Source of the DNA: an uncultured Bacteroidales bacterium
Lineage (GTDB): Bacteria > Bacteroidota > Bacteroidia > Bacteroidales > FEN-979
Assembly: GCA_903877385.1 (NCBI GenBank)
Contig: CAIRDP010000009.1
Coordinates: forward strand, 1-64,000
Direction of reading: 5' to 3'
Length of the DNA: 64,000 bases
Shown here: piece by piece, positions 1 to 64,000 of the stretch
How positions within the stretch are numbered: the first letter of the stretch is position 1
Layout of the letters: each line of letters begins with the position of its first letter
Notes under the pieces: model-generated
Told to the model about the DNA's origin: nothing
Database searches by the model: none
The model's input: the letters and a program-made list of their open reading frames with translations, nothing else
Translations under genes and position numbers: made by a program

Positions 1-1
1 C

Positions 2-2032
2 CAGAAAGCACTGGTTCTAAAACCTGATGAAATACTTCCGAAGAAACGTATAACCAGCATCGACAGCATTGCAGAATTGTTCGAGAAACAAAAGTCTCTG
101 GATGAACAGTATGCAGGCCTGATAGGCAATGCCGATAAGCTACTGGCTGCCAAAACCTACGGGCAGGCTAAATCGGAATATGGAAAAGCATTGGCAATAA
201 AACCTGCCGAGACCTACCCTAAAACGAAGATACAGGAAATTGACAAACAGCTGGCCGAGATTGCCCGTGCGAAAAAGATGGATGATGATTACAAACTGGC
301 TGTAAAAAAAGGCGATTCCCTGCTGGGAATTACCCTGTATACCCAGGCGAAAACAGCATTCGCTGAAGCAGCAACTTTGAAACCGTCGGAAGCATATCCA
401 AAAACGAAACTTGTCCAGATAGATAAAGCTTTGGAGGATTTGGCAAAACAGAAAGAACTCGACCGGCAGTACCTTGCTGCCATGACATCGGCCGACAAAT
501 TCCTGGAGGGCAAATCATACGGTGAAGCCAAAGCCCAGTATACTGCAGCCCTGGCTCTTAAGCCCGGGGAAGCTTATCCCACAAGCAAGATCAGCGATAT
601 CGATAAAACCCTAGCCGAGATTGCCAGGCAAAAAGCCAGGGATGATCAGTACAATGCAATACTTGCTTCAGGGGAGAAGCTGTTCAATGCCAAATCGCTG
701 TCAGAAGCAAAAGCCGAATACCAAAAAGCCCTGGCCGTGAAACCCGGGGAAATGCTGCCGAAGAGCCGGATTTACAGTATTGACAGCATTAATAACTCCA
801 TCATTGCTGCACGAAAAGCCAGGGATAGCGCTTATACCGCACTTACTGCAAATGCCGATAAACTGTTTGCCGCACACTCCTATGAGGAAGCAAAAGCGGA
901 TTATCAGAAGGCATTGATCATCAAGGCGGATGACCTTTATGCAAAAACCAAAATAGGTGAGGCAGACAAGGCTCTGGCCGATGTTTCAAGACAAAAAGCC
1001 CTGATTGAAAGTAATTATAAAGCATCCATAGCAAAAGCGGATCAGCTACTGGCATCCAAATCGTATGAGCCGGCTAAAGCCGAATATACAAAAGCCCTGA
1101 GTATCAAACAGGGAGAACAATATCCGCAAGACAAAATAAAGGAAATTAATAATATCCTGGCTGAGCTGAAAGCGAAAGAGGAAGCCTATAAAGCTTCTCT
1201 GGCAAAGGCTGACCAGATGCTGCTTGAAAAAAAATACGAGGATGCCCGCACCGAGTATGAGAATGCGATGACCATACAACCGAACGAACAGTATCCCAAG
1301 AGCAAGGTGGATGAAATCAACAAGAAGCTGGCCGACATCCAGGGCAGAAAAAAGACTTTTGACGACCTTGTTCAGAACGGCGACAATGCATTCGGCAGCA
1401 AGGATTACGGTAAGGCCAGGGAATACCTGCAACAGGCAATAAACCTTTTCCCCGAGGATAAATATGCCAGGGACAGGCTTGGGCGTGTGACCAGCGTGAT
1501 CGACAGCATTTACAGGGCAAACAGGGGGAAATATGATAAAGCAATTGCCGAAGCGGATAAATTCTACAACGGTTTTGAATTTGACAAGGCGATAGATGCG
1601 TATTCCGATGCTTCGGCTTTGCTGCCGATGGAAAACTACCCCAGGGAAATGATTGCCCGTATTCACAGGACTATTGCCGAGAATGCTATTGCCGATGTTT
1701 TAAACTCCGCGGTTACCGTAGCTTCCAACGAGGAGAAGCAGTTTAAATTCAGCCCGGTAAACATCGCTGCACGTAAAGACAATTTTATATACATCAAACT
1801 CAGGAACCTCTCGAATAAACCGTTCAATGTCCTGCTTCGTTATGGTAAGGACAAGACACCTTCGGGAGGGGTAGTGATCCGCAACCTGAGCACCGACGGT
1901 AAGGTTAACGAAAGGCTTATCAGTGTGAGGGAACAGGATGTATGGTACCGTATTGACAATGATTTTATCAGCCTTTATCCCCAGGGCGGTGATATCGAAG
2001 TTACCTTCATCCAGGTTTCCAAAGCGAGATAA
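2..2032 (+). CDS. Tandem ~60-residue repeat protein, 5' end cut by window edge
   Basis: The reading frame is open from base 2 without a start, and the first residues already belong to a repeat, so the gene begins to the left of the window; the TTG at 77 is not a credible start. About nine complete repeats of 57-61 residues are visible, each with a pattern like ADKLLxxKxYxxAKxxYxxALxIKPxExYPKxKIxEID followed by an Ala/Lys/Glu-rich helix. This is a degenerate TPR-like layout with long linking helices. The last ~110 residues are a different, beta-rich domain with no repeat. A function cannot be named. Such arrays usually act as protein-binding scaffolds in Bacteroidota envelopes, but any signal peptide would lie outside the window. 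The stop is 64 bases before the next gene, on the same strand. Confidence 0.8.
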   Translation, partial: QKALVLKPDEILPKKRITSIDSIAELFEKQKSLDEQYAGLIGNADKLLAAKTYGQAKSEYGKALAIKPAETYPKTKIQEIDKQLAEIARAKKMDDDYKLAVKKGDSLLGITLYTQAKTAFAEAATLKPSEAYPKTKLVQIDKALEDLAKQKELDRQYLAAMTSADKFLEGKSYGEAKAQYTAALALKPGEAYPTSKISDIDKTLAEIARQKARDDQYNAILASGEKLFNAKSLSEAKAEYQKALAVKPGEMLPKSRIYSIDSINNSIIAARKARDSAYTALTANADKLFAAHSYEEAKADYQKALIIKADDLYAKTKIGEADKALADVSRQKALIESNYKASIAKADQLLASKSYEPAKAEYTKALSIKQGEQYPQDKIKEINNILAELKAKEEAYKASLAKADQMLLEKKYEDARTEYENAMTIQPNEQYPKSKVDEINKKLADIQGRKKTFDDLVQNGDNAFGSKDYGKAREYLQQAINLFPEDKYARDRLGRVTSVIDSIYRANRGKYDKAIAEADKFYNGFEFDKAIDAYSDASALLPMENYPREMIARIHRTIAENAIADVLNSAVTVASNEEKQFKFSPVNIAARKDNFIYIKLRNLSNKPFNVLLRYGKDKTPSGGVVIRNLSTDGKVNERLISVREQDVWYRIDNDFISLYPQGGDIEVTFIQVSKAR

Positions 2033-2043
2033 TAGAAATTCCT

Positions 2044-2051
2044 TATTTTTG
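2044..2051 (+). promoter_or_regulatory. Possible Bacteroidota -7 element
   Basis: TATTTTTG matches the TAnnTTTG -7 consensus 46 bases before the cysteine-synthase-like gene. No good TTTG -33 element is seen at the right distance, so this is a weak call. Confidence 0.3.
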
Positions 2052-2096
2052 CCGTAGTATTTTCGATCATTCTTTAGCATCTCTAAGCACTGCTTT

Positions 2097-3194
2097 ATGG
2101 CAATAATGAATATTCATACCGACAACGAATTCCGCCTCAGGTTTAAGGACCTGTGGAGGCTGATCGGAAACTCTCCCTTACTGGTTATTAACTTCAGATA
2201 TAAGGGACAGAATCGTACAATATATGCCAAAGCCGAGCACTACAACATCACCGGCAGCATCAAGGACAGGATGGCTCTTTATATCCTGGAGAAAGCCTAT
2301 CATGATGGAAAGATCAAGGCAGAGGATACCATTGTTGAGGCGACAAGCGGGAATACCGGTATTGCTTTTGCGGCTATTGGCCGGGCATTGGGACATAATG
2401 TAAGGATTGTCATGCCCGACTGGATGAGCAAGGAACGTATTGATATAATTAAAAGCCTTGGGGCGAAAATCATCCCGATATCCAAAGAGCAAGGTGGTTT
2501 CCTTGGCAGTATCGAGCTTTCGGAGAAGATTGCTGCGGAAGAACCTGATATTTTCCTCCCCAGGCAATTCTCAAATGAAGCAAACGCCCTGGCCCATGAA
2601 CGTACAACCGGTCCCGAGATCTGGTGCCAGCTGACCTACCACGGGATTATACCCGACGCCTTTGTTGCCGGAGTAGGAACAGGAGGAACTGTAATGGGTG
2701 TAGGCAGGTTTTTGAAACAGATGAAGCCCGGAATCAAGATTCACCCGCTTGAGCCTTCAGAATCTCCAACCATGTCGACGGGCCATAAAGTTGGATCCCA
2801 CAGAATACAGGGGATCTCCGATGAATTTATTCCGGCCCTTATCAAGCTTGACGAGCTCGACAGCATTGTGGCCGTTCCTGACGGGGATTCAATCCTCATG
2901 GCCCAGAAGCTTGCAAAACAGCTTGGTCTTGCCGTAGGGATCTCATCGGGAGCAAACTTCCTGGGAGCCCTGCAGATACAGAATGCCATGGGAAGTGAAT
3001 CAAATGTTGTGACGGTTTTCGCCGACTGTAATAAGAAGTATCTCAGTACCGACCTCATGCGCGAAGAGCCAGTGAAAGCCGGTTATGAAAGCACTGATGT
3101 TGAATTGATCAACTTCAGGGTTTATAAGCGTGTATGCGATAATTGCTGCGATATGTTCGGATGCGAACTCAAGCCTTATACAAGGGTAAAGTAA
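2097..3194 (+). CDS. PLP-dependent cysteine synthase family protein with Cys-rich tail
   Basis: A fold-type II PLP enzyme related to O-acetylserine sulfhydrylase and cystathionine beta-synthase. The Schiff-base lysine is K56 in GSIKDR, the substrate loop is SGNTG at 84-88, and a Gly-rich phosphate-binding loop (GVGTGGT) lies near residue 200. In this family the enzyme makes cysteine from an activated serine and sulfide, or does a related beta-replacement; the exact substrate cannot be read from sequence. At 365 residues it is longer than CysK (about 310). The extra C-terminal part ends with a cysteine cluster (C347, C350, C351, C356), which is unusual for CysK and could bind a metal or act as a redox switch. 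A second ATG at 2106 is an alternative start. The 3' end overlaps the convergent kinase gene by 26 bases. Confidence 0.85.
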
Positions 3195-4896
3195 TTCTGA
3201 ACAGGCTTCCCTTATCGGGTTCACTTTCTACAAAAACACTGCCACCGTTTTTCTCAATAAACTCCTTGGTCAGGATCAATCCAAGCCCTGTCCCGGGTTC
3301 CTTATTGGTGCCTGGCCTGGAGAAAGAAACATCGATTCGGAACAGTTTAGCCACATCATCGTGGTTCATTCCGATCCCGCTGTCCTGAACACTGACTTCA
3401 ATAGACGTTTCTTCGGTTTTTGTTTTTATGGTGATCAGGCCTTCGTTTGGGGTATATTTAACGGCATTGGTGAGGATGTTATGAATTGCCGACCTGATCA
3501 TGTTTCTGTCGGCTTTAACAATTGCCTGGTCAAATGAGTCGGATTCAAACCTAATATTTTTTTGGTGTGCTGATGGCCTGATTGTTTCGCATCCCTGTTT
3601 CAGCTCTTTTGAAAAATCAAAAATTTCCATTTCAAAGTCGATCCTGCCGGTCTGGATCCTTGACCATTCGAGGAGGTTCTCCAGCAGGTTGTAAAGCCTC
3701 TGGGAATTGGAATGGATTATCGAAATGAATTTTTTCCTTTCCTCATCATTTAAGGTCGGATATTCGCTTTTTAATAATTCAGAATAGCCCAGAAGATAAT
3801 GGAAAGGAGACTTAAGGTCATGGGCAAGTATTGAGAAAAATTTATCCTTGCTGACATTTGTTTCCTGGAGCTCTTCGGCAAACTTTGAGATCCTTTCTTC
3901 GGCATTCTTCCGCTCGGCAACTTCTTTCTCAAGGTTCTTCCTGTAACCGAATGAATCACTTACAAGTCTTGCAATCAAGTGGAACTCGGGGTTATCGGAA
4001 CCGATCTGGCTCAAACCTTCATCATCCTGCCTGTCGAGGCTCTTTGTAATTTTCCTGACGGGTAAAGTGATCCATCTTCTGATCAGGATGTAAAAAAGGA
4101 TAAGAACTACAAAGGCAAGGGCAAAAGGGATGAGCGTGAACAGGTAAAACAGGCGTATATCGGCTTTATACAACGACTTTGAATTGAAATCAAGCCTTAC
4201 AATATTCTTGCCTGAGTAATCCTGCAGGAATACGGGGATTTCCTGGGAGTTATTATCCACCGCATGGGGTCTGGGTACACCGGTGACCTCAAGATTATGC
4301 ATGTCGATGAATGAGTTTGATGAATTTTCAAGATCTGTGAAAACCTGTTTATCCCAGATCTTGCCGAAGAACATATAGCCTTTTGCAGTTGTCTTCCTTG
4401 CAATGTCAAGGGAAGGGACTATGATTGACCCATAGAGTTCCAGCAGGCCGGCATCTGAATATTCAAAGAAATGGCAGGTTGGATGCTCCCTGAATATGAT
4501 CTGCAGTTTGTCTTTTGTGAGGGCCTTTTCAAGTTTTGAACGGTTTTCAGGGTCAAAAACGGCCCATGCCCGTTTATAACCCAGGTCATAGACCTGGATA
4601 AAATCAAGGTCTAAGGTCTTCCTTGTACTTCCGAGGTTATCAAGGGCCCAAAGGGTATCGGGTTTAATTATAAAGCTAACCATCATGTCCCAGGAGGCAT
4701 TGTCTTCGAGGCTTTGATTCAATGAACGCTCCCTGCTGCGCAAAATGCTGTTTATACTGATGGAAGTATTCTGCCGGTATGCATAATTGAACAGGTTCTC
4801 CTCTTTCGACCGTCCGATATGATAAGCAAAGGTTGAGATGATCAGTATGCCTGTGACCATGATCACGAGGCTCATTATTTTTATATTGAGTTTCAT
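3169..4896 (-). CDS. Membrane sensor histidine kinase with CHASE4-like sensor
   Basis: A 575-residue kinase. One membrane segment at about 8-27 and a second at about 250-272 enclose a ~220-residue periplasmic region. That region resembles CHASE4 sensors (NASWDMM near residue 66, FGKIWD near 177). After the second segment come a HAMP-like linker and coiled coil, a HisKA dimerisation domain with the phospho-accepting H359 in LAHDLKSP, and a HATPase_c domain with N box, DSGIGM and GTGLGL motifs. No response regulator gene lies next to it, so its partner is elsewhere. It is transcribed convergently with the cysteine-synthase-like gene. The ligand cannot be predicted. The 194 bases between this gene and the next contain no ORF or clear signal. 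Confidence 0.9.
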
Positions 4897-5090
4897 CGAA
4901 ACTTATAAGGAGTTCAAAAAGAAAGTGAATTTACAATATAAATACATAATGATGACAGCGGATGCCAGTTTATTCGTAAATGTAACTTTTTAAAATTAAA
5001 TGTTCATCCCTGCAAACGGAAATGAACTTTTGAACCGCCGGTTTATGGCCTGATTTTTCTCTCAATATGAAGAGCCGAAATATTATTGCC

Positions 5091-6407
5091 CTAAGGAGAT
5101 TCATGTTTAACGGAATGAAGGATGATCAGGGTGATCTCGGGCCTGATTCCTACTCTTCCCGAATAACCAACTGTCCCCAGCCCCCTGTTCACATACAATA
5201 CAGATTTGAAACCGGCTTTGTTTTTGGTATACAGCCCGGCCCACAAAGGATTTGAAGCCGACAGTATGCTCCACCTTACCGATCCTGCTTCAATCCCGAT
5301 CTGCCCGCCATGGGTATGGCCCGATAAGGTAAGGTCGATCTCGGGATGTTGCTTGCAGATTATACTGTCCCAGTAAGATGGATCGTGTGAGAGAAGCACA
5401 GTGAAGCATGAACGGTTGATCCCGTTTTCGGCTTTGGCAATATCGCCGTATCGTTGAAACCTTTTGGATGCTCCCCAGTTTTCAACCCCAATTATATTGA
5501 TGCTGTCGCTTCCTGAGCGGACCACTGCCGATTGGTTCAGCAGAAGTTTCCATCCCAGCCCGGCATAAAATCTGAGGAAATCTTCCTGGTTTTGCTGTTT
5601 GGCTAAAACAGTTTCCCATTTCACATAATCCCCGTAATCATGATTTCCCATGATGGCATAGATGCCGTTTTTTGCATGCATTTTTTCAAGGTATGGGCCA
5701 AACCCTTTGCCTTCGGCAGTGGAGAATGTAAACATATCGCCTGTAAAGACAATCAGGTCGGGTTTCAGAGCATTGATCATATTGACTGCATCCATGATTT
5801 TTTTCCTGCATGTCCAGTTTCCCAGGTGAAGATCCGAGATCTGTACGATCCTGAAATTATTAAACGAAGGAGGGATTTTTGGGGAATTGAAATCCGCAGT
5901 CCTTACCTGAAAATCATAAACCCAGGTGATCATTCCCATTAGCAGCGTCAGCCATATCACTGCACCGATAAGCCAGGAACAGATATCAACCCATCGAAGC
6001 CAGGCGGTCCCTGCCTTAAACAGTCTTTTTAACAGGAATCCTGCGAGCCTGCTTACAGGTGTAATGGCTAAAGGGATTATCTTGGCAGCGATAGTCATCA
6101 TGAGCAGGCTTAAAAGGATAGCCTTGGCAGTAACGTCCCAATATATGAAGGGAACGATAAAACCGAAAAGCACCAGGGCACAGAGGCTTGCAGCCGGAGT
6201 CCAGTACAAACCTGAGAGGGCAAACTTCATGAAGCGGCCCTGTTTGTTGATCCATCCGCGGACCGATAGCCATAGTGCAAGGTCTCCCAGGAGGAAAACA
6301 GCAAGAAATATCAGCATTCCCTGGAATTTCGGGAAGAAGGACATTAAAATAAAAATGAGCGTGAAAACGGCCGAGAAGAAAAATGCCAGTGAGATTGCCT
6401 TTTTCAT
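5091..6407 (-). CDS. Membrane-anchored metallophosphoesterase
   Basis: The N-terminal ~165 residues hold about five hydrophobic helices. The C-terminal ~250 residues are a calcineurin-like phosphoesterase domain with all the metal-binding blocks: SDLH at 191-194, then GDMF, GNHD, a histidine in LSHDPSYW, and SGHTHGG. This is the YkuE/YaeI-type architecture, whose members have been linked to phospholipid or lipid A headgroup hydrolysis, but the substrate here is unknown. The active domain would sit at a membrane face. The start codon overlaps the stop of the upstream hydro-lyase gene by four bases, so the two are almost certainly co-transcribed even though their functions look unrelated. Confidence 0.9.
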   Translation of the reverse strand: MKKAISLAFFFSAVFTLIFILMSFFPKFQGMLIFLAVFLLGDLALWLSVRGWINKQGRFMKFALSGLYWTPAASLCALVLFGFIVPFIYWDVTAKAILLSLLMMTIAAKIIPLAITPVSRLAGFLLKRLFKAGTAWLRWVDICSWLIGAVIWLTLLMGMITWVYDFQVRTADFNSPKIPPSFNNFRIVQISDLHLGNWTCRKKIMDAVNMINALKPDLIVFTGDMFTFSTAEGKGFGPYLEKMHAKNGIYAIMGNHDYGDYVKWETVLAKQQNQEDFLRFYAGLGWKLLLNQSAVVRSGSDSINIIGVENWGASKRFQRYGDIAKAENGINRSCFTVLLSHDPSYWDSIICKQHPEIDLTLSGHTHGGQIGIEAGSVRWSILSASNPLWAGLYTKNKAGFKSVLYVNRGLGTVGYSGRVGIRPEITLIILHSVKHESP

Positions 6408-8179
6408 TTATTCTTTACATAATTCACCAGGCCTTTTACTTTAAAGATCTCCATCAGCTTATCGGGAAGGGCTGAAAAGCTGAATTGCCGGGAGCCTACG
6501 AACACAAGTCCTTTCTCGAAATCGATCTTCACTTCATCTCCCTGTTTGAAAGCCTCGACGGCAGCCGGCACCAGGATGATCGGGAGCCCCTGGTTTACTG
6601 CAGAGCGGTAAAATATCCGGTTGACTGATTTGCAGATAACAGCTTTTACGCCTGCAAAAGCAAGGCCTACCGAAGGATGTTCCCTTGAGCTTCCGCATCC
6701 GAAATTGGTACCGGCCATAAGGATGTCGCCTGCTTTTACCCTTTCGGCAAAACTATTGTCGAATCCTTTGAACAGGTGAGGCATGATCTTGTCGGGTTCT
6801 GAACTCTGGACATTGTAAGTGAGGTTGCCTGCAAACATCTGGTCGGTATTCAGGTTATCCACATCGGAATAATTCCATACCCCTTTTGAAAAACGGTCTT
6901 CACCTTCCCTGATGTCAACCTTGGAGCTCTGGGGCGCATGGAAGGGGAACTTGTCGCTGGTTTTGGAAGACCGGGGGTCGGTGATCTCGCCTGCGATTGC
7001 CGACATGGCAACGGTGGCGGGGGAGGCCAGGTAAACGTTGGAGTTATTGTTGCCCATCCTTCCCTTAAAGTTCCTGTTGGCGGTGGAGATTACATTGTAA
7101 TTGTCGGCCGGAATGCCTTGTCCCGTTCCCAAACAAGGCCCGCAGGAAGAAGACAGCACATTTCCTCCGGCATCCATGAAAATATCTATAAGGCCTTCCT
7201 TCATAGCCTGCTTAAAGATTTCCCTGGAAGCAGGAATGATGAGAAGTTGCATGAATTTTGCGACTTTCTTTCCTTTAAGAACTGCTGCGGCTTCGCGGAG
7301 ATCTTCAAGACGGCCGTTGGTGCAGGTCCCTATGAGGGCTTCATGGATTTTAGTTCCCTGCACTTCTGAAACAGCTTTAACATTGTCGACATGGTGAGGG
7401 GCGGCAACTACAGGGAAAACGTCGTTAAGGTTAATGCTGATTTCCCTCAGGTAAGTGGCGTCAGCGTCGGCCCAAAGGCCTTCAGTTTTTTGACCGAACC
7501 AGGCTTCGAGTACTTTATCGGCAGGGAAGACGGCATTTTTGGCTCCCATTTCAGAGGCCAGGTTAGCAAGAACCATGCGGTCGGAGATGCTGAGGGTTTT
7601 AACTCCTTCGCCATGATATTCTATTGACATGTAATCGGCAACGCTTGAACCTATCATGCCAATGATCCAAAGGGCAAGGTCTTTTGCAAACACGCCCTGA
7701 TCCAGTTTGCCTGAGAGGGTGATTTTAACGGATTCCGGCACCCTGAACCAGGTTTCTCCCTGTTTCCAGAGGCCTGCAGTTTCGGTGCGGTCAATACCTG
7801 CTGCAAATGCGTTAAAAGCTCCTGCAGTACTGGTGTGGCTGTCGCTGCCCACAATGATCATTTTGGGTTTTGCATACTGCGACATAAGCTGATGACATAT
7901 CCCGTCACCTGCATCGTGAAATTTTTTGATGCCGAATTTGTCTACAAAGTCACGTATGACCTGGTAGTCATTGGCAAGTTTCGAATTGGTAGGAGGGGCA
8001 TTGTGATCAAGTGTGATGAGAAGGGTGTCGGGGTTATGGAGTTTTTCGCCTCCCATTTTTTTAAAGGTACTGAAAATGCTTGAGGTGTTGTCGTGCGAGA
8101 GAATAATGTCGGGTTTGGCAAAGACGATTGCGCCTTTTTCGGCGTCAAAAATCTTTTCAGCAAAAGTTCTTCCTTTCAT
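6404..8179 (-). CDS. Aconitase/3-isopropylmalate dehydratase family enzyme, fused large and small subunits
   Basis: The 591 residues equal a LeuC-type large subunit (about 420) joined to a LeuD-type small subunit (about 165). The large part shows the conserved GSDSHTSTAGA block and the three [4Fe-4S] ligand positions: C in GTCTNGR and two in SSSCGPCLG. The small part has NTDQMFAG and the active-site GCGSSREH loop. The family isomerises hydroxy-acids by dehydration and rehydration; candidates are isopropylmalate, citrate, homocitrate or methylated malates. The fused length and motif variants argue against classical AcnA/AcnB, and substrate remains open. An ilvE gene is far away at 62902. The gene forms a two-gene operon with the metallophosphoesterase. 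It is divergent from the tRNA genes, whose promoter starts 42 bases beyond its start codon. Confidence 0.85.
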   Translation of the reverse strand: MKGRTFAEKIFDAEKGAIVFAKPDIILSHDNTSSIFSTFKKMGGEKLHNPDTLLITLDHNAPPTNSKLANDYQVIRDFVDKFGIKKFHDAGDGICHQLMSQYAKPKMIIVGSDSHTSTAGAFNAFAAGIDRTETAGLWKQGETWFRVPESVKITLSGKLDQGVFAKDLALWIIGMIGSSVADYMSIEYHGEGVKTLSISDRMVLANLASEMGAKNAVFPADKVLEAWFGQKTEGLWADADATYLREISINLNDVFPVVAAPHHVDNVKAVSEVQGTKIHEALIGTCTNGRLEDLREAAAVLKGKKVAKFMQLLIIPASREIFKQAMKEGLIDIFMDAGGNVLSSSCGPCLGTGQGIPADNYNVISTANRNFKGRMGNNNSNVYLASPATVAMSAIAGEITDPRSSKTSDKFPFHAPQSSKVDIREGEDRFSKGVWNYSDVDNLNTDQMFAGNLTYNVQSSEPDKIMPHLFKGFDNSFAERVKAGDILMAGTNFGCGSSREHPSVGLAFAGVKAVICKSVNRIFYRSAVNQGLPIILVPAAVEAFKQGDEVKIDFEKGLVFVGSRQFSFSALPDKLMEIFKVKGLVNYVKNK

Positions 8180-8220
8180 ATTGAGTGTTTTATGAGTTTA
8201 AGACAAAGATATAAATTTTT

Positions 8221-8251
8221 TTTGCCGGGATGACAGGAATTTCTACCTTTG
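8221..8251 (+). promoter_or_regulatory. Housekeeping promoter of the tRNA-Ser/tRNA-Pro unit
   Basis: TTTG at 8221-8224, a 19-base spacer and TACCTTTG at 8244-8251 match the Bacteroidota primary sigma factor consensus exactly. The tRNA-Ser gene starts 22 bases further on. Confidence 0.75.
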
Positions 8252-8273
8252 CAGCCCGTTTTCAGAGTAACCC

Positions 8274-8361
<88 letters not shown>

Positions 8362-8377
8362 AGAAGCGTACAAAATT

Positions 8378-8455
8378 CGGGGTATAGCGCAGCCTGGCTA
8401 GCGCACCTGGTTTGGGACCAGGGGGTCGCAGGTTCGAATCCTGCTACCCCGACCA
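8378..8455 (+). tRNA. tRNA-Pro (anticodon TGG)
   Basis: The acceptor stem CGGGGTA (8378-8384) pairs with TACCCCG (8445-8451). The discriminator is A and an encoded CCA ends at 8455. The anticodon stem CCTGG/CCAGG frames the loop with TGG at 8413-8415. It starts 17 bases after tRNA-Ser and is surely co-transcribed. The CCA is encoded here but not in the neighbouring tRNA-Ser. Confidence 0.95.
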
Positions 8456-8456
8456 G

Positions 8457-8500
8457 TTAAACAAGAAACCACCAGTATTTACTGGTGGTTTCTTGTTTAA
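8457..8500 (+). terminator. Strong hairpin after the tRNA genes
   Basis: A perfect 19-bp inverted repeat (8457-8475 with 8482-8500) with a six-base loop begins one base after the encoded CCA. The right arm is T-rich but there is no long U tract, so it may serve in 3' processing as well as termination of the tRNA transcript. Confidence 0.75.
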
Positions 8501-8603
8501 GGGCAAGAAAAGGTCAAATATTTCGTACCTTATTTTTTCTTTGGACAATTCAGTTTCGTTGGTTACAAGGCATTTTCTTTTATGAAATCCCAATATGAGA
8601 AAT

Positions 8604-8641
8604 AAAAAAAGGTCTCAGTTTTTGCCTGCTGAGACCTTTTT
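8604..8641. terminator. Bidirectional rho-independent terminator
   Basis: GGTCTCAG (8611-8618) pairs with CTGAGACC (8629-8636), flanked by an A run at 8604-8610 and a T run at 8637-8641. It can therefore work on both strands, ending the 8683-9087 gene on the minus strand and any readthrough from the tRNA unit. Confidence 0.8.
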
Positions 8642-8682
8642 CAATGCTGATGATTATGGCCCGGTGTCAGGAACCTGAATTA

Positions 8683-9087
8683 TCAGTTGTGCTGACCACC
8701 CTGTTGCCTTTTTGCCCTCATATCGGCTACCATTTTCAGATACGCTTTAAACTGATCAACAGTCAGGATCTTTTTGAACTCATCATTTTTTTTCATGTTT
8801 ATCGATTCTAATGATTTTCTTCTAGATGAGGTATCTGCAATCGCTCTGGCATCCTTTATCTGATCTGCATACTTGAAATTAACTGCATATACTTTTTTCT
8901 CCTGCTCCTGGTTCAACTTGAGCTCATCCCGCATCATTTCGGTCTGGCGTTTTGCGCGGTCTTCGGCACTAATCCCTCCACCTCCCGGTTGCTGGGCGAA
9001 TGAAGGTGAATTCAACATCAGAATCCAAAGGAACCCAAAACTTATTTTTTGGATCAGGCGGGTCATTGTTGTTAATTGATTTTTCAT
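8683..9087 (-). CDS. Small secreted Spy/DUF4890-like protein
   Basis: The 134-residue product begins with a signal peptide of about 31 residues ending in SFA. The mature part is helical and highly charged: an R/K/E/Q-rich first half with LKLNQEQEKKVY, a middle AIADTSSRRK segment, and LTVDQFKAYLKM near the end. This pattern (two helices around an LT/LN-x-x-Q motif) is that of Spy/CpxP-like LTXXQ or DUF4890 periplasmic proteins, which bind unfolded proteins or metals. The second in-frame ATG is eight residues downstream and could be the true start. It is a stand-alone gene with a terminator directly downstream. The function is inferred from composition and fold class only. Confidence 0.65.
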   Translation of the reverse strand: MKNQLTTMTRLIQKISFGFLWILMLNSPSFAQQPGGGGISAEDRAKRQTEMMRDELKLNQEQEKKVYAVNFKYADQIKDARAIADTSSRRKSLESINMKKNDEFKKILTVDQFKAYLKMVADMRAKRQQGGQHN

Positions 9088-9208
9088 GGTTTAAATGATT
9101 TAGATTCGGTTGATATGTTCATTTACATGAAAACATGAATATTTGAAAAATATTTCAGGAAGTGAAGTTTCCTTATTAATTATTTATACGAGAATAATGC
9201 CGGGCATT

Positions 9209-9814
9209 TTATTTCTTTGCCTGTTCAGGAATAAATTCCAGGTTAAGGTTTACTACTATATCTTTTCCTACAACAGCCCCACCGGCTTCGGTAAGTGTAT
9301 TCCATTTCAGGTTGTAATCAAAACGGTTGATGGTTGTCGTGGCTTTGAAGGCGGCATGCGTATTGCCCCAGGGATCTTTGGCGGTACCGCCGTAGGTGAC
9401 ATCGAAGGTAACGGGTTTAGTAACATCGCGTATGGTCAATTCCCCTTTAAGCTGGTATTTCTTATCCTTGATCTTTTTGAAGGATATACTTTTAAATGTC
9501 ATTTTCGGGTATTTTTCTGCATTGAAAAAATCATCAGACTTCAGGTGGGCGTCACGCTTGTCATTGTCGGTATTGATGCTTGCAATATCCACAGTGAAAT
9601 TGATTTTGGCATCGGTGAAGTCGGGTTTAGTAGCTTCCATACTGCCATTGAAAGTCTTGAAATTGCCATCAACTTCTGATATCAGCAGATGCGTGGCTGT
9701 GAATTTAATACTGGAATGCGCATAATCGGGATTCCATTTGGTTTGAGCAAAAGAAACCTGGCTTAGCAGCAGGACAAAACCCGCGAGGGTCAATAATTTA
9801 CTGATGTTTTTCAT
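9209..9814 (-). CDS. YceI family periplasmic protein
   Basis: A signal peptide (about 23 residues, ending SFA-Q) precedes a lipocalin-like YceI domain covering the rest of the 201 residues. The family pattern is clear: WNPDYAHSSIKFTATHL near the start, FTVDIASINT, DAHLKSDDFFNAEKYPKMTFKS in the middle, and the GELTIRDVTKPVTFDV strand. Members bind isoprenoid or amphipathic ligands in the periplasm; some are induced by base or low oxygen. No neighbouring gene suggests a ligand. About 120 bases on each side appear non-coding. Confidence 0.9.
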   Translation of the reverse strand: MKNISKLLTLAGFVLLLSQVSFAQTKWNPDYAHSSIKFTATHLLISEVDGNFKTFNGSMEATKPDFTDAKINFTVDIASINTDNDKRDAHLKSDDFFNAEKYPKMTFKSISFKKIKDKKYQLKGELTIRDVTKPVTFDVTYGGTAKDPWGNTHAAFKATTTINRFDYNLKWNTLTEAGGAVVGKDIVVNLNLEFIPEQAKK

Positions 9815-9934
9815 AGAAATAACGTTTAATTTGATTAATTAAAAATAAAAAATGACTACCCGATGATACACAAATATCATGCCAATTCTACGACTGACAT
9901 TCTTTCGGGAGGGGAAGATTTCCGATCCGGAATT

Positions 9935-10687
9935 TTAATTTCGGATGCACCTTAATGAAAGAGCGCTTGAGTTATATTCCTCGTAAAGTTCAGCTTCCCC
10001 GCCTTTTCTTATAAGCTGGAGAGCGACCGTGGTTGTGTTTGAAATTGTTTCGGAGGACCAGAAGTACCCCCCGTTATGGACATCCACCCAAGCCTGGGTT
10101 ACATAGTCGAAGTATCCGCCAGGGAAGGCAGTAAACTGGCTGCTGTTGGAAGCCCCTACATTAGGGACCCACCAATCCCTGTTGCCTGTTGATTTGAGCT
10201 TGCCTCCGGCCAGTTCATTTCCGCCCAGATAACGGATTATTGCTTTCCAGTCCTTGCTGTCAGGTACATGCCAGCCTGAAGGGCAAATGCCCTGAGCCCC
10301 GGCAGTGGTTTCGTAATGCATCAATTCGGCCCATTGGTATAAGCCGCCCCAAAGGTCACAATTCACAAAATCATTGCCGTAGCAATACTTTTCAACAATT
10401 TCATTTTTCGTCTGGACCTGGTTCTGGCTTTGATCGAGCCATTTTCCAAGGTTCATGTTTTCCTTCATCCAGCATTGAGTTCCAATTATCACCGTATGAT
10501 ACACCTGGCCTCCGTATTCAAAAGTTCCGCAGGAGGAGGAATCAGCACGCCGGGAGCTGTCGGAGGCTGCTGTATTTGACGGGATGTTATGAACAGGGGG
10601 ATTGTTTTTGGGATTCTGTCCCATGATACTGAGGGTGATCGTACTGCATAATACAACCAAGCCCAATGCTTTCACAATTGTCATCAT
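9935..10687 (-). CDS. Secreted FISUMP-domain protein
   Basis: A signal peptide of about 23 residues is followed by a Ser/Asn-rich linker and one Fibrobacter succinogenes major paralogous (FISUMP, TIGR02145) domain filling most of the 250 residues. Its hallmarks are present: YHTVIIGTQCWMKENMNLG at the start, GICPSGWHVPDSKDW in the middle, and ALSLRCIRN at the C terminus. The domain is common in secreted proteins of Bacteroidota and Fibrobacteres, and its function is not established. It sits 30 bases after the stop of the 10718-11602 gene on the same strand, so it could be transcribed with that gene, which I predict to be under sigma-54 control. Confidence 0.85.
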   Translation of the reverse strand: MMTIVKALGLVVLCSTITLSIMGQNPKNNPPVHNIPSNTAASDSSRRADSSSCGTFEYGGQVYHTVIIGTQCWMKENMNLGKWLDQSQNQVQTKNEIVEKYCYGNDFVNCDLWGGLYQWAELMHYETTAGAQGICPSGWHVPDSKDWKAIIRYLGGNELAGGKLKSTGNRDWWVPNVGASNSSQFTAFPGGYFDYVTQAWVDVHNGGYFWSSETISNTTTVALQLIRKGGEAELYEEYNSSALSLRCIRN

Positions 10688-10717
10688 GCAGTAAATTTAA
10701 GCGAAAGGGGAGGGAAA

Positions 10718-11602
10718 TCAAAATTTATTTTCTGATTCCCTGTTGTAGGCGTATTCACGGCGTCCCGAAAGATCACGGATGTCTTTTGCCAGGGAGGTCC
10801 CTGCTTTAAGAATATTTGACAGGTCATCAGTTTTTTCGGGGGATTTGCTGTACACATCATTCTCAAGTTCCGACAACTCTGCTTTTGCAACATCCCTGAA
10901 TAAGTTCCTGTCGGCAATGGCCTGTTTGAATAATTCCCAATGTCTGTCGTTATACCCTTCCAGTACCCTTCGCTTCTCTTCTTCATTTTCCCTGGCCTGC
11001 CGTTCGTAAAAGCTCTTCATATCGGGAGAAAGCTTGAAGAAATCATAATCCTTTGATGTGATCTTATCAAGCAGCGTTTTTTCCCACGAAAGAGTTTTCT
11101 GGTAATTTTTCATGGTGTTTTCTACGAAATGATGCAGCTTGAGAGTGTCCATCATGGCTTCATAGCCTATCTTAACCAACTGTTCCGATTCGATTGTAAG
11201 CTGCATAATTGCAAAGCTGATATTGGCGTGGTTGTAATAGTCCTTAATATTGGTAATCCTTTTTGTGATCTCTTCGAAATTCACGTGATTGTAATCCTGA
11301 ACGGTTAAATTAAGCCCGTCCCACATCCAGGTATTGAGGCTGGAAAAGTAAGCCAGGATGGCATTTTTTCTTTCGTTGAAAATATGGTTATTCTGCCCCG
11401 TATGTATGTTCAGATTCGATTTAAGAAGGTCATTCTCCTCCATGTTCCTGTCGTGGATCTGCCCAAGTATGTCGGTCAGAAGCCTGATGTCCGATTTGTC
11501 AGCATATTTCCTCCCCTGGGTATATGTCACATAAATTTCTCCTATTGTTAGCAGGATGGAGATGCAAACAAGTACCAATAATACAATGCTAACGGATATC
11601 AT
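10718..11602 (-). CDS. Unknown membrane-anchored coiled-coil protein, predicted sigma-54 regulon member
   Basis: I do not recognise the family. The 294-residue protein has one strong N-terminal membrane segment (about residues 4-25) followed by a short YVTYTQGRKY stretch. The remainder is almost entirely helical, charged sequence with coiled-coil character, including an E/K/R-rich stretch near residues 205-225 (QARENEEEKRRV). No cysteine or catalytic motif stands out. The likely topology is a single anchor with the helical body on one side. The upstream region carries a near-consensus -24/-12 box and the same palindrome array as the precursor peptide gene at 22843, with identical spacing. This makes the gene a probable partner of the peptide system, for example in sensing, immunity or envelope stabilisation. 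That role is an inference from regulation alone. Confidence 0.75.
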   Translation of the reverse strand: MISVSIVLLVLVCISILLTIGEIYVTYTQGRKYADKSDIRLLTDILGQIHDRNMEENDLLKSNLNIHTGQNNHIFNERKNAILAYFSSLNTWMWDGLNLTVQDYNHVNFEEITKRITNIKDYYNHANISFAIMQLTIESEQLVKIGYEAMMDTLKLHHFVENTMKNYQKTLSWEKTLLDKITSKDYDFFKLSPDMKSFYERQARENEEEKRRVLEGYNDRHWELFKQAIADRNLFRDVAKAELSELENDVYSKSPEKTDDLSNILKAGTSLAKDIRDLSGRREYAYNRESENKF

Positions 11603-11652
11603 GATAGGTCGTTTTTTTAATGTTAGGGCGTCTGTTTATGTTCATTAATATT

Positions 11653-11668
11653 ATCAATAATTGTGCCA
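11653..11668 (-). promoter_or_regulatory. Near-consensus sigma-54 promoter for the 11602 gene
   Basis: Read on the minus strand, TGGCAC-AATTA-TTGAT has the exact GG-N10-Gx spacing of -24/-12 promoters. The -12 element is GA instead of GC. It lies about 50 bases before the start codon at 11602, and the palindrome array starts 53 bases upstream of it, the same geometry as at the precursor gene. No sigma-54 box is visible facing the regulator gene. Confidence 0.6.
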
Positions 11669-11720
11669 TATATTTAAGTACAACATAATCAACAACATAA
11701 GCATTTTGATGAATTTTTGA

Positions 11721-11814
11721 GTGTAAAATATTTTTACAGTTGTGTAAAAATATTTTACACTGGTGTCAATTTTTTTTACACTTTTGTTTATCTTAGTGTC
11801 AAAATTTTATACAT
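11721..11814. promoter_or_regulatory. Enhancer (UAS) array of 19-bp palindromes, copy 1
   Basis: Units start at 11721, 11742 and 11763, exactly 21 bp apart, with a weaker fourth at 11796. The second unit, GTGTAAAA-ATA-TTTTACAC, is a perfect palindrome; the first has 7-bp perfect arms around TAT; the third and fourth are degenerate (GTGTCAA half-sites). A 21-bp pitch is two helical turns and puts all sites on one face of the DNA. The array fits upstream activating sites for the adjacent enhancer-binding regulator. The fourth unit abuts that gene's start codon at 11815, so binding may also autoregulate it. Confidence 0.8.
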
Positions 11815-13188
11815 ATGTCTGTTAAAGGAAATTTACTGATCGTTGAAGACAACACCGAAATACTGGATTCTCTCACACTTTTCCTCGAAGATGAATTCAG
11901 TGTTGTGGTAGGTTTGAAAAATCCTGAACTTGTGCCGTCGACACTTCAAAGCAGCCCTTTTGACATTGTCCTTCTCGACATGAATTTTACGGTCGGCCTT
12001 AATACAGGGAACGAAGGGTTATACTGGCTGAAGGAGATCCTGAAAATAGATTCTACCTTATGCGTGATCATGATGACAGCCTATGGTGATGTTGAACTTG
12101 CAGTGAAAGCAATGAGGAACGGGGCAGTGGATTTCGTTTTGAAACCCTGGGACAATGAGAAGCTTCTTGCAACTCTACAGTCCGGCCTCAAACTTCGCCG
12201 TTCCAATATGGAGATTCAGAAACTCAGGGGAAGGCAGAACCATTTAAGTGAGGAACTGAACCAGAAATTTCCCGAGATTATCGGGGAATGCCCATCGATG
12301 AAGAGAGTCATGGATATTGTTGACAAAGTCTCAAACACCGATGCAAACATTTTACTCACAGGCGAAAACGGGACCGGCAAGGGGCTCATAGCCAGGGAAA
12401 TCCATAAGCGTTCAGTACGGTCAAAAGAAGCCATGATTACCGTTGATATGGGATCAATACCGCTTTCACTTTTCGAGAGTGAAATGTTTGGTCATGTTAA
12501 AGGTGCATTCACCGATGCACGTCACGACAGGGTAGGGCGCTTCGAGACAGCCTCGGGAGGTTCGCTTTTTTTGGATGAGATCGGGAACCTTTCGTTGAAC
12601 ATGCAAACCAAGATACTGAATGTTTTACAGGAAAAATACATCATCCCCCTGGGTACAAATAAAATAATTCCCATTGATATCCGGCTGATCTGCGCTACAA
12701 ATAAGAACCTCGAAAAAATGGTCATGGAAGGTCTTTTCAGGCAGGACCTTTTATTCAGGATCAACACCATACAGATCGACCTTCCGCCCCTGAGGGAAAG
12801 GGGCAACGACATTAACCTGATGGCTGGTTACTTCCTTGAAAAATTTGCTACCAAATATGAAAGAGGGAAGATGCACTTTTCGGCGGAGACCGTAAGTTCA
12901 ATGCAGGAATATTTATGGCCCGGGAACATACGGGAGTTGGAGCATTCAATTGAAAAAGCCGTTATCCTGGCCGAAGGAGAAATCATAACACCCGACGATC
13001 TTTTCCTGAAAAGGACAGCTGCCAGGATACAGCAGAAAAAAGAGGTCAACCCGTCATTCAACGAGATCGAACGCGACATTATCAGGAGGGCATTACTGAG
13101 GAATAACGGGAATATGGTGACCACGGCAAGGGAACTTGGAGTGACCAGGCAAACAATCTATAATAAAATAAAGCGGTATGGTCTCTAG
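11815..13188 (+). CDS. Sigma-54-dependent response regulator (NtrC family)
   Basis: A 457-residue activator with the standard three domains. The receiver domain (about 1-120) has phospho-acceptor D55 in LLDMNF and K110 in LKPWD. The AAA+ sigma-54 interaction domain (about 153-385) has Walker A GENGTGKG at 183-190, the sigma-54-contacting loop GAFTDA at 230-235 (consensus GAFTGA) and Walker B LFLDE at 251-255. The Fis-type helix-turn-helix occupies the last ~30 residues (TTARELGVTRQTIYNKIKRYGL region). It should bind the palindromes at 11721 and 22959 and activate RNA polymerase-sigma-54. It overlaps the start of its kinase gene by 11 bases. The AAA+ loop variant is a substitution seen often in Bacteroidota homologues, so I do not read it as loss of function. 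Confidence 0.95.
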   Translation: MSVKGNLLIVEDNTEILDSLTLFLEDEFSVVVGLKNPELVPSTLQSSPFDIVLLDMNFTVGLNTGNEGLYWLKEILKIDSTLCVIMMTAYGDVELAVKAMRNGAVDFVLKPWDNEKLLATLQSGLKLRRSNMEIQKLRGRQNHLSEELNQKFPEIIGECPSMKRVMDIVDKVSNTDANILLTGENGTGKGLIAREIHKRSVRSKEAMITVDMGSIPLSLFESEMFGHVKGAFTDARHDRVGRFETASGGSLFLDEIGNLSLNMQTKILNVLQEKYIIPLGTNKIIPIDIRLICATNKNLEKMVMEGLFRQDLLFRINTIQIDLPPLRERGNDINLMAGYFLEKFATKYERGKMHFSAETVSSMQEYLWPGNIRELEHSIEKAVILAEGEIITPDDLFLKRTAARIQQKKEVNPSFNEIERDIIRRALLRNNGNMVTTARELGVTRQTIYNKIKRYGL

Positions 13189-14527
13189 GCGGTTTTATAT
13201 TAATATATCCGCCAGGATCATCCTGATGATGATAACCTGCATACTCTTCGGATTAGCAGTTTTCAGGCTGCCAAATCCTTCGGTTCTTGCTTTGCTGGGA
13301 TTGCTCATACCAGTGGAGGCTTACCTTTTAATCAGGTACCTGAACGCCATAAACCGCAAACTCGAGCAGTTTTTTATTATGCATCTCAGCGGGGATGTTA
13401 CAACCTCATTTACGGCTTCAGGTAAAACGGATGAGTTTGAGGGTCTTTACAGTTATTTCAGGAGAATCAATGATAAACTCGAATCCTCCCGGGTTGAGAG
13501 TGAGATCAGGAATAATTACTTTAAAACAATTGTTGACCATACCTCAACAGGGCTGATCTCCTTCACCAAGGAAGGCCGGGTGGAGCTCTTTAATGACGCT
13601 GCAAGAAAGATCTTCAGGATCAACGTACTGAGAACACTTGAGAAACTTGACCAATTCAAGGATGGTTTCAGCGATACCCTGAAAGCAATCAAGCCCGGAG
13701 AAAGCCAACTCATCAATCTTATTATTGACGATGATCTTGTACAGTTATCGACCCGTAAAGCCATTTTCAGGACCGGCAATATTGATCTTCACCTGGTATC
13801 TTTTCAGAATATCAAGAATGAACTGGAACAGCAGGAAATTGTATCCTGGCAAAAGCTGATCCGTGTGCTTACGCACGAGATAATGAATTCCATTACGCCT
13901 ATAATAACCCTTGTGGCCACCCTCACGAGAATATTCAGGCATAAGGATTCAGGGAAGATAAAATCCATAAATGAACTGACTGAACATAATCTGGAGAAGA
14001 CTATGCGGGGCCTCGACATCATCGAGAACAGGGGGAACGGACTAGTGCATTTTGTGCGAAACTTCCGTTCGGTTGCCATACTCCCGAAGCCTGAGTTCCA
14101 GATACTGAACCTGCAGGATATGTTTACCCGTATCAAGGACCTGCATGAAGAGATCCTCGCCGAAAAACACATTCAGGCGAAAATAGAATGTCCGCAGTCA
14201 TTGCATATCCAGGCCGACGGCAAACTCATAGAACAAGTCCTTATCAACCTGTTCAAAAACGGGATAGAAGCGGTTAACGGGATCCCGGCCCCTGAAATCA
14301 GGATGAGTGCACAGAATATAGAAAATCAAACGGTTATAGAAGTTGAAGATAATGGGATAGGAATCACCGACTATGCAATGCAGCATATGTTTGTTCCCTT
14401 CTTTACGACAAAAGTCGGGGGATCAGGAATCGGGCTCAGTCTTTCAAAGCAAATAATACGTTTGCATGGAGGTTCAATAGGCGTTCAGTCATCTCCCGGC
14501 AAAACAGTTTTTACAATTAAGATCTGA
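13178..14527 (+). CDS. Membrane histidine kinase partner of the sigma-54 regulator
   Basis: The 449-residue protein starts with two membrane helices (about 11-30 and 36-54) separated by only a few residues, so there is no large external sensor. A HAMP-like stretch and a PAS domain (about 112-215) follow. The phospho-acceptor is H233 in LTHEIMNSITP, and the C-terminal ATPase domain has NLFKNGIEA, DNGIGI and GSGIGLSLSKQI motifs. This is the NtrB/NtrY-like type that pairs with NtrC-family regulators, and the 11-base overlap with the regulator gene makes the pairing almost certain. It may sense a membrane or cytoplasmic cue, such as transporter state. Its stop codon ends at 14527 and the convergent ABC gene's stop starts at 14528. 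Confidence 0.92.
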   Translation: MVSRRFYINISARIILMMITCILFGLAVFRLPNPSVLALLGLLIPVEAYLLIRYLNAINRKLEQFFIMHLSGDVTTSFTASGKTDEFEGLYSYFRRINDKLESSRVESEIRNNYFKTIVDHTSTGLISFTKEGRVELFNDAARKIFRINVLRTLEKLDQFKDGFSDTLKAIKPGESQLINLIIDDDLVQLSTRKAIFRTGNIDLHLVSFQNIKNELEQQEIVSWQKLIRVLTHEIMNSITPIITLVATLTRIFRHKDSGKIKSINELTEHNLEKTMRGLDIIENRGNGLVHFVRNFRSVAILPKPEFQILNLQDMFTRIKDLHEEILAEKHIQAKIECPQSLHIQADGKLIEQVLINLFKNGIEAVNGIPAPEIRMSAQNIENQTVIEVEDNGIGITDYAMQHMFVPFFTTKVGGSGIGLSLSKQIIRLHGGSIGVQSSPGKTVFTIKI

Positions 14528-15199
14528 TCAGAACCTTTCATTTACTATTTTTCCGTCAAAAAGGTTGACGATCCGGTTGCTGAACTCGGCATCCCGCTGT
14601 GAATGAGTGACCATGATGATGGTTGTCCCTTTTTCATTCAGTGTTGTAAGCAGGTTCATGACATCTTCTCCTTTCGATGAATCAAGGTTCCCCGTAGGCT
14701 CGTCGGCCAGGATCATAGAGGGATTGGCGACAACGGCCCTCGAAATGGCAACCCTCTGCTGTTGTCCTCCCGAGAGTTGCAGGGGAAAATGATCCCTACG
14801 GTGAACCATTTCAAGCTGTTCGAGCACCTGCATCACTTTTAAATGCCGTTCTTTCTGGGTCTGTTTTAAATAAAGCAGGGGAAGCTCAACGTTTTCATAT
14901 ACCGTTAGCTCATCAATCAAATTAAAATTCTGGAATATAAAACCAATTTTTTGTTTGCGAAGATAGCTTCGCTTTTTTTCGTTGTACAGTGCAATATTCT
15001 CACCGGCAAAGAAATAATCTCCTCCCGAAGGCTGGTCAAGCATCCCCAGTATATTCAGAAGCGTGGATTTGCCGCATCCCGAGGGGCCCATAATGGCAAC
15101 AAATTCCCCGTCTTCAACACTGAAATCCACTCCGTTCAGGGCATGGGTATCGACATCCCTGGTGCTGAAAGTTTTTATCAGATTTATGGTTTTGATCAT
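14528..15199 (-). CDS. LolD/MacB-type ABC transporter ATPase
   Basis: A 223-residue nucleotide-binding subunit with Walker [10 protein letters not shown] near residues 38-46, signature [12 protein letters not shown], Walker [13 protein letters not shown] and an H-loop in MVTHSQ. The sequence is of the MacB/LolD class that drives FtsX-like permeases, so its partner should be the permease at 17410-19794 rather than the C39 exporter, which has its own ATPase. Family members move molecules from membrane or periplasm outward, or transmit force. Here the pair may give self-protection or carry the peptide across the envelope. It is the last gene of the minus-strand operon, 11 bases after the exporter gene. 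Confidence 0.93.
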
Positions 15200-15210
15200 A
15201 AGTTTATCAT

Positions 15211-17406
15211 TTATTGTCCTATTTCCAGCTGGTCGCTCACTAGATCGAAGTATATGCCTTTTTTATTAATCAGCTCCTTATGATTTCCTGTTTCCATAAC
15301 TTTCCCTTTTGATAGCACTATGATCTGGTCGGCGTTTTTAACTGTGCTTAGCCTGTGAGCAACTATAATAACGGTCCTGCCTTTATAGAAGTTATCAAGC
15401 CTCTCCATGATTATTTTCTCGTTTGAAGCATCGAGAGCGTTGGTTGCCTCATCAAAGAAAAGTATCCTGGGGTTCCTGTAAACAGCCCTGGCAATCAGTA
15501 TGCGCTGTTTCTGCCCCTGGCTCAGTCCAACTCCTTCCTGGCCGACTTTGGTCTGCAAGCCCCTGGGCAATGAGTCCAGGAAATCCTCCAGGTTTGCCAG
15601 TTTTACTGCTTTCCCGAGTTTTTCTTTGTCGGGCGATTTATCCCCGAGGATGATATTCGAAGCAATAGTGTCGGAGAATATATACCCGTCCTGCATTACC
15701 GAGCCACATGTACTGCGCCAGTAACGGTTCGAAATATCAGTAAGGGGGATGTCATTTACCATAATACGGCCGTTGACGGGAAGGTAAAAGCTGAGAAGCA
15801 ACTTGATCAGGGTCGTTTTACCGCTACCGCTCATCCCTACAATGGCTGTAACTTTATTTGCAGGAATAGTAAAACTGAGATTCTCCAAAACCATGGGCGA
15901 ATGAGGGCCTTCGTATTGGAAGCAAAGACCATCCAAAGTCATACCTTTAAAATCAACAATGGAATTGTTCAGATGCACACTTTCCTTTTCTTCATCTTCA
16001 ACCGAATTAACCTCCTGAATCCGGTCCATGCTTATCCCGGCATCCTGCATCTCACGGATAAAGTTGACAAATTGCTCAACGGGGCCATTAAGCTGACCCA
16101 GGATGAACTGTATTGCGAGCATCATTCCGAGTGTTAGCTGGCCTTTAATTACAAGCCAGGCCGTTATAAAGGTGATCAGGATATCCTTCGTCCTAAGAAA
16201 GAAAAATGAACCAAGGTCCTGGTACTGGGAAATTTTAAGGCTTTTTATCTGGATGTCAAACAACTGCTCTTGTATCTTTTCCCATTCATTCCTTTTCTGG
16301 TCTTCTGAATTTGTGAGTTTGATTTCAGGAATTCCATGAAATATCTGGAGAAGGGAATCCTGGTTATCACCCAGTTTGGAGAACCTTATATAATCCAGTT
16401 CTTTTCGTTTATTCATGAAAAAATAAACCCAGGCCGAATACAAAATGCTGCTGATGATAAATACCGATAACACCAGCGGGCTGTAAATCGCAAGCACGAT
16501 CCCGAAAACAGTTAAAGTAAGTATTGAAAAAAGAATATTAAGCAGGCTTGTTGTGATAAAAGATTGTATTCTCTGGTGGTCTGATATCCTTTGGATGAGG
16601 TCGCCGGGCTGCTTGCTTGCGAAGAACCACATGGGAAGTTTAAGCAGCTTTTTCAGGAAATCAGAAACCATGCTGATATTGATCCTGTTCGATATATATA
16701 CAAGAACCCGGCTGCGGAAGAATTCTATGCTTATTAGCCCAAGAAACAATGCTAGCTGTCCCAGTAAAATAAGGGTGATGTATCCAATGTCTTTATGGGC
16801 AATACCCTTATCCACTATCCTCTGGGTGAGCCAGGGAAACATGAATTGAAGGCCGCTCGCTAGCAGCATGACAAGAACAAGCCCAAGCATCCTTGACTTG
16901 TATGGCCGGAGGTATTGGCTGATGAAAGCCGGGATCCTTTTGTTTTTCGGATCTTCAGGCATAGCCTCGAATCCAGGGCCAGGTTCAAGCAAAAGGCAAA
17001 TCCCTTTACTCTCATTATCCTGTTCGGTTTGCCAGGCTTTTATGAAGTCTGAGGCCTTGTAGGTTATAAGCCCATGTGCAGGATCTGCAACCTTGACCAA
17101 AAAAGAGTTTCGTTTTTTAAGGATCTCATAAATAACCACGAAATGGTTCTGCTGCCAGTGTGCAATGCAGGGTAGTGGTTTGGAATCGACAAGCTCTTTA
17201 AAAGTTACATTCACCCCCATGGTTTGCAGGCCGACCGATTCGGCGGCATCGCTGATACCCAGCATCGATACCCCTTCCCTTGTGATATGGGATGCTTCCC
17301 TAAGCCTTGATATGGAAAAGTGTTTGCCATGAAAACTGCAAACCATTTTCAGGCAGGCAGGGCCGCAATCCATTGAATCATGCTGCTTATAAAACGGGAA
17401 TTTCAT
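15211..17406 (-). CDS. C39 peptidase ABC exporter for the double-glycine peptide
   Basis: The 731 residues have three parts. Residues 1-125 are a C39 peptidase with catalytic C14 in DCGPACLKM, H88 in HFVV and D108 in ADPAHG. A six-helix ABC membrane domain spans about 165-450. A nucleotide-binding domain follows, with Walker A GMSGSGKTT, signature LSQGQKQRI and Walker B ILFFDEATNALD. Such proteins (PCAT/SunT class) cut the leader after the Gly-Gly and export the core across the inner membrane. The precursor at 22634-22843 has exactly this cleavage site. It lies three bases after the permease gene. No HlyD-type adaptor or TolC-like gene is present, so passage through the outer membrane would need proteins from elsewhere. 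Confidence 0.95.
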   Translation of the reverse strand: MKFPFYKQHDSMDCGPACLKMVCSFHGKHFSISRLREASHITREGVSMLGISDAAESVGLQTMGVNVTFKELVDSKPLPCIAHWQQNHFVVIYEILKKRNSFLVKVADPAHGLITYKASDFIKAWQTEQDNESKGICLLLEPGPGFEAMPEDPKNKRIPAFISQYLRPYKSRMLGLVLVMLLASGLQFMFPWLTQRIVDKGIAHKDIGYITLILLGQLALFLGLISIEFFRSRVLVYISNRINISMVSDFLKKLLKLPMWFFASKQPGDLIQRISDHQRIQSFITTSLLNILFSILTLTVFGIVLAIYSPLVLSVFIISSILYSAWVYFFMNKRKELDYIRFSKLGDNQDSLLQIFHGIPEIKLTNSEDQKRNEWEKIQEQLFDIQIKSLKISQYQDLGSFFFLRTKDILITFITAWLVIKGQLTLGMMLAIQFILGQLNGPVEQFVNFIREMQDAGISMDRIQEVNSVEDEEKESVHLNNSIVDFKGMTLDGLCFQYEGPHSPMVLENLSFTIPANKVTAIVGMSGSGKTTLIKLLLSFYLPVNGRIMVNDIPLTDISNRYWRSTCGSVMQDGYIFSDTIASNIILGDKSPDKEKLGKAVKLANLEDFLDSLPRGLQTKVGQEGVGLSQGQKQRILIARAVYRNPRILFFDEATNALDASNEKIIMERLDNFYKGRTVIIVAHRLSTVKNADQIIVLSKGKVMETGNHKELINKKGIYFDLVSDQLEIGQ

Positions 17407-17409
17407 GAG

Positions 17410-19794
17410 CTATTCATATTTTAAGGCGTTAACCGGGTTGGCTCTTAAAACTTTCAGGGTCCTTACTAGCAATATGCCTGAAACAAACAGGGTGACTGTA
17501 ACAACGCATAAAAGCATTACCCATAAACTGATGTTCACCCTGTAATAAAATTCCTTGAGCCAGAGGTCCATGAGCAGCCACGAAACCGGTATTGCCACTA
17601 TGGTTGCGAGCAAAGTGTACACCAGGAATTCTTTCTGCATCTGGTAAATGATCTGGAAGTTCGAGGCCCCGAACACTTTCCTGACAGCCGTCTCCTTGGT
17701 CTTTCGTTCGGAGATCAGTAAAGCCAGGCCAAACAGGCCCATCCCGGTAATGATAAAGGCAAGGATTGTAAAGACAGCCACCGCAATCACGAAATTATTT
17801 CCCTTCTTATAAACATGGCCCAGCTCCTTCTGTAGAAAAGAGTATTTAAATGGGATTTTAGGGTAGATTGCTTCCCAGGCCGTCTGAACATTCTGAATTA
17901 CTGATTGTTCACGACCCTGCTTATAATGGATTATCAGGGTGTTTATTGCATATGGATTGTAAAGGAAAGATGTGGCATTGATCCGGTTGTGAAGCGTATG
18001 GAAATTAAGGTCCCTGGCTACTCCAACAATTTCAGCCCCTTTAAGGACCATTCCCAATGGATTCTTTAAACCGCAAGCTCTTACGTTCTCCTCATTAAAA
18101 ATACATTCTATTTCATTCTTGCGGATACTTGCCGTATCAAAATCTCTGCCCCTGACTATTGGGATCCCGAGGGTTTTAAAGAAATCCTTATCAACGCTTA
18201 TCCATTCAATAATAACAGGTTTTTCAGAAGTTGGAACAGCAACCTTGACCGTGTTGATAGAAGTTGAGGGCAGAGATATAAGTCCCGTTCCCGAGCAGGA
18301 AATAACATCAGTATTCCCGGCAAGATTATTTTTAATGGATGAATATTTCCGGAAATCGGGAGCTTTTAATGGAACCAATAAGATATTCTGCCTCGAAATG
18401 GAAATATTACTGATATAACAAAGGCGGATCTGGGTATAAATTGTAATCATGCAGATGAGCAACGATAAGGTGATGAAAAGCTGGAAGGCAATGAAGACCT
18501 TGCTGAGATTGAATTTACCTGGGGTGAAATACCTGGCTTTCAGTGCATTGATTGGGTTGAGGCCGGCCAAGTAAATCGAAACATAAAGCCCTGAAAGAAC
18601 GCCTATGATCAGTGTGATCCCTGCGAAAAATGCAATGTAGATAAGCATATTGCTGGCATGCATGGTAATAGTATAATCAGGCATGCGGGTGATCCTGGGA
18701 TCTATGAGCCCAAGCAGGAACAAAGCCAGGGGCAGGGCCATAAGCGTTAAAAGGACTGACTCGATCAGGATTTGTATCCTTAGTTCCGTTTTTGTTGCCC
18801 CCAGTACCTTGCGTACACCTATTTCCTTGAATCTAAGGGCTGACCTTGCCGTGCTGAGAATGGCATAATTTATACCTGCTAGAAGCAGGATAAAGACTGC
18901 CAGCCATGAATAAGTATACACCGAAAGTTTATTCCCCTGTAGTTGAGAGTTATTCTGAAAATCGGCTGATTCAAGGTAAATATCTCTGAATGACTGAAAT
19001 GAAATATTTATTTTAGCATCCTTCCAGTCTTTCTCATCCAGGATTGACGGGATCCTCCCGGCCAATCCCTTTACATCAGTGCCTTTTGAAAATTCACAAA
19101 GGGATTCTACTGAAAAATCATGGTAGGAGTTAAAGATAGGACTGAGTTCCGGTATAGCCTCGTTTAGAATTTTTTCATAAAAAGGAAAATCGGCTATAAA
19201 ATCCGCCTTTAGGGTTGAATTCCAGGGAAGGTCTTTGTAGACTCCTGCCAAGGCCATATCGTAACTCTTTTTTCCTACAAGCAGCCTGATGGTCTGAAGC
19301 AATATTAAATCACCCCGAAAATATTTCTTCAGGGCGGTTTCCGAAATGAAGAGACGGTTGGGCTTCTCACTTGCTACATTATGGTCACCCCGCGTAAAGT
19401 TGATATCAAGCATGCCGAAGATCTCTTCGTCGGCACAAATAAAATCGGGACTTTCATAAATTTTATCGCTCCCAACCACCGATACCCTGGCTGGCATAAA
19501 CATCGCATGCATTATCCTTGTAACTGCCTTACATTCATAAATATGCCTTATAAGTAAGGGTTTTACAAGTTTGGAGCCGCTAGGGGAAGCTTGTCCTTTC
19601 GAATCTTTAAAGATTGCCCTATAAAGCTGCTTTTGCTTTGGGAAACATTGGTTGTAACTGGTTTCATTGATGGCAAATACCAGGAGGACGAAAGCAGCAG
19701 TAAGCCCCAGTACCAGGCCTGTAAGGTTGATAACAGTATAGGTTTTATTGCTGACTATGGTGCGGTAAGAGGTGACGAGGGCGTTCCGTATCAT
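17410..19794 (-). CDS. FtsX/MacB-type ABC permease
   Basis: A 794-residue Bacteroidota-type permease with two MacB-FtsX units. A membrane helix at about 20-43 is followed by a ~230-residue extracytoplasmic MacB_PCD domain and a three-helix FtsX block (about 285-410, containing EIGVRKVLGATK). A further helix and second extracytoplasmic domain lead to a C-terminal FtsX block with ETAVRKVFGASN. Both VRKVxGA elements are the usual coupling helices to the ATPase. Its partner is the ATPase at 14528-15199. In such clusters the transporter may act in immunity or release of the product; which one is not known. The gene is nine bases after the pseudo-radical-SAM gene and three bases before the exporter gene. 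Confidence 0.93.
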   Translation of the reverse strand: MIRNALVTSYRTIVSNKTYTVINLTGLVLGLTAAFVLLVFAINETSYNQCFPKQKQLYRAIFKDSKGQASPSGSKLVKPLLIRHIYECKAVTRIMHAMFMPARVSVVGSDKIYESPDFICADEEIFGMLDINFTRGDHNVASEKPNRLFISETALKKYFRGDLILLQTIRLLVGKKSYDMALAGVYKDLPWNSTLKADFIADFPFYEKILNEAIPELSPIFNSYHDFSVESLCEFSKGTDVKGLAGRIPSILDEKDWKDAKINISFQSFRDIYLESADFQNNSQLQGNKLSVYTYSWLAVFILLLAGINYAILSTARSALRFKEIGVRKVLGATKTELRIQILIESVLLTLMALPLALFLLGLIDPRITRMPDYTITMHASNMLIYIAFFAGITLIIGVLSGLYVSIYLAGLNPINALKARYFTPGKFNLSKVFIAFQLFITLSLLICMITIYTQIRLCYISNISISRQNILLVPLKAPDFRKYSSIKNNLAGNTDVISCSGTGLISLPSTSINTVKVAVPTSEKPVIIEWISVDKDFFKTLGIPIVRGRDFDTASIRKNEIECIFNEENVRACGLKNPLGMVLKGAEIVGVARDLNFHTLHNRINATSFLYNPYAINTLIIHYKQGREQSVIQNVQTAWEAIYPKIPFKYSFLQKELGHVYKKGNNFVIAVAVFTILAFIITGMGLFGLALLISERKTKETAVRKVFGASNFQIIYQMQKEFLVYTLLATIVAIPVSWLLMDLWLKEFYYRVNISLWVMLLCVVTVTLFVSGILLVRTLKVLRANPVNALKYE

Positions 19795-19803
19795 GATCCG
19801 GGT

Positions 19804-21057
19804 TTATAAAACATCGCAAAAGTTAAACTTTTTCATAAAAAGTTCATAGTTCCCTACAGGCGGGCAGAAAAGCCTGTACAGGCAACCACTGCAGGGTTTG
19901 ACTTTCATCCTGGTAAGGTTCCAGCTTTGGCCATCGTATAATTCATTTCTTACCAGGTCTGAAATACGTGCATCCCTGATGTTCCCAATGCTGTTGTGGT
20001 TGAGGTTGGCATAAGCATCCCCGTTGGTTTTGATGAATATTTTTCCGAAAAGATGTTCATTGATCAGGCTTCTTGAATAGATCTGCTGCTGGTTTGGTTT
20101 CAGGTTTAGGATGTCATTTTTTGCCAGGAATACATTCTCTTTAAAGAACCCTTGATTCAGTCCGTCAAAATAAGGGAAAATAAATGTTTTTTCACTCCCT
20201 CCTTCATTAATCAACCCGGTGAGGCTTTGATATTCCCCAATCGACCGGATGAGAAAATTGAGCTCAATTCTCTTTTGTTTTTTAATGAATTCCGGGTTCT
20301 TACGGATCTCCCTAAGGGCTGATGGCCCATCGGGGAAAGTTATATAGAACGAAACCCGGCTTCTGACTGTTCTCAAAGCATTCCAAACCAAATCCGGTTC
20401 ATGGCATGGCAGGGGAATATGAAAGGTAAGAGGCAGAGAAAGCTTCCTGGCTTGTTTCAGCATATCGCTGAACCGGGAATACCTGGTAATATCTGAACCG
20501 CTCAGATCTAACCCGATCCCGCCTACGCCCGAGTGGGGGGAGCAGGCGTTGATTACCACTCCGAAGTCCATTTCGCTGTACCCCTGAGAATTGTATACCG
20601 GGCAGGAAAACTGTTCCGATGCAAACCTGTAATTGGTACAAAGCTTATCATTATCCTCATTCAGGAAAAAGTATATGTTACGCAGGTAGTCATCCGCAGA
20701 GAATGAAGGAAAATCTTTTGCAGGAGGATAGTTTTTAATCACAGGTTTAGGCCTGATAACCGAAGGTTTATTCCCCGGCTGAAGTGACACCAGGTCGCCG
20801 CTGAAACTCTCCTTCAGATCTGATAAGAGGGTTGAAATATCACTTTGGCCAGGCGGGACAATGATCTCAGCAAGGAATCCCTCAGATGCATCCTCGGTTT
20901 TACTGATGAGATCTGCAATGGCTGCCGCTCCCCTGTACTCGAGGATCTTCCTGTTAAGTGAATTATAGATCAATACATCATTCCTGCTCACTACCGAAAA
21001 CGTGTAGGGCTCCAGGTAAAGGTACAGAGTATTGCTATTTTGCGAGGAATGCTTCAT
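19804..21057 (-). CDS. Pseudo-radical-SAM protein of the GG-Bacteroidales system
   Basis: It resembles the partner radical SAM enzyme in layout but has no CxxxCxxC motif, so it should not bind the SAM-cleaving cluster. It does carry a C-terminal SPASM-like cysteine set (CSGCLYRLFCPP and a final FCDVL). An N-terminal region with LEPYTF and a beta-rich segment would fit a leader-recognition or scaffold role. This matches what I recall as TIGR04150, the pseudo-rSAM of GG-Bacteroidales natural-product loci. I placed the start at the ATG at 21057 because it is followed by the family-like LYLEPYTF region; an upstream ATG at 21072 would add five residues. It overlaps the end of the maturase gene. 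A role as a non-catalytic subunit of the maturase is inferred. Confidence 0.85.
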   Translation of the reverse strand: MKHSSQNSNTLYLYLEPYTFSVVSRNDVLIYNSLNRKILEYRGAAAIADLISKTEDASEGFLAEIIVPPGQSDISTLLSDLKESFSGDLVSLQPGNKPSVIRPKPVIKNYPPAKDFPSFSADDYLRNIYFFLNEDNDKLCTNYRFASEQFSCPVYNSQGYSEMDFGVVINACSPHSGVGGIGLDLSGSDITRYSRFSDMLKQARKLSLPLTFHIPLPCHEPDLVWNALRTVRSRVSFYITFPDGPSALREIRKNPEFIKKQKRIELNFLIRSIGEYQSLTGLINEGGSEKTFIFPYFDGLNQGFFKENVFLAKNDILNLKPNQQQIYSRSLINEHLFGKIFIKTNGDAYANLNHNSIGNIRDARISDLVRNELYDGQSWNLTRMKVKPCSGCLYRLFCPPVGNYELFMKKFNFCDVL

Positions 21058-22552
21058 CCCGGATCCGTGCAAAGAGTGAATTGTCTTTTTCTAAATTATT
21101 GAATATTTCGCTTAGATGTTGAGTGAACTTGTTTTTATTCATGAAGAACTCACAGGAAGGAACTCCTGTCTCAACTCCTGTATTAAATATGCATTCCTTG
21201 CAATTGTCGGAAAGGTAACATTGATTGCAAAGCTTTTTGATCCTGCTAAAATAGCTATTATAGGTTTCGGTGATCCTGTTACTGTCAATATCAATTTTTG
21301 ATCCTTTTACTGATCCGAGTTCAAAGATCCTGCTGATGTGTTCGCAGGGGTAGATCCCCCCGTCGGCACTCATATACAGCCTCAGGTCGAAGGGGGAGCA
21401 TGTGGCAGTGGGTAGGTACTTTCGTGGATCTTTCTGTTTTTTAAGGGGGTTAAGCAGCTGTTTAGGGTGGCGGAACACAAAATTCCCAAAGCGTTCAAAG
21501 ATCTCGGCTGTTTCGGCTACAAGGGGATGTTTTGTAAACATTTCTTGTACGTACCAGCTATTGTCAACCGAGGGGAGCTGCGATTCCAGGAATGTCTCCT
21601 TAAACTCCTCTCTGAATTCCCCAACCAAACCGGTAGTGGTAATACTTGAGAGTATGGGTGTTTTGCCGTATTTTGACGAGAAATGCTCGTAAATTGTTTT
21701 CAGGTTATTCCGGCTATGCCTTACAGTGAGGAAAATAACCCTGCGGTCAAAGTACAACGGATATTTTTCCCTGACCATGTCGATATTCCTGGTCACCAGT
21801 TCAAATGAAGGCTTTTTATTCGTTTTTAGTATCCTGAATGAGTTTGCAAACTCATCCCCGTCGAGGCTGATAGCCAGTTCAAAATCGTTTTCAACCAGGA
21901 AGTTGATGTACTTCCTGAGCAATAAACCATTGGTTGTAAGTGAGTATTTGATTTTTAAATAACGGTCCTTATGGGCCTTTATATAATTTACAATCTGCTC
22001 TATAAAGCTGAAGTTCTTAAAAGGCTCCCCCCCGTAAAAGCTGATGGCCAGTTCCTGGTCAGGATTGATGCGGCGTTTGCTTAGAATAAGATCCAGAAGC
22101 TGAATGGCATCCCCTGTATTGATTTTATTCCTTTCCCTCTCTTTGTTAAAATAGAACTTGCTGTAGGTACAATAAACGCAATCGAGATTGCAGTCTTCGG
22201 TTGTTTCAAAAATAATCTGTTTGGTCTGGGCCAGGTTCTGTTCAATCCTGTTTGGGGGGAACACCCCATCCCGGTTTTTCTGAACCCCAGGTTTGAAAAA
22301 CCCATAATGCTTTAGAAAATAAAATTTTTTAAGGTAATACTGGTATTCGGAGAGGCAATAATTTCCCAGGCCGGGAATGCGTACAAGCTGGCTTTTGCCG
22401 GCTTTATTTTTGATTCTTTCAGGGGATTTAACAGCTCCCTGCAAACCGGCAAAATAATTTATAAGCGGGTGGGAGAGAAGGAATTGCTTGTTGTAGGAAC
22501 TATATAAATATTGATGGCCTGTTGTAGTTGAAAAGGGGATAGCCGCTTTCAT
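21035..22552 (-). CDS. Radical SAM/SPASM peptide maturase
   Basis: The 505-residue enzyme has the SAM-binding cluster motif C121-x3-C125-x2-C128 (TEDCNLDCVYC), then the AISFYGGEP glycine motif of the SAM-binding barrel. The C-terminal SPASM domain contains many cysteines (CEHI near residue 400, then CNQCYLSDNCKEC and a final PSCEFF) that should hold auxiliary Fe-S clusters. Residues 1-110 form an N-terminal extension that may bind the leader peptide. SPASM enzymes of this type make thioether or carbon-carbon crosslinks in ribosomal peptides. The 44-residue core encoded next door has four cysteines, which favours thioethers, but the chemistry is unproven. It starts 81 bases after the precursor gene and matches what I recall as TIGR04148. 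Confidence 0.93.
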   Translation of the reverse strand: MKAAIPFSTTTGHQYLYSSYNKQFLLSHPLINYFAGLQGAVKSPERIKNKAGKSQLVRIPGLGNYCLSEYQYYLKKFYFLKHYGFFKPGVQKNRDGVFPPNRIEQNLAQTKQIIFETTEDCNLDCVYCTYSKFYFNKERERNKINTGDAIQLLDLILSKRRINPDQELAISFYGGEPFKNFSFIEQIVNYIKAHKDRYLKIKYSLTTNGLLLRKYINFLVENDFELAISLDGDEFANSFRILKTNKKPSFELVTRNIDMVREKYPLYFDRRVIFLTVRHSRNNLKTIYEHFSSKYGKTPILSSITTTGLVGEFREEFKETFLESQLPSVDNSWYVQEMFTKHPLVAETAEIFERFGNFVFRHPKQLLNPLKKQKDPRKYLPTATCSPFDLRLYMSADGGIYPCEHISRIFELGSVKGSKIDIDSNRITETYNSYFSRIKKLCNQCYLSDNCKECIFNTGVETGVPSCEFFMNKNKFTQHLSEIFNNLEKDNSLFARIRDEAFLAK

Positions 22553-22633
22553 GGTTTTTTATTGCAGGGTAAAAACGATTCAACCCCGCAAAGATAAGGT
22601 TTTGCAAGCCGTAAATATGAAAGAAACCTGGTA

Positions 22634-22843
22634 TCAGAGATTACCGGCTTTATTCTTGGTCGAATTGTAGTTGGGGCCGTCGGGGCATAAGCAAATGTCA
22701 CCTGCCGGGGATTGCTGATATACAGTGACTGCAGGAGCAGTAGTTGAGCAAATACATTTTATATCAGCTCCACCGCGTACGTTTGAAAGGTTTGACTTCT
22801 TGATTTCGGCGTTGTACAGGTTGATGAGGTTGAAAGCTTTCAT
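22634..22843 (-). CDS. Ribosomal natural-product precursor with Gly-Gly leader
   Basis: The 69-residue peptide has a leader of 25 residues with the pattern KAFNLINLYNAEIKKSNL, ending in NVRGG. It fits the GG-Bacteroidales precursor family (TIGR04149 as I recall). Cleavage after G25 leaves a 44-residue core. It contains two CxC motifs, C30-I-C32 and C51-L-C53, 18 residues apart, with Thr, Ser, Pro, Tyr and Asp/Asn between and after them. There are no other cysteines. The paired CxC sites are likely targets of the radical SAM enzyme. It is the first gene of the operon and has its own sigma-54 promoter 47 bases upstream. I saw no second precursor gene in the intergenic spaces. Confidence 0.9.
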   Translation of the reverse strand: MKAFNLINLYNAEIKKSNLSNVRGGADIKCICSTTAPAVTVYQQSPAGDICLCPDGPNYNSTKNKAGNL

Positions 22844-22889
22844 ATGTTTGTTTTTTTGGGTTATTTCTTTGTTTTATATGACTATACAA

Positions 22890-22906
22890 GAGCAAATATC
22901 GTGCCA
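22890..22906 (-). promoter_or_regulatory. Consensus sigma-54 promoter of the peptide operon
   Basis: On the minus strand TGGCAC-GATAT-TTGCTC matches the -24/-12 consensus, with GG at 22905-22904 and GC at 22893-22892. Transcription should start near 22880, leaving a 5' leader of about 37 bases before the precursor ATG. Confidence 0.88.
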
Positions 22907-22958
22907 ATAACGTAACAGCAATAATACCAAATAGATAGCAATTTTGATGATTTTTTAA

Positions 22959-23019
22959 GTGTAAAAATATTTGACATAAGTGTAAAAATATTTTACAGAA
23001 GTGTAAAAATATTTTACAC
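22959..23019. promoter_or_regulatory. Enhancer (UAS) array of 19-bp palindromes, copy 2
   Basis: Three units start at 22959, 22980 and 23001, an exact 21-bp pitch. The third, GTGTAAAA-ATA-TTTTACAC, is perfect and identical to the middle unit of copy 1; the second differs at one end position; the first has a mismatch in the right arm. The array starts 53 bp upstream of the -24 box, at the typical distance for an enhancer-binding regulator. The 52 bp between box and array also resemble copy 1, with a shared ATTTTGATGA block at 22940-22950. Confidence 0.88.
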
Positions 23020-23083
23020 TATTGGCCTTTTTAGAAACTGAAATTAAAGGAATTTAGGGAATCCTGAATTTACCTGGAGTGTT

Positions 23084-25162
23084 TTAGTTCCGGGGGGCAT
23101 GATGTGAAAACCGGATGATCAGAATCTCTGCCGCAATGAATAAAAGGGCCAGAATAATAAACCATTTCCATAAAGGCACACCCATATTCAATTGTTCAAC
23201 CTGCTTTGTAAAAGGAAGGCCTGATGGTTTAAGAACAAGCATGTTCCGGAGGTTGTATTTTTTCAGATTACCGTCTATCTCTTTGCTGCTGAAACAGTTG
23301 ATGTTTGATTCCCTGCGGTCATAATTAAAGGCAAGGGAGGAGAGCTGTTTATTGCCACGGTAGACCAAATACCAGCCGGCTTCATTGATCTGTCCATGAA
23401 TAAAAGCCTGTACCTGCTGCCCTGATGTTCTCATCTCAGGAATAAATTCAAACGAATTGCTCCAGTTTTTAATTTTAACCATATTCTTATCGTTTATGGT
23501 ATCTGAAGGAAGAGTGAGAGGCTCATTCCGGCCAATTATATAATACAATGAAGACTGGTTCTCGCTTAAAAAGGTCATTCTGAACATGACAGGAACGAAT
23601 AACAGGTGCTGCTGGAAATTTGAGCAGGATGGATCGAGAGGTGATGCGCACAAATACAGTTTTCCTTTGCCGATGTTCGTGCTGTTGAAAAAAGGAAGCC
23701 CGTCCTGCAGCCTCATAAGGACTGTTGCAGGATTAGTGGCACCGTTTATCAGGGGATAGTGTTTTGTTACCTGTGGAAAGTCCACATTATCAGGCATCCT
23801 GACCTTACCTGATGCGTCTTTTTCAAATACATCCGTAAACAGTTCGTTCTCCACATCAAGTGAAGCGACCCTTTGTTTTACCGTATCAATCTTACCCAAA
23901 GTGGATGTTCCTAGAGAAGTAAAAAAGGTATTATAGGTCTGGCTAACAGTAATTTCTGGTGGGAATATGCAGACTGAGCCACCTCTTTCAATAAATAATT
24001 TAAGCTCATTGGCCAAACCTGAGGCAAGTTCGTCCATGCCTGAGATCAGTATCAGGTTTTGTTTATTGAATGATCCATAGTCGACCTGGTTGGCAGGGTA
24101 TGAACGGTAGATGAATATTGAATCGGAGGTAAACAGGGATTTAAGATAGGGGTTGGGAGACTTGCCGTAAATACAGAGAACCTTTACCTCGTCGGAAATA
24201 TCATAGGCAAAATAAAACATGTCGTCGTAAACGATAGGATAATCTGTGATATCCAGCCTCCCAAGCTGAAAACCGCTTTTATCTTCGGTATATGGCAGGG
24301 AAACTTCGGTTGACTGATCGGGTCCGATATTAAAACTGGTTACCGATTTCTGAAGGCCGTTCAGCATAAGCCGAAGTGGGATTTCCTTAAGTTGGTCACT
24401 GCCGCAATTCCTTATACTTACTTTAAGTTTAACCGCCTGACCCAGGCTGTGAACAGGGGTTGTGAACCAGATTGAATCTATATAAAGATTATTTTGCTTG
24501 ACAGATTCAACTGGAACCAGAATATAATGGGTGGTTGAGTCAGTATGCAGGTTCTCAAAATCTGCTGTGCTTTTCTGAAAGTCAGATATGAGGAATAATG
24601 AATGAGCCCCTGCTTGCCGGGCAAACAGATCGTTCTGCCTTCGAAAGATCTCATGCAGGCCAACTGAAGCATGAGTGATTTTCACTTCCTTGAGCATGCT
24701 TAGAAATTCTTCACGGCTTACAAATGGCATATGTTTCCCTTCGAAGTCGTTGGTCACTAACTGAAAAACGTCGGATGACTTGTAGGCAGTAACAATTTCT
24801 GAAGCCCGTTTTTTTGCCAGGTCAAGCAGCCGTCCTTCGGTCCCGATTGCCTCCATGGAGTATGAGTTGTCAATATAGATGCTGATGGCCTGGTATCCCG
24901 ATTTATGGTTGCCTTGCAAGGGCGAAGGGATAAAAGGCTGTGCAAAAGCCAAGACAAGGGCAGCTATTGCCAGCAGTCTTGCTGCCAGTACCAGGAGTTG
25001 CTTCAGCCTTGAACGTTTACGGGTTTCGACTTGTATATTTAAAAGATAACGGACGTTGGTAAAATATTCTTTCCTGTAACGGCGCAAGTTGAATAAATGG
25101 ATCAGGACAGGGATTGCAAGTACGCTGAGGCCATACAGGAAAGAGGGGTTTAAAAACTCCAT
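23084..25162 (-). CDS. BatA-domain / von Willebrand A-like membrane protein
   Basis: The 692-residue protein starts with the BatA N-terminal domain: FLNPSFLYGLSVLAIPVLIHLFNLRRYRK, then a second membrane helix near residues 60-80. A vWA-like region follows (IYIDNSYSMEA near 98), then a long beta-rich extracytoplasmic segment with a glutamine-amidotransferase-like part near residues 320-400. A C-terminal membrane helix (about 665-685) closes it. Such proteins are widespread in Bacteroidota, usually near MoxR and DUF58 genes; here the nearest DUF58 gene is at 36011, far away. The role is probably envelope-related but unproven. It lies upstream of the peptide operon on the same strand, but the UAS array and sigma-54 promoter in the intervening 240 bases separate them transcriptionally. 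Confidence 0.88.
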   Translation of the reverse strand: MEFLNPSFLYGLSVLAIPVLIHLFNLRRYRKEYFTNVRYLLNIQVETRKRSRLKQLLVLAARLLAIAALVLAFAQPFIPSPLQGNHKSGYQAISIYIDNSYSMEAIGTEGRLLDLAKKRASEIVTAYKSSDVFQLVTNDFEGKHMPFVSREEFLSMLKEVKITHASVGLHEIFRRQNDLFARQAGAHSLFLISDFQKSTADFENLHTDSTTHYILVPVESVKQNNLYIDSIWFTTPVHSLGQAVKLKVSIRNCGSDQLKEIPLRLMLNGLQKSVTSFNIGPDQSTEVSLPYTEDKSGFQLGRLDITDYPIVYDDMFYFAYDISDEVKVLCIYGKSPNPYLKSLFTSDSIFIYRSYPANQVDYGSFNKQNLILISGMDELASGLANELKLFIERGGSVCIFPPEITVSQTYNTFFTSLGTSTLGKIDTVKQRVASLDVENELFTDVFEKDASGKVRMPDNVDFPQVTKHYPLINGATNPATVLMRLQDGLPFFNSTNIGKGKLYLCASPLDPSCSNFQQHLLFVPVMFRMTFLSENQSSLYYIIGRNEPLTLPSDTINDKNMVKIKNWSNSFEFIPEMRTSGQQVQAFIHGQINEAGWYLVYRGNKQLSSLAFNYDRRESNINCFSSKEIDGNLKKYNLRNMLVLKPSGLPFTKQVEQLNMGVPLWKWFIILALLFIAAEILIIRFSHHAPRN

Positions 25163-25205
25163 TTAGAATGATTTGGTTTGGCAAAAGTACTAAAAGGAAA
25201 AGCGC

Positions 25206-25244
25206 AAAAAAAAGGCTGTCATGCCTGGTGCCGACAGCCTTTTT
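25206..25244. terminator. Rho-independent terminator after gdhA
   Basis: GGCTGTC (25214-25220) pairs with GACAGCC (25233-25239), with an A run on one side and a T run on the other. On the minus strand it directly follows the gdhA stop. Confidence 0.85.
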
Positions 25245-25259
25245 GCAAGAGACTGATTT

Positions 25260-26603
<1,344 letters not shown>

Positions 26604-26669
26604 TCAGTTTTAGATTATTAATAAGTTTTAAGCTTTACCAGATCAAAATTGTTAATAAAATAACAAAAG

Positions 26670-26700
26670 CAAAATTACGGCGATTTTCATGAACAACAAA
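26670..26700 (-). promoter_or_regulatory. Housekeeping promoter of gdhA
   Basis: On the minus strand, TTTG (26700-26697), 19 bases, then TAATTTTG (26677-26670) is an exact match to the Bacteroidota primary promoter. The start codon lies about 73 bases downstream, leaving a leader of roughly 65 bases. Confidence 0.75.
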
Positions 26701-26727
26701 ACAAAACCATTATTTTCAAAGGCAAAA

Positions 26728-27393
26728 CTACTTTTTCGGACTCCCCGGGGCGGTAGTATTTATGGCATTACCTCCTTTGTATACTATACTCTGGGTTATC
26801 TTCCCGTTTTCGGCATAGAAAATTTCCTCACCGTCTTTTATACTATTCTTATAATGAGTGAATTGCTTGATCTGCCCGTTTGAATAGTAAGCTTTCTGGC
26901 TGCCATTGCCGTTAGTAAACTCACCCTGCCCAGTCACTCTGCCGAATGAATCATAATACATCCAGATACCCTCGTACATCCCGTTCTTATAATGCCCGTC
27001 AACCTTCAATACACGGTTTGGATACCATTCCTGGAACAGTCCTTCGGGCTTACCGTTAACATAATTCATTTCCTGGATCATATGGGAATATCTGTCCCAG
27101 GTTCTTGCCGCCCCGTTTAATATCCCTTTCTGGTAAGTCTGAAGTTCTTTACGGTATCCCGATTGATAGTAACGGAGGAGGGAGCCTTCCAGCATATTAT
27201 CTTTATAAGTACACGACATCATGGCTTTGCCGGTTTCATAATAATAAACAGCTTCGCCCTGGTATTTCCCGCTTTTTGTGGTGACCTCCGATTTGATCTG
27301 GCCTGAAGGATAATATTCCTTTTGGGTATGTGTGCAAGCTGTCAGCATTAGTACGAAGAAACTTAAAAGCAAGGGAAGAGAAATGGCTTTCAT
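26728..27393 (-). CDS. YwqK/MORN-repeat lipoprotein
   Basis: A lipoprotein signal peptide ends in LTAC (C20). The rest of the 221 residues is a chain of about seven short repeats of the form YYxxGxxKxxxxYKNGxxxGxxxxY, the YwqK / MORN_2 type. Examples are EYYPSGQIKSE near the start and AYYSNGQIKQFTHYKN near the end. Related proteins are labelled toxin-antitoxin YwqK family antitoxins, but for a lipoprotein in Bacteroidota that label says little; a surface binding or structural role is more likely. It follows marC on the same strand by 23 bases and may be the last gene of that operon. Confidence 0.85.
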   Translation of the reverse strand: MKAISLPLLLSFFVLMLTACTHTQKEYYPSGQIKSEVTTKSGKYQGEAVYYYETGKAMMSCTYKDNMLEGSLLRYYQSGYRKELQTYQKGILNGAARTWDRYSHMIQEMNYVNGKPEGLFQEWYPNRVLKVDGHYKNGMYEGIWMYYDSFGRVTGQGEFTNGNGSQKAYYSNGQIKQFTHYKNSIKDGEEIFYAENGKITQSIVYKGGNAINTTAPGSPKK

Positions 27394-27416
27394 CAGGGAA
27401 AAATAAGGTGTGTAAA

Positions 27417-28076
27417 TCAGATGTCTATAGAAGTGTACAATTTTACCGCCCCAATGATGCCCATGATGAGCATCTGGATTGCGATCACTGTGAGGATAAG
27501 GCCCATCACCCTGGTAATTATCTTAATTAATCCGTTCCCCAGCAGTGCTGCAATCTTTTTTGATGAGAGGAACAGCAGGTATGTAAGAAAAGCGATAATT
27601 GCGAATAACCCGATTACAATGACCACATTGGCGATGGATTTATCAGCTCCTACAAAGTTCATGGCCGTTGCGATCGTACCCGGGCCTGCGAGCAGCGGCA
27701 TACCCAATGGAGTAACAGCGAAGTTCGAAAGGGCCTGTTTCATATCCTCGGCGTTCATTTCCTTCTGAACTTTGATCTTTGACTCCTCCCCGTTGAGCAT
27801 ATTATAACCGATAAAAAATACAATAATGCCGCCAGCGATCTGGAATGCAGGTATGGTTATCCCAAAAACACGGAAGATCAGGTGACCGAAAATGCAGAAT
27901 GAAGCAATGATCAGAAAAGCTGAAAAAGAAGCTCTGAATGCCATCCACCTTGCCGTTTTATCGTCAAGGTCTTCTACCATACCAATAAATATCGGCAGGA
28001 TACCCAGAGGGTTCAGCATAGCCAGAAAGCCAATGAAAACCGTTGTATAATGAAGAATATCGGAGTGGAATTTCAT
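27417..28076 (-). CDS. MarC family integral membrane protein
   Basis: A 219-residue protein with six hydrophobic helices and the family marks AMLNPLGILPIF near residue 19, GGIIVFFIGYNML, and TPLGMPLLAGPGTIATAMNF near 120. MarC/YhgN proteins are polytopic membrane proteins of unknown transport function. The early link of MarC to multidrug resistance was withdrawn, so I give no substrate. Its start overlaps the end of the upstream amidotransferase-like gene by four bases. Confidence 0.92.
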   Translation of the reverse strand: MKFHSDILHYTTVFIGFLAMLNPLGILPIFIGMVEDLDDKTARWMAFRASFSAFLIIASFCIFGHLIFRVFGITIPAFQIAGGIIVFFIGYNMLNGEESKIKVQKEMNAEDMKQALSNFAVTPLGMPLLAGPGTIATAMNFVGADKSIANVVIVIGLFAIIAFLTYLLFLSSKKIAALLGNGLIKIITRVMGLILTVIAIQMLIMGIIGAVKLYTSIDI

Positions 28077-28867
28077 AAATGCTTCTTTGAGTTTAGAAAT
28101 GTTTTACATTCACTTACGAACTTATCGGCAAGCTTACCCGACAAAGGATTGCCGGCATCCATTCGTTCGGGATGCCATTGTACCCCCATTAAAAAATTTT
28201 TACCTTCGGGATTCAGCCACTCAATGCCTTCAACAAGCCCATCAGCCGATCGGGCGCTTACTGTCAGCAGTGGTGACAGCAGGTCAACCGCCTGATGATG
28301 ATTTGTTGTTACAAGGGCGGAATCGACACCGGTAAGCTGGTACAGTGAAGAGTTCCTCTGAACGTAGACTTCATGAGTGCAATGCAAATAATCCCTGCAC
28401 ATATGGGTAACCCTTTGTCCGTAATCTGTGGGAAGGTCTATAATGAGTTTGCCTCCCAGATAGACATTGATTAGCTGATGACCCCGGCAGATGCCGAATA
28501 TGGGCATTTTCATCTCCAGGGCTTTGCTTATAACCGCTATTTCAAGGCTGTCGCGACGCAGGTTGCATCCGCTGCATCTGCCCGATTCAGTCTCCTTGCC
28601 GTACCAGCCCGGATAAACATCTTCTCCTCCTGTCAGTAACAGCCCGTCACAATTGCCAAGCACTTCTGTCGCAACATTCTTGTTCAGGGTATACAGGTTG
28701 ATTATCTGTACCCCGGGGTCAGCTCTTTTAAGCCACTGTACATAATTTGGCGAAGATTTTGATAAAGCTATCCTCAGTTTGCTTTCCTTCAACCCGCATG
28801 AAAATAGAATCAACAGTATCAGGCTGAACGAAAGGCTTTGTTTTAAATGCCTGAAAATTCGGGACAT
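28073..28867 (-). CDS. Class I glutamine amidotransferase-like lipoprotein (peptidase C26 type)
   Basis: The domain is of the gamma-glutamyl hydrolase / PuuD type: GLLLTGGEDVYP, the nucleophile in FGICRGHQ, and the GVQWHPE histidine-glutamate pair near the C terminus. These enzymes hydrolyse gamma-glutamyl amides. I chose the ATG at 28867 (264 residues) over 28900 because it begins a clean lipoprotein signal peptide whose lipobox ends LFSC. The upstream start would also overlap the previous gene's stop. Export of a C26 enzyme as a lipoprotein is unusual and suggests a periplasmic gamma-glutamyl or peptidoglycan-type substrate. The gene overlaps marC by four bases and follows trmN6. Confidence 0.85.
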   Translation of the reverse strand: MSRIFRHLKQSLSFSLILLILFSCGLKESKLRIALSKSSPNYVQWLKRADPGVQIINLYTLNKNVATEVLGNCDGLLLTGGEDVYPGWYGKETESGRCSGCNLRRDSLEIAVISKALEMKMPIFGICRGHQLINVYLGGKLIIDLPTDYGQRVTHMCRDYLHCTHEVYVQRNSSLYQLTGVDSALVTTNHHQAVDLLSPLLTVSARSADGLVEGIEWLNPEGKNFLMGVQWHPERMDAGNPLSGKLADKFVSECKTFLNSKKHL

Positions 28868-28899
28868 AATCAGAAGAATTTTGTCAAAAGTATAAAACA

Positions 28900-29616
28900 T
28901 CAGGTATTCTTCTGATTAAAAAGATGAAAATTTTGAGTCATGGAAAGGTATTTCTCACTGAAGCGGTTCTGATGGTCCAGTATTACCAGCTTATCCTCAA
29001 AGGGTTCAGATGGTATTTTGAACCTGAATTCGACCAGGATGCGGTGGGGATGTTTTGAGGGCGAAGGCTTTATTGTGAGTGTCCTGGCCGGATATAAGCC
29101 TTTATCCGAGGCCATTGCCGTGAACAGTTTTCCTTCATTTACAGGCAGAATAAGACAAAGTGAGGAGCCGGCATGCATTAAACTCAGGGAATGCTCCAGC
29201 AGGGATTCAAACGTAAGGGTGCATTCATGTTTTGCAATAAGCTTCCCCGGAGAAACAGGTTTAAGTGAGTTTATAAAAAAAGGAGGATTGGATATGATGA
29301 TGTCATAAGGATGGACGGCAAGGCGGGCATGTTCCCCAAGTGAACGGTGGATGACATGGATGCGTGACGCCCATGGGCTTTGTAATACATTATGATCTGC
29401 TTCCTCTACAGATGGTCTGTGAATGTCGATTGCATCGATTTTTGCATCGGAAACCTGGGCCATCATCAGCGCCAGTACGCCGCATCCTGTTCCCAGGTCG
29501 AGTATCGATGATGCTGCAACGGGCCTAACCCACGACCCAAGCAGCATAGCGTCTGTACCAACCTTCATCGTGGAACGGGAGTCTTCAACCTGGAATTGGC
29601 GAAAACGGAAAGACAT
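28900..29616 (-). CDS. trmN6: tRNA1(Val) A37 N6-methyltransferase family protein
   Basis: A 238-residue Rossmann-fold methyltransferase. The SAM-binding motif is ILDLGTGCGVLALM near residues 39-52, the acidic ribose contact is in DAIDIHRP, and the catalytic NPPF tetrapeptide is in IISNPPFF. N-terminal FRQFQVEDSRSTMKVGTDAMLLGSW matches the YfiC/TrmN6 signature, including the VGTDA/MLLG block. E. coli YfiC methylates A37 of tRNA-Val. It sits one base after rimM in an RNA-maturation operon with rpsP, which supports the call. Confidence 0.9.
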   Translation of the reverse strand: MSFRFRQFQVEDSRSTMKVGTDAMLLGSWVRPVAASSILDLGTGCGVLALMMAQVSDAKIDAIDIHRPSVEEADHNVLQSPWASRIHVIHRSLGEHARLAVHPYDIIISNPPFFINSLKPVSPGKLIAKHECTLTFESLLEHSLSLMHAGSSLCLILPVNEGKLFTAMASDKGLYPARTLTIKPSPSKHPHRILVEFRFKIPSEPFEDKLVILDHQNRFSEKYLSMTQNFHLFNQKNT

Positions 29617-29617
29617 A

Positions 29618-30142
29618 CTACAGGTATATCTCGATTAATCCTTCGGGTGCTTCAATATGAATGATCTTCCTTTCCCTGTCGATGTTCTTAATTATCTGGT
29701 CAACCACAGGGATGAGAATCTCTTTCTCACCATGACGTACCTGGAACAAGGCCTGCTGATGCAGATCCAAAATGCTTTCCACTATTCCCAGTTCACCTTG
29801 CCTGGAATCAATGACCGTATATCCTTCGACTTCGTGAAAATAAAACTGTTTGCCGCTGAGGGGGGGCAGGCTTGAAACAGGAAGGAACATTTCCCTTCCT
29901 GTATATTCTTCAGCTTCATCGGCCGAAGAAACGTCGGCAAAAGAAAATAATGCAGAATTCCTGTTTTTAAGTTCTACCCTTGTGATAAAAAACGGAATCC
30001 GTTCACCATATACATCCAGGTAAACGGATTCCAGTCTTTGATATTTCTCGGGTTCATCCACATCGAGGTGGACCATGAGCTGACCTTTATTGCCGAATGT
30101 TTTGAGAATTTTTCCCAGGTAATAAAAGTCATTGTTTGGCAT
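29618..30142 (-). CDS. rimM: 16S rRNA processing protein RimM
   Basis: The 174 residues contain the N-terminal RimM barrel (YYLGKILKTFGNKGQLMV near residues 7-24) and a C-terminal PRC-barrel domain (FYFHEVEGYTVID, then ILIPVVDQIIKNID and the EAPEGLIEIYL end). RimM assists late 30S subunit assembly and binds S19. The rpsP-rimM order is the common bacterial arrangement; the trmD gene often found next is replaced here by trmN6. Confidence 0.96.
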   Translation of the reverse strand: MPNNDFYYLGKILKTFGNKGQLMVHLDVDEPEKYQRLESVYLDVYGERIPFFITRVELKNRNSALFSFADVSSADEAEEYTGREMFLPVSSLPPLSGKQFYFHEVEGYTVIDSRQGELGIVESILDLHQQALFQVRHGEKEILIPVVDQIIKNIDRERKIIHIEAPEGLIEIYL

Positions 30143-30162
30143 GAGACAAGCTCAAATACAGC

Positions 30163-30717
30163 TTATTCCTGCTTTGGTTCTTCAGCCTGAACAGGTTCGG
30201 CGGCAACAACCGGGGCTTCTTCGGCAACAACTACGGAAGCATGCTCAGCGGCAGCGATTTCGGCACGTTTCTTTGCAACGGCCTGAGCTTTGGCTTCGTT
30301 GAGTTTAATTTCATTTTCGTGCAGCTTTTTGCGCGCATCCTTTACGCTGAGTTCGTAGTCTTTCTTCTTGCCTGCGATCTTGGCCTGTTTGTCCTGAAGC
30401 CATGCCTGAAATTTGATTTCAGCCTGTTCCTCGGTCATAGCGCCTTTTTGAACACCTTTAAGCAAGTGACTTTTGTAAAGGATTCCCTTGTACGATAAAA
30501 TGGCCTTGACCGTATCGGTCGGCTGGGCCCCGTTATTCAGCCAGTTGATGGCTAAATTAAAATCGATATCAATTTCGGCTGGCCTTGTTAACGGGTTATA
30601 GGTGCCAATTTTTTCGATAAACTTCCCATCCCGTGGTGCACGACCATCCGCAATAACAATGTGGTAGAAAGGCTGGCCTCTCTTACCTCTTCTCTGTAAC
30701 CTGATTTTGGTTGGCAT
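30163..30717 (-). CDS. rpsP: 30S ribosomal protein S16 with long C-terminal tail
   Basis: The N-terminal ~85 residues are S16: [42 protein letters not shown]. At 184 residues it is twice the usual length. The extra part is a helical K/E/A-rich stretch followed by an acidic Ala/Val/Glu/Pro tail. Such extensions are usual in Bacteroidota S16 proteins. It is the first gene of the rpsP-rimM-trmN6-amidotransferase-marC run, with a promoter at 30781-30812. Confidence 0.97.
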
Positions 30718-30780
30718 ACCTAATTGATTGATTAAATGAATAATTGATCTTAATACTACCTGTTAAATGAAACAGGGGTG

Positions 30781-30812
30781 CAAAGGTCGTAAAATAATAT
30801 TAATCTGCCAAA
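30781..30812 (-). promoter_or_regulatory. Promoter of the rpsP operon
   Basis: On the minus strand, TTTG (30812-30809), 20 bases, then GACCTTTG (30788-30781) matches the Bacteroidota consensus except for the first base of the -7 box. The leader before rpsP is about 60 bases. Confidence 0.65.
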
Positions 30813-30823
30813 AGGTGAACGAA

Positions 30824-31441
30824 CTATTTATCAAACTTGATAAACTTGTCCCTGGAAGTATAGCAGAATGCGCATTTTTCTTCCGGTTTTGCCTGATCAT
30901 AGGTATTCCCGCACTTAGGGCAAACCCAATAAACCCTTGGTAAAGATTTCACGTCATTCTTGTTCAGGGCATTTATGGCATTCGTGTAAATTAGGAAATG
31001 TTTTTTCTCTGTTTCCATGGCCCAGCGGAAAGACTTTAAGGCATCAGTTGCATTTTCATCCCTCGCTGCCTTGATGAATTCGGGGTACATGGTCATCATT
31101 TCATAGTTCTCGCCCTTAATGGCGTCGTCCAGGTTTTCCTTTGTTGTTTTTACAGTAAACTGCGGACTTTCGGATTCCACTTTCCCGCCAAGTTTTTCAA
31201 TTACTGCCTTGTGATTTAATGCGTGTACAGCTTCGGATTTTGATGTGGCTGCAAACATTATGGCAAGAGGCAAAAGTCCTTCTTTCCTGGCCTGCTCTGA
31301 AAAAGCGGCATACTTTGCCGAGGCAGCAGATTCACCTTTGTAAGCAGCTTTCAGGTTCTCCATTGTTTTTTCGGTGCCGGCCCTGGCCGATAATCCTAAT
31401 ACAATCATAAAGATCAATGAAAGCATTCTTTTTTTTCTCAT
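30824..31441 (-). CDS. Exported rubrerythrin
   Basis: A 205-residue protein with a signal peptide of about 21 residues (ending ARA-G). The ferritin-like diiron domain has the two ExxH-type helices (GESAASAKYAAF near 36 and MEKKH-type WAMETEKKHF near 141). A C-terminal rubredoxin-like site has CPKCGNTY and CAFCYTSRDKF. Rubrerythrins reduce hydrogen peroxide using electrons from rubredoxin-like centres. Most are cytoplasmic; the clear signal peptide here points to the periplasm. It suits an anaerobe or microaerobe that meets oxygen and uses a cbb3 oxidase. Its electron donor would need to be periplasmic. Confidence 0.9.
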   Translation of the reverse strand: MRKKRMLSLIFMIVLGLSARAGTEKTMENLKAAYKGESAASAKYAAFSEQARKEGLLPLAIMFAATSKSEAVHALNHKAVIEKLGGKVESESPQFTVKTTKENLDDAIKGENYEMMTMYPEFIKAARDENATDALKSFRWAMETEKKHFLIYTNAINALNKNDVKSLPRVYWVCPKCGNTYDQAKPEEKCAFCYTSRDKFIKFDK

Positions 31442-31490
31442 AGTCTCAGATTTTAATGTTAAACGTCCCCGGCTTATATCTTTGCGTATA

Positions 31491-31925
31491 TTAAATCCCG
31501 ATCATAAAATCCATGACCAGTTTCCCTCCCAGGAACCCCGTGATTGTAATAAAAATCACAGATACCAATGACAAACCGAAAGGGATATATTTGTAAAATG
31601 TATTTTCAGTTTTCTGGTAAACCAGTATGATCCTTGCAAGCGTGGCAACGATTACAGCCACCAGGGCCATGGTCGCGAATAACTCATGCGCATCTTTCAC
31701 CTGCATGGCTTCACCTTCCATCTGGTTTACGCCGGCAATAAAATGCCCGGTTCCCCATGCAGCAATTGCCCCAAGCATACCAAGGACCTGCAAATAATAT
31801 CCTGCCCTGGGTAAACAGGTTTCCTTTTTATACAGAAGTGATACAAGGTCAAACAAAAATGCGACTGTTATCAGTGCAATGGGAAAGTGGACCGATAAGG
31901 GATGAAAATGGGAAACAGGTATCAT
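31491..31925 (-). CDS. DUF2231 membrane protein
   Basis: The 144 residues hold four membrane helices. The start HFHPLSVHFPIALITVAFLFDL and the GAIAAWGTGHFIAG helix are the DUF2231 signature, with conserved histidines that could bind heme or metal. Family members are found near cytochromes and redox proteins; a function has not been established. It precedes the rubrerythrin gene by 49 bases on the same strand, so the two may be co-expressed. Confidence 0.82.
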   Translation of the reverse strand: MIPVSHFHPLSVHFPIALITVAFLFDLVSLLYKKETCLPRAGYYLQVLGMLGAIAAWGTGHFIAGVNQMEGEAMQVKDAHELFATMALVAVIVATLARIILVYQKTENTFYKYIPFGLSLVSVIFITITGFLGGKLVMDFMIGI

Positions 31926-32079
31926 GACACCGAGTTTACAGCAAAAATAAGAAAAAGCGCAGAGGATTTCAAGATCGGAATGCCGTGACCGCTAATTTTT
32001 AGTTTTCAACAATCCTCCGGTGAAATCATTTATCAGGTATTTTTGAATTCCATTATCTCTCCCTTGTAATTTTTTCAAG

Positions 32080-35000
32080 ATGCTGAATTTTACTCACTTG
32101 CATGTACATTCCCAATATTCCATCCTGGATGGAGCCTGTGATGTGAAAGGATTGGTTAAAAAAGCATCTTCACTTGGAATGAAAGGGGTTGCCATAACCG
32201 ATCACGGCAACTTGTTCGGAGCCAAGGCTTTTCTTGAAGCCGCCTCCGGGATCAAGGACTTCAAACCGGTTATAGGTTGTGAAACATATGTAGCCAGGAG
32301 GTCGTGTCTCAACAAGATGGACCCGGCCGACCGCAAAGGCGAACATCTGATAGTTCTGGCCAAGAACCTCAGGGGCTATGAGAACCTGGTCAAACTGATC
32401 TCCTTCTCATGGACCGAAGGTTTTTATTACAAACCAAGGATAGATAAACAGCTGCTAAAGGAATATCACGAAGGGCTGATTATTTCGTCGGCCTGCCTGG
32501 CGGGAGAGATCCCAAGGGCTATACAGGCAGGGAATATAAATAAAGCAGAGGCCGCCATTGCCGAATTCAAGGAAGTATTCGGCGATGATTTTTACCTCGA
32601 GCTGATGAGGCATAAGGCTACCGATCCCACCCGCGATCACAGCGTTTATGAAAGGCAGGCCGAAGTTGACAAGGTGCTGATAAAGCTTTCAAAAAAATTC
32701 AATGTCAGGCTGATTGCCAGCAACGATGTGCATTTTCTTAATGAAGCTGACTCAGAGATGCACGACCGTTTACTTTGCGTGAACACGGGAAAATTCATGG
32801 ACGACCCAGACCGGTTACGGTACACAGGGCAGGAGTGGCTTAAAAGCCAGGAGGAAATGGGAGAACTCTTTTCGGATATCCCTGAAGCCCTTGAAAACAC
32901 CATGGAGGTCCTGGAAAAAATCGAGATGTTTGACCTGAACAGGGATCCTATAATGCCCGATTTTCCTCTCCCTGAGGACTTCCCCGATGCTGATGAATAT
33001 CTCAGGCATCTCACCTATAAAGGAGCCGAAAAAAGATATCCTGCACTCACTTCCGAGCTGAGTGAGAGAATTGATTTTGAGCTTGCCACCATTAAAAAAA
33101 TGGGGTATCCCGGGTATTTCCTCATAGTCCAGGATTTTCTTAACGCTGCCCGCGAAATGGGGGTTGCAGTGGGCCCCGGAAGGGGATCAGCAGCTGGATC
33201 GGTTGTCGCTTTCTGCATAAGGATTACCGATGTGGATCCCTTGAAATACAACCTTCTTTTTGAAAGGTTCCTCAACCCTGACCGCGTTTCCCTTCCTGAT
33301 ATCGATATTGATTTCGATGAGGACGGGAGGGATCGTGTGCTCAAATGGGTTGTAAACAAATACGGACGTGACAAGGTGGCCCAGGTCATTACCTTTGGAA
33401 CGATGGCCGCAAAAGGGGCAATCAGGGATGTGGGAAGGGTTCACCGGATGCCGATAGACCAGGTCTCGGCCCTCACCAAACTGATCCCGGGCCGGCCAGG
33501 GATCACATTGAAAGCCGCTTATGAAGAAGTCCCGGAACTGAAAGCAGCCAGGACCTCATCAAACAAGCTGATTGCCGATACGCTTAAATATGCAGAGGAA
33601 CTTGAAGGATCGATCCGACAGACCGGGTTGCATGCCTGCGGAATAATCATAGGAAGGGATGACCTTACAAAGTACATCCCCATTGCAACCAATAAGGAAT
33701 CGGACCTGCTGGTAACCCAGTTTGACGGGGATTACATTGAGAAAGTGGGCATGCTCAAAATGGATTTCCTTGGGCTGAAAACATTAGCCATCATCAAGGA
33801 TGCCGTTGACAATATAAAACTTTCGAAAGGGTTTGACCTGGATATTGAAACTATCCCCTTCGACGATCAAGTTACCTACGAGCTTTTCAGCCAGGGCAAG
33901 ACAACAGGCATATTCCAGTTTGAATCGGATGGGATGAAGAAATACCTCAGGGAACTCAAGCCCAACCAGATCGAGGACCTCATTGCCATGAATGCCCTTT
34001 ATCGCCCGGGGCCGATGGAGTATATTCCAAGGTTCATCAACCGTAAGCACGGGAGGGAAAAGATAGAATACGATATCCCGGTCATGGAAAAATACCTTAA
34101 GGACACTTATGGTATTACCGTTTACCAGGAACAGGTCATGCTTCTTTCGCAGGAGCTTGCAGGCTTCACCAAGGGCGAAGCCGATTCTCTTCGTAAGGCG
34201 ATGGGAAAGAAGATCGAAGAAATAATGAACAAACTAAGGCCAAAGTTCTTCGAAGGCTGCAAAAGAAACGGGATTCATGAAGAAACTGTAAGCAAGATAT
34301 GGAAGGACTGGGAGGCTTTTGCAAATTATGCATTCAATAAATCCCATTCAACCTGCTATGCCTATGTTGCATACCGTCAGGCATATCTTAAAGCCCATTA
34401 TCCTGCCGAATTCATGGCTGCCGTCCTTAGCCGCAACCTCTCCGACCTTAAAGAGATCACCTTGTTCCTTGACGAATGTAAAAGGATGGCCCTGTTGGTC
34501 CTGGGGCCTGATGTCAATGAAAGCGAGCACAGGTTTACAGTAAACCGCAGGGGGGAGATCCGGTTCGGAATGGCAGGGATCAAAAATGTTGGGGAAGCCG
34601 CTGTTATGGCTATAACCGACGAAAGAAAAAAGCATGGCCCTTTCTTCAGTATTTTTGATTTTACAAGGCGGATATCATCTCACCATATAAACAAACGTTG
34701 CATGGAAGCTCTCGCAAAAGCCGGGGCTTTTGATGGTTTTGACGGAATGCACCGCGCACAGCTTTTTCATAAGGAAAACGGGGATGAGACTACCTTCCTG
34801 GAAAGCGTAATCAGACATGCCACCGATTACCATTCCAGGAAATCCAGTTCGCAACAGTCGCTGTTCGGTGAAGCTGAAGTAGTTGAAATGGTTGATCTGA
34901 GGCTTCCCGACTGTCCTCCCTGGTCAAGGCTTGAGCAGCTCAGGTACGAGAAGGAAATTACAGGGTTTTATATGAGCGGCCATCCTCTGGATGATTATAA

Positions 35001-35574
35001 GCTTGAGATCGATCAGTTTTGTGATGTTACCACGGAACAACTCAAAGCCGATCTGCGACCATACAAAGGCAAGGAAGTTTGTTTTGCGGGCACTGTGGTC
35101 AGTGCGACCCATAAGACCGGGAAAACAGGCAAACCCTTCGGCTCCTTTGCGATTGAAGATTATGTGGATTTTGTTTCAGTTTCCCTTTTTTCGGAGGATT
35201 ACCTGCGTTTTAAACATTTCATGGAGGAAGGGCAGCATGTATTTATTAGAGTGAAAATCGAACCCCGGTACGACAATCCTGACCAGCTGACCCTCAAGGT
35301 GCTTCATGTTTCGCTGCTCGCCGAAGTCATAGAAAAGCATGCGAGGTCACTTACTCTTACCTTCCCGATTGAAGAGCTGAACGCTGAAACAGTCGATAAA
35401 ATCCAGAAACTTGTAAAACATCATAAAGGAAAGTGCCAGCTAAGGATACGGGTGGCTGATCCAATGGAAACGTTCATTATAGAGCTTCCGTCAAAGCGGT
35501 TCAGGGTGAATGCAAAAGAACTGATACAGGCCATGGCTGATTTTCCCGGGATTGGCTTCCATCTTTCTGAATAA
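32080..35574 (+). CDS. dnaE: DNA polymerase III alpha subunit
   Basis: At 1164 residues this is a standard DnaE. The PHP domain starts HLHVHSQYSILDGA with AITDHGN following. The polymerase palm has PDIDIDFDEDGRD, carrying catalytic aspartates near residue 410, and GRGSAAGS shortly before it. Then come HhH and OB-fold regions, the OB part near residue 1000 (VCFAGTVVSATHKTGKTGKP). It is the replicative polymerase that extends both strands at the fork. It is plus strand, divergent from DUF2231, with no regulatory element that I can name in the 154 bases between. Confidence 0.98.
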   Translation: MLNFTHLHVHSQYSILDGACDVKGLVKKASSLGMKGVAITDHGNLFGAKAFLEAASGIKDFKPVIGCETYVARRSCLNKMDPADRKGEHLIVLAKNLRGYENLVKLISFSWTEGFYYKPRIDKQLLKEYHEGLIISSACLAGEIPRAIQAGNINKAEAAIAEFKEVFGDDFYLELMRHKATDPTRDHSVYERQAEVDKVLIKLSKKFNVRLIASNDVHFLNEADSEMHDRLLCVNTGKFMDDPDRLRYTGQEWLKSQEEMGELFSDIPEALENTMEVLEKIEMFDLNRDPIMPDFPLPEDFPDADEYLRHLTYKGAEKRYPALTSELSERIDFELATIKKMGYPGYFLIVQDFLNAAREMGVAVGPGRGSAAGSVVAFCIRITDVDPLKYNLLFERFLNPDRVSLPDIDIDFDEDGRDRVLKWVVNKYGRDKVAQVITFGTMAAKGAIRDVGRVHRMPIDQVSALTKLIPGRPGITLKAAYEEVPELKAARTSSNKLIADTLKYAEELEGSIRQTGLHACGIIIGRDDLTKYIPIATNKESDLLVTQFDGDYIEKVGMLKMDFLGLKTLAIIKDAVDNIKLSKGFDLDIETIPFDDQVTYELFSQGKTTGIFQFESDGMKKYLRELKPNQIEDLIAMNALYRPGPMEYIPRFINRKHGREKIEYDIPVMEKYLKDTYGITVYQEQVMLLSQELAGFTKGEADSLRKAMGKKIEEIMNKLRPKFFEGCKRNGIHEETVSKIWKDWEAFANYAFNKSHSTCYAYVAYRQAYLKAHYPAEFMAAVLSRNLSDLKEITLFLDECKRMALLVLGPDVNESEHRFTVNRRGEIRFGMAGIKNVGEAAVMAITDERKKHGPFFSIFDFTRRISSHHINKRCMEALAKAGAFDGFDGMHRAQLFHKENGDETTFLESVIRHATDYHSRKSSSQQSLFGEAEVVEMVDLRLPDCPPWSRLEQLRYEKEITGFYMSGHPLDDYKLEIDQFCDVTTEQLKADLRPYKGKEVCFAGTVVSATHKTGKTGKPFGSFAIEDYVDFVSVSLFSEDYLRFKHFMEEGQHVFIRVKIEPRYDNPDQLTLKVLHVSLLAEVIEKHARSLTLTFPIEELNAETVDKIQKLVKHHKGKCQLRIRVADPMETFIIELPSKRFRVNAKELIQAMADFPGIGFHLSE

Positions 35575-35590
35575 TGTGGAAATGATTTAT

Positions 35591-35598
35591 TAATTTTG
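35591..35598 (+). promoter_or_regulatory. Possible -7 element for trxA
   Basis: TAATTTTG matches TAnnTTTG and lies 17 bases before the trxA start codon. The -33 element is not clear. Confidence 0.4.
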
Positions 35599-35614
35599 TG
35601 TAAAATTTTGAAAT

Positions 35615-35932
35615 ATGTTTGAGACTTTCACTGATGCCGATTTTGCCGAAAAGGTTGAAAAATCCGATAAATTAGTTGTTGTAGATCTCTCCGCCGAATG
35701 GTGCGGTCCGTGCCGGATGGTAGGCCCGATCATTCATGAGCTTGCTGCAGAATATGAAGGAAGGATAGTGGCAGGCGAATTGAATGTGGATGAAAACCCT
35801 GTTACCACTGCAAAATACAAGGTACGAAATATTCCGACCGTTCTTTTCATCAAGAATGGCGAAGTTGTAGATAAACAGGTAGGAGCCGTTCCCAAGGCCA
35901 ATTACAAGAACCTGGTAGAAAAACACATTTAA
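35615..35932 (+). CDS. trxA: Thioredoxin
   Basis: A 105-residue thioredoxin with the active-site WCGPC near residues 28-32 in LSAEWCGPCRMVGP and the cis-proline loop IPTVLFIKNGE near 75. There is no signal peptide, so it acts in the cytoplasm as a general disulfide reductant. It follows dnaE by 40 bases. Confidence 0.97.
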   Translation: MFETFTDADFAEKVEKSDKLVVVDLSAEWCGPCRMVGPIIHELAAEYEGRIVAGELNVDENPVTTAKYKVRNIPTVLFIKNGEVVDKQVGAVPKANYKNLVEKHI

Positions 35933-35934
35933 CA

Positions 35935-36005
35935 AGTAGCGAAATAGCGAAATGGCGAAATAGCGAAATAATTTCGCTATTTCGCTAAAACGCTACTTCG
36001 CTATT
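35935..36005. repeat. Intergenic 8-bp tandem and inverted repeat, possible terminator
   Basis: Four copies of TAGCGAAA (one as TGGCGAAA) run into inverted copies. GCGAAATAGCG pairs with CGCTATTTCGC around a short AT-rich loop, and the outer AAGTAGCG pairs with CGCTACTT. The block fills the whole trxA-DUF58 gap. It can form a long hairpin with T-rich end and may end trxA transcription, but its tandem build marks it as a repeat element. Confidence 0.75.
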
Positions 36006-36010
36006 TTCCC

Positions 36011-36943
36011 ATGCCTGTCCTCGACCAAAGTCAGTTTGAACGTTACTCTCCCCTGGAATTTATTGCAAAACAGGTGGTTGAAGGATTTATTACAGGCCTT
36101 CATAAAAGCCCGTTTCATGGTTTTTCGGTAGAGTTTGCCGAACACAGGCTGTATAATCCCGGGGAGTCGATCAGGAATATCGACTGGAAGCTGTTCGGCC
36201 GCAGCGACAGGCTATATGTCAAACGTTTTGAAGAAGAAACGAACCTCCGCTGCCAGATTTTTATCGACAACTCTTCTTCGATGTATTACCCGGTTATCAA
36301 CAAACCTGATATCGGGAATCCCAACAAAATTACTTTTTCAATTTACCTTACAGCGGCCCTGATGTTTCTCCTGAGAAAACAGCGTGATGCCGCAGGATTA
36401 AGCTTCTTTTCTGACAGCGTTGAACTTCATACGCAGTGTAAATCAAGTTCGGTTCATTATAAATACCTGTACCGGGAGCTTGAAAAGCTGCTGCATCCGG
36501 TCTCGCCCGAAACCAGGAAAAAGACAGCCCTGGCTCAGGTTATTCATGAACTGGCCGAAAGAATACACAGGAGATCACTGGTTTTGATCTTCAGCGATAT
36601 GTTTGAAAACTCTGCAGAAACAGAGGAATTGTTCTCGGCCTTGCAGCATTTGAAGCATAATAAGCATGAAGTGGTTTTATTCCAGGTTGTGGATAAAAAG
36701 AAGGAAGTTGAATTTATTTATGAAAACCGCCCATACAAATTCATAGACCTGGAATCGGGCCAGGAAGTTAAGCTGTTTCCCGAGGAAGTGAGGCAGCAAT
36801 ACCTGAAAGGAATTGAAAAATTCAGGAAAGATCTTGTCCTTCGATGCGGGCAGTACAAGATCGACCTGGTTGAGGCCGATATCAATGCCTCGTTTAACCA
36901 TGTGCTTATGCCTTACCTTGTGAAGCGAAGCATGTTATACTGA
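36011..36943 (+). CDS. DUF58 domain protein
   Basis: The 310-residue protein has the DUF58 core: [42 protein letters not shown] near residues 36-77, then a vWA-like fold with [10 protein letters not shown] and LIFSDMF. DUF58 proteins usually sit next to MoxR ATPases and BatA-type vWA membrane proteins. Here neither neighbours it, although a BatA-type gene is 11 kb away at 23084. The role is probably in folding or assembling envelope proteins. The start codon falls just after the repeat block. Confidence 0.9.
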
Positions 36944-36966
36944 TACCTGCGCTTCCTTATTTTTCC

Positions 36967-36974
36967 TACCTTTG
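36967..36974 (+). promoter_or_regulatory. Possible -7 element for valS
   Basis: TACCTTTG, a perfect -7 box, lies 25 bases before the chosen valS start. No clear TTTG is found at the -33 position. Confidence 0.4.
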
Positions 36975-36998
36975 CGCCCTGTTTGCAAAAAGTATCTC

Positions 36999-39638
36999 AT
37001 GGAAATTGCCTCAAAATACGACCCCTCCAGTGTTGAAGAGAAATGGTATAGTTTCTGGATCAGGAATAAGATGTTCCGTTCGATTCCCGATAACAGGGAA
37101 CCCTATTGCATAGTGATTCCACCGCCCAATGTTACCGGTGTGCTGCATATGGGGCATATGCTTAATAACACCATACAGGATATCCTGGTACGCCGTGCGC
37201 GGATGTTGGGAAAGAATGCCTGTTGGGTACCAGGGACCGACCATGCGTCCATTGCCACCGAAGCCAAGGTAGTGGGCAAGCTCAGGGAACAGGGCATCGA
37301 CAAAGCAAGCCTTAGCCGGGAAGAATTCCTGAAGCATGCCTGGGAATGGAAGGAAAAGCATGGGGGTATCATTCTTGAGCAGTTGAAAAAACTCGGGGCT
37401 TCCTGTGACTGGGACCGTACCTGCTTTACAATGGATGAAGCCCGCTATGAGTCAGTGATAGAAGTCTTTATCGATCTTTATAATAAAGGGCTTATATACA
37501 GGGGAGCCCGTATGATAAACTGGGACCCCAAAGCGCTCACAGCAGTTTCGGACGAAGAGGTCATCTATAAGGAAGTACATTCCCGCTTGTTTTATGTAAG
37601 GTACAGGGTTGAAGGAACGAATGATGAGTGGATCACCATAGCAACAACAAGGCCCGAAACCATACTCGGCGACACTGCCATCTGTGTTCATCCTGAAGAT
37701 GTTCGTTACAGCCATCTGAAAGGAAAAAAAATCCTTGTTCCTCTGATCAATCGGCCGATCCCGGTGATTTTCGACGAATATGTCGACAGGGAGTTCGGCA
37801 CCGGGGCGCTTAAAGTGACCCCCGCCCACGACATAAACGACTACAAACTCGGGCTGAAATACAAGCTCGAAGTGATAGATACCTTTGATGCCGACGGAAC
37901 CTTAAGCCCGGCCGCTCAGCTTTATGTAGGGGAGGACCGGTTCAAGGTAAGGACAAGGATAGTGAAGGACCTGGAAGCTGCAGGCCAGATCGTTAAAATT
38001 GAGGAATATACCAACAAGGTTGGATATTCGGAAAGAACCGATGAGGTTATCGAGCCCCGCATCTCGGTGCAGTGGTTCATGAAGATGAAGGAACTGGCCA
38101 AACCCGCTCTTGAGGTGGTGGAAAATGAAGAGGTGCGATTTCACCCGGCCAAGTACAAGAACATGTACAGGCATTGGCTTGAAAACATAAATGACTGGTG
38201 CCTCTCACGGCAGTTGCTGTGGGGGCACAGGATACCCGCCTGGTACCTGCCCGACGGCAGTTTTATCGTTGCCAGGACAAAGGAAGAAGCCTTCGAACTT
38301 GCCCAAGCACGGATCCCGGATCCCGGATCCCATATCACGATAAACGACCTGAGGCAGGATGAAGATGTGATGGATACCTGGTTCTCCTCCTGGTTATGGC
38401 CCATTTCGGTGTTTGACGGTATTAGGAAACCCGAAAATCCGGATATAAATTATTATTATCCCACGATAGACCTTGTAACAGCCCCCGAGATCATCTTTTT
38501 CTGGGTTGCCAGGATGATCATGGCAGGCCTTGAGTACCGTAAGGAGATCCCGTTTAAAAATGTTTATTTCACAGGCATAGTTCGTGACAAGCAGGGAAGA
38601 AAAATGTCGAAATCCCTGGGAAATTCACCGGAACCCATAGAACTGATCGGGAAGTACGGCGCCGATGCGGTACGTATGGGCATGTTGCTCTGTTCCCCGG
38701 CCGGGAATGATCTGCTGTATGATGACAACCTGGTTGAACAGGGAAGGAATTTCTGCAATAAGGTATGGAATGCCATGCGCCTTGTTAAGGGATGGTCGGT
38801 TGATCCTGCACTTGATCAGCCAAACTCAAACCACATATCGGTTGAATGGTTTACTTCGGTGCTGAACTCAGCCCTCACCGACATCAACGAGCAGTTCAAC
38901 AGGTACAGGCTCTCTGAGGCATTGAGGGATGTATACAAGCTGGTTTGGGATGATTTTTGCGCCTGGTACCTCGAAATGATAAAACCTGCTTACCAGCAAC
39001 CTATCGACCGTGTTACCTATGATGCGACCCTTGATTTTTTTGAGAAACTCATAAGGCTGATGCACCCGTTCATGCCCTTCCTTACCGAGGAGATATACCA
39101 TGTATTGCATAATTCGGGAGAAGACTCCATTATGCAGGCAAGCCTGCCCCTGGCCGGAGCAACCAATGAAAGCCTGGTGAAAGAGTTCGAATTCATAAGG
39201 GAACTGGTAATTTCGGCCAGGTCGATAAGGTCCGAGAAAAATATCCCATTGAAAGAGCAAATAACGGTTGTCATCCGCAGTGAAAAAGACAAAGGAGCAT
39301 CGAGCCATTTTGACGATGTTGTTGTAAAACTTTGCAACCTTAAAGAATTGCAGTACTCACCTGATAAACCAGAAGGTTCGGTTTCGTTCATTGTTGGGAC
39401 AACCGAATGTTTCATTCCCCTGGTCCTGAGCATTAACGCCGAAGAGGAGATTGCCAGGCTTGAGGAAGAAATGAAATACCAGCAGGGGTTTCTTGTAATG
39501 GTTATGAAGAAGCTTGATAATGCAAGCTTTGTGAATAATGCCCCTGCCAAGGTGGTTGAAGCCGAGAAAAAGAAGCAGGCTGATGCCGAAGCCAGGATCT
39601 CGGTCCTTACCGAACAGATCAGGTCAATCGGCAAGTAA
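36999..39638 (+). CDS. valS: Valyl-tRNA synthetase
   Basis: I chose the ATG at 36999 (879 residues), because the frame upstream overlaps the -7 box and lacks family similarity; the family begins with [15 protein letters not shown]. Class I signatures are [14 protein letters not shown] (HIGH) and [14 protein letters not shown] (KMSKS). The editing domain lies between ([17 protein letters not shown]). A C-terminal coiled-coil arm ends the protein ([17 protein letters not shown]). It charges tRNA-Val and removes mis-activated threonine. The 3' end overlaps the convergent hdr-like gene by 15 bases. Confidence 0.97.
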
Positions 39639-41477
39639 GCGGGCGGGTTCCTTTGCCGCAAGGGTTTTGCGGATAAGCCTGCCCGGTATGGCATCGTGAA
39701 CCATTTCGGCAATATCCCTGACCTCTGTTCCCGAATGTTTTGAGAAAGTTTTTTTACACAGGGGGCAGGCTGTCACGAGGATATCAGGCCTGTCTTTAAG
39801 CAGGTATTCCAGCGCATTTTTCGTAAGCTCGTCTTTTTTCTTGACAGGGGTATTCAACAATCCCAGGCTTCCCCCGCAGCACAGGGCATCGGCGCATTCT
39901 TTTACAGCAGGCACAAGGTCCGAAATTTTACCAAGAAGTTCCCTGGGGGCTTCATAAATATTGCCTCCCCGGCCCAGGTCGCAGGGATCATGATAGACCA
40001 CCCTGCGGTGCTGGCTCTGCAATGCGATCCTGCCATCCTTTACAAGTTCTAGCAGGTACTGTGAGTGGTGCTGTATCCTTATCGGCAGGTTATATTCCTC
40101 GCGGAACACCTTGTAGCAGATAGGGCAGGAGGTCACCAGGAGTTTAGCCCTGGTCTGGCGGATCAGGATCTTGTTGAATTCGATCAGCTCATTGGCCTGT
40201 TTGTCCTTACCGGCCAGCATTAAGGGCCTGCCGCAGCAAATGCTGCCGCTGCGGTCGAGGAAAAGGTAGTTCACACCGGCTTCTTTGAATATGCCTTCCA
40301 TGGCAATGGGAATGGAGGGTGTGAGATGCGACATGCAACCGGCAAAATATACCACATCGGCAAAACCAGGGTGGCCGTTTTTCAGGTAGGAAAAATCGGA
40401 AACCTGGCCTGAACCTATTTCACGTCGTTTTATCAGACGTAAAGAATCCACTTTGATGCCCACGGGGCAGGCTTCCTGGCAACGGCCGCAAACCATGCAG
40501 GTGAGGGCTATATTTTCGGGAACACACTGCTCCCTTAGCCCCCTGATGAAATACACGGCCTGGATATTGGTTATCCCGGCAGCGAAATTCAGCTGGCAGG
40601 CATCGATGCAAACACCGCAGCGGGAGCATGAATGGGCTTCAAGGCTTGAAAAGCTCGAACCCCATTTTTTAGGCTGGATGCCACAATGCCTGAACACGAT
40701 CAGCAGCATTTCAGAAGGTATATGCATATACCTTGAATTAGGCATCAGGATGAAGAAAAGACCCAGAACAAGTGAATAAGACCACCAGAAAAAATATGCT
40801 ATCATCTCGGAGGAACCCGGTGTGATTGCGACGAGCAGTTTGCCCAGGTTCTGGGTGAGAAAGCCGCCCCCCCCTCCAAAGTAGCCTGCCGTATAACTTT
40901 CGGCCAGTAGCCGCATTGGAAAAATCAGCCAGAGACAGGATAAAGTTATGCGGTCGTAAAGGCTGTGATTGGTTGTTTTTGTCATCCCGAACCATTTCGA
41001 CTTCTTCCTTTTGATGAACGCAAGAACTAGTCCGCTCAGAACAAACAGCAGGATAAAATCCATGATGAAACGGAAAAAAGCAGGGACCGTAAAGATTTCA
41101 AAAAATAACACCAGGCGGTCGTGAATGAAAAATTTTAGGAAAATAGGATAATACGGGGCATTAATATGTGAACCGTGGTAGATCCTCGATTCAAGGTTGC
41201 CAACGACGATCAGCAGGAACCACCCCAGAGCGAAGCTCATATGCATATATCCCAGCAGGGGATTACGTTTCCACAGGCTCCTGTGAAGCAGTCCTTCAAG
41301 GAAAATTTCTTTCAGTGAGGCGAGCACTTTTGAAGGGTTCCGGACCCCGCTTGCAAGTTTCACTTTATCGACTGCCGGCAGGGCTTTGATCCACCTGTAG
41401 TAATGGATCACGATACTGTAGACTATGAAGACAAGCCCAAAGCTGAACGGCAGAACGAATAAGTTGAATTTTATCAT
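39624..41477 (-). CDS. Membrane Hdr-like protein: NarI-type heme b domain fused to [4Fe-4S] and CCG domains
   Basis: The 617-residue protein begins with about five membrane helices (first near 8-28, others to about 245), with histidines resembling the heme b NarI/HdrE type. Two [4Fe-4S] motifs follow, [11 protein letters not shown] near 290 and [14 protein letters not shown] near 330. Then come two CCG half-domains (YFAGCMSHL with [15 protein letters not shown] with ALCCGGS), as in HdrD/GlpC. It would pass electrons between a quinone pool and the soluble partners encoded upstream. This resembles HdrE-HdrD, DsrMK or QmoC fusions. The gene is the last of five overlapping genes and overlaps valS at the other strand by 15 bases. 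Confidence 0.85.
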
Positions 41478-41806
41478 CCCAATTGTTCAATTGCCCGGTT
41501 CATGGCCAGTATCAGGTTCCTGAGGTTAACACCCCGGGGGCAGATCAGCTGGCATTTCCCGCAAAACATGCATTTCCTGAGTTCAGCTTTGATGGATTCA
41601 ATATCACCCCTGCGGATCACTGTATGAAGTTTACGGATGTTGAAATCGGTAAACTGAGCGGCTGAACATGTTGCGCTGCAGCTGCCGCATCCGATGCAAA
41701 GGTCAATGGAAGGCTCCAGGGCCTTTACAAACCTGAAATACCTGAAATCACCGTGATCATAATCAAGTTGCCTGTCCTTTGTCAACGTATACCCGAAATC
41801 AATCAT
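41474..41806 (-). CDS. HdrC-like small [4Fe-4S] dicluster protein
   Basis: The 110 residues bear two ferredoxin-type motifs, CIGCGSCSATC near residues 37-47 and CMFCGKCQLICPRG near 80-93. The KLHTVIRRGD linker between them is of the HdrC sort. It probably shuttles electrons between the HdrA-like flavoprotein (gene overlap four bases upstream) and the membrane protein (overlap four bases downstream). Confidence 0.85.
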   Translation of the reverse strand: MIDFGYTLTKDRQLDYDHGDFRYFRFVKALEPSIDLCIGCGSCSATCSAAQFTDFNIRKLHTVIRRGDIESIKAELRKCMFCGKCQLICPRGVNLRNLILAMNRAIEQLG

Positions 41807-42909
41807 GGTTTGCCTGATTTAAGATAATCGGCCAGTAGTAAAGCGGTGGCCCTGGCATCGGCAATGGCTTCGCTTATGGAAATGGGCCCTTTCAGAGCCC
41901 CGGTAAGGAATACACCGGGTATCCCGCTCAGGTTATTCATTGAATGGCTGTCGGCTGAATTGACAAACCCGTCGGTCCCTCTTTGAAGGCCAAGCATCCC
42001 GGCGATCTTTGCAGTACCTGAAGCAGGCACAAAACCCGAAAGCAGGACCAGAAGGTCGACCGTCATTTTAAGAGGTTTTCCGGTAAGCGTGTCTTCGGTT
42101 TTAAGGATGATGGTGCCGTCGGGGTTTTCGGCACATTCCGCGAGGCGGCCACGGATAAAGCTGACCCCCCACTTTTGCTGGGCTTCATAATAAAGCTCTT
42201 CAAAATGCCGGTCGAACATCCTAAGATCCATGTAAAAATTAAAGACTTCGGCCGAAGGATACATCTCCTTCATTTCGATTGCCTGCTTCACTCCTGTGAC
42301 ACAGCATACCTTGGAACAGTATAGGTTCCCGACTTTCTCATCCCTGGATCCCACGCAATGAACAAAGCCGATCCTCGCCGGTATTTTGCCCTCGGAGGTG
42401 AGAATATCTTTGCCGGATTTAAATTTTTCTTCAAGGTCTGCGGATGTGATCACGTTGTTATAGATACCGTACCCGTATTCTTCTTTCTTCCTGGCTTCGA
42501 AAAGGTCGAAGCCCATGGCCAGGACCAGGGCCCGGGCCGTGTAATTTGACTCGCCGGCAGCAATTTCATTGATGAGGGATCCGGAATTAGCTATAAGAGA
42601 TTCCGGGCCAGGCACTGAAGATGCAGGCTGCATGATGCCGGAAGTTACCGTGAAACCCTTGTCGTGCCAGCTGATTCCGGTAACTTCAGCCCCGGTGACA
42701 ACGTTCACGTTTTTCATCCCTTCCCTGGCAAAATCCAGGACTTCCGCTGCCTTTTTACGGTCGGGAAACAACCTGTCCCAGCGGGCCACATGGCCTCCGG
42801 TTTCAGCTTCCTTCTCAAGGAGGGTGACTTTCATTCCCTGTAGAGCAAGCATACCCGATGCTGTCATTCCCGAGATCCCGCCTCCTATCACAATGACTGT
42901 GTTTTCCAT
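41803..42909 (-). CDS. HdrA/QmoA-like FAD oxidoreductase
   Basis: The 368-residue flavoprotein begins with the FAD-binding VIVIGGGISGMTASG, then GGHVARWDRLFPDRKKA, and contains GFVHCVGSRDEK followed by a cysteine set (CSKVCCVTG) that matches the HdrA cluster region. It ends with the second nucleotide-binding half (GVFLTGALKGPISISEAIADARATA). Its short length is near that of QmoA (about 410) and much shorter than methanogen HdrA (about 650). The N-terminal insertion and C-terminal ferredoxin domains of bifurcating HdrA are absent. It is thus a Qmo-type electron-transfer subunit rather than a classic bifurcator. Confidence 0.87.
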   Translation of the reverse strand: MENTVIVIGGGISGMTASGMLALQGMKVTLLEKEAETGGHVARWDRLFPDRKKAAEVLDFAREGMKNVNVVTGAEVTGISWHDKGFTVTSGIMQPASSVPGPESLIANSGSLINEIAAGESNYTARALVLAMGFDLFEARKKEEYGYGIYNNVITSADLEEKFKSGKDILTSEGKIPARIGFVHCVGSRDEKVGNLYCSKVCCVTGVKQAIEMKEMYPSAEVFNFYMDLRMFDRHFEELYYEAQQKWGVSFIRGRLAECAENPDGTIILKTEDTLTGKPLKMTVDLLVLLSGFVPASGTAKIAGMLGLQRGTDGFVNSADSHSMNNLSGIPGVFLTGALKGPISISEAIADARATALLLADYLKSGKP

Positions 42910-42910
42910 A

Positions 42911-43978
42911 TCAATAAAATTTCAGGAATGAGGGCGACTTTGGTTTGCCCATGGAATGTCCGTTTTTATCCAGGAATTTGGTTTCCGGATCATAAGGAAT
43001 GCCCATCTTGTCCATTAGTGGTTCAACAGGAACCTGGTGGACCTGCAATCCCAGGTCCCAGGGGTTGTACCCAAGAATGAGCCCGGCCAGTTCTTCATAA
43101 GTGAGGACGGGAATGCCCTGTCCGTTTTCGCCGTATGTGGTGCCTTCCATTTCCGATAGGGTATATTGCCAGCGGTCAAGGAACATGGGGCATCCGGGGC
43201 AGTTGGTAAGGACCATCTCGGGTTTGTAGGGTTTCATTGAATCGAATTTCTTTTTTGATGCCGAAATCGAATACCCGCGGTTTGCTTTGACCAGGTACTG
43301 CCGGAAGCCAAACCCACAGCAATGCCTGCGTTCGGGATAATCTATCACTTGGCCTCCCCATTCTTCTATCATGCCTACAAGAACATAAGGATATTCAGCC
43401 CCGCCGACTCCCTTGCTGGGGAACATCCTGGAATAATGGCAGCCAATGTGTTCAACCACCCGTATGGGTTCGCCCGTATTCCGGTTTACAAGCCTGTATT
43501 TCCCGGCCCTGCTGATTTCTTTCCTGAGTTTATAGGTCACATCGCTGGCATGGGCAAGGTTTTTCGGTTTTTTAAATTCCCTCCCGGTAGCATTTCTCAG
43601 GTGAAGCCTTATCTTTTCTTCAAGCTCGGGGAAATGATGCCATGTCTCAAGCACCTCGGTATAAAGGCCGAAACTGGTGATACAGGAGGTGACGAAATTC
43701 TCATACCCCGACTCCGTCATAAGGGCAAACTGCCTGGCCACCATGGTCATCGCGGTTTCAAACGGAACTATGTCGGAGTGGTAGCCGATACCTGAACATG
43801 TGGTATGGGAAGGGTTTTCATAGACAGTCTTGCCCATTTCCTTCATGTAACGCAGGAAGGTCTTTTCGGCTCCGGGAAAAAAATTCTGCCTCACGCAGCT
43901 TCTGACATAAAAGTACTTGTCCCCGGCAATTTCTTTCTGGTATTCATCCCATATCCGGCGTTTTCCTTCGGCTTTCAT
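42911..43978 (-). CDS. HdrB-like CCG-domain protein
   Basis: The 355-residue protein contains two CCG-type cysteine-rich domains, which in HdrB bind two noncubane [4Fe-4S] clusters. The first has SCVRQNFFPG and TTCSGIGYHSD, the second HIGCHYSRMFP, RRHCCGFGFRQ and TNCPGCPMF. In methanogens this is the site of CoM-CoB disulfide reduction; in bacteria the substrate is unknown. The gene is one base from hdrA-like and overlaps the upstream hdrC-like gene by four bases. Confidence 0.87.
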   Translation of the reverse strand: MKAEGKRRIWDEYQKEIAGDKYFYVRSCVRQNFFPGAEKTFLRYMKEMGKTVYENPSHTTCSGIGYHSDIVPFETAMTMVARQFALMTESGYENFVTSCITSFGLYTEVLETWHHFPELEEKIRLHLRNATGREFKKPKNLAHASDVTYKLRKEISRAGKYRLVNRNTGEPIRVVEHIGCHYSRMFPSKGVGGAEYPYVLVGMIEEWGGQVIDYPERRHCCGFGFRQYLVKANRGYSISASKKKFDSMKPYKPEMVLTNCPGCPMFLDRWQYTLSEMEGTTYGENGQGIPVLTYEELAGLILGYNPWDLGLQVHQVPVEPLMDKMGIPYDPETKFLDKNGHSMGKPKSPSFLKFY

Positions 43979-44688
43979 ATTCCGGTTGTATGGTCCTTGT
44001 TTACTGAAGTATAGATATGTTTGATGTAATCGTTTTGCATTCCCTCGTCAAGCTGCATCCCCATTTCCTCAGCCTTTAACCTGGAAAAGGATTCTATCTT
44101 TTCAAACCGTTCTGTACCCCCGGTTTCATCAAAAATCTTTTTAATCTCATCAAGGTCTGACTGTGGGATGGCCCTGAGTACGCCAGGGCCTGCTTTCTGG
44201 TAGTTGGCTCCAAGCCGTTCCATGATTTTTTCGATGTTCTGAAATTCCCATTCCCATACCGGGCCCTGTTCCGGGTGGTTTTCGGGGGTGATCTCCGAAG
44301 GGTAAAGGCAGTATCCGTATTGTAGTATCCAGTGGCCGACAGTCCGTTTGAGTGCCAGCTGCTGACGGCCTTTTTCCGATTCCACGAAATACCCCATTTC
44401 CTGCGAAAGGGAACGTAAGGCTGTGATGAGCAGGCCGGGTGCATTATTCCTGGGGCAGCGGGTAACACACGACATGCATTCACCGCAATACCAGATAGTA
44501 TCGCTTTTCAGCAGATCTTCGATCTTTTCGTCATCCCGCGTTTGCAGTATGTCAACGAGTTTCCTGGGCTGGTAATTGTAAAATTCGGCCGCAGGACAGA
44601 TTGCAGTGCAGGTTCCGCAATTAAGGCAGGCAGTGAGGCCTTCAACAAAACGGACATCCTGCCTCAGTTTTTCATATAATGCTCCCAT
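43975..44688 (-). CDS. HdrC-like [4Fe-4S] protein with long C-terminal part
   Basis: The 237 residues have two [4Fe-4S] motifs, CLNCGTCTAICPAAEF near 20-36 and CGECMSCVTRCPRN near 68-81. A helical tail of about 150 residues follows, with no recognised domain. It is the first gene of the five-gene Hdr-like operon and should partner with the HdrB-like protein. It overlaps that gene by four bases. Confidence 0.85.
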   Translation of the reverse strand: MGALYEKLRQDVRFVEGLTACLNCGTCTAICPAAEFYNYQPRKLVDILQTRDDEKIEDLLKSDTIWYCGECMSCVTRCPRNNAPGLLITALRSLSQEMGYFVESEKGRQQLALKRTVGHWILQYGYCLYPSEITPENHPEQGPVWEWEFQNIEKIMERLGANYQKAGPGVLRAIPQSDLDEIKKIFDETGGTERFEKIESFSRLKAEEMGMQLDEGMQNDYIKHIYTSVNKDHTTGI

Positions 44689-44695
44689 CTGTAAG

Positions 44696-44703
44696 CAAAG
44701 GTA
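44696..44703 (-). promoter_or_regulatory. Possible -7 element for the Hdr-like operon
   Basis: On the minus strand TACCTTTG (44703-44696) ends seven bases before the ATG at 44688. Transcription would begin about at the start codon, so the message may be leaderless or start at a later codon. The -33 box is weak. Confidence 0.35.
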
Positions 44704-44713
44704 GTAAAAATGA

Positions 44714-45391
44714 TTATTTAAGGGTAAAAGCGTAACTCAGCAGGTTGCATCCCATCTGGAGAGCCTTCAGCCTTGTGGGTTCGCTGTCGTGATGCACCTC
44801 GGGATCTTCCCATCCGTCGCCCAGGTCGCATTCATAGGAATAAAAAACCACCAGGCGGCCTTCCCAGATAAGGCCAAAACCCTGTGCGGGTTTCCCGTCA
44901 TGCTCATGTATCTTGGGCAATCCCGTTGCAAAATCATATTTCTGATGATAAACAGGGTAGGAGAAAGGTAATTCCACAAGTTCAAGTTCGGGGAACAATT
45001 TTTTCAGCTGAGGCCTGATGAATTTGTCCATCCCATAATTGTCGTCAATATGCAGAAAGCCGCCTCCTATAAGGTATTTCCTGAGATTTTTGATGTCCTG
45101 CTCCGAGAAGACTACGTTGCCATGTCCCGTCATATGAACAAAAGGGTAATTCGTGATCTCGGGATTGCCGGCATCGACTGTCGCTACCTCTTCACTGATA
45201 CTGGTCCCCATGTTTTTGTTTGCAAACTTAACCAGGTTTGGCAGTGAGGTGGGATTGGCATACCAGTCACCCCCGCCGCCGTATTTCAGAAGCGCAATCT
45301 GGTAGGAGGCCGGTGAAAAAGAGATGCAGGGCAAAGCAAGTATGCCCGGGATGAGAATCTTATAAAAATATTTTTTCAACAGGGTCATCAT
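44714..45391 (-). CDS. DUF4159 secreted protein
   Basis: A 225-residue protein with an N-terminal membrane/signal segment (about residues 9-28). The rest is the DUF4159 fold: IALLKYGGGGDWYANPTSL, FVHMTGHGNVVFSEQD, GGGFLHIDDNYGMDKFIRPQL and GLIWEGRLVVFYSYECDLGDGWED. The family is found in Bacteroidota and Planctomycetes and has a glutamine-amidotransferase-like alpha/beta fold; function is unknown. It stands eight bases after the rsmE stop on the same strand. Confidence 0.85.
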   Translation of the reverse strand: MMTLLKKYFYKILIPGILALPCISFSPASYQIALLKYGGGGDWYANPTSLPNLVKFANKNMGTSISEEVATVDAGNPEITNYPFVHMTGHGNVVFSEQDIKNLRKYLIGGGFLHIDDNYGMDKFIRPQLKKLFPELELVELPFSYPVYHQKYDFATGLPKIHEHDGKPAQGFGLIWEGRLVVFYSYECDLGDGWEDPEVHHDSEPTRLKALQMGCNLLSYAFTLK

Positions 45392-45399
45392 ACAAAATC

Positions 45400-46104
45400 T
45401 TATATCCTGTTTACCAGGTTGATTGCAGCAGTAACATAAATCCCGGCCGTTTCCGTCCTCAGCCTGTCGGGGCCAAGGCTCACCGGGATAAAACCGGCAT
45501 TGGCCGCCGCTTCAATTTCAGCTTCAGAGAAGTCACCTTCGGGTCCAATCAGAACGGTTGCATCATGCCCTTTGGTATAGACATGCTGAATTTCCGGTTC
45601 CCTGCCGCTTAAGCAACTCGCTATGAATTTCATGCCAGGCCGTGGCGCATTTAAGAAGTCAGTCAGGGCAACAGCCTCATTCAACCTTGGCAGTCTTGTT
45701 CTAAGCGATTGTTTGACTGCCGAAACAATTATTTTGTGCAGCCTTTCGGGCTTGATACTGTTCCTTTCGGAATGTGTGCAGAATACAGGAGTTATCTCGT
45801 CAATCCCTATTTCAGAAGATTTTTCAAGGAACCATTCAAACCGCTCTGAGTTTTTGGTCGGTGCAATTGCAATATGCAAACCGAAACCTTTTTCTTCAGG
45901 CTTGACAATGGTTTGTACTATCAGGGCAGTTACCTTCTGCAAAGCAGTATCCGTGATACGCGCTTCGTAAAGATTTCCTCTGCCGTCGGTGATATAAATA
46001 ACATCGTTCCTGCCCAGCCTCAGTACCTTGAGGCAATGTCTGGATTCATCCTCATCCAGCCTGATGAGATCGCCTTCGATGGTATTGCTGAAAAAGAGTA
46101 TCAT
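45400..46104 (-). CDS. rsmE: 16S rRNA m3U1498 methyltransferase
   Basis: The 234 residues form the N-terminal PUA-like domain (EDESRHCLKVLRLGRND near 18-34) and a SPOUT methyltransferase domain with the trefoil knot motif IGPEGDFSEAEIEAA and GPDRLRTETAGIYV near the C terminus. It methylates U1498 in the decoding centre. It lies upstream of DUF4159 in the same direction. Confidence 0.96.
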   Translation of the reverse strand: MILFFSNTIEGDLIRLDEDESRHCLKVLRLGRNDVIYITDGRGNLYEARITDTALQKVTALIVQTIVKPEEKGFGLHIAIAPTKNSERFEWFLEKSSEIGIDEITPVFCTHSERNSIKPERLHKIIVSAVKQSLRTRLPRLNEAVALTDFLNAPRPGMKFIASCLSGREPEIQHVYTKGHDATVLIGPEGDFSEAEIEAAANAGFIPVSLGPDRLRTETAGIYVTAAINLVNRI

Positions 46105-46134
46105 TTTTCGGGCAGGAGCTTGTTCTTAACCCGG

Positions 46135-49100
46135 TTAATTCAATACGATTTTTCCGCCCCTGCTTCTTCCGTTGCCCGAAAGGCGTATAAAATAAATCCC
46201 TTTGGAAAGTCCGCTGAGGTCTATTGACTCTTTCAGTGAGGATTTTCTTTCGGGAATGTTCTTGCTGAATACTTCCACTCCTTCGGATGAAATTACGCTT
46301 AGCTGCTGGGCTTCCTTACATTGTTGACATTCCAGTGTAAACAGCCCGTGTGAAGGATTCGGGTAGATGCTTACACCGTCAAGGTCAAGAACCTGTTCAC
46401 CGATGCCAACCTCGCCCTGAATGAGAATATCGGTTAAATAAAGGTTGTTCCCGTTATGGTTGTATGATTCGAACATCAGCTTGATATTCGACATCCCTAC
46501 ATAATTCTGAAGATTGATGGAATAGCAGTCGACTCCGTAAGTGCCGCTGCACCATTCATTGATGCTCTGAGGGACAAATGAATTGGGTGTGGAGGCTGCG
46601 GTCACAAAGGTCAATGGGGTGCCATCAGGACCCATGGCCCATATCCGGGTCCAGGTCTGTCCGCAATCGGTCGAAATTTTAATTACAAGTGAGTCTTTGA
46701 TGCTGAATCTCTGTGCATATGCATGCCTGAAACTCAATTCTACAGGAAGAGTTGCAGGCATCATGAGAGGCGGACTGATCAACTGGTCGCGCCGGCCAAT
46801 ATAAGGATAATTATAAAGATTCATCCATGCAGCTTTTTCTCCGTTTGCAACTCCTGCAACAGATATTGTATCCCAGGTCAAATCGTTATCAGGGTTTCCC
46901 AGGGTCCAGTGGTGATCGCTGAATCCCCCGACGAAGGTTTCCTTGAATGCAGTGCCGTATCCGCCGTTAACGATATACGCAGACCGGGTGACGGAACTTT
47001 GACCGTTATTGTTCGAGGCTATCAGTTTTACGTCGTACGGGCCAACGAGGTTAAACAGGACCTCAGGGTTCTGAGATGTACTGCTTGTGCCGTTAATGTA
47101 AGTAACGGCGTCGGGTGTGAATTGCCATGACCATGCGTTGGGGCAGTTCAGTGACATATCTGTGAATTTCACGGTATCGCCTATACAAAGCAGCTGCTTA
47201 TTGGAAACAAAGTTAACCGCAGGGAGCAGGGTCCCGCTCACAGTAATATAATTGGTTTTAATAATGCTGTCCTGGCCGAATTCATTGCCGCATTTGAGTT
47301 TGACAGGAAAAGAACCAATAGAGTTATAGGTGATACCCGAAGGATTCTGAAGGCTTGAGCTGGTCTGAGATGCACCCGTGAATGTCCAGGCCCAAGTGGT
47401 AGGCACGCCTGCCGAGAGATCCATGAAATTAATCGGGCAGCCCGGTGGGACAATTGTCTGGTTTGACGAGAAATTGGCGGTAAGCGGTGCGTGGTATAAA
47501 TCGGATCCCCACAAGCCTCGTCCATAGGAGCTTGCTTTGATATTATCCTGTGAAACCGAGTCATTGTCATAATATATTTCAAGCTCGGTAATTCTGGCGC
47601 TGGCAGGCAGGCCTGAACTGAAGGATATCCATCCGTTCGTGAAGGAGTCCTTGTAATAAACCCCTGCATCTGTTCCTACATAAAGACCTTCGCTGGCATT
47701 TTTGTAATAAGCGATGGTACTGACGTGAACAGATGGGAGGTTCCCTGTAATTTCAGCCCAGGATATTCCCTTGTTTGTTGATTTGTAAACTTTAGTCCCC
47801 GAGGTCATATAAACAATGTTGGGATCTGAAGGATGAGCGGCAATGGATGTTGCCGTCATAGGAACGGGCAGGTACCCGCTTATGTCGAGCCAGACGGGAC
47901 TTGCATCCAGGCAGTTGTCGGAACGGAATAGTTTGTTGTCGGAGCGTGCGGCATACAGGATGTTGGAGTCGGCAGCCGAATGTTCGAGTACTGCCATATC
48001 CACGCTGTTACTGCCTGCCAGGTTGTCGGAGATCTTGTTGAAATGTATGCTTCCTCCGGGCAGCACATTGCCGGCCCTCCAAATGTTTTTGTACCCGATA
48101 AACATGCTGCGGTGATTTGACCTGCTCAGGATGAAGGGTGTAACCCATGCCCCGGTTTCGGTGATCCCGTTTATGCCGTTGCCGGCAATGTGGGCCTCGC
48201 TGGCATTATTGTACCTGCGGTAGATGTCTCCGTAATATATTGTATAGTAGGTATAAGCGGCATTCGTATAATCGATTGCACATTCCATGCCGTCGCCACC
48301 TCCCGTTGCAAGCCAGTTTGCTCCGGTATAGGTATAGGTGCCGTTATCCTGGAAGCCGTTAATGACCTTGTTCCTGTCGGTCTGGGCAACGCCTAACTTA
48401 TAGATCTGGCCAATGGTCATGGTTTCGGTATAATATTGCCATGATGTGCCGGTATTTGCCGTGCCCCAGAGACCCCCGTCGTTACAGGCATAAAGATTGC
48501 CGTTCACAGGTGAGAATGCCAGCATATGGCAGTCGGCATGAACAGCGGGTACGCCGCATCCGCCGTACCATTGGGAACAGATAGCCCAGGAAGTTCCCCC
48601 GTTTGCCGATTTCCACACATCCACACCTCCTACAAACACCATTTCGGCATTTGTGGGGTTCACTGCAAGCGCCAGGTCATACCAGCCCTGTCCTCCTGAA
48701 TCGGTGCCCCCGCATGAGCCATCGAGGATATTAGGAGTAGTGGACCGGGTTGTGAATGTAAGACCTGAGTCGGTGGAACGGTATAATCCCTGGTATCCGC
48801 TTGAACCGTTTGAAAGAAGGATGTAGACATAACTGTCATTGGCTGCCGAGACGGCGATAACCCCGCGCTGGGCACTGGGCAATCCTGAGGTGATCTGGGT
48901 AAAACTCGTGCCATTGTCGGTGGAACGGTAAAAATGATAGTCTGCAACGGCATAAACAGTATTCGGATCACCGGGTTTAAATTTTATATCCTTGAAATTC
49001 CCGCTTTTTGAGTTTGTCCAGCTTGCTCCTCCGTCGACCGACTTATAAACACCGCTGCTTGTTGCGGCCAGAAATATCATCGGGTTCGTGGGATGTTGCA

Positions 49101-49806
49101 GCATGTTGCCCACGGTTGCATTCCCCATTCCTGTTTTAGAAGGAGCCCAGCTAAGACCACTGTCGGTGCTTTTGAACACTCCCATGCCCGGTGCATCACC
49201 TGCATCCCTGTCGCCTGTCCCGATCAAAATTGTACTTGTATTTGAATAATCGACTACGATAGCCGAAACTCCAAGAGTGGGTAATGTGTCGGTGGAAGTT
49301 GACCAGGTTTGTCCTCCGTCGGAACTGTACCAGAAACCTCCCGACGGGGCTGCTGCATAAAGTTTATTCGGATCCGTTGGATGAAAAGCAATATTATTTA
49401 TTCGGCCGAGTCCTTCATACCCTGCCGGTCCTGGCAGCGGGATCATCGAAGGACCAAGGGATATCCAGTTTCCTGCCTGTGATTTAGTGGATTTTGTTGT
49501 CTTGTAGGAACTGTATGCATTATATGCAGCGTCAGGTGCAGGAATTGAGCCATCGGGGTTTATACGGCTCTGCATCATATATTCCCAGCGTTTAAAAACT
49601 TTCCAGCCGCAGCCCTTCGTGATCGGCCTTCCATTCCAATAGATGTTGAAAGCTCTCTGAGTCTGGAAGAAATTTGCATTCGGGTCCTGCATCATTTGAA
49701 TCCAATAAGGATACTTTGCCGTATCGGATTGAAGATTCTGGGCCAGGATGGCAGCTGGTCTTCCTAAAGCGATAAAAAGAACAACAAGGAGGATGAATTT
49801 TTTCAT
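46135..49806 (-). CDS. T9SS cargo: sortilin/BNR-repeat, PKD and C-terminal sorting domains
   Basis: The 1223-residue protein has a signal peptide (about 1-22, ending LAQ) and a beta-propeller of BNR/VPS10-type repeats. Repeated blocks such as SSDGGQTW, STDSGLSW and SVDGGASW occur through residue ~740. Two PKD domains follow (FMDLSAGVPTTWAWTF, and FTDMSLNCPNAWSWQF). A jelly-roll-like region comes next, then a type A T9SS sorting domain at the end (SIYPNPSHG, GLSKGIYFIRLSG, GGKIVLN). It should be exported by type IX secretion to the surface or medium. The ligand or substrate is unknown. Confidence 0.92.
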   Translation of the reverse strand: MKKFILLVVLFIALGRPAAILAQNLQSDTAKYPYWIQMMQDPNANFFQTQRAFNIYWNGRPITKGCGWKVFKRWEYMMQSRINPDGSIPAPDAAYNAYSSYKTTKSTKSQAGNWISLGPSMIPLPGPAGYEGLGRINNIAFHPTDPNKLYAAAPSGGFWYSSDGGQTWSTSTDTLPTLGVSAIVVDYSNTSTILIGTGDRDAGDAPGMGVFKSTDSGLSWAPSKTGMGNATVGNMLQHPTNPMIFLAATSSGVYKSVDGGASWTNSKSGNFKDIKFKPGDPNTVYAVADYHFYRSTDNGTSFTQITSGLPSAQRGVIAVSAANDSYVYILLSNGSSGYQGLYRSTDSGLTFTTRSTTPNILDGSCGGTDSGGQGWYDLALAVNPTNAEMVFVGGVDVWKSANGGTSWAICSQWYGGCGVPAVHADCHMLAFSPVNGNLYACNDGGLWGTANTGTSWQYYTETMTIGQIYKLGVAQTDRNKVINGFQDNGTYTYTGANWLATGGGDGMECAIDYTNAAYTYYTIYYGDIYRRYNNASEAHIAGNGINGITETGAWVTPFILSRSNHRSMFIGYKNIWRAGNVLPGGSIHFNKISDNLAGSNSVDMAVLEHSAADSNILYAARSDNKLFRSDNCLDASPVWLDISGYLPVPMTATSIAAHPSDPNIVYMTSGTKVYKSTNKGISWAEITGNLPSVHVSTIAYYKNASEGLYVGTDAGVYYKDSFTNGWISFSSGLPASARITELEIYYDNDSVSQDNIKASSYGRGLWGSDLYHAPLTANFSSNQTIVPPGCPINFMDLSAGVPTTWAWTFTGASQTSSSLQNPSGITYNSIGSFPVKLKCGNEFGQDSIIKTNYITVSGTLLPAVNFVSNKQLLCIGDTVKFTDMSLNCPNAWSWQFTPDAVTYINGTSSTSQNPEVLFNLVGPYDVKLIASNNNGQSSVTRSAYIVNGGYGTAFKETFVGGFSDHHWTLGNPDNDLTWDTISVAGVANGEKAAWMNLYNYPYIGRRDQLISPPLMMPATLPVELSFRHAYAQRFSIKDSLVIKISTDCGQTWTRIWAMGPDGTPLTFVTAASTPNSFVPQSINEWCSGTYGVDCYSINLQNYVGMSNIKLMFESYNHNGNNLYLTDILIQGEVGIGEQVLDLDGVSIYPNPSHGLFTLECQQCKEAQQLSVISSEGVEVFSKNIPERKSSLKESIDLSGLSKGIYFIRLSGNGRSRGGKIVLN

Positions 49807-49834
49807 AGGGAACAGAATAAGGTTTTTAACCTAG

Positions 49835-49842
49835 CAAAATTA
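49835..49842 (-). promoter_or_regulatory. Possible -7 element for the T9SS cargo gene
   Basis: TAATTTTG on the minus strand (49842-49835), 28 bases before the start codon, matches TAnnTTTG. No clear -33 box is present. Confidence 0.4.
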
Positions 49843-49920
49843 CTAAAAATTAGGGAGATGAAGCCAGGTGAAGCCAAAAAGAGTAAGCAAATGAGAAGTA
49901 CGAAAATTCACCACATTGTT

Positions 49921-49928
49921 TATTTTTG
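49921..49928 (+). promoter_or_regulatory. Possible -7 element for ccoI
   Basis: TATTTTTG ends four bases before the chosen ccoI ATG at 49933. A start site six or so bases after the box would give a nearly leaderless message. Confidence 0.35.
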
Positions 49929-49932
49929 CGCC

Positions 49933-52350
49933 ATGACAAAAAACGAGGCTTCGGTAAGATGTTTTCATTGCGGTGAGGACTGCGGATCCAATATTATTCA
50001 GTTTGAGGAAAAGCCTTTTTGTTGCTCGGGATGCCAAACGGTATATGAGATCCTCAGTAAAAGCAACTCAGTTGAGTATTACAAGCTGGGTGAGCACCCG
50101 GGTTTGAAGAATAATTCCGCTGCACTTGGCCAGCGCTACGATTTCCTTGACAACGATGAGATTAAATCCGAGATCCTTGACTTTTCCGACAACGGAGTGT
50201 CGAGGGTGAAATTTTTTATCCCGAATATACACTGCAGCTCCTGTATATGGCTTCTTGAAAACCTCCACCGGCTTCAACCCGGGATAATGAATTCCGCAGT
50301 ACATTTTACGAAGAAAGAGGCCACATTTACATTTCATGAATCGGGGATAACCCTGAGAGGCCTGGTGGAGCTGCTTGCTTCGATAAATTATGCCCCATAC
50401 ATATCACTTGAATCAGTTGATAAAAGACCCAAAAAGAGCATAAACAGGGGAGTATACTATCGTTTGGGAGTTGCCGGCTTTTGCTTCGGGAACATTATGC
50501 TATTCAGTTTTCCATCCTATCTGACCATCGATGATTCAGTAGAGCATTTCATACGGCAGAACTTCGGGATACTGAATATCCTGCTGGGAATACCTGTTGC
50601 ATTTTATTCCGGATCCGGTTTTTTTATTTCAGCCTACAAGGGACTTAAAAAGCGCTTTATCAGCATCGATCTCCCGATCGCGATAGGAATACTGGCCCTG
50701 TTTTTCAGGTCGGCTTACGAGATTATTTCAGGCTCAGGGCCCGGCTTTATGGACTCATTAGCCGGTTTGCTTTTTTTTCTGCTGATAGGTAAATGGTACC
50801 AGGGATTGACGTACCAGGCACTTTCATTCGAAAGGGACTACCGTTCGTATTTCCCTGTGGCTGTTACCCTGATTTCAGATTCCGGGCAGGAAAGCGTGCT
50901 TCCTCTCAAACATCTCAAGACCGGGATGCGGATTCTCGTAAGGAATACTGAGCTCGTACCTGCCGATGCCATCCTGGTCAAGGGCGAAGGATACATTGAT
51001 TACAGTTTCGTCAGCGGGGAGTCGGATGCTGTGAAGAAAGAGGAGGGGCAGAGAATTTTTGCCGGAGGCAAGCAGATGGGTCCGGCCATAGAGCTGTTGA
51101 TTGAAAAAGAAGTTACCCAGAGCCGGCTCACCGAGCTGTGGAACCAGAAACAAAGCAATGATACCCGGCAAAACAACATGGAATCGCTTATTGATGTGAT
51201 AAGCAGGTATTTTACCGTGGTCATTTTGATCCTTGCCTTCGTATCAGGCCTGGTATGGTGGTTCATCAATCCTTCCCAGGCAGCGCTTGTCGTTACTTCC
51301 ATACTCATCGTCGCATGTCCCTGCGCCCTGGCCATGACTCTCCCGTTCTCATTCGGAGGAGCAATGAGGGTTTTTGGCAGGAACGGCTTTTATGTCAAAC
51401 GAAGTTCAGTGATAGAGTCACTTTCACGGATCAATACCATCGTGCTTGATAAGACCGGCACTCTTACCAAAACCCATGATCTTGATGCAAACCTGGAGAA
51501 TCTTGAGCTGAAAGGAGATTCACTGAACCTGGTACGTTCGCTTGCCAGGCACTCAACACATCCCATGAGCGTAGCGGTTTACCAGGCGCTCCCTAATGCA
51601 AACCCGCTGCCCGTGACGGATTTCAAAGAACATACCTCCAAAGGCACGGAAGGAAAGGTAAACAACCTTCACATAAAACTGGGCTCCGAAGAATTTGTTC
51701 TTGGAAGCCGGTCGGCGGGCAAGCCTGCCGGCAGCCTGTTTGTTTCCATAGACGGGATGCCCTCAGGATACATTATATTAAAACATAAATACAGGGACGG
51801 AATGCGAGAAGTGCTTACAGCGCTTGGAGAAAAGTATGAACTCCACCTGCTTTCGGGCGACAATGATGCGGAACTCCCTGTTTTACTGGAATATTTCGCT
51901 TCACCTGAACACCTGAACTTCAACCAGGGCCCGCTTGAGAAACTAAGCTATGTGAGGAAACTGAAAGCTGAGGGTAAAAGGGTGATGATGATTGGCGACG
52001 GGCTGAATGATGCTGGGGCTTTGAATGAAAGCGATTGCGGGATTTCAATAGCCGATGACGTATATAATTTTTCTCCTTCCTGCGATGCCATTCTTGAATC
52101 CAGGCAGTTCGGAAAACTTGCCGACTTTCTTTCGTTCAGCAAGACCAGCAAAAGAATAGTCATTCTAAGCATGTTGTTTTCCTTCTTTTATAACCTTATA
52201 GGATTAAGTTTTGCAATCAGCGGCAACCTAACACCGATTGTTTCGGCAATACTTATGCCGCTCAGCTCAGTTTCAGTCATATTGCTTATTACTGTAGCAA
52301 CTTACCTTGCTTCGGCCAGTGCAAAACTAAACATAGCATATTCAGTCTGA
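49933..52350 (+). CDS. ccoI: Copper-transporting P-type ATPase for cbb3 oxidase
   Basis: I chose the ATG at 49933 (805 residues) since family similarity starts with VRCFHCGEDCG; the ATG at 49858 would add 25 unconserved residues. Motifs in order: CFHCGEDC and CCSGCQTVYEI (cysteine-rich N terminus), a heavy-metal-associated IHCSSCIWLLE, the membrane CPCAL copper motif, the phosphorylation site DKTGTLT, and GDGLNDAGAL. CcoI/FixI exports copper used for CcoN assembly. It is followed by ccoS and ccoNO, the usual order. Confidence 0.95.
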   Translation: MTKNEASVRCFHCGEDCGSNIIQFEEKPFCCSGCQTVYEILSKSNSVEYYKLGEHPGLKNNSAALGQRYDFLDNDEIKSEILDFSDNGVSRVKFFIPNIHCSSCIWLLENLHRLQPGIMNSAVHFTKKEATFTFHESGITLRGLVELLASINYAPYISLESVDKRPKKSINRGVYYRLGVAGFCFGNIMLFSFPSYLTIDDSVEHFIRQNFGILNILLGIPVAFYSGSGFFISAYKGLKKRFISIDLPIAIGILALFFRSAYEIISGSGPGFMDSLAGLLFFLLIGKWYQGLTYQALSFERDYRSYFPVAVTLISDSGQESVLPLKHLKTGMRILVRNTELVPADAILVKGEGYIDYSFVSGESDAVKKEEGQRIFAGGKQMGPAIELLIEKEVTQSRLTELWNQKQSNDTRQNNMESLIDVISRYFTVVILILAFVSGLVWWFINPSQAALVVTSILIVACPCALAMTLPFSFGGAMRVFGRNGFYVKRSSVIESLSRINTIVLDKTGTLTKTHDLDANLENLELKGDSLNLVRSLARHSTHPMSVAVYQALPNANPLPVTDFKEHTSKGTEGKVNNLHIKLGSEEFVLGSRSAGKPAGSLFVSIDGMPSGYIILKHKYRDGMREVLTALGEKYELHLLSGDNDAELPVLLEYFASPEHLNFNQGPLEKLSYVRKLKAEGKRVMMIGDGLNDAGALNESDCGISIADDVYNFSPSCDAILESRQFGKLADFLSFSKTSKRIVILSMLFSFFYNLIGLSFAISGNLTPIVSAILMPLSSVSVILLITVATYLASASAKLNIAYSV

Positions 52351-52390
52351 ATATAAATTATTGGAATTTTGAGTATTTCGGTATTGTAAT

Positions 52391-52423
52391 CTTGGAATTC
52401 TCATTTTGATCTTCTTACATTTG
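52391..52423 (+). promoter_or_regulatory. Putative promoter of ccoS-ccoNO operon
   Basis: TACATTTG (52416-52423) matches -7; CTTG at 52391-52394 with a 21-base spacer is a three-of-four match to -33. It lies 22 bases before ccoS. Confidence 0.5.
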
Positions 52424-52445
52424 CTTCTTACATTATTTTTCGGTT

Positions 52446-52646
52446 ATGAATGTTATCCTTGTCCTGGTCGGATTCAGTCTGGTGGTTGCGCTGGCGGGGC
52501 TAATTGCTTTTTTCTGGTCGGTAAGGACCGGGCAATATGATGATCCGTACGGCTCATCGGTAAGGATTTTATTTGATGATGAGAAGCCCAATGAGCCCGG
52601 GACTGTTGTTCCCTGTGAGAAAGAAGATCCAACAAACCAAATATAA
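52446..52646 (+). CDS. ccoS: cbb3 oxidase assembly protein CcoS
   Basis: A 66-residue protein with one membrane helix (about 3-24) and the family motif W-SVRTGQYDDPYG just after it. CcoS is needed for heme and copper insertion into CcoN. It precedes ccoNO by three bases. Confidence 0.92.
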   Translation: MNVILVLVGFSLVVALAGLIAFFWSVRTGQYDDPYGSSVRILFDDEKPNEPGTVVPCEKEDPTNQI

Positions 52647-52649
52647 TAT

Positions 52650-54818
52650 ATGGAAAATCAAAACTTTTACTACGACAACAAAACTGTTAAGTTTTTTGCC
52701 TATGCCACCCTGTTCTGGGGGGTCATCGGGATGGTAGTCGGCCTTTTGCTGGCACTGCAGTTTATCTGGCCTCAGCTTACCTTTGGTATCCCGTATACAA
52801 CCTTTGGAAGGATCCGTCCCATACACACCAATGCGGTGATCTTTGCATTTGTAGGGAACGGGATGTTTACAGGGATTTATTATTCGCTGCAGCGTCTTTG
52901 CAAGGCAAGGATGTTCAGTGATATTTTAAGCAAAATTCATTTCTGGGGCTGGCAGCTGATCATTGTGGCCGCAGCCCTCACATTCGCTTTCGGGTTTACT
53001 ACAGGTAAGGAGTATGCCGAGCTTGAATGGCCCATCGATATCCTTGTGGCCGTGATCTGGATCGTTTTCGGATGGAATATGATAGGTACTATCATTAAGC
53101 GTCGTACAAGGCATATTTATGTAGCCATCTGGTTTTACCTGGCCACTTTTGTGACGGTGGCTGTACTGCATGTGGCAAACAGCATCGAGATCCCTGTGAC
53201 TTTTTTCAAGTCATATATAGTTTATGCAGGTGTACAGGATGCGCTGGTGCAATGGTGGTACGGGCATAATGCCGTGGCATTTTTCCTTACGACTCCATTC
53301 CTGGGGCTGATGTATTATTATCTGCCGAAGGCAGCCAACAGGCCGATATACTCATACAGGCTATCGATAGTCCATTTCTGGGCTTTGATCTTTCTTTATA
53401 TCTGGGCAGGCCCCCATCACCTGATCTATTCAGCCCTTCCAAACTGGGCACAATCACTCGGGGTGGTGTTTTCGGTCATGCTTATTGCTCCTTCCTGGGG
53501 CGGTATGGTCAACGGACTTCTGACACTTCGCGGTGCATGGGATAAAGTTCGCGAGGATCCCGTACTTAAATTCATGGTTGTTGCTGTAACTGCATATGGG
53601 ATGTCAACATTTGAAGGACCCATGATGTCGACCAAGACAGTGAATGCGATATCCCATTTCACTGACTGGACGGTTGGGCACGCTCATATCGGCGCACTCG
53701 GATGGAACGGTTTTATGACCTTTGCGGTTCTTTACTGGCTGATCCCAAGGATATTCAGGACCAATCTTTATTCAAAGAAAATGGCCAACACTCATTTCTG
53801 GATCGGGACTCTTGGCATCATTTTCTATGCAGTACCTCTTTACTGGGGCGCAATCACCCAGTTCCTGATGTGGAAAGAATTCACAGCTGAAGGCTTCCTG
53901 AAATATCCCAATTTCCTTGAAACGGTCACCCAGCTTAGGCCCATGTATGCTGCCAGGGCTATTGGCGGTGGTTTATATATCGTGGGAGTTGTGATGGGTG
54001 TTTATAACCTGATCCTTACCATACGTCAGGGCGACTTCCTTGCCGAAGAAGCTGCTTCGGCACCTGCTCTTGAGCCTGTCTCGGGGAAAAGGGCTGCAGG
54101 CGAAGGCGCACACCGCTGGCTGGAACGCAGGCCGGTTCAGTTCACGATATTTGCTCTGCTGGCTATTCTTATAGGTGGTATCATTGAAATCGTGCCCTTG
54201 TACCTGATCAAAACAAATATCCCTACGATCGCAAGCGTGAAGCCGTATACTCCTCTTGAACTCCAGGGCCGAGACATTTATGTAAGGGAAGGATGCTATA
54301 CCTGCCATTCACAGGAAGTCAGGCCTTTCCGTTCCGAAACCGAGCGTTACGGACAGTATTCAAAAGCCGGCGAATATGTTTACGACCATCCTTTCCAGTG
54401 GGGCTCAAAACGTAACGGACCTGACCTCTCGAGGGAAGGTGTTGTTAACGGGAAACAGTACAAGCCCAATTCATGGCATTACAACCATATGCTGAACCCG
54501 CAGAAGCTGAATGCACAATCCATCATGCCGGTCTATAAATGGCTGATCGCCGATGACCTGGATATGAGTACGACAGCCAAAAAGATACGAGTAATGCAGA
54601 TGCTTGGCGTACCCTATCCTGCCGGCTTTGACAAGACAGCCAATGATGTCCTTTTACAGCAGGCCTCCCTGATTTCGGCCGATCTCAAGACGCAGGGGAT
54701 AGATTGTGCCCCGAACAAAGAGATCATTGCCGTGATCGCTTATCTTCAGAGGCTTGGTGTTGATATACATTCAGCAGGATTGTCAGCTGCTTCCGCATCC
54801 GAAAATCCTGTTAAATAA
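52650..54818 (+). CDS. ccoNO: cbb3 oxidase subunits I and II fused (CcoN-CcoO)
   Basis: The 722 residues join the 12-helix catalytic CcoN (about 1-480) to the monoheme cytochrome CcoO (about 500-722). CcoN metal and heme ligands are in PIHTNAVIF, WWYGHNAVAF, WAGPHHLIYS and VGHAHIGALGWNG. CcoO has one membrane anchor near 500-525, CYTCHSQEVRPF for heme c, and the axial methionine likely in SIMPVYKWL. Fused CcoNO is common in Bacteroidota. It reduces oxygen at low tension with proton pumping. Confidence 0.97.
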   Translation: MENQNFYYDNKTVKFFAYATLFWGVIGMVVGLLLALQFIWPQLTFGIPYTTFGRIRPIHTNAVIFAFVGNGMFTGIYYSLQRLCKARMFSDILSKIHFWGWQLIIVAAALTFAFGFTTGKEYAELEWPIDILVAVIWIVFGWNMIGTIIKRRTRHIYVAIWFYLATFVTVAVLHVANSIEIPVTFFKSYIVYAGVQDALVQWWYGHNAVAFFLTTPFLGLMYYYLPKAANRPIYSYRLSIVHFWALIFLYIWAGPHHLIYSALPNWAQSLGVVFSVMLIAPSWGGMVNGLLTLRGAWDKVREDPVLKFMVVAVTAYGMSTFEGPMMSTKTVNAISHFTDWTVGHAHIGALGWNGFMTFAVLYWLIPRIFRTNLYSKKMANTHFWIGTLGIIFYAVPLYWGAITQFLMWKEFTAEGFLKYPNFLETVTQLRPMYAARAIGGGLYIVGVVMGVYNLILTIRQGDFLAEEAASAPALEPVSGKRAAGEGAHRWLERRPVQFTIFALLAILIGGIIEIVPLYLIKTNIPTIASVKPYTPLELQGRDIYVREGCYTCHSQEVRPFRSETERYGQYSKAGEYVYDHPFQWGSKRNGPDLSREGVVNGKQYKPNSWHYNHMLNPQKLNAQSIMPVYKWLIADDLDMSTTAKKIRVMQMLGVPYPAGFDKTANDVLLQQASLISADLKTQGIDCAPNKEIIAVIAYLQRLGVDIHSAGLSAASASENPVK

Positions 54819-54829
54819 AAACCGGAATT

Positions 54830-55012
54830 ATGTTCAGCCAGGTTTTTCAGTCAGTCAGCGGCATCAATAATTACGGTCTGATCTCAACGGTCATATTTTT
54901 CGTTTTTTTTACCGTAATGGGATTGTATGCCTTTACCGTGAAGAAGGAAGACTTGTCGGAATTCAGCCGCATGCCGTTTGAGGACGAAACCAAAGATTCA
55001 AATGAAGTTTAA
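54830..55012 (+). CDS. ccoQ: cbb3 oxidase small subunit CcoQ
   Basis: A 60-residue protein with one membrane helix (about 17-37) and a charged C-terminal end (KKEDLSEFSRMPFEDE). Size, helix and place between ccoNO and ccoP identify it as CcoQ/FixQ. Confidence 0.85.
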   Translation: MFSQVFQSVSGINNYGLISTVIFFVFFTVMGLYAFTVKKEDLSEFSRMPFEDETKDSNEV

Positions 55013-55029
55013 GATTTAAAAATATCACC

Positions 55030-55617
55030 ATGGAAATCAACGATAAAAATCCAGTGGAAAAAGATGAACTGACCGGTGACAAACTGCTGTCGGGACATGA
55101 TTATGACAACATCAGGGAGCTGGACAACAAGCTTCCGAAATGGTGGGTTTGGTTATTTATCATCACTATTGTTTATGCAGTAGTTTATTTACTCGTGTTT
55201 GATGTATTCAGGATTGCGCCTCACCAGGAAGCTGAATATGCCAATGAAATGGCTGCAGTGGCTTCACTTGCACCGGCACCACAGGCAATGGTATTTGATA
55301 CATTGATGGTACCGCTAACCGACCAGCCTGCCCTGGATGCAGGCAAGGCCATTTTCGACAAGAACTGCGTGGTTTGCCATAAAACCCAGGGGCAGGGTCT
55401 TGTGGGGCCAAACCTTACCGATAATTATTCAATACATGGCTGCAGGTTCATCGATGCAGTCAATGTAATCGCAACCGGTGTGCCTGAAAAGGGAATGATC
55501 TCCTGGAAGACCCAGCTCACCAAGGAGCAGATAATCCAGGTAGCCAGTTATACAATGACCCTCAGGGGTACAAATCCACCTGATCCAAAAGCACCGCAGG
55601 GAGATCCCTGCAAGTGA
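55030..55617 (+). CDS. ccoP: cbb3 oxidase subunit III, monoheme CcoP
   Basis: The 195 residues have an N-terminal region with KLPKWWVWLFIITIVYAVVYL as membrane anchor (about 35-56), then one cytochrome c domain with CVVCH near residue 114-118 and the methionine in GMISWK. Proteobacterial CcoP has two hemes; only one CxxCH is present here, as often seen in Bacteroidota. It transfers electrons from cytochrome c to CcoO. Confidence 0.93.
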   Translation: MEINDKNPVEKDELTGDKLLSGHDYDNIRELDNKLPKWWVWLFIITIVYAVVYLLVFDVFRIAPHQEAEYANEMAAVASLAPAPQAMVFDTLMVPLTDQPALDAGKAIFDKNCVVCHKTQGQGLVGPNLTDNYSIHGCRFIDAVNVIATGVPEKGMISWKTQLTKEQIIQVASYTMTLRGTNPPDPKAPQGDPCK

Positions 55618-55618
55618 A

Positions 55619-57031
55619 ATGAACCCGAATGATACTCAGTCAAGCTTTCGCGACAGGCTATATACTATAGACGAAAGCGGAAAGCGCCTTTGGGTTTTTG
55701 CAAAGAAACCCAAAGGACGTTTAACACTCTGGAGAAATATCACAGGTATAGCTCTCCTGGTATTCTTTTTTACAGCCCCATTCATAAAAGTGAAGGGGGA
55801 ACAGTTCCTGCTGTTCGACTTCCTGAACAGGAAGTTTGTGATCTTCGGGGCCCAGTTCTGGCCCCAGGATTTCAACCTGTTTTTTATTGCGATGATCGCT
55901 ATGATGGTGTTCATCATCCTTTTTACGGCAACTTATGGCAGGATATGGTGCGGCTGGGCTTGTCCGCAGACGGTTTTCATGGAAGTGCTTTTCCGCAGGC
56001 TTGAATACTGGATCGACGGGGATATGCATAAGCAGAAGGAACTTGAGGCCATGCCCTGGACCCTGACCAAGATCTTTAAACGCAGTTTTAAACACCTGGT
56101 TTTTTATGCAATTTCCTTCATCATCGGGAATCTTTTCCTGGCGTACCTGATATCATCGGATGCCTGGTTCCGGCTGATCACCGACAAACCCTCAGAACAC
56201 CTGGCCGGCCTGATCATCATGGTTGTATTTTCTTTTGTTTTTTATTTTATTTTCTCATGGTTCCGCGAACAGGTGTGTACCATCGTGTGCCCTTACGGCC
56301 GTTTACAGGGAGTCCTTCTTGACCCCGCCACCGTTCTGATCTCCTACGATTACAAGAGGGGAGAGGAGAGAGGTCCGCTGAGGAAATCCGAAAACAGGAA
56401 AGAAACAGCCAAAGGCGACTGTATTGACTGCAGGCAATGTGTATTGGTTTGCCCTACAGGTATTGATATCAGGAACGGCACCCAGCTGGAATGCATAAAC
56501 TGCGCATGCTGCATCGACGCCTGCAATAATATGATGAAGGTAGTGGGCTTCAGGCCGGGCCTCATAAGGTATTCGTCGGAGAAAATGATAGCCGAAAGCA
56601 AACCCTGGAATTTCACGCTAAGGTCGGCCGGCTATACTGCTGTTTTAGTGGCCCTGCTGGCTGTTTTTACATTCTTCCTGCTTGGCCGTAACCCCGTGGA
56701 GGCCACTGTAATGCGTTCCCCGGGAACCCTGTTCCAGGATATGGGGAACGGTAAAATTGCAAACCTTTATGACATCAAGGTTGTAAACAAGACCACCAAA
56801 GACCTTACTGTTGAGCTTAAGCTTCTTTCATTAAAAGGAGAGGTAAAAATTATCGGCAGGGATCCCGTTATTAAAAGGCAGACCGTTGGGGAAGCTGTAT
56901 TTTTTATCATTCTTGACAGGAATGATATCCCAAGCGGAAAGATGGAAGTAAAACTTGGGGTGTTCAGCGGAGGGAAAATGCTTGACGAAACAAAAGCAAC
57001 TTTTTTTGGACCAGAAAAACAAACGAAATGA
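55619..57031 (+). CDS. ccoG: cbb3 accessory Fe-S membrane protein CcoG
   Basis: The 470 residues carry membrane helices near 40, 85, 160 and 195, with CGWACPQTVFMEVLFRR and CTIVCPYGRLQG in or next to them. Two ferredoxin motifs follow (CIDCRQCVLVCPTGIDIR and CINCACCIDACN). A further helix and C-terminal Ig-like domain (about 365-470) complete it. CcoG/FixG reduces copper for oxidase assembly. It starts one base after ccoP's stop and overlaps ccoH by four bases. Confidence 0.95.
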   Translation: MNPNDTQSSFRDRLYTIDESGKRLWVFAKKPKGRLTLWRNITGIALLVFFFTAPFIKVKGEQFLLFDFLNRKFVIFGAQFWPQDFNLFFIAMIAMMVFIILFTATYGRIWCGWACPQTVFMEVLFRRLEYWIDGDMHKQKELEAMPWTLTKIFKRSFKHLVFYAISFIIGNLFLAYLISSDAWFRLITDKPSEHLAGLIIMVVFSFVFYFIFSWFREQVCTIVCPYGRLQGVLLDPATVLISYDYKRGEERGPLRKSENRKETAKGDCIDCRQCVLVCPTGIDIRNGTQLECINCACCIDACNNMMKVVGFRPGLIRYSSEKMIAESKPWNFTLRSAGYTAVLVALLAVFTFFLLGRNPVEATVMRSPGTLFQDMGNGKIANLYDIKVVNKTTKDLTVELKLLSLKGEVKIIGRDPVIKRQTVGEAVFFIILDRNDIPSGKMEVKLGVFSGGKMLDETKATFFGPEKQTK

Positions 57032-57471
57032 AATTTAGCTGGGGAACCGGGATTTTTATTTTCATAGTGCTTTTTATGGGAGCCTGTGTTGCATTTTTCA
57101 TTTTTGCCAGCAGGCAGGATAATTCACTGGTTGAAAGCGATTATTATGCCAGGGGCTTGAAATATGAAGAAGTATTGCAGAAGATGCGCAATACTGCAAC
57201 ACTGAGCAGGAGCCCGGGTATTCAGGTTGACAGGGACCGGATCAGCATCAGGTATCCGGACGAGTTTAAAGGGATTTCTGTTATGGGAACAGTATGCCTG
57301 TACCGTCCATCCGATAAAAAATATGACCAGGTAATACCTGTGGCAATCGACACGGCCCTGTTGCAGCAAATCCCTGCATCGGGACTTCATAAAGGGAAAT
57401 ACATTGTGAAGCTGGACTGGACCATGAACAACCGGTCCTACTATTTTGAGAAAGAAATTTTCGTTGAATGA
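57028..57471 (+). CDS. ccoH: cbb3 accessory protein CcoH
   Basis: A 147-residue FixH-family protein with one membrane helix near 8-28 and the YxxLVESDYYARGLKYEEVL pattern just after it, then a beta-rich domain. It is an assembly factor for the oxidase. It overlaps ccoG and the next gene by four bases each. Confidence 0.9.
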   Translation: MKFSWGTGIFIFIVLFMGACVAFFIFASRQDNSLVESDYYARGLKYEEVLQKMRNTATLSRSPGIQVDRDRISIRYPDEFKGISVMGTVCLYRPSDKKYDQVIPVAIDTALLQQIPASGLHKGKYIVKLDWTMNNRSYYFEKEIFVE

Positions 57472-58175
57472 TGATCCTTTTACAGGCATTCCTGCTTGGC
57501 TTACTTGGAAGCCTGCACTGTGCAGGCATGTGCGGCCCCGTTGCGCTGGCTCTCCCGCTTAGACAAAGCAGCTGGGGCACTCGGGTTGCAAGCAGCATGC
57601 TGTATAACTCGGGCAGGATACTTACTTATGCTTTTCTGGGTTTTGTTCTTGGGCTGCTTGGCCTGGGCCTCTTTCTTTGGGGTATACAGAGGTGGGTTTC
57701 GATAGTGCTGGGTGTTATCATGATTTCATTCGTTATACTGCCTTTGTTCATGGGCAGTATCAGGGTGAATACAGGCTTGAAGGGAATATCATTAGCGTAT
57801 AAAAGGGTTTTTGGCGGACTGTTGGGCCGCCAGACCTACATATCGGTTTTTTTCATTGGCCTGCTCAATGGACTGTTACCCTGCGGACTTGTATATATTG
57901 CGCTTGCAGGGGCGGTTGTAAGCCAGGGGCCATACGGCGGAGCTTTGCATATGTTCTTTTTCGGGCTCGGGACCATACCTGTATTACTTGCTGTAAGCCT
58001 TGCAGGGAATGCGATAGGGCTGAAATTCAGGAACAGGGTGAGGATGTTTATTCCATATGCCATAGTACTTATTGGTATACTGTTTATACTCAGGGGCATG
58101 AATCTGGGGATACCCTATGTAAGCCCAAAAATGGAAGCAAAGAAAAACGTTCCTGAATGCTGTCATGGAGAATAA
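57468..58175 (+). CDS. SafE/DsbD-like membrane protein of the cbb3 locus
   Basis: A 235-residue protein with six helices and the cysteine pair in GSLHCAGMCGP near residues 16-26, GLLNGLLPCGLVY near 131, and ECCHGE at the end. This is the 'sulfite exporter TauE/SafE' group close to DsbD_2, often found in copper and cytochrome assembly loci. Given its place right after ccoH, a role in copper handling or thiol transfer for the oxidase is more likely than sulfite export. Confidence 0.85.
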   Translation: MMILLQAFLLGLLGSLHCAGMCGPVALALPLRQSSWGTRVASSMLYNSGRILTYAFLGFVLGLLGLGLFLWGIQRWVSIVLGVIMISFVILPLFMGSIRVNTGLKGISLAYKRVFGGLLGRQTYISVFFIGLLNGLLPCGLVYIALAGAVVSQGPYGGALHMFFFGLGTIPVLLAVSLAGNAIGLKFRNRVRMFIPYAIVLIGILFILRGMNLGIPYVSPKMEAKKNVPECCHGE

Positions 58176-58200
58176 TTGATAATATTTTCACAAATGAGCT

Positions 58201-58208
58201 TATTTTTG
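58201..58208 (+). promoter_or_regulatory. Possible -7 element for cytochrome c gene
   Basis: TATTTTTG lies 39 bases before the start codon. The -33 box is weak (ATTG with 22-base spacer). Confidence 0.4.
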
Positions 58209-58247
58209 TAACAATAAACAATCAAAAACCTAAAAAAAATCTGAATT

Positions 58248-58724
58248 ATGAAACGAATTGCTATTCTTTTTGTATCTGTTTTCTCAATGGGGATGATACT
58301 CACTTCATGCGGTGGAGGAAGCCAACCGGCCTCCGATTCAAAGACTGCCGCCGGCGGTATCCCGGCCGATATCCAGGCTATGATGCCTAAAGGCGAACAG
58401 ATTTACAAGACTAAATGTGTTGTCTGCCACCAGGCTACAGGTATGGGAGTTGAAAATGTGTTTCCCCCATTGGCAAATTCCGACTATCTGTTAGCTGATA
58501 AGTCAAGGGCTGTTGCACAGACTCTTAACGGCTCCAAAATGGAAATGACGGTCAACGGGAAAAAGTTCACACAGGAGATGACTCCCCAGGTTGAAACCAA
58601 GGAGGATGCCGTTGCCGTGATCAATTATGTCCTTAACAATTTCGGGAACAAGGGCGGTTATGTAACTCTTGACGATGTAAAGAGCATTGAAATCAAGCCC
58701 CGTACTGCCTCACCCGCAAAGTAA
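58248..58724 (+). CDS. Monoheme cytochrome c lipoprotein
   Basis: The 158 residues begin with a lipoprotein signal ending LTSC (about C20), then a Gly/Ser-rich linker. A cytochrome c domain follows with CVVCH near residues 58-62 and candidate methionine ligands in KMEMTVNGK and QEMTPQ. It likely donates electrons to the cbb3 oxidase encoded upstream, held at a membrane by its lipid anchor. It is separated from the ccoG-ccoH run by 72 bases with a possible own promoter, and ends before a strong terminator. Confidence 0.88.
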   Translation: MKRIAILFVSVFSMGMILTSCGGGSQPASDSKTAAGGIPADIQAMMPKGEQIYKTKCVVCHQATGMGVENVFPPLANSDYLLADKSRAVAQTLNGSKMEMTVNGKKFTQEMTPQVETKEDAVAVINYVLNNFGNKGGYVTLDDVKSIEIKPRTASPAK

Positions 58725-58741
58725 AGGATGCTGAATCCAAT

Positions 58742-58772
58742 AAAAAAAGCCCTGTTTTTACGGGCTTTTTTT
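58742..58772. terminator. Bidirectional terminator between convergent genes
   Basis: AGCCC (58748-58752) pairs with GGGCT (58762-58766), extended by A and T runs on either side that can pair as well. It lies between the convergent cytochrome c and TPM genes. Confidence 0.85.
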
Positions 58773-58781
58773 TTATGTTGT

Positions 58782-59585
58782 TTACCAGCTGCCGCCGGCA
58801 CCGCCTCCTCCGAAGCTTCCGCCCCCGAAGCCCCCGAACCCCCCGCCTCCGCTTCCTCCTCCGAAGAAGCCGGAGCCTGAAGAGAAGTCGTTGTAGTTAC
58901 CGCTATGGCCGCGTCCCATGGAACCAAGCATCCATAAACCCATCCACCATGGCAATGCCTTACCCACCGAATGGGAACCGGCACGTCCTGCGCGGATCGC
59001 AAACAGCACCACCAGCAGGATGATTACAGGGACGATGAGCCCGACAGGGCCGGCATCATGTTTTTTATTGTATTGTTCGGCAGTATACCTGCCTTTGGCG
59101 AGGTCGATCATTACAGTTGTAGCGGCATCTATGCCTCCGTAATAGTCCCCGTTCCTGAAATGAGGTATCATCTCATTATCCACTATCCTCTTGCACAAAG
59201 CATCGGGGATAACATCTTCCAGACCATAACCCGGAGCAATAAAGGCATCGCCATTTTCCGTGGCGGTTTTAGGTTTCACCAGGATTACCGCACCATTGTT
59301 CTTGCCTTTTTGTCCGACCCCCCATTTCTGGCCGAGGCGGTAAGCATAATCGGCTTTATCATATCCGTTAAGCGATTTTACAAAAACAACTGCAATCTGG
59401 GTGGATGTAGAGTCGTTGAAAGCAACAAGCTTGCGTTCAAGGGCAGCAAGCTGGTCAGGAGCGAGGGTGGCTGTGAAATCGGTTACCAGCCGGGGGGGAG
59501 ATGGTCTGTCGGGTATATCCTGGGCCTTAACAGGCAGTATAAGAGCCATCAGCAGTAATACAAAAATGAATTTCAGGGTTTTCAT
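58782..59585 (-). CDS. Secreted TPM-domain protein with Gly-rich tail
   Basis: I chose the ATG at 59585 (267 residues) because it starts a signal peptide (KTLKFIFVLLLMALILPVKAQ); an upstream ATG at 59642 would bury it. The TPM domain (about 35-165) has LVTDFTATLAPDQ, IAVVFVKSLNGYD, GVGQKGKNNGAVILV and IAPGYGLEDVIPD. Then come a membrane helix near 190-210 and a tail of Gly/Ser/Phe repeats. It is the YgcG-type protein that usually pairs with LemA. Confidence 0.9.
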   Translation of the reverse strand: MKTLKFIFVLLLMALILPVKAQDIPDRPSPPRLVTDFTATLAPDQLAALERKLVAFNDSTSTQIAVVFVKSLNGYDKADYAYRLGQKWGVGQKGKNNGAVILVKPKTATENGDAFIAPGYGLEDVIPDALCKRIVDNEMIPHFRNGDYYGGIDAATTVMIDLAKGRYTAEQYNKKHDAGPVGLIVPVIILLVVLFAIRAGRAGSHSVGKALPWWMGLWMLGSMGRGHSGNYNDFSSGSGFFGGGSGGGGFGGFGGGSFGGGGAGGSW

Positions 59586-59595
59586 AAAAGCTGGC

Positions 59596-60042
59596 TTAGT
59601 TTTTTCCGAAAGAGATATCGTTGGAAAGTTCATTCTTGTCATTTGCCTGATGAGGGAAATTCTTTTTCAGATGTTCCCCCGTTTCGGCGATAGCCTGGAT
59701 GAGCCCGGCTGTGAAGTCATTTTCACTGAAATGCACCAGCATACGGTGTTTTATATCGTCCCAGAAATTTTCAGGTACGACCCGGTGAATGCCTTTATCG
59801 CCCAGGATGGCAAATTGCCTGCTCTTAACAGCGAGGTAAATCAGCACACCATTCCTGAGTTCTGTTTTATTCATGCCAAGATGCCTGAATAGATAGGCCG
59901 CACGGTCAAGCACATCCCCGTTCAATGTATTTTCAATATGAACGCGGATCTCTCCGGAGGTTTGAAGCTCAGCTTCTGCAATAGCTTTGGTTATTGCATC
60001 CTGCTGCTCCTGGCTGAAAAAAGTTTTGGCTGAAGTCCCCAT
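59596..60042 (-). CDS. TPM-domain protein without signal peptide
   Basis: The 148 residues hold a TPM-like domain (FFSQEQQDAITKAIAEAELQTSGEIRVHIE, then NGVLIYLAVKSRQFAILGDKGIH). There is no signal sequence or membrane helix, so it is probably cytoplasmic or peripheral. The lemA-TPM-TPM order is common in Bacteroidota and suggests a shared envelope-related complex. It starts 15 bases after lemA and is 10 bases before the next gene. Confidence 0.87.
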   Translation of the reverse strand: MGTSAKTFFSQEQQDAITKAIAEAELQTSGEIRVHIENTLNGDVLDRAAYLFRHLGMNKTELRNGVLIYLAVKSRQFAILGDKGIHRVVPENFWDDIKHRMLVHFSENDFTAGLIQAIAETGEHLKKNFPHQANDKNELSNDISFGKN

Positions 60043-60057
60043 GGCGTTTGGTTTTAT

Positions 60058-60654
60058 TTAAAACTGTACAGCGGGAGCTTTGTCGGCGCCCTGCACAGCG
60101 TGGAAAAATGCCTTTTCCTTAAATCCGAACATCCCGGCAAAAAGGTTAGCAGGGAAGCGTTTCACCTGGATGTTGTAATCCTGCACGACTTCGTTGAACT
60201 TCATGCGCTCAACGGTGATCCTGTTTTCGGTTCCTTCCAGCTGTGACTGCAACTCGGTGAAGTTCTGGGTTGCTTTGAGCTGGGGGTAATTTTCAACCAC
60301 CACCATAAGCCTGGCCAGGCTTGAGCTCACATTATCCTGGGCCGACTGAAACTTCTGAAGTGAAGCCTCGTCAAGGTTCTTGGGGTTGATCTGTACACTT
60401 GTGGCTTTGGCACGCGCCTCGATCACGGCAGTAAGTGTTTTCTGCTCGAAATTGGCTACTCCCTTTACAGTATTTACAAGGTTTGGAATGAGGTCGGAAC
60501 GCCGCTGGTAAACATTCTCAACCTGGGCCCACTGCTGCTGAACGACCTGGTCCTTTGTCACAAAATTGTTATATGTGCTCTTTCCCGATGAGTACAGCAG
60601 CAGCAATGCCAGTACAACTACGATCAGAATGATCCATCCCTTACTGAGTTTCAT
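60058..60654 (-). CDS. lemA: LemA family protein
   Basis: The 198-residue protein has one N-terminal membrane helix (about 7-24) and the family sequence YNNFVTKDQVVQQQWAQVENVYQRRSDLIPNLVNTVKG. The rest is a helical bundle ending in FGFKEKAFF. LemA proteins face the periplasm; function is uncertain. It is the first gene of the lemA-TPM-TPM operon. Confidence 0.95.
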   Translation of the reverse strand: MKLSKGWIILIVVVLALLLLYSSGKSTYNNFVTKDQVVQQQWAQVENVYQRRSDLIPNLVNTVKGVANFEQKTLTAVIEARAKATSVQINPKNLDEASLQKFQSAQDNVSSSLARLMVVVENYPQLKATQNFTELQSQLEGTENRITVERMKFNEVVQDYNIQVKRFPANLFAGMFGFKEKAFFHAVQGADKAPAVQF

Positions 60655-60755
60655 AATTCTATTTTTTTAATTTTTATTGATTTGCCCGGGCCGCATTATA
60701 AGGCCCGCAAATTGAATACTATCTTATTTGACGTAAATATACTGAGATTTACAGA

Positions 60756-62657
60756 TTAAATGCTTTCAATATTGCGTTTTATAAACCCGGCCAGGTCTTT
60801 CCCCTTGAGCAGGTTCTGCGAAAGCATAGCCAGGTCGAAGAGCTGCCTGATGGTTTCGGACTGTTTGCCGCCGTCGGGTTCGATCAGCAACCTGCCGATC
60901 ACCGGGTGGTTTGAATTCACCACGAGGTTGTATTTTTCGGGCATAGTACCCATGAAACTGTAACCCCCGCCCAGGGCGCTCATATCTTTCATCCTCCTCA
61001 TGAACTCATCCTGGGTGATCATCAGGGGAGCTTCTTTCTCGCTGAGGCTTTCAAACATGATGGCAAACTTCTCCTTATCTATCTGTCTTTCCATCAATTC
61101 CTTCAGCGATTTCTGCTGGTCTTCGCTAAGCTTGGAAGGAAGGACATCCGCTTTTTCGATGAGTTTGTCCACCGTATTGGAATCAATACGAGTAAACCTG
61201 GATTTTTCAAATTTCTGCTCCAGGGTATTCACGAAATGGGTATCGATGATGCCATCCAGCAACAAAACATCATAACCCCTGTCCTTAACCGCATCGATAA
61301 AACTGAACTGCTCATCTGCATTGCTGGTATACAGGTAGATAAGGTTCCCGTTCTTGTCGGTCTGGGTATCCTTTATCTTCTTTTCATATTCCTCAAATGT
61401 GAAATACTTCCCTTCGCTGTTCTTGAAGAGGCAGAATTTCTTTGCCCTTTCAAAGAAGTCAGGCTCCGAAATGATGCCGTATTCGATAAACACTTTGATA
61501 TCGTCCCATTTTGCTTCAAAGTCGGACCGGTTCTCCTTGAAAATAGCTTCCAGTTTATCAGCTACTTTTTTTGTTATATGATTGCTGATTTTCTTTACGT
61601 TAGGATCGCTCTGGAGGTAAGAACGGGAAACGTTCAGGGGAATATCCGGGGAGTCGAGCACTCCGTGGAGCAAGGTAAGAAACTCGGGGACAATACCTTC
61701 CACCGAATCAGTAACAAAAACCTGGTTACAATAGAGCTGGATTTTATTTTTCTGGACTTCCAGGGTTTTCTTGACCTTTGGGAAATAGAGGATTCCCGTG
61801 AGGTTGAAAGGGTAGTCAACATTCAGGTGGATATGGAAAAGAGGTTCTTCAAAAGTATACGGGTAGAGTTCCTTGTAAAAACTCTTATAATCCTCATCCT
61901 TGAGGTCAACGGGTTTTTTCTTCCACAAAGGATCCGTATTGTTGATGATCCTGGGCTTCTCGACTTCCACTTCCTTGTCATTGCCTTTCTCGTCTTTTTC
62001 ACCGGGGACTTTTTCCCAGGTTTTTTCACTGCCAAAACGGATAGGCACAGGCAGGAACTTACAGTATTTTTTCAGGATCTCGAGGATCTTGTATTCTTCA
62101 AGATAGTCTTTAGAATCGTCAGAAACATGCAGTATGATCTCGGTGCCCCGGTCTTTCTTTTTGCTATCGTCCATGGTATAATCGGGGCTGCCGTCACATT
62201 CCCAGAGCACCGGTTTGGTATCGCCTTCGGTTTTATAGGTTTTCGTATGGAGCTCCACTTTGTCGGAAACCATAAAACTTGAATAAAAACCCAGGCCGAA
62301 ATGGCCGATGATGGCATTCATCTCGGCTTCCGATTTGGTCTTGAACTGGGAAATAAACTCCTCGGCGCTTGATAAAGCGATCTGGTTGATATATTTGTCA
62401 ACTTCCTCGGCATTCATGCCGATCCCCTTGTCCTTTACCGAAATAGTCTTCCTTTTCTGATTTACCTTAATCTCTATGGTGAGATCTCCCAGTTCGCCCG
62501 TGAACTTCCCGATCGAAGCCAGGGTTTTCAGTTTCTGGGTTGCATCCACAGCATTGGAAATCAGCTCGCGCAGGAAAATTTCATGCTCCGAATAAAGGAA
62601 TTTCTTGATAATAGGAAAAATGTTCTCAGTTTGAACGTTGATCTTGCCTTTTTGCAT
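60756..62657 (-). CDS. htpG: Hsp90 chaperone HtpG
   Basis: The 633 residues match HtpG. The N-terminal ATPase has FLRELISNAVDATQKL, DKGIGMN and IGHFGLGFYSSFMV. The middle domain contains the conserved SRSYLQSDPNVKKI catalytic-loop sequence, and the C-terminal dimerisation domain ends near NIESI. It folds or stabilises client proteins under stress. It is upstream of lemA with a ~100-base gap containing an inverted repeat too weak to call. Confidence 0.97.
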   Translation of the reverse strand: MQKGKINVQTENIFPIIKKFLYSEHEIFLRELISNAVDATQKLKTLASIGKFTGELGDLTIEIKVNQKRKTISVKDKGIGMNAEEVDKYINQIALSSAEEFISQFKTKSEAEMNAIIGHFGLGFYSSFMVSDKVELHTKTYKTEGDTKPVLWECDGSPDYTMDDSKKKDRGTEIILHVSDDSKDYLEEYKILEILKKYCKFLPVPIRFGSEKTWEKVPGEKDEKGNDKEVEVEKPRIINNTDPLWKKKPVDLKDEDYKSFYKELYPYTFEEPLFHIHLNVDYPFNLTGILYFPKVKKTLEVQKNKIQLYCNQVFVTDSVEGIVPEFLTLLHGVLDSPDIPLNVSRSYLQSDPNVKKISNHITKKVADKLEAIFKENRSDFEAKWDDIKVFIEYGIISEPDFFERAKKFCLFKNSEGKYFTFEEYEKKIKDTQTDKNGNLIYLYTSNADEQFSFIDAVKDRGYDVLLLDGIIDTHFVNTLEQKFEKSRFTRIDSNTVDKLIEKADVLPSKLSEDQQKSLKELMERQIDKEKFAIMFESLSEKEAPLMITQDEFMRRMKDMSALGGGYSFMGTMPEKYNLVVNSNHPVIGRLLIEPDGGKQSETIRQLFDLAMLSQNLLKGKDLAGFIKRNIESI

Positions 62658-62901
62658 AGTATTCTGTGTTTTGTTGTTATTGATTATCGGCTACGCCGGA
62701 TGATAACGCTCCGTTTACAAAACGGGTCCCGGCTTGAGCACTCCTATACACAAAGCAAGTGCCATTGTGTACTTTCTGCCAAAATGACAATCTGCTTCCC
62801 GGGAGGCAGGAAATATTTTGTACATCCGGGACAGCGTTGGAAAGAAATTTCTAACTTTACATGGTCTTTGATGATGAAAAATAATACTTAAAACTTACTA
62901 T

Positions 62902-63921
62902 ATGAGCGCTATAGATTGGAAGAATTTGCCCTTCGGCTATTTCAAGACCGATTACAATGTAAGGGCGTACTGGAAAGACGGTAAGTGGAGCCCTCTTGAA
63001 GTCACCGACTCGGAGTACATTAACATGCATATGGCTGCCACCTGCCTTCATTATGGACAGGAAGCATTTGAAGGTATGAAAGCCTTTACGGGAGTTGACG
63101 GAAAGATCCGTATTTTCAGGCTTGACGAGAACTGCAAACGCCTGAATAATTCCTGTATCGGCCTTATCATGCCCGAGATATCCCAGGAGATGTTCAGGGA
63201 GGCTGTTCTGAAGGTGGTCAGCCTGAATAAGAAATACATCCCGCCATACGGTGAAGGAGCTTCGCTGTACATACGCCCCCTCCTGATCGGTACAGGTGCC
63301 GAAGTTGGCGTACGGCCTGCCCGTGAATATATGTTCCTGATCTTTGTAGGACCTGTTGGCCCATACTTCAAGGAAGGCTTCAACCCCGTGAAGATGCAGA
63401 TCGTAAGGGATTATGACAGGGCAGCACCCCTGGGCACAGGCCATATCAAAGTCGGCGGAAATTATGCAGCCAGCCTTCGTGCCGGGGTTCGTGCCCATGA
63501 CGAGGGATTTGCTTCCTGCATCTTCCTGGATGCAAAGGAGAAAAAGTATATTGACGAAGCCGGCCCTGCCAACTTTTTCGGAATTAAAGGAAATACCTAT
63601 GTAACACCAAAATCCCATTCAATCCTGCCTTCAATCACCAATATGTCACTTCGGACGCTGGCAGAAGAGCTCGGAATGAAGGTTGACGTAAGGCCCGTGC
63701 CGGTTGAGGAACTTGCCGAATTTGAAGAAGTTGGAGCATGCGGCACTGCAGCAGTGATTTCTCCAATCTGTTCGATTTATGACAGGGATTCCGACAAGGT
63801 TTACCAGTATTGCAAGGAAGGCAAGGCTGGGGAGATGTCTTTAAAGCTTTATACTATGCTGCGCGACATACAGGATGGAAAGGCCCCCGATAAGTATGGG
63901 TGGATTACTTTCGTGGAGTAG
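62902..63921 (+). CDS. ilvE: Branched-chain amino acid aminotransferase
   Basis: The 339-residue protein belongs to the fold-type IV PLP aminotransferases. The cofactor lysine is in TGHIKVGGNYAASL near residue 188, with LHYGQEAFEGMKAF near 52 and a YIDEAGPANFFG near 216. Its length and motifs suit the Bacteroidota branched-chain enzyme that makes valine, leucine and isoleucine. No other ilv or leu gene is next to it within the window. Confidence 0.95.
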   Translation: MSAIDWKNLPFGYFKTDYNVRAYWKDGKWSPLEVTDSEYINMHMAATCLHYGQEAFEGMKAFTGVDGKIRIFRLDENCKRLNNSCIGLIMPEISQEMFREAVLKVVSLNKKYIPPYGEGASLYIRPLLIGTGAEVGVRPAREYMFLIFVGPVGPYFKEGFNPVKMQIVRDYDRAAPLGTGHIKVGGNYAASLRAGVRAHDEGFASCIFLDAKEKKYIDEAGPANFFGIKGNTYVTPKSHSILPSITNMSLRTLAEELGMKVDVRPVPVEELAEFEEVGACGTAAVISPICSIYDRDSDKVYQYCKEGKAGEMSLKLYTMLRDIQDGKAPDKYGWITFVE

Positions 63922-63925
63922 AAGA

Positions 63926-63969
63926 CAGTCGGCAGTCGGCAGAAAAGAGTTGGCAGTTGGCAGCCGGCA
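63926..63969 (+). repeat. Short 7-bp tandem repeats after ilvE
   Basis: Two copies of CAGTCGG followed by CAG, then, after a seven-base gap, variants such as AGTTGGC and CAGCCGG. Short direct repeats of this type are seen between genes in many environmental Bacteroidota assemblies. There is no coding potential. Confidence 0.6.
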
Positions 63970-64000
63970 TTTCGAAGGTTGATTATAAACTACCATGAGG

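Follow-up and report, generated by a model that had tools for sequence, protein, structure and literature searches.

Gut Bacteroides belong to the Bacteroidales, the order that also holds the host of the locus described here. The GG-Bacteroidales system, defined by the models TIGR04148, TIGR04149 and TIGR04150, encodes a GG-leader precursor, a SPASM radical SAM maturase and an adjacent pseudo-radical SAM protein (pseudo-rSAM) in that order. The first-pass annotation of this DNA named no characterised product for it, and searches of open-licence PMC papers found none. Radical SAM maturases of other peptide systems include CteB and TigE (ranthipeptide/sactipeptide maturases) and ChlB, and we know of no pseudo-rSAM in those systems. 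Bce-type systems combine a transporter with an intramembrane-sensing kinase. The Bacteroidales clusters BGC3 to BGC5, as presented in the section of PMC10352776 that deals with them, carry radical SAM and pseudo-rSAM proteins with GG-type precursors, and BGC5 has a histidine kinase-response regulator (HK-RR) pair; unlike the present locus they add LanC-like proteins and other transporters, and that section describes no binding sites or promoters. For pseudo-rSAM proteins in general, PMC10352776 states that no function had been demonstrated.

The window analysed here is a stretch of 64,000 nucleotides from an uncultured Bacteroidales bacterium with a 4.3-Mb assembly of 67 contigs. Six minus-strand genes at 14528-22843 encode, in order, the precursor, a SPASM radical SAM protein, a pseudo-rSAM, an FtsX permease, a C39 exporter and a LolD-type ATPase. 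The gaps of 81, -23, 9, 3 and 11 bp, with the pseudo-rSAM started at ATG 21057, bear out the earlier description of this order with spacings of 3-81 bp or overlaps. All frames are open throughout, and catalytic residues are retained. Regulator (11815-13188) and kinase (13178-14527) genes, both on the plus strand, directly adjoin the operon and converge with it. Genes, families, sites, promoters, conservation and co-inheritance are read directly from the DNA, and from them the cluster is predicted to produce a small peptide with cysteines, to modify and export it, and to control it.

The precursor (22634-22843, minus strand; 69 residues) consists of a 25-residue GG leader and a 44-residue core with a CxC...CxC pattern. 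All 17 precursors aligned from 15 genomes, the window's included, keep GG-x4-CxC...CxC. The invariant positions are G24, G25, C30, C32, P37, C51 and C53; within the core only the two CxC pairs and the proline are fixed. One locus without upstream sequence, L054, is left out of the precursor and promoter counts. Against TIGR04149 in NCBIfam the window's precursor scores 17.6 bits (E 0.0026) and misses the cut-off of 25.

The maturase (21035-22552, minus strand; 505 residues) passes TIGR04148 with 378.5 bits against a cut-off of 300, over residues 102-500, leaving an N-terminal part of about 100 residues outside the family model. Its CX3CX2C motif at 121/125/128 is kept in 38 of 38 aligned sequences, and seven further cysteines in 36 to 38 of the 38. 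Three solved chains match its sequence, CteB, TigE and ChlB (E 3e-16 to 4e-12), with a likeness confined to the radical SAM core at about residues 101-267. The pseudo-rSAM (19804-21057, minus strand; 417 residues) is started here at ATG 21057; the mechanical ORF list gives TTG 21072 (422 residues), and in L104, a relative, the ATG is the sole start available at that place. It scores 247.2 bits against the TIGR04150 cut-off of 250 (E 3e-73), with residues 17-421 on profile positions 1-406 of 407. In a 38-sequence alignment the CX3CX2C motif is absent from the pseudo-rSAM, and four C-terminal cysteines are kept in 36 of the 38. AlphaFold models of the two proteins, from alignments of 5 and 4 sequences with the frame-broken pseudo-rSAM row L106 left out, are poor (mean pLDDT 46.1 and 46.8), so no RRE is claimed in the N-terminal part of the maturase. 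Foldseek searches with these models pair the pseudo-rSAM with SuiB (E 7e-4, TM 0.22) and the maturase with TigE, CteB and ChlB, matches that would fit radical SAM peptide maturases and to which we give little weight.

The model matching proposed in the first-pass annotation succeeded for the maturase; the pseudo-rSAM fell narrowly, and the precursor clearly, under its cut-off. Since these two miss the curated thresholds, it is gene order, relatives and conserved residues that place them in their families. The GG-Bacteroidales assignment is upheld. The cluster belongs to a known but uncharacterised kind. We class the locus as divergent and not as a typical member, since its precursor is under the cut-off, yet TIGR04149 picks up all 17 precursors at E<=1 (best 2.5e-6). 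It differs further from the GG-Bacteroidales system in its CxC...CxC core, in a maturase that falls in a separate clade, and in an operon with FtsX, C39 and LolD genes; of 24 loci from outside the family, one has this trio as judged by label. For B. uniformis, PMC4573289 reports an ABC exporter and HlyD instead.

The C39 peptidase-containing ABC exporter (15211-17406, minus strand; 731 residues; PF03412, PF00664, PF00005) matches solved PCAT and ComA chains over nearly its full length, and its peptidase domain begins with Q-x4-DC in 13 of 13 aligned sequences; GG site and C39 peptidase are thus encoded in one operon. The FtsX/MacB-type ABC permease (17410-19794, minus strand; 794 residues; PF02687, PF12704) scores 174 bits with TIGR03434 (ADOP) and 53 bits with DarB, both under cut-off. 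The LolD/DarD-type ATPase (14528-15199, minus strand; 223 residues; PF00005) has DarD as its best NCBIfam match, with 277.4 bits under a cut-off of 375. These two proteins recall the DarBCD module of darobactin and MacAB-type modules, but both are under cut-off, they have no HlyD partner, and a C39 exporter shares their operon. The ORF list and a Pfam search reveal neither HlyD nor TolC as a full gene in the operon, which leaves the route across the outer membrane unexplained. Only 11 bp separate C39 from LolD, with no HlyD adaptor between them; six relatives of one genus (g7) have an ORF of 167-209 residues there, and the one such ORF tested gave a weak HlyD match (E 0.022). The reading as a RiPP locus with GG leader, 44-residue core, radical SAM, pseudo-rSAM and two ABC systems is supported.

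The suggested comparison of gene neighbourhoods gave 15 related loci in the bacterial family, where L187, the window's own genome, is not counted twice. Ten run complete from precursor to LolD with a convergent HK-RR pair, and the other five have the identical order as far as the contig edge, a recurrence beyond what chance would give. Radical SAM identity across these loci is 40-75%, and the family's maturases form one clade (support 100/100). Among 43 family genomes, 15 have orthologues of both radical SAM protein and kinase, one the radical SAM protein only, one the kinase only, and 26 neither (Fisher p 1.6e-9, shared ancestry ignored). In both exceptions the contig breaks off, after LolD in G041 and inside C39 in G014. 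The two-component system accompanies the cluster throughout the family. The first-pass annotation was right that a dedicated two-component sigma-54 circuit is present, but wrong to treat it as an addition special to this copy. HK-RR pairs of a related kind also exist without RiPP genes, and many of them have FtsX/LolD genes close by (in 12 of the 20 neighbourhoods compared). The cluster has the look of a pre-existing sensor-transporter module to which a RiPP cassette was joined.

The kinase (449 residues; PF02518) has at its N-terminus two hydrophobic stretches and a short loop, followed by the HATPase; judging by eye, with N-termini aligned from 11 loci, it apparently lacks a sensor domain outside the cytoplasm. 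Short-loop kinase, FtsX-type permease and ATPase in one locus recall Bce-type systems, although the regulator here is of NtrC/sigma-54 type and the permease of the long duplicated kind; membership is not claimed. The regulator, an NtrC-type sigma-54 activator, has a PF00072 receiver, a PF00158 AAA+ domain with a GAFTDA loop and a PF02954 Fis-type HTH. Among eight aligned sequences, GAFTDA is present in all seven that were read at this position. The genome encodes rpoN.

Three 17-bp inverted repeats in 21-bp steps (22960-23018), putative regulator sites, lie 112, 91 and 70 bp ahead of a -24/-12 sigma-54 type promoter, TGGCACGATATTTGC (22892-22906, minus strand), that precedes the precursor gene. 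A second set of three in 21-bp steps, on the regulator side (11722-11780, with a weaker fourth at 11797-11813), stands at the identical distances from a divergent sigma-54 type promoter, TGGCACAATTATTGA (11654-11668, minus strand), facing a gene for a 294-residue protein (10718-11602, minus strand). Searching the 4.3-Mb assembly with a 17-base pattern taken from the repeats themselves finds six exact repeat sites, all at these two promoters, and none with the reversed pattern as control. The window has 19 loose sigma-54 matches, of which these two promoters alone start with TGGCAC; the divergent one ends in TTGA, not TTGC. A role of the regulator-side repeats in autoregulation was considered at first, because a scan towards the regulator found no sigma-54 promoter; it was dropped once the other strand gave the divergent promoter at the 112/91/70 spacing.

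Promoters and repeats are kept in relatives. The sigma-54 pattern stands ahead of the precursor in 13 of the 15 family loci whose upstream sequence is available and is absent from two. The divergent promoter starts with CGG in two relatives and is weak in another; this comparison ignored L047, L048 and L155 (too short upstream) and L050 and L051 (not aligned from residue 1). G017 has the cluster and no exact repeat. In several relatives, exact sites occur away from the cluster; in L178 and L185 a repeat and sigma-54 promoter precede secreted-looking genes elsewhere. Within the genus, the gene for the 294-residue protein, which lies outside the six-gene set, is found in all 5 genomes that have the cluster and in none of the 3 that lack it; two of the same-genus genomes lack cluster, 294-residue gene and repeats, leaving a visible empty site. 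None of the other 35 family genomes has the gene at E<=1e-8. Its product has no Pfam match at E<=0.1, and NCBIfam matches are weak, at chance level. The first-pass annotation had missed this gene, the second repeat array and its promoter. Position, exclusivity and co-loss suggest that the adjacent regulator binds the repeats; two promoters close by appear to answer to the cluster's own switch, with the 294-residue gene a likely second target.

We consider it probable that this is a complete RiPP locus, mostly vertically inherited and self-regulated by its sigma-54 circuit, with a core that is modified and exported. We infer regulator binding, chemistry, signal and transport roles as follows. 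The kinase would read the membrane or the state of the adjacent FtsX-LolD transporter; the phosphorylated regulator would bind the three phased repeats and activate RpoN polymerase at the precursor operon and the divergent 294-residue gene. The maturase, helped by the pseudo-rSAM, would modify the core; links through the invariant CxC pairs, thioether or similar, are the likeliest outcome. The C39 exporter would cleave after GG and deliver the core to the periplasm, and FtsX-LolD would carry it outward or shield the cell. A more specific version, in which an intramembrane-sensing kinase reads FtsX-LolD, the sigma-54 regulator switches two divergent targets, and maturase and a catalytically altered pseudo-rSAM make a new two-CxC crosslinked class, is tentative, and we rather doubt it as a whole.

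The peptide may act as an antibacterial or as a signal. It is possible, though we lean somewhat against it, that the peptide is a bacteriocin and that FtsX-LolD and the kinase together serve detection and immunity in a Bce-like manner, the transporter sensing or removing its own peptide while the circuit scales production. Short-loop kinase, FtsX and LolD do share one locus, related HK-RR pairs recur near FtsX/LolD genes, and the 294-residue gene, probably under the same control, is confined to the genus, which would suit an immunity gene; but no known immunity family is present, and FtsX-LolD could equally export, the best equivalog-type match of the ATPase being DarD of darobactin export. 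An autoinducing signal, acting on its own operon and in some species on further secreted-protein genes, would suit the closed loop of regulator, precursor and exporter and the additional promoters in L178 and L185. We think this unlikely, as the window's own genome has two target promoters only and no extramembrane ligand domain is obvious in the kinase.

The invariant cysteine pairs could also belong to a metal-binding peptide or metallophore in place of a thioether RiPP. This is quite improbable: the operon has no metal transporter, and SPASM maturase and pseudo-rSAM are present in every intact locus seen, which argues for carbon-centred crosslinks. Decay or misassembly, conceivable for a genome in 67 contigs, deserves almost no credence when the frames are open, catalytic residues are kept and the order recurs in relatives from separate assemblies.

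The favoured reading, a self-regulated RiPP locus, offers a compact and strongly conserved core of four cysteines and one proline. Since the promoter and a putative binding-site set are known, production of the peptide could be deliberately switched on. The locus also suggests how a widespread Bacteroidales module of HK-RR pair and FtsX/LolD transporter may have become tied to a RiPP cassette.

The cluster lies on the minus strand in the order precursor (22634-22843), SPASM radical SAM maturase (21035-22552), pseudo-radical SAM protein (19804-21057), FtsX/MacB permease (17410-19794; FtsX/MacB domains by Pfam), C39-ABC exporter (15211-17406; C39 and ABC domains by Pfam) and LolD-type ATPase (14528-15199; ABC domain by Pfam). 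Successive gaps are 81, -23, 9, 3 and 11 bp, and these coordinates bear out the six-gene order and the tight spacings or overlaps proposed in the first-pass annotation. Against the proposed NCBIfam models of the GG-Bacteroidales system, the maturase scores 378.5 bits to TIGR04148 (cut-off 300), the pseudo-radical SAM protein falls just short of its cut-off (TIGR04150, 247.2 bits of 250) and the precursor stays below its own (TIGR04149, 17.6 bits of 25). The genome has one TIGR04148 gene above cut-off, with two further matches far below. Convergent with the operon and abutting it is a pair encoding an NtrC-type regulator and a histidine kinase (11815-14527; sigma-54 activator and HATPase domains by Pfam). 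Together with -24/-12-type promoters and an rpoN gene found in the genome, this pair upholds the two-component sigma-54 circuit suggested earlier.

Clusters of this kind have been noted before. PMC4573289 names TIGR04148 and describes clusters of B. uniformis and B. fragilis in silico. Passages of PMC10352776 report pseudo-radical SAM clusters in Bacteroidales, one with a kinase-regulator pair, and state that these proteins have no demonstrated function; according to a passage of PMC9576775, radical SAM-class clusters tested in its platform yielded no product.

A 17-base inverted repeat occurs in exactly six exact copies in the 4.3-Mb assembly, in two groups of three at 21-bp steps: one group is upstream of the precursor (22960-23018), the other beside the regulator (11722-11780). 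A reversed-pattern control of the stricter repeat pattern found 0 sites. Allowing one mismatch gave more, scattered sites, 23 and 21 per strand versus 8 per strand for the control. The precursor-side sigma-54 promoter, TGGCACGATATTTGC, lies 112, 91 and 70 bp from its repeats, and the regulator-side promoter, TGGCACAATTATTGA, lies at identical distances from its own, directed away from the regulator and towards a 294-aa gene (10718-11602, minus strand). A loose sigma-54 pattern matches 19 times in the window; these two promoters start with TGGCAC and none of the other matches does.

Both elements recur in relatives. Across the 15 loci of the same bacterial family with upstream sequence, the precursor promoter pattern is found in 13 (absent from L042 and L049), against a background of 0.025 per kb in shuffled sequence, and the repeat also in 13 (absent from L045 and L050); in the genome that supplies L045, repeats are situated further upstream. 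On the regulator side, the repeat is present in 10 of 11 genomes and an outward sigma-54-like match of at least 7/10 bases in 8; the same alignment column reads CGG in two of the others and holds a weaker match in the third. No match of at least 8/10 bases is directed at the regulator in any of the 11. When the strict repeat pattern was scanned in 17 genomes, it was missing from the two same-genus genomes without the cluster, and from G017, which has the cluster.

Several relatives also carry strict sites outside the cluster, two of them with a promoter before a secreted-looking gene. L178 (G003:C34, about 6526-6632) has two exact repeats 21 bp apart, a sigma-54 promoter and then a secreted-looking ORF; it is distant from the cluster and may be an extra target in that species. 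L185 (G039:C128, about 4921-5015) has one exact repeat, a promoter 80 bp on and then a 422-aa secreted-looking ORF. At L180 (G014:C47, 1-136), a repeat and sigma-54 promoter are directed off the contig, which fits that genome's missing precursor promoter.

A maturase match at E<=1e-60 occurs in 16 of 43 family genomes, and in 23 of 393 genomes drawn evenly from the order, two of them from the same family. In a tree of 38 maturases, the 15 family sequences of sufficient length form one clade (support 100/100). The gene-neighborhood comparison that the first-pass annotation had called for shows that the operon order recurs: 10 of 15 related loci have the full precursor-to-LolD order plus the convergent kinase-regulator pair, and the remaining five keep the order as far as the contig edge. 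Outside the family, by blastp labels, radical SAM, pseudo-radical SAM, C39, FtsX and LolD genes occur together in one of 24 fetched loci (L096). At L099 (G104:C18), the TIGR04148 match falls within a reading frame that stays open for about 1,670 aa and may encode a maturase fusion.

The cluster appears to be gained and lost as a unit. The radical SAM gene and the kinase orthologue (E<=1e-80) are concordant in 41 of 43 family genomes, both discordant cases involving contig edges, and in 14 of 16 radical SAM-positive genomes the cluster has one and the same BatA-like gene as its neighbor on the contig. Immediately after this BatA-like gene, G006 and G007 carry the one that in the window stands beyond the 294-aa gene. 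Within the genus, the 294-aa gene is present in 5/5 cluster-positive and 0/3 cluster-negative genomes (one of the latter, G001, is 80% complete and did not show the site), and it is found in none of the 35 other family genomes. Its place in other genera is taken by an ORF of 177-182 aa, with no Pfam match in two members scanned, or by a GAF hybrid kinase; in genus g7 (L046, 297-2351), the latter is the gene divergent from the regulator.

Among 38 aligned sequences, the maturase CX3CX2C motif is invariant and seven other cysteines are each kept in 36-38; the pseudo-radical SAM protein lacks CX3CX2C and retains four C-terminal cysteines in 36. All 17 precursors, from 15 genomes of which two have tandem copies (L045 and L052), match TIGR04149 at E<=1 and share M1, K2, L9, E13, K16, G24, G25, C30, C32, P37, C51 and C53.

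From these parts, sites and conserved features, a mechanism can be proposed. The regulator would bind the inverted repeats, the maturase and pseudo-radical SAM protein would link the core through its CxC pairs, C39 would cut off the leader, and FtsX-LolD may serve export, protection or sensing. By eye, the kinase has two hydrophobic stretches with a short loop between, a topology compatible with intramembrane sensing. No HlyD or TolC gene lies within the operon; in six relatives of genus g7, C39 and LolD are separated by a short ORF, which in the one compared has at best a weak HlyD match (E 0.022).

At least 142 of 393 genomes of the order encode a related kinase (E<=1e-60), with only four candidates scored per genome. 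In 20 related-kinase neighborhoods, FtsX and/or LolD homologs were near the kinase in 12, one was further off in three and none was seen in five; no radical SAM or pseudo-radical SAM label appeared in any of the 20, among the ORFs listed. Since related kinases often stand near FtsX/LolD genes without radical SAM genes, the RiPP cassette seems to have been joined to a pre-existing sensor-transporter module.
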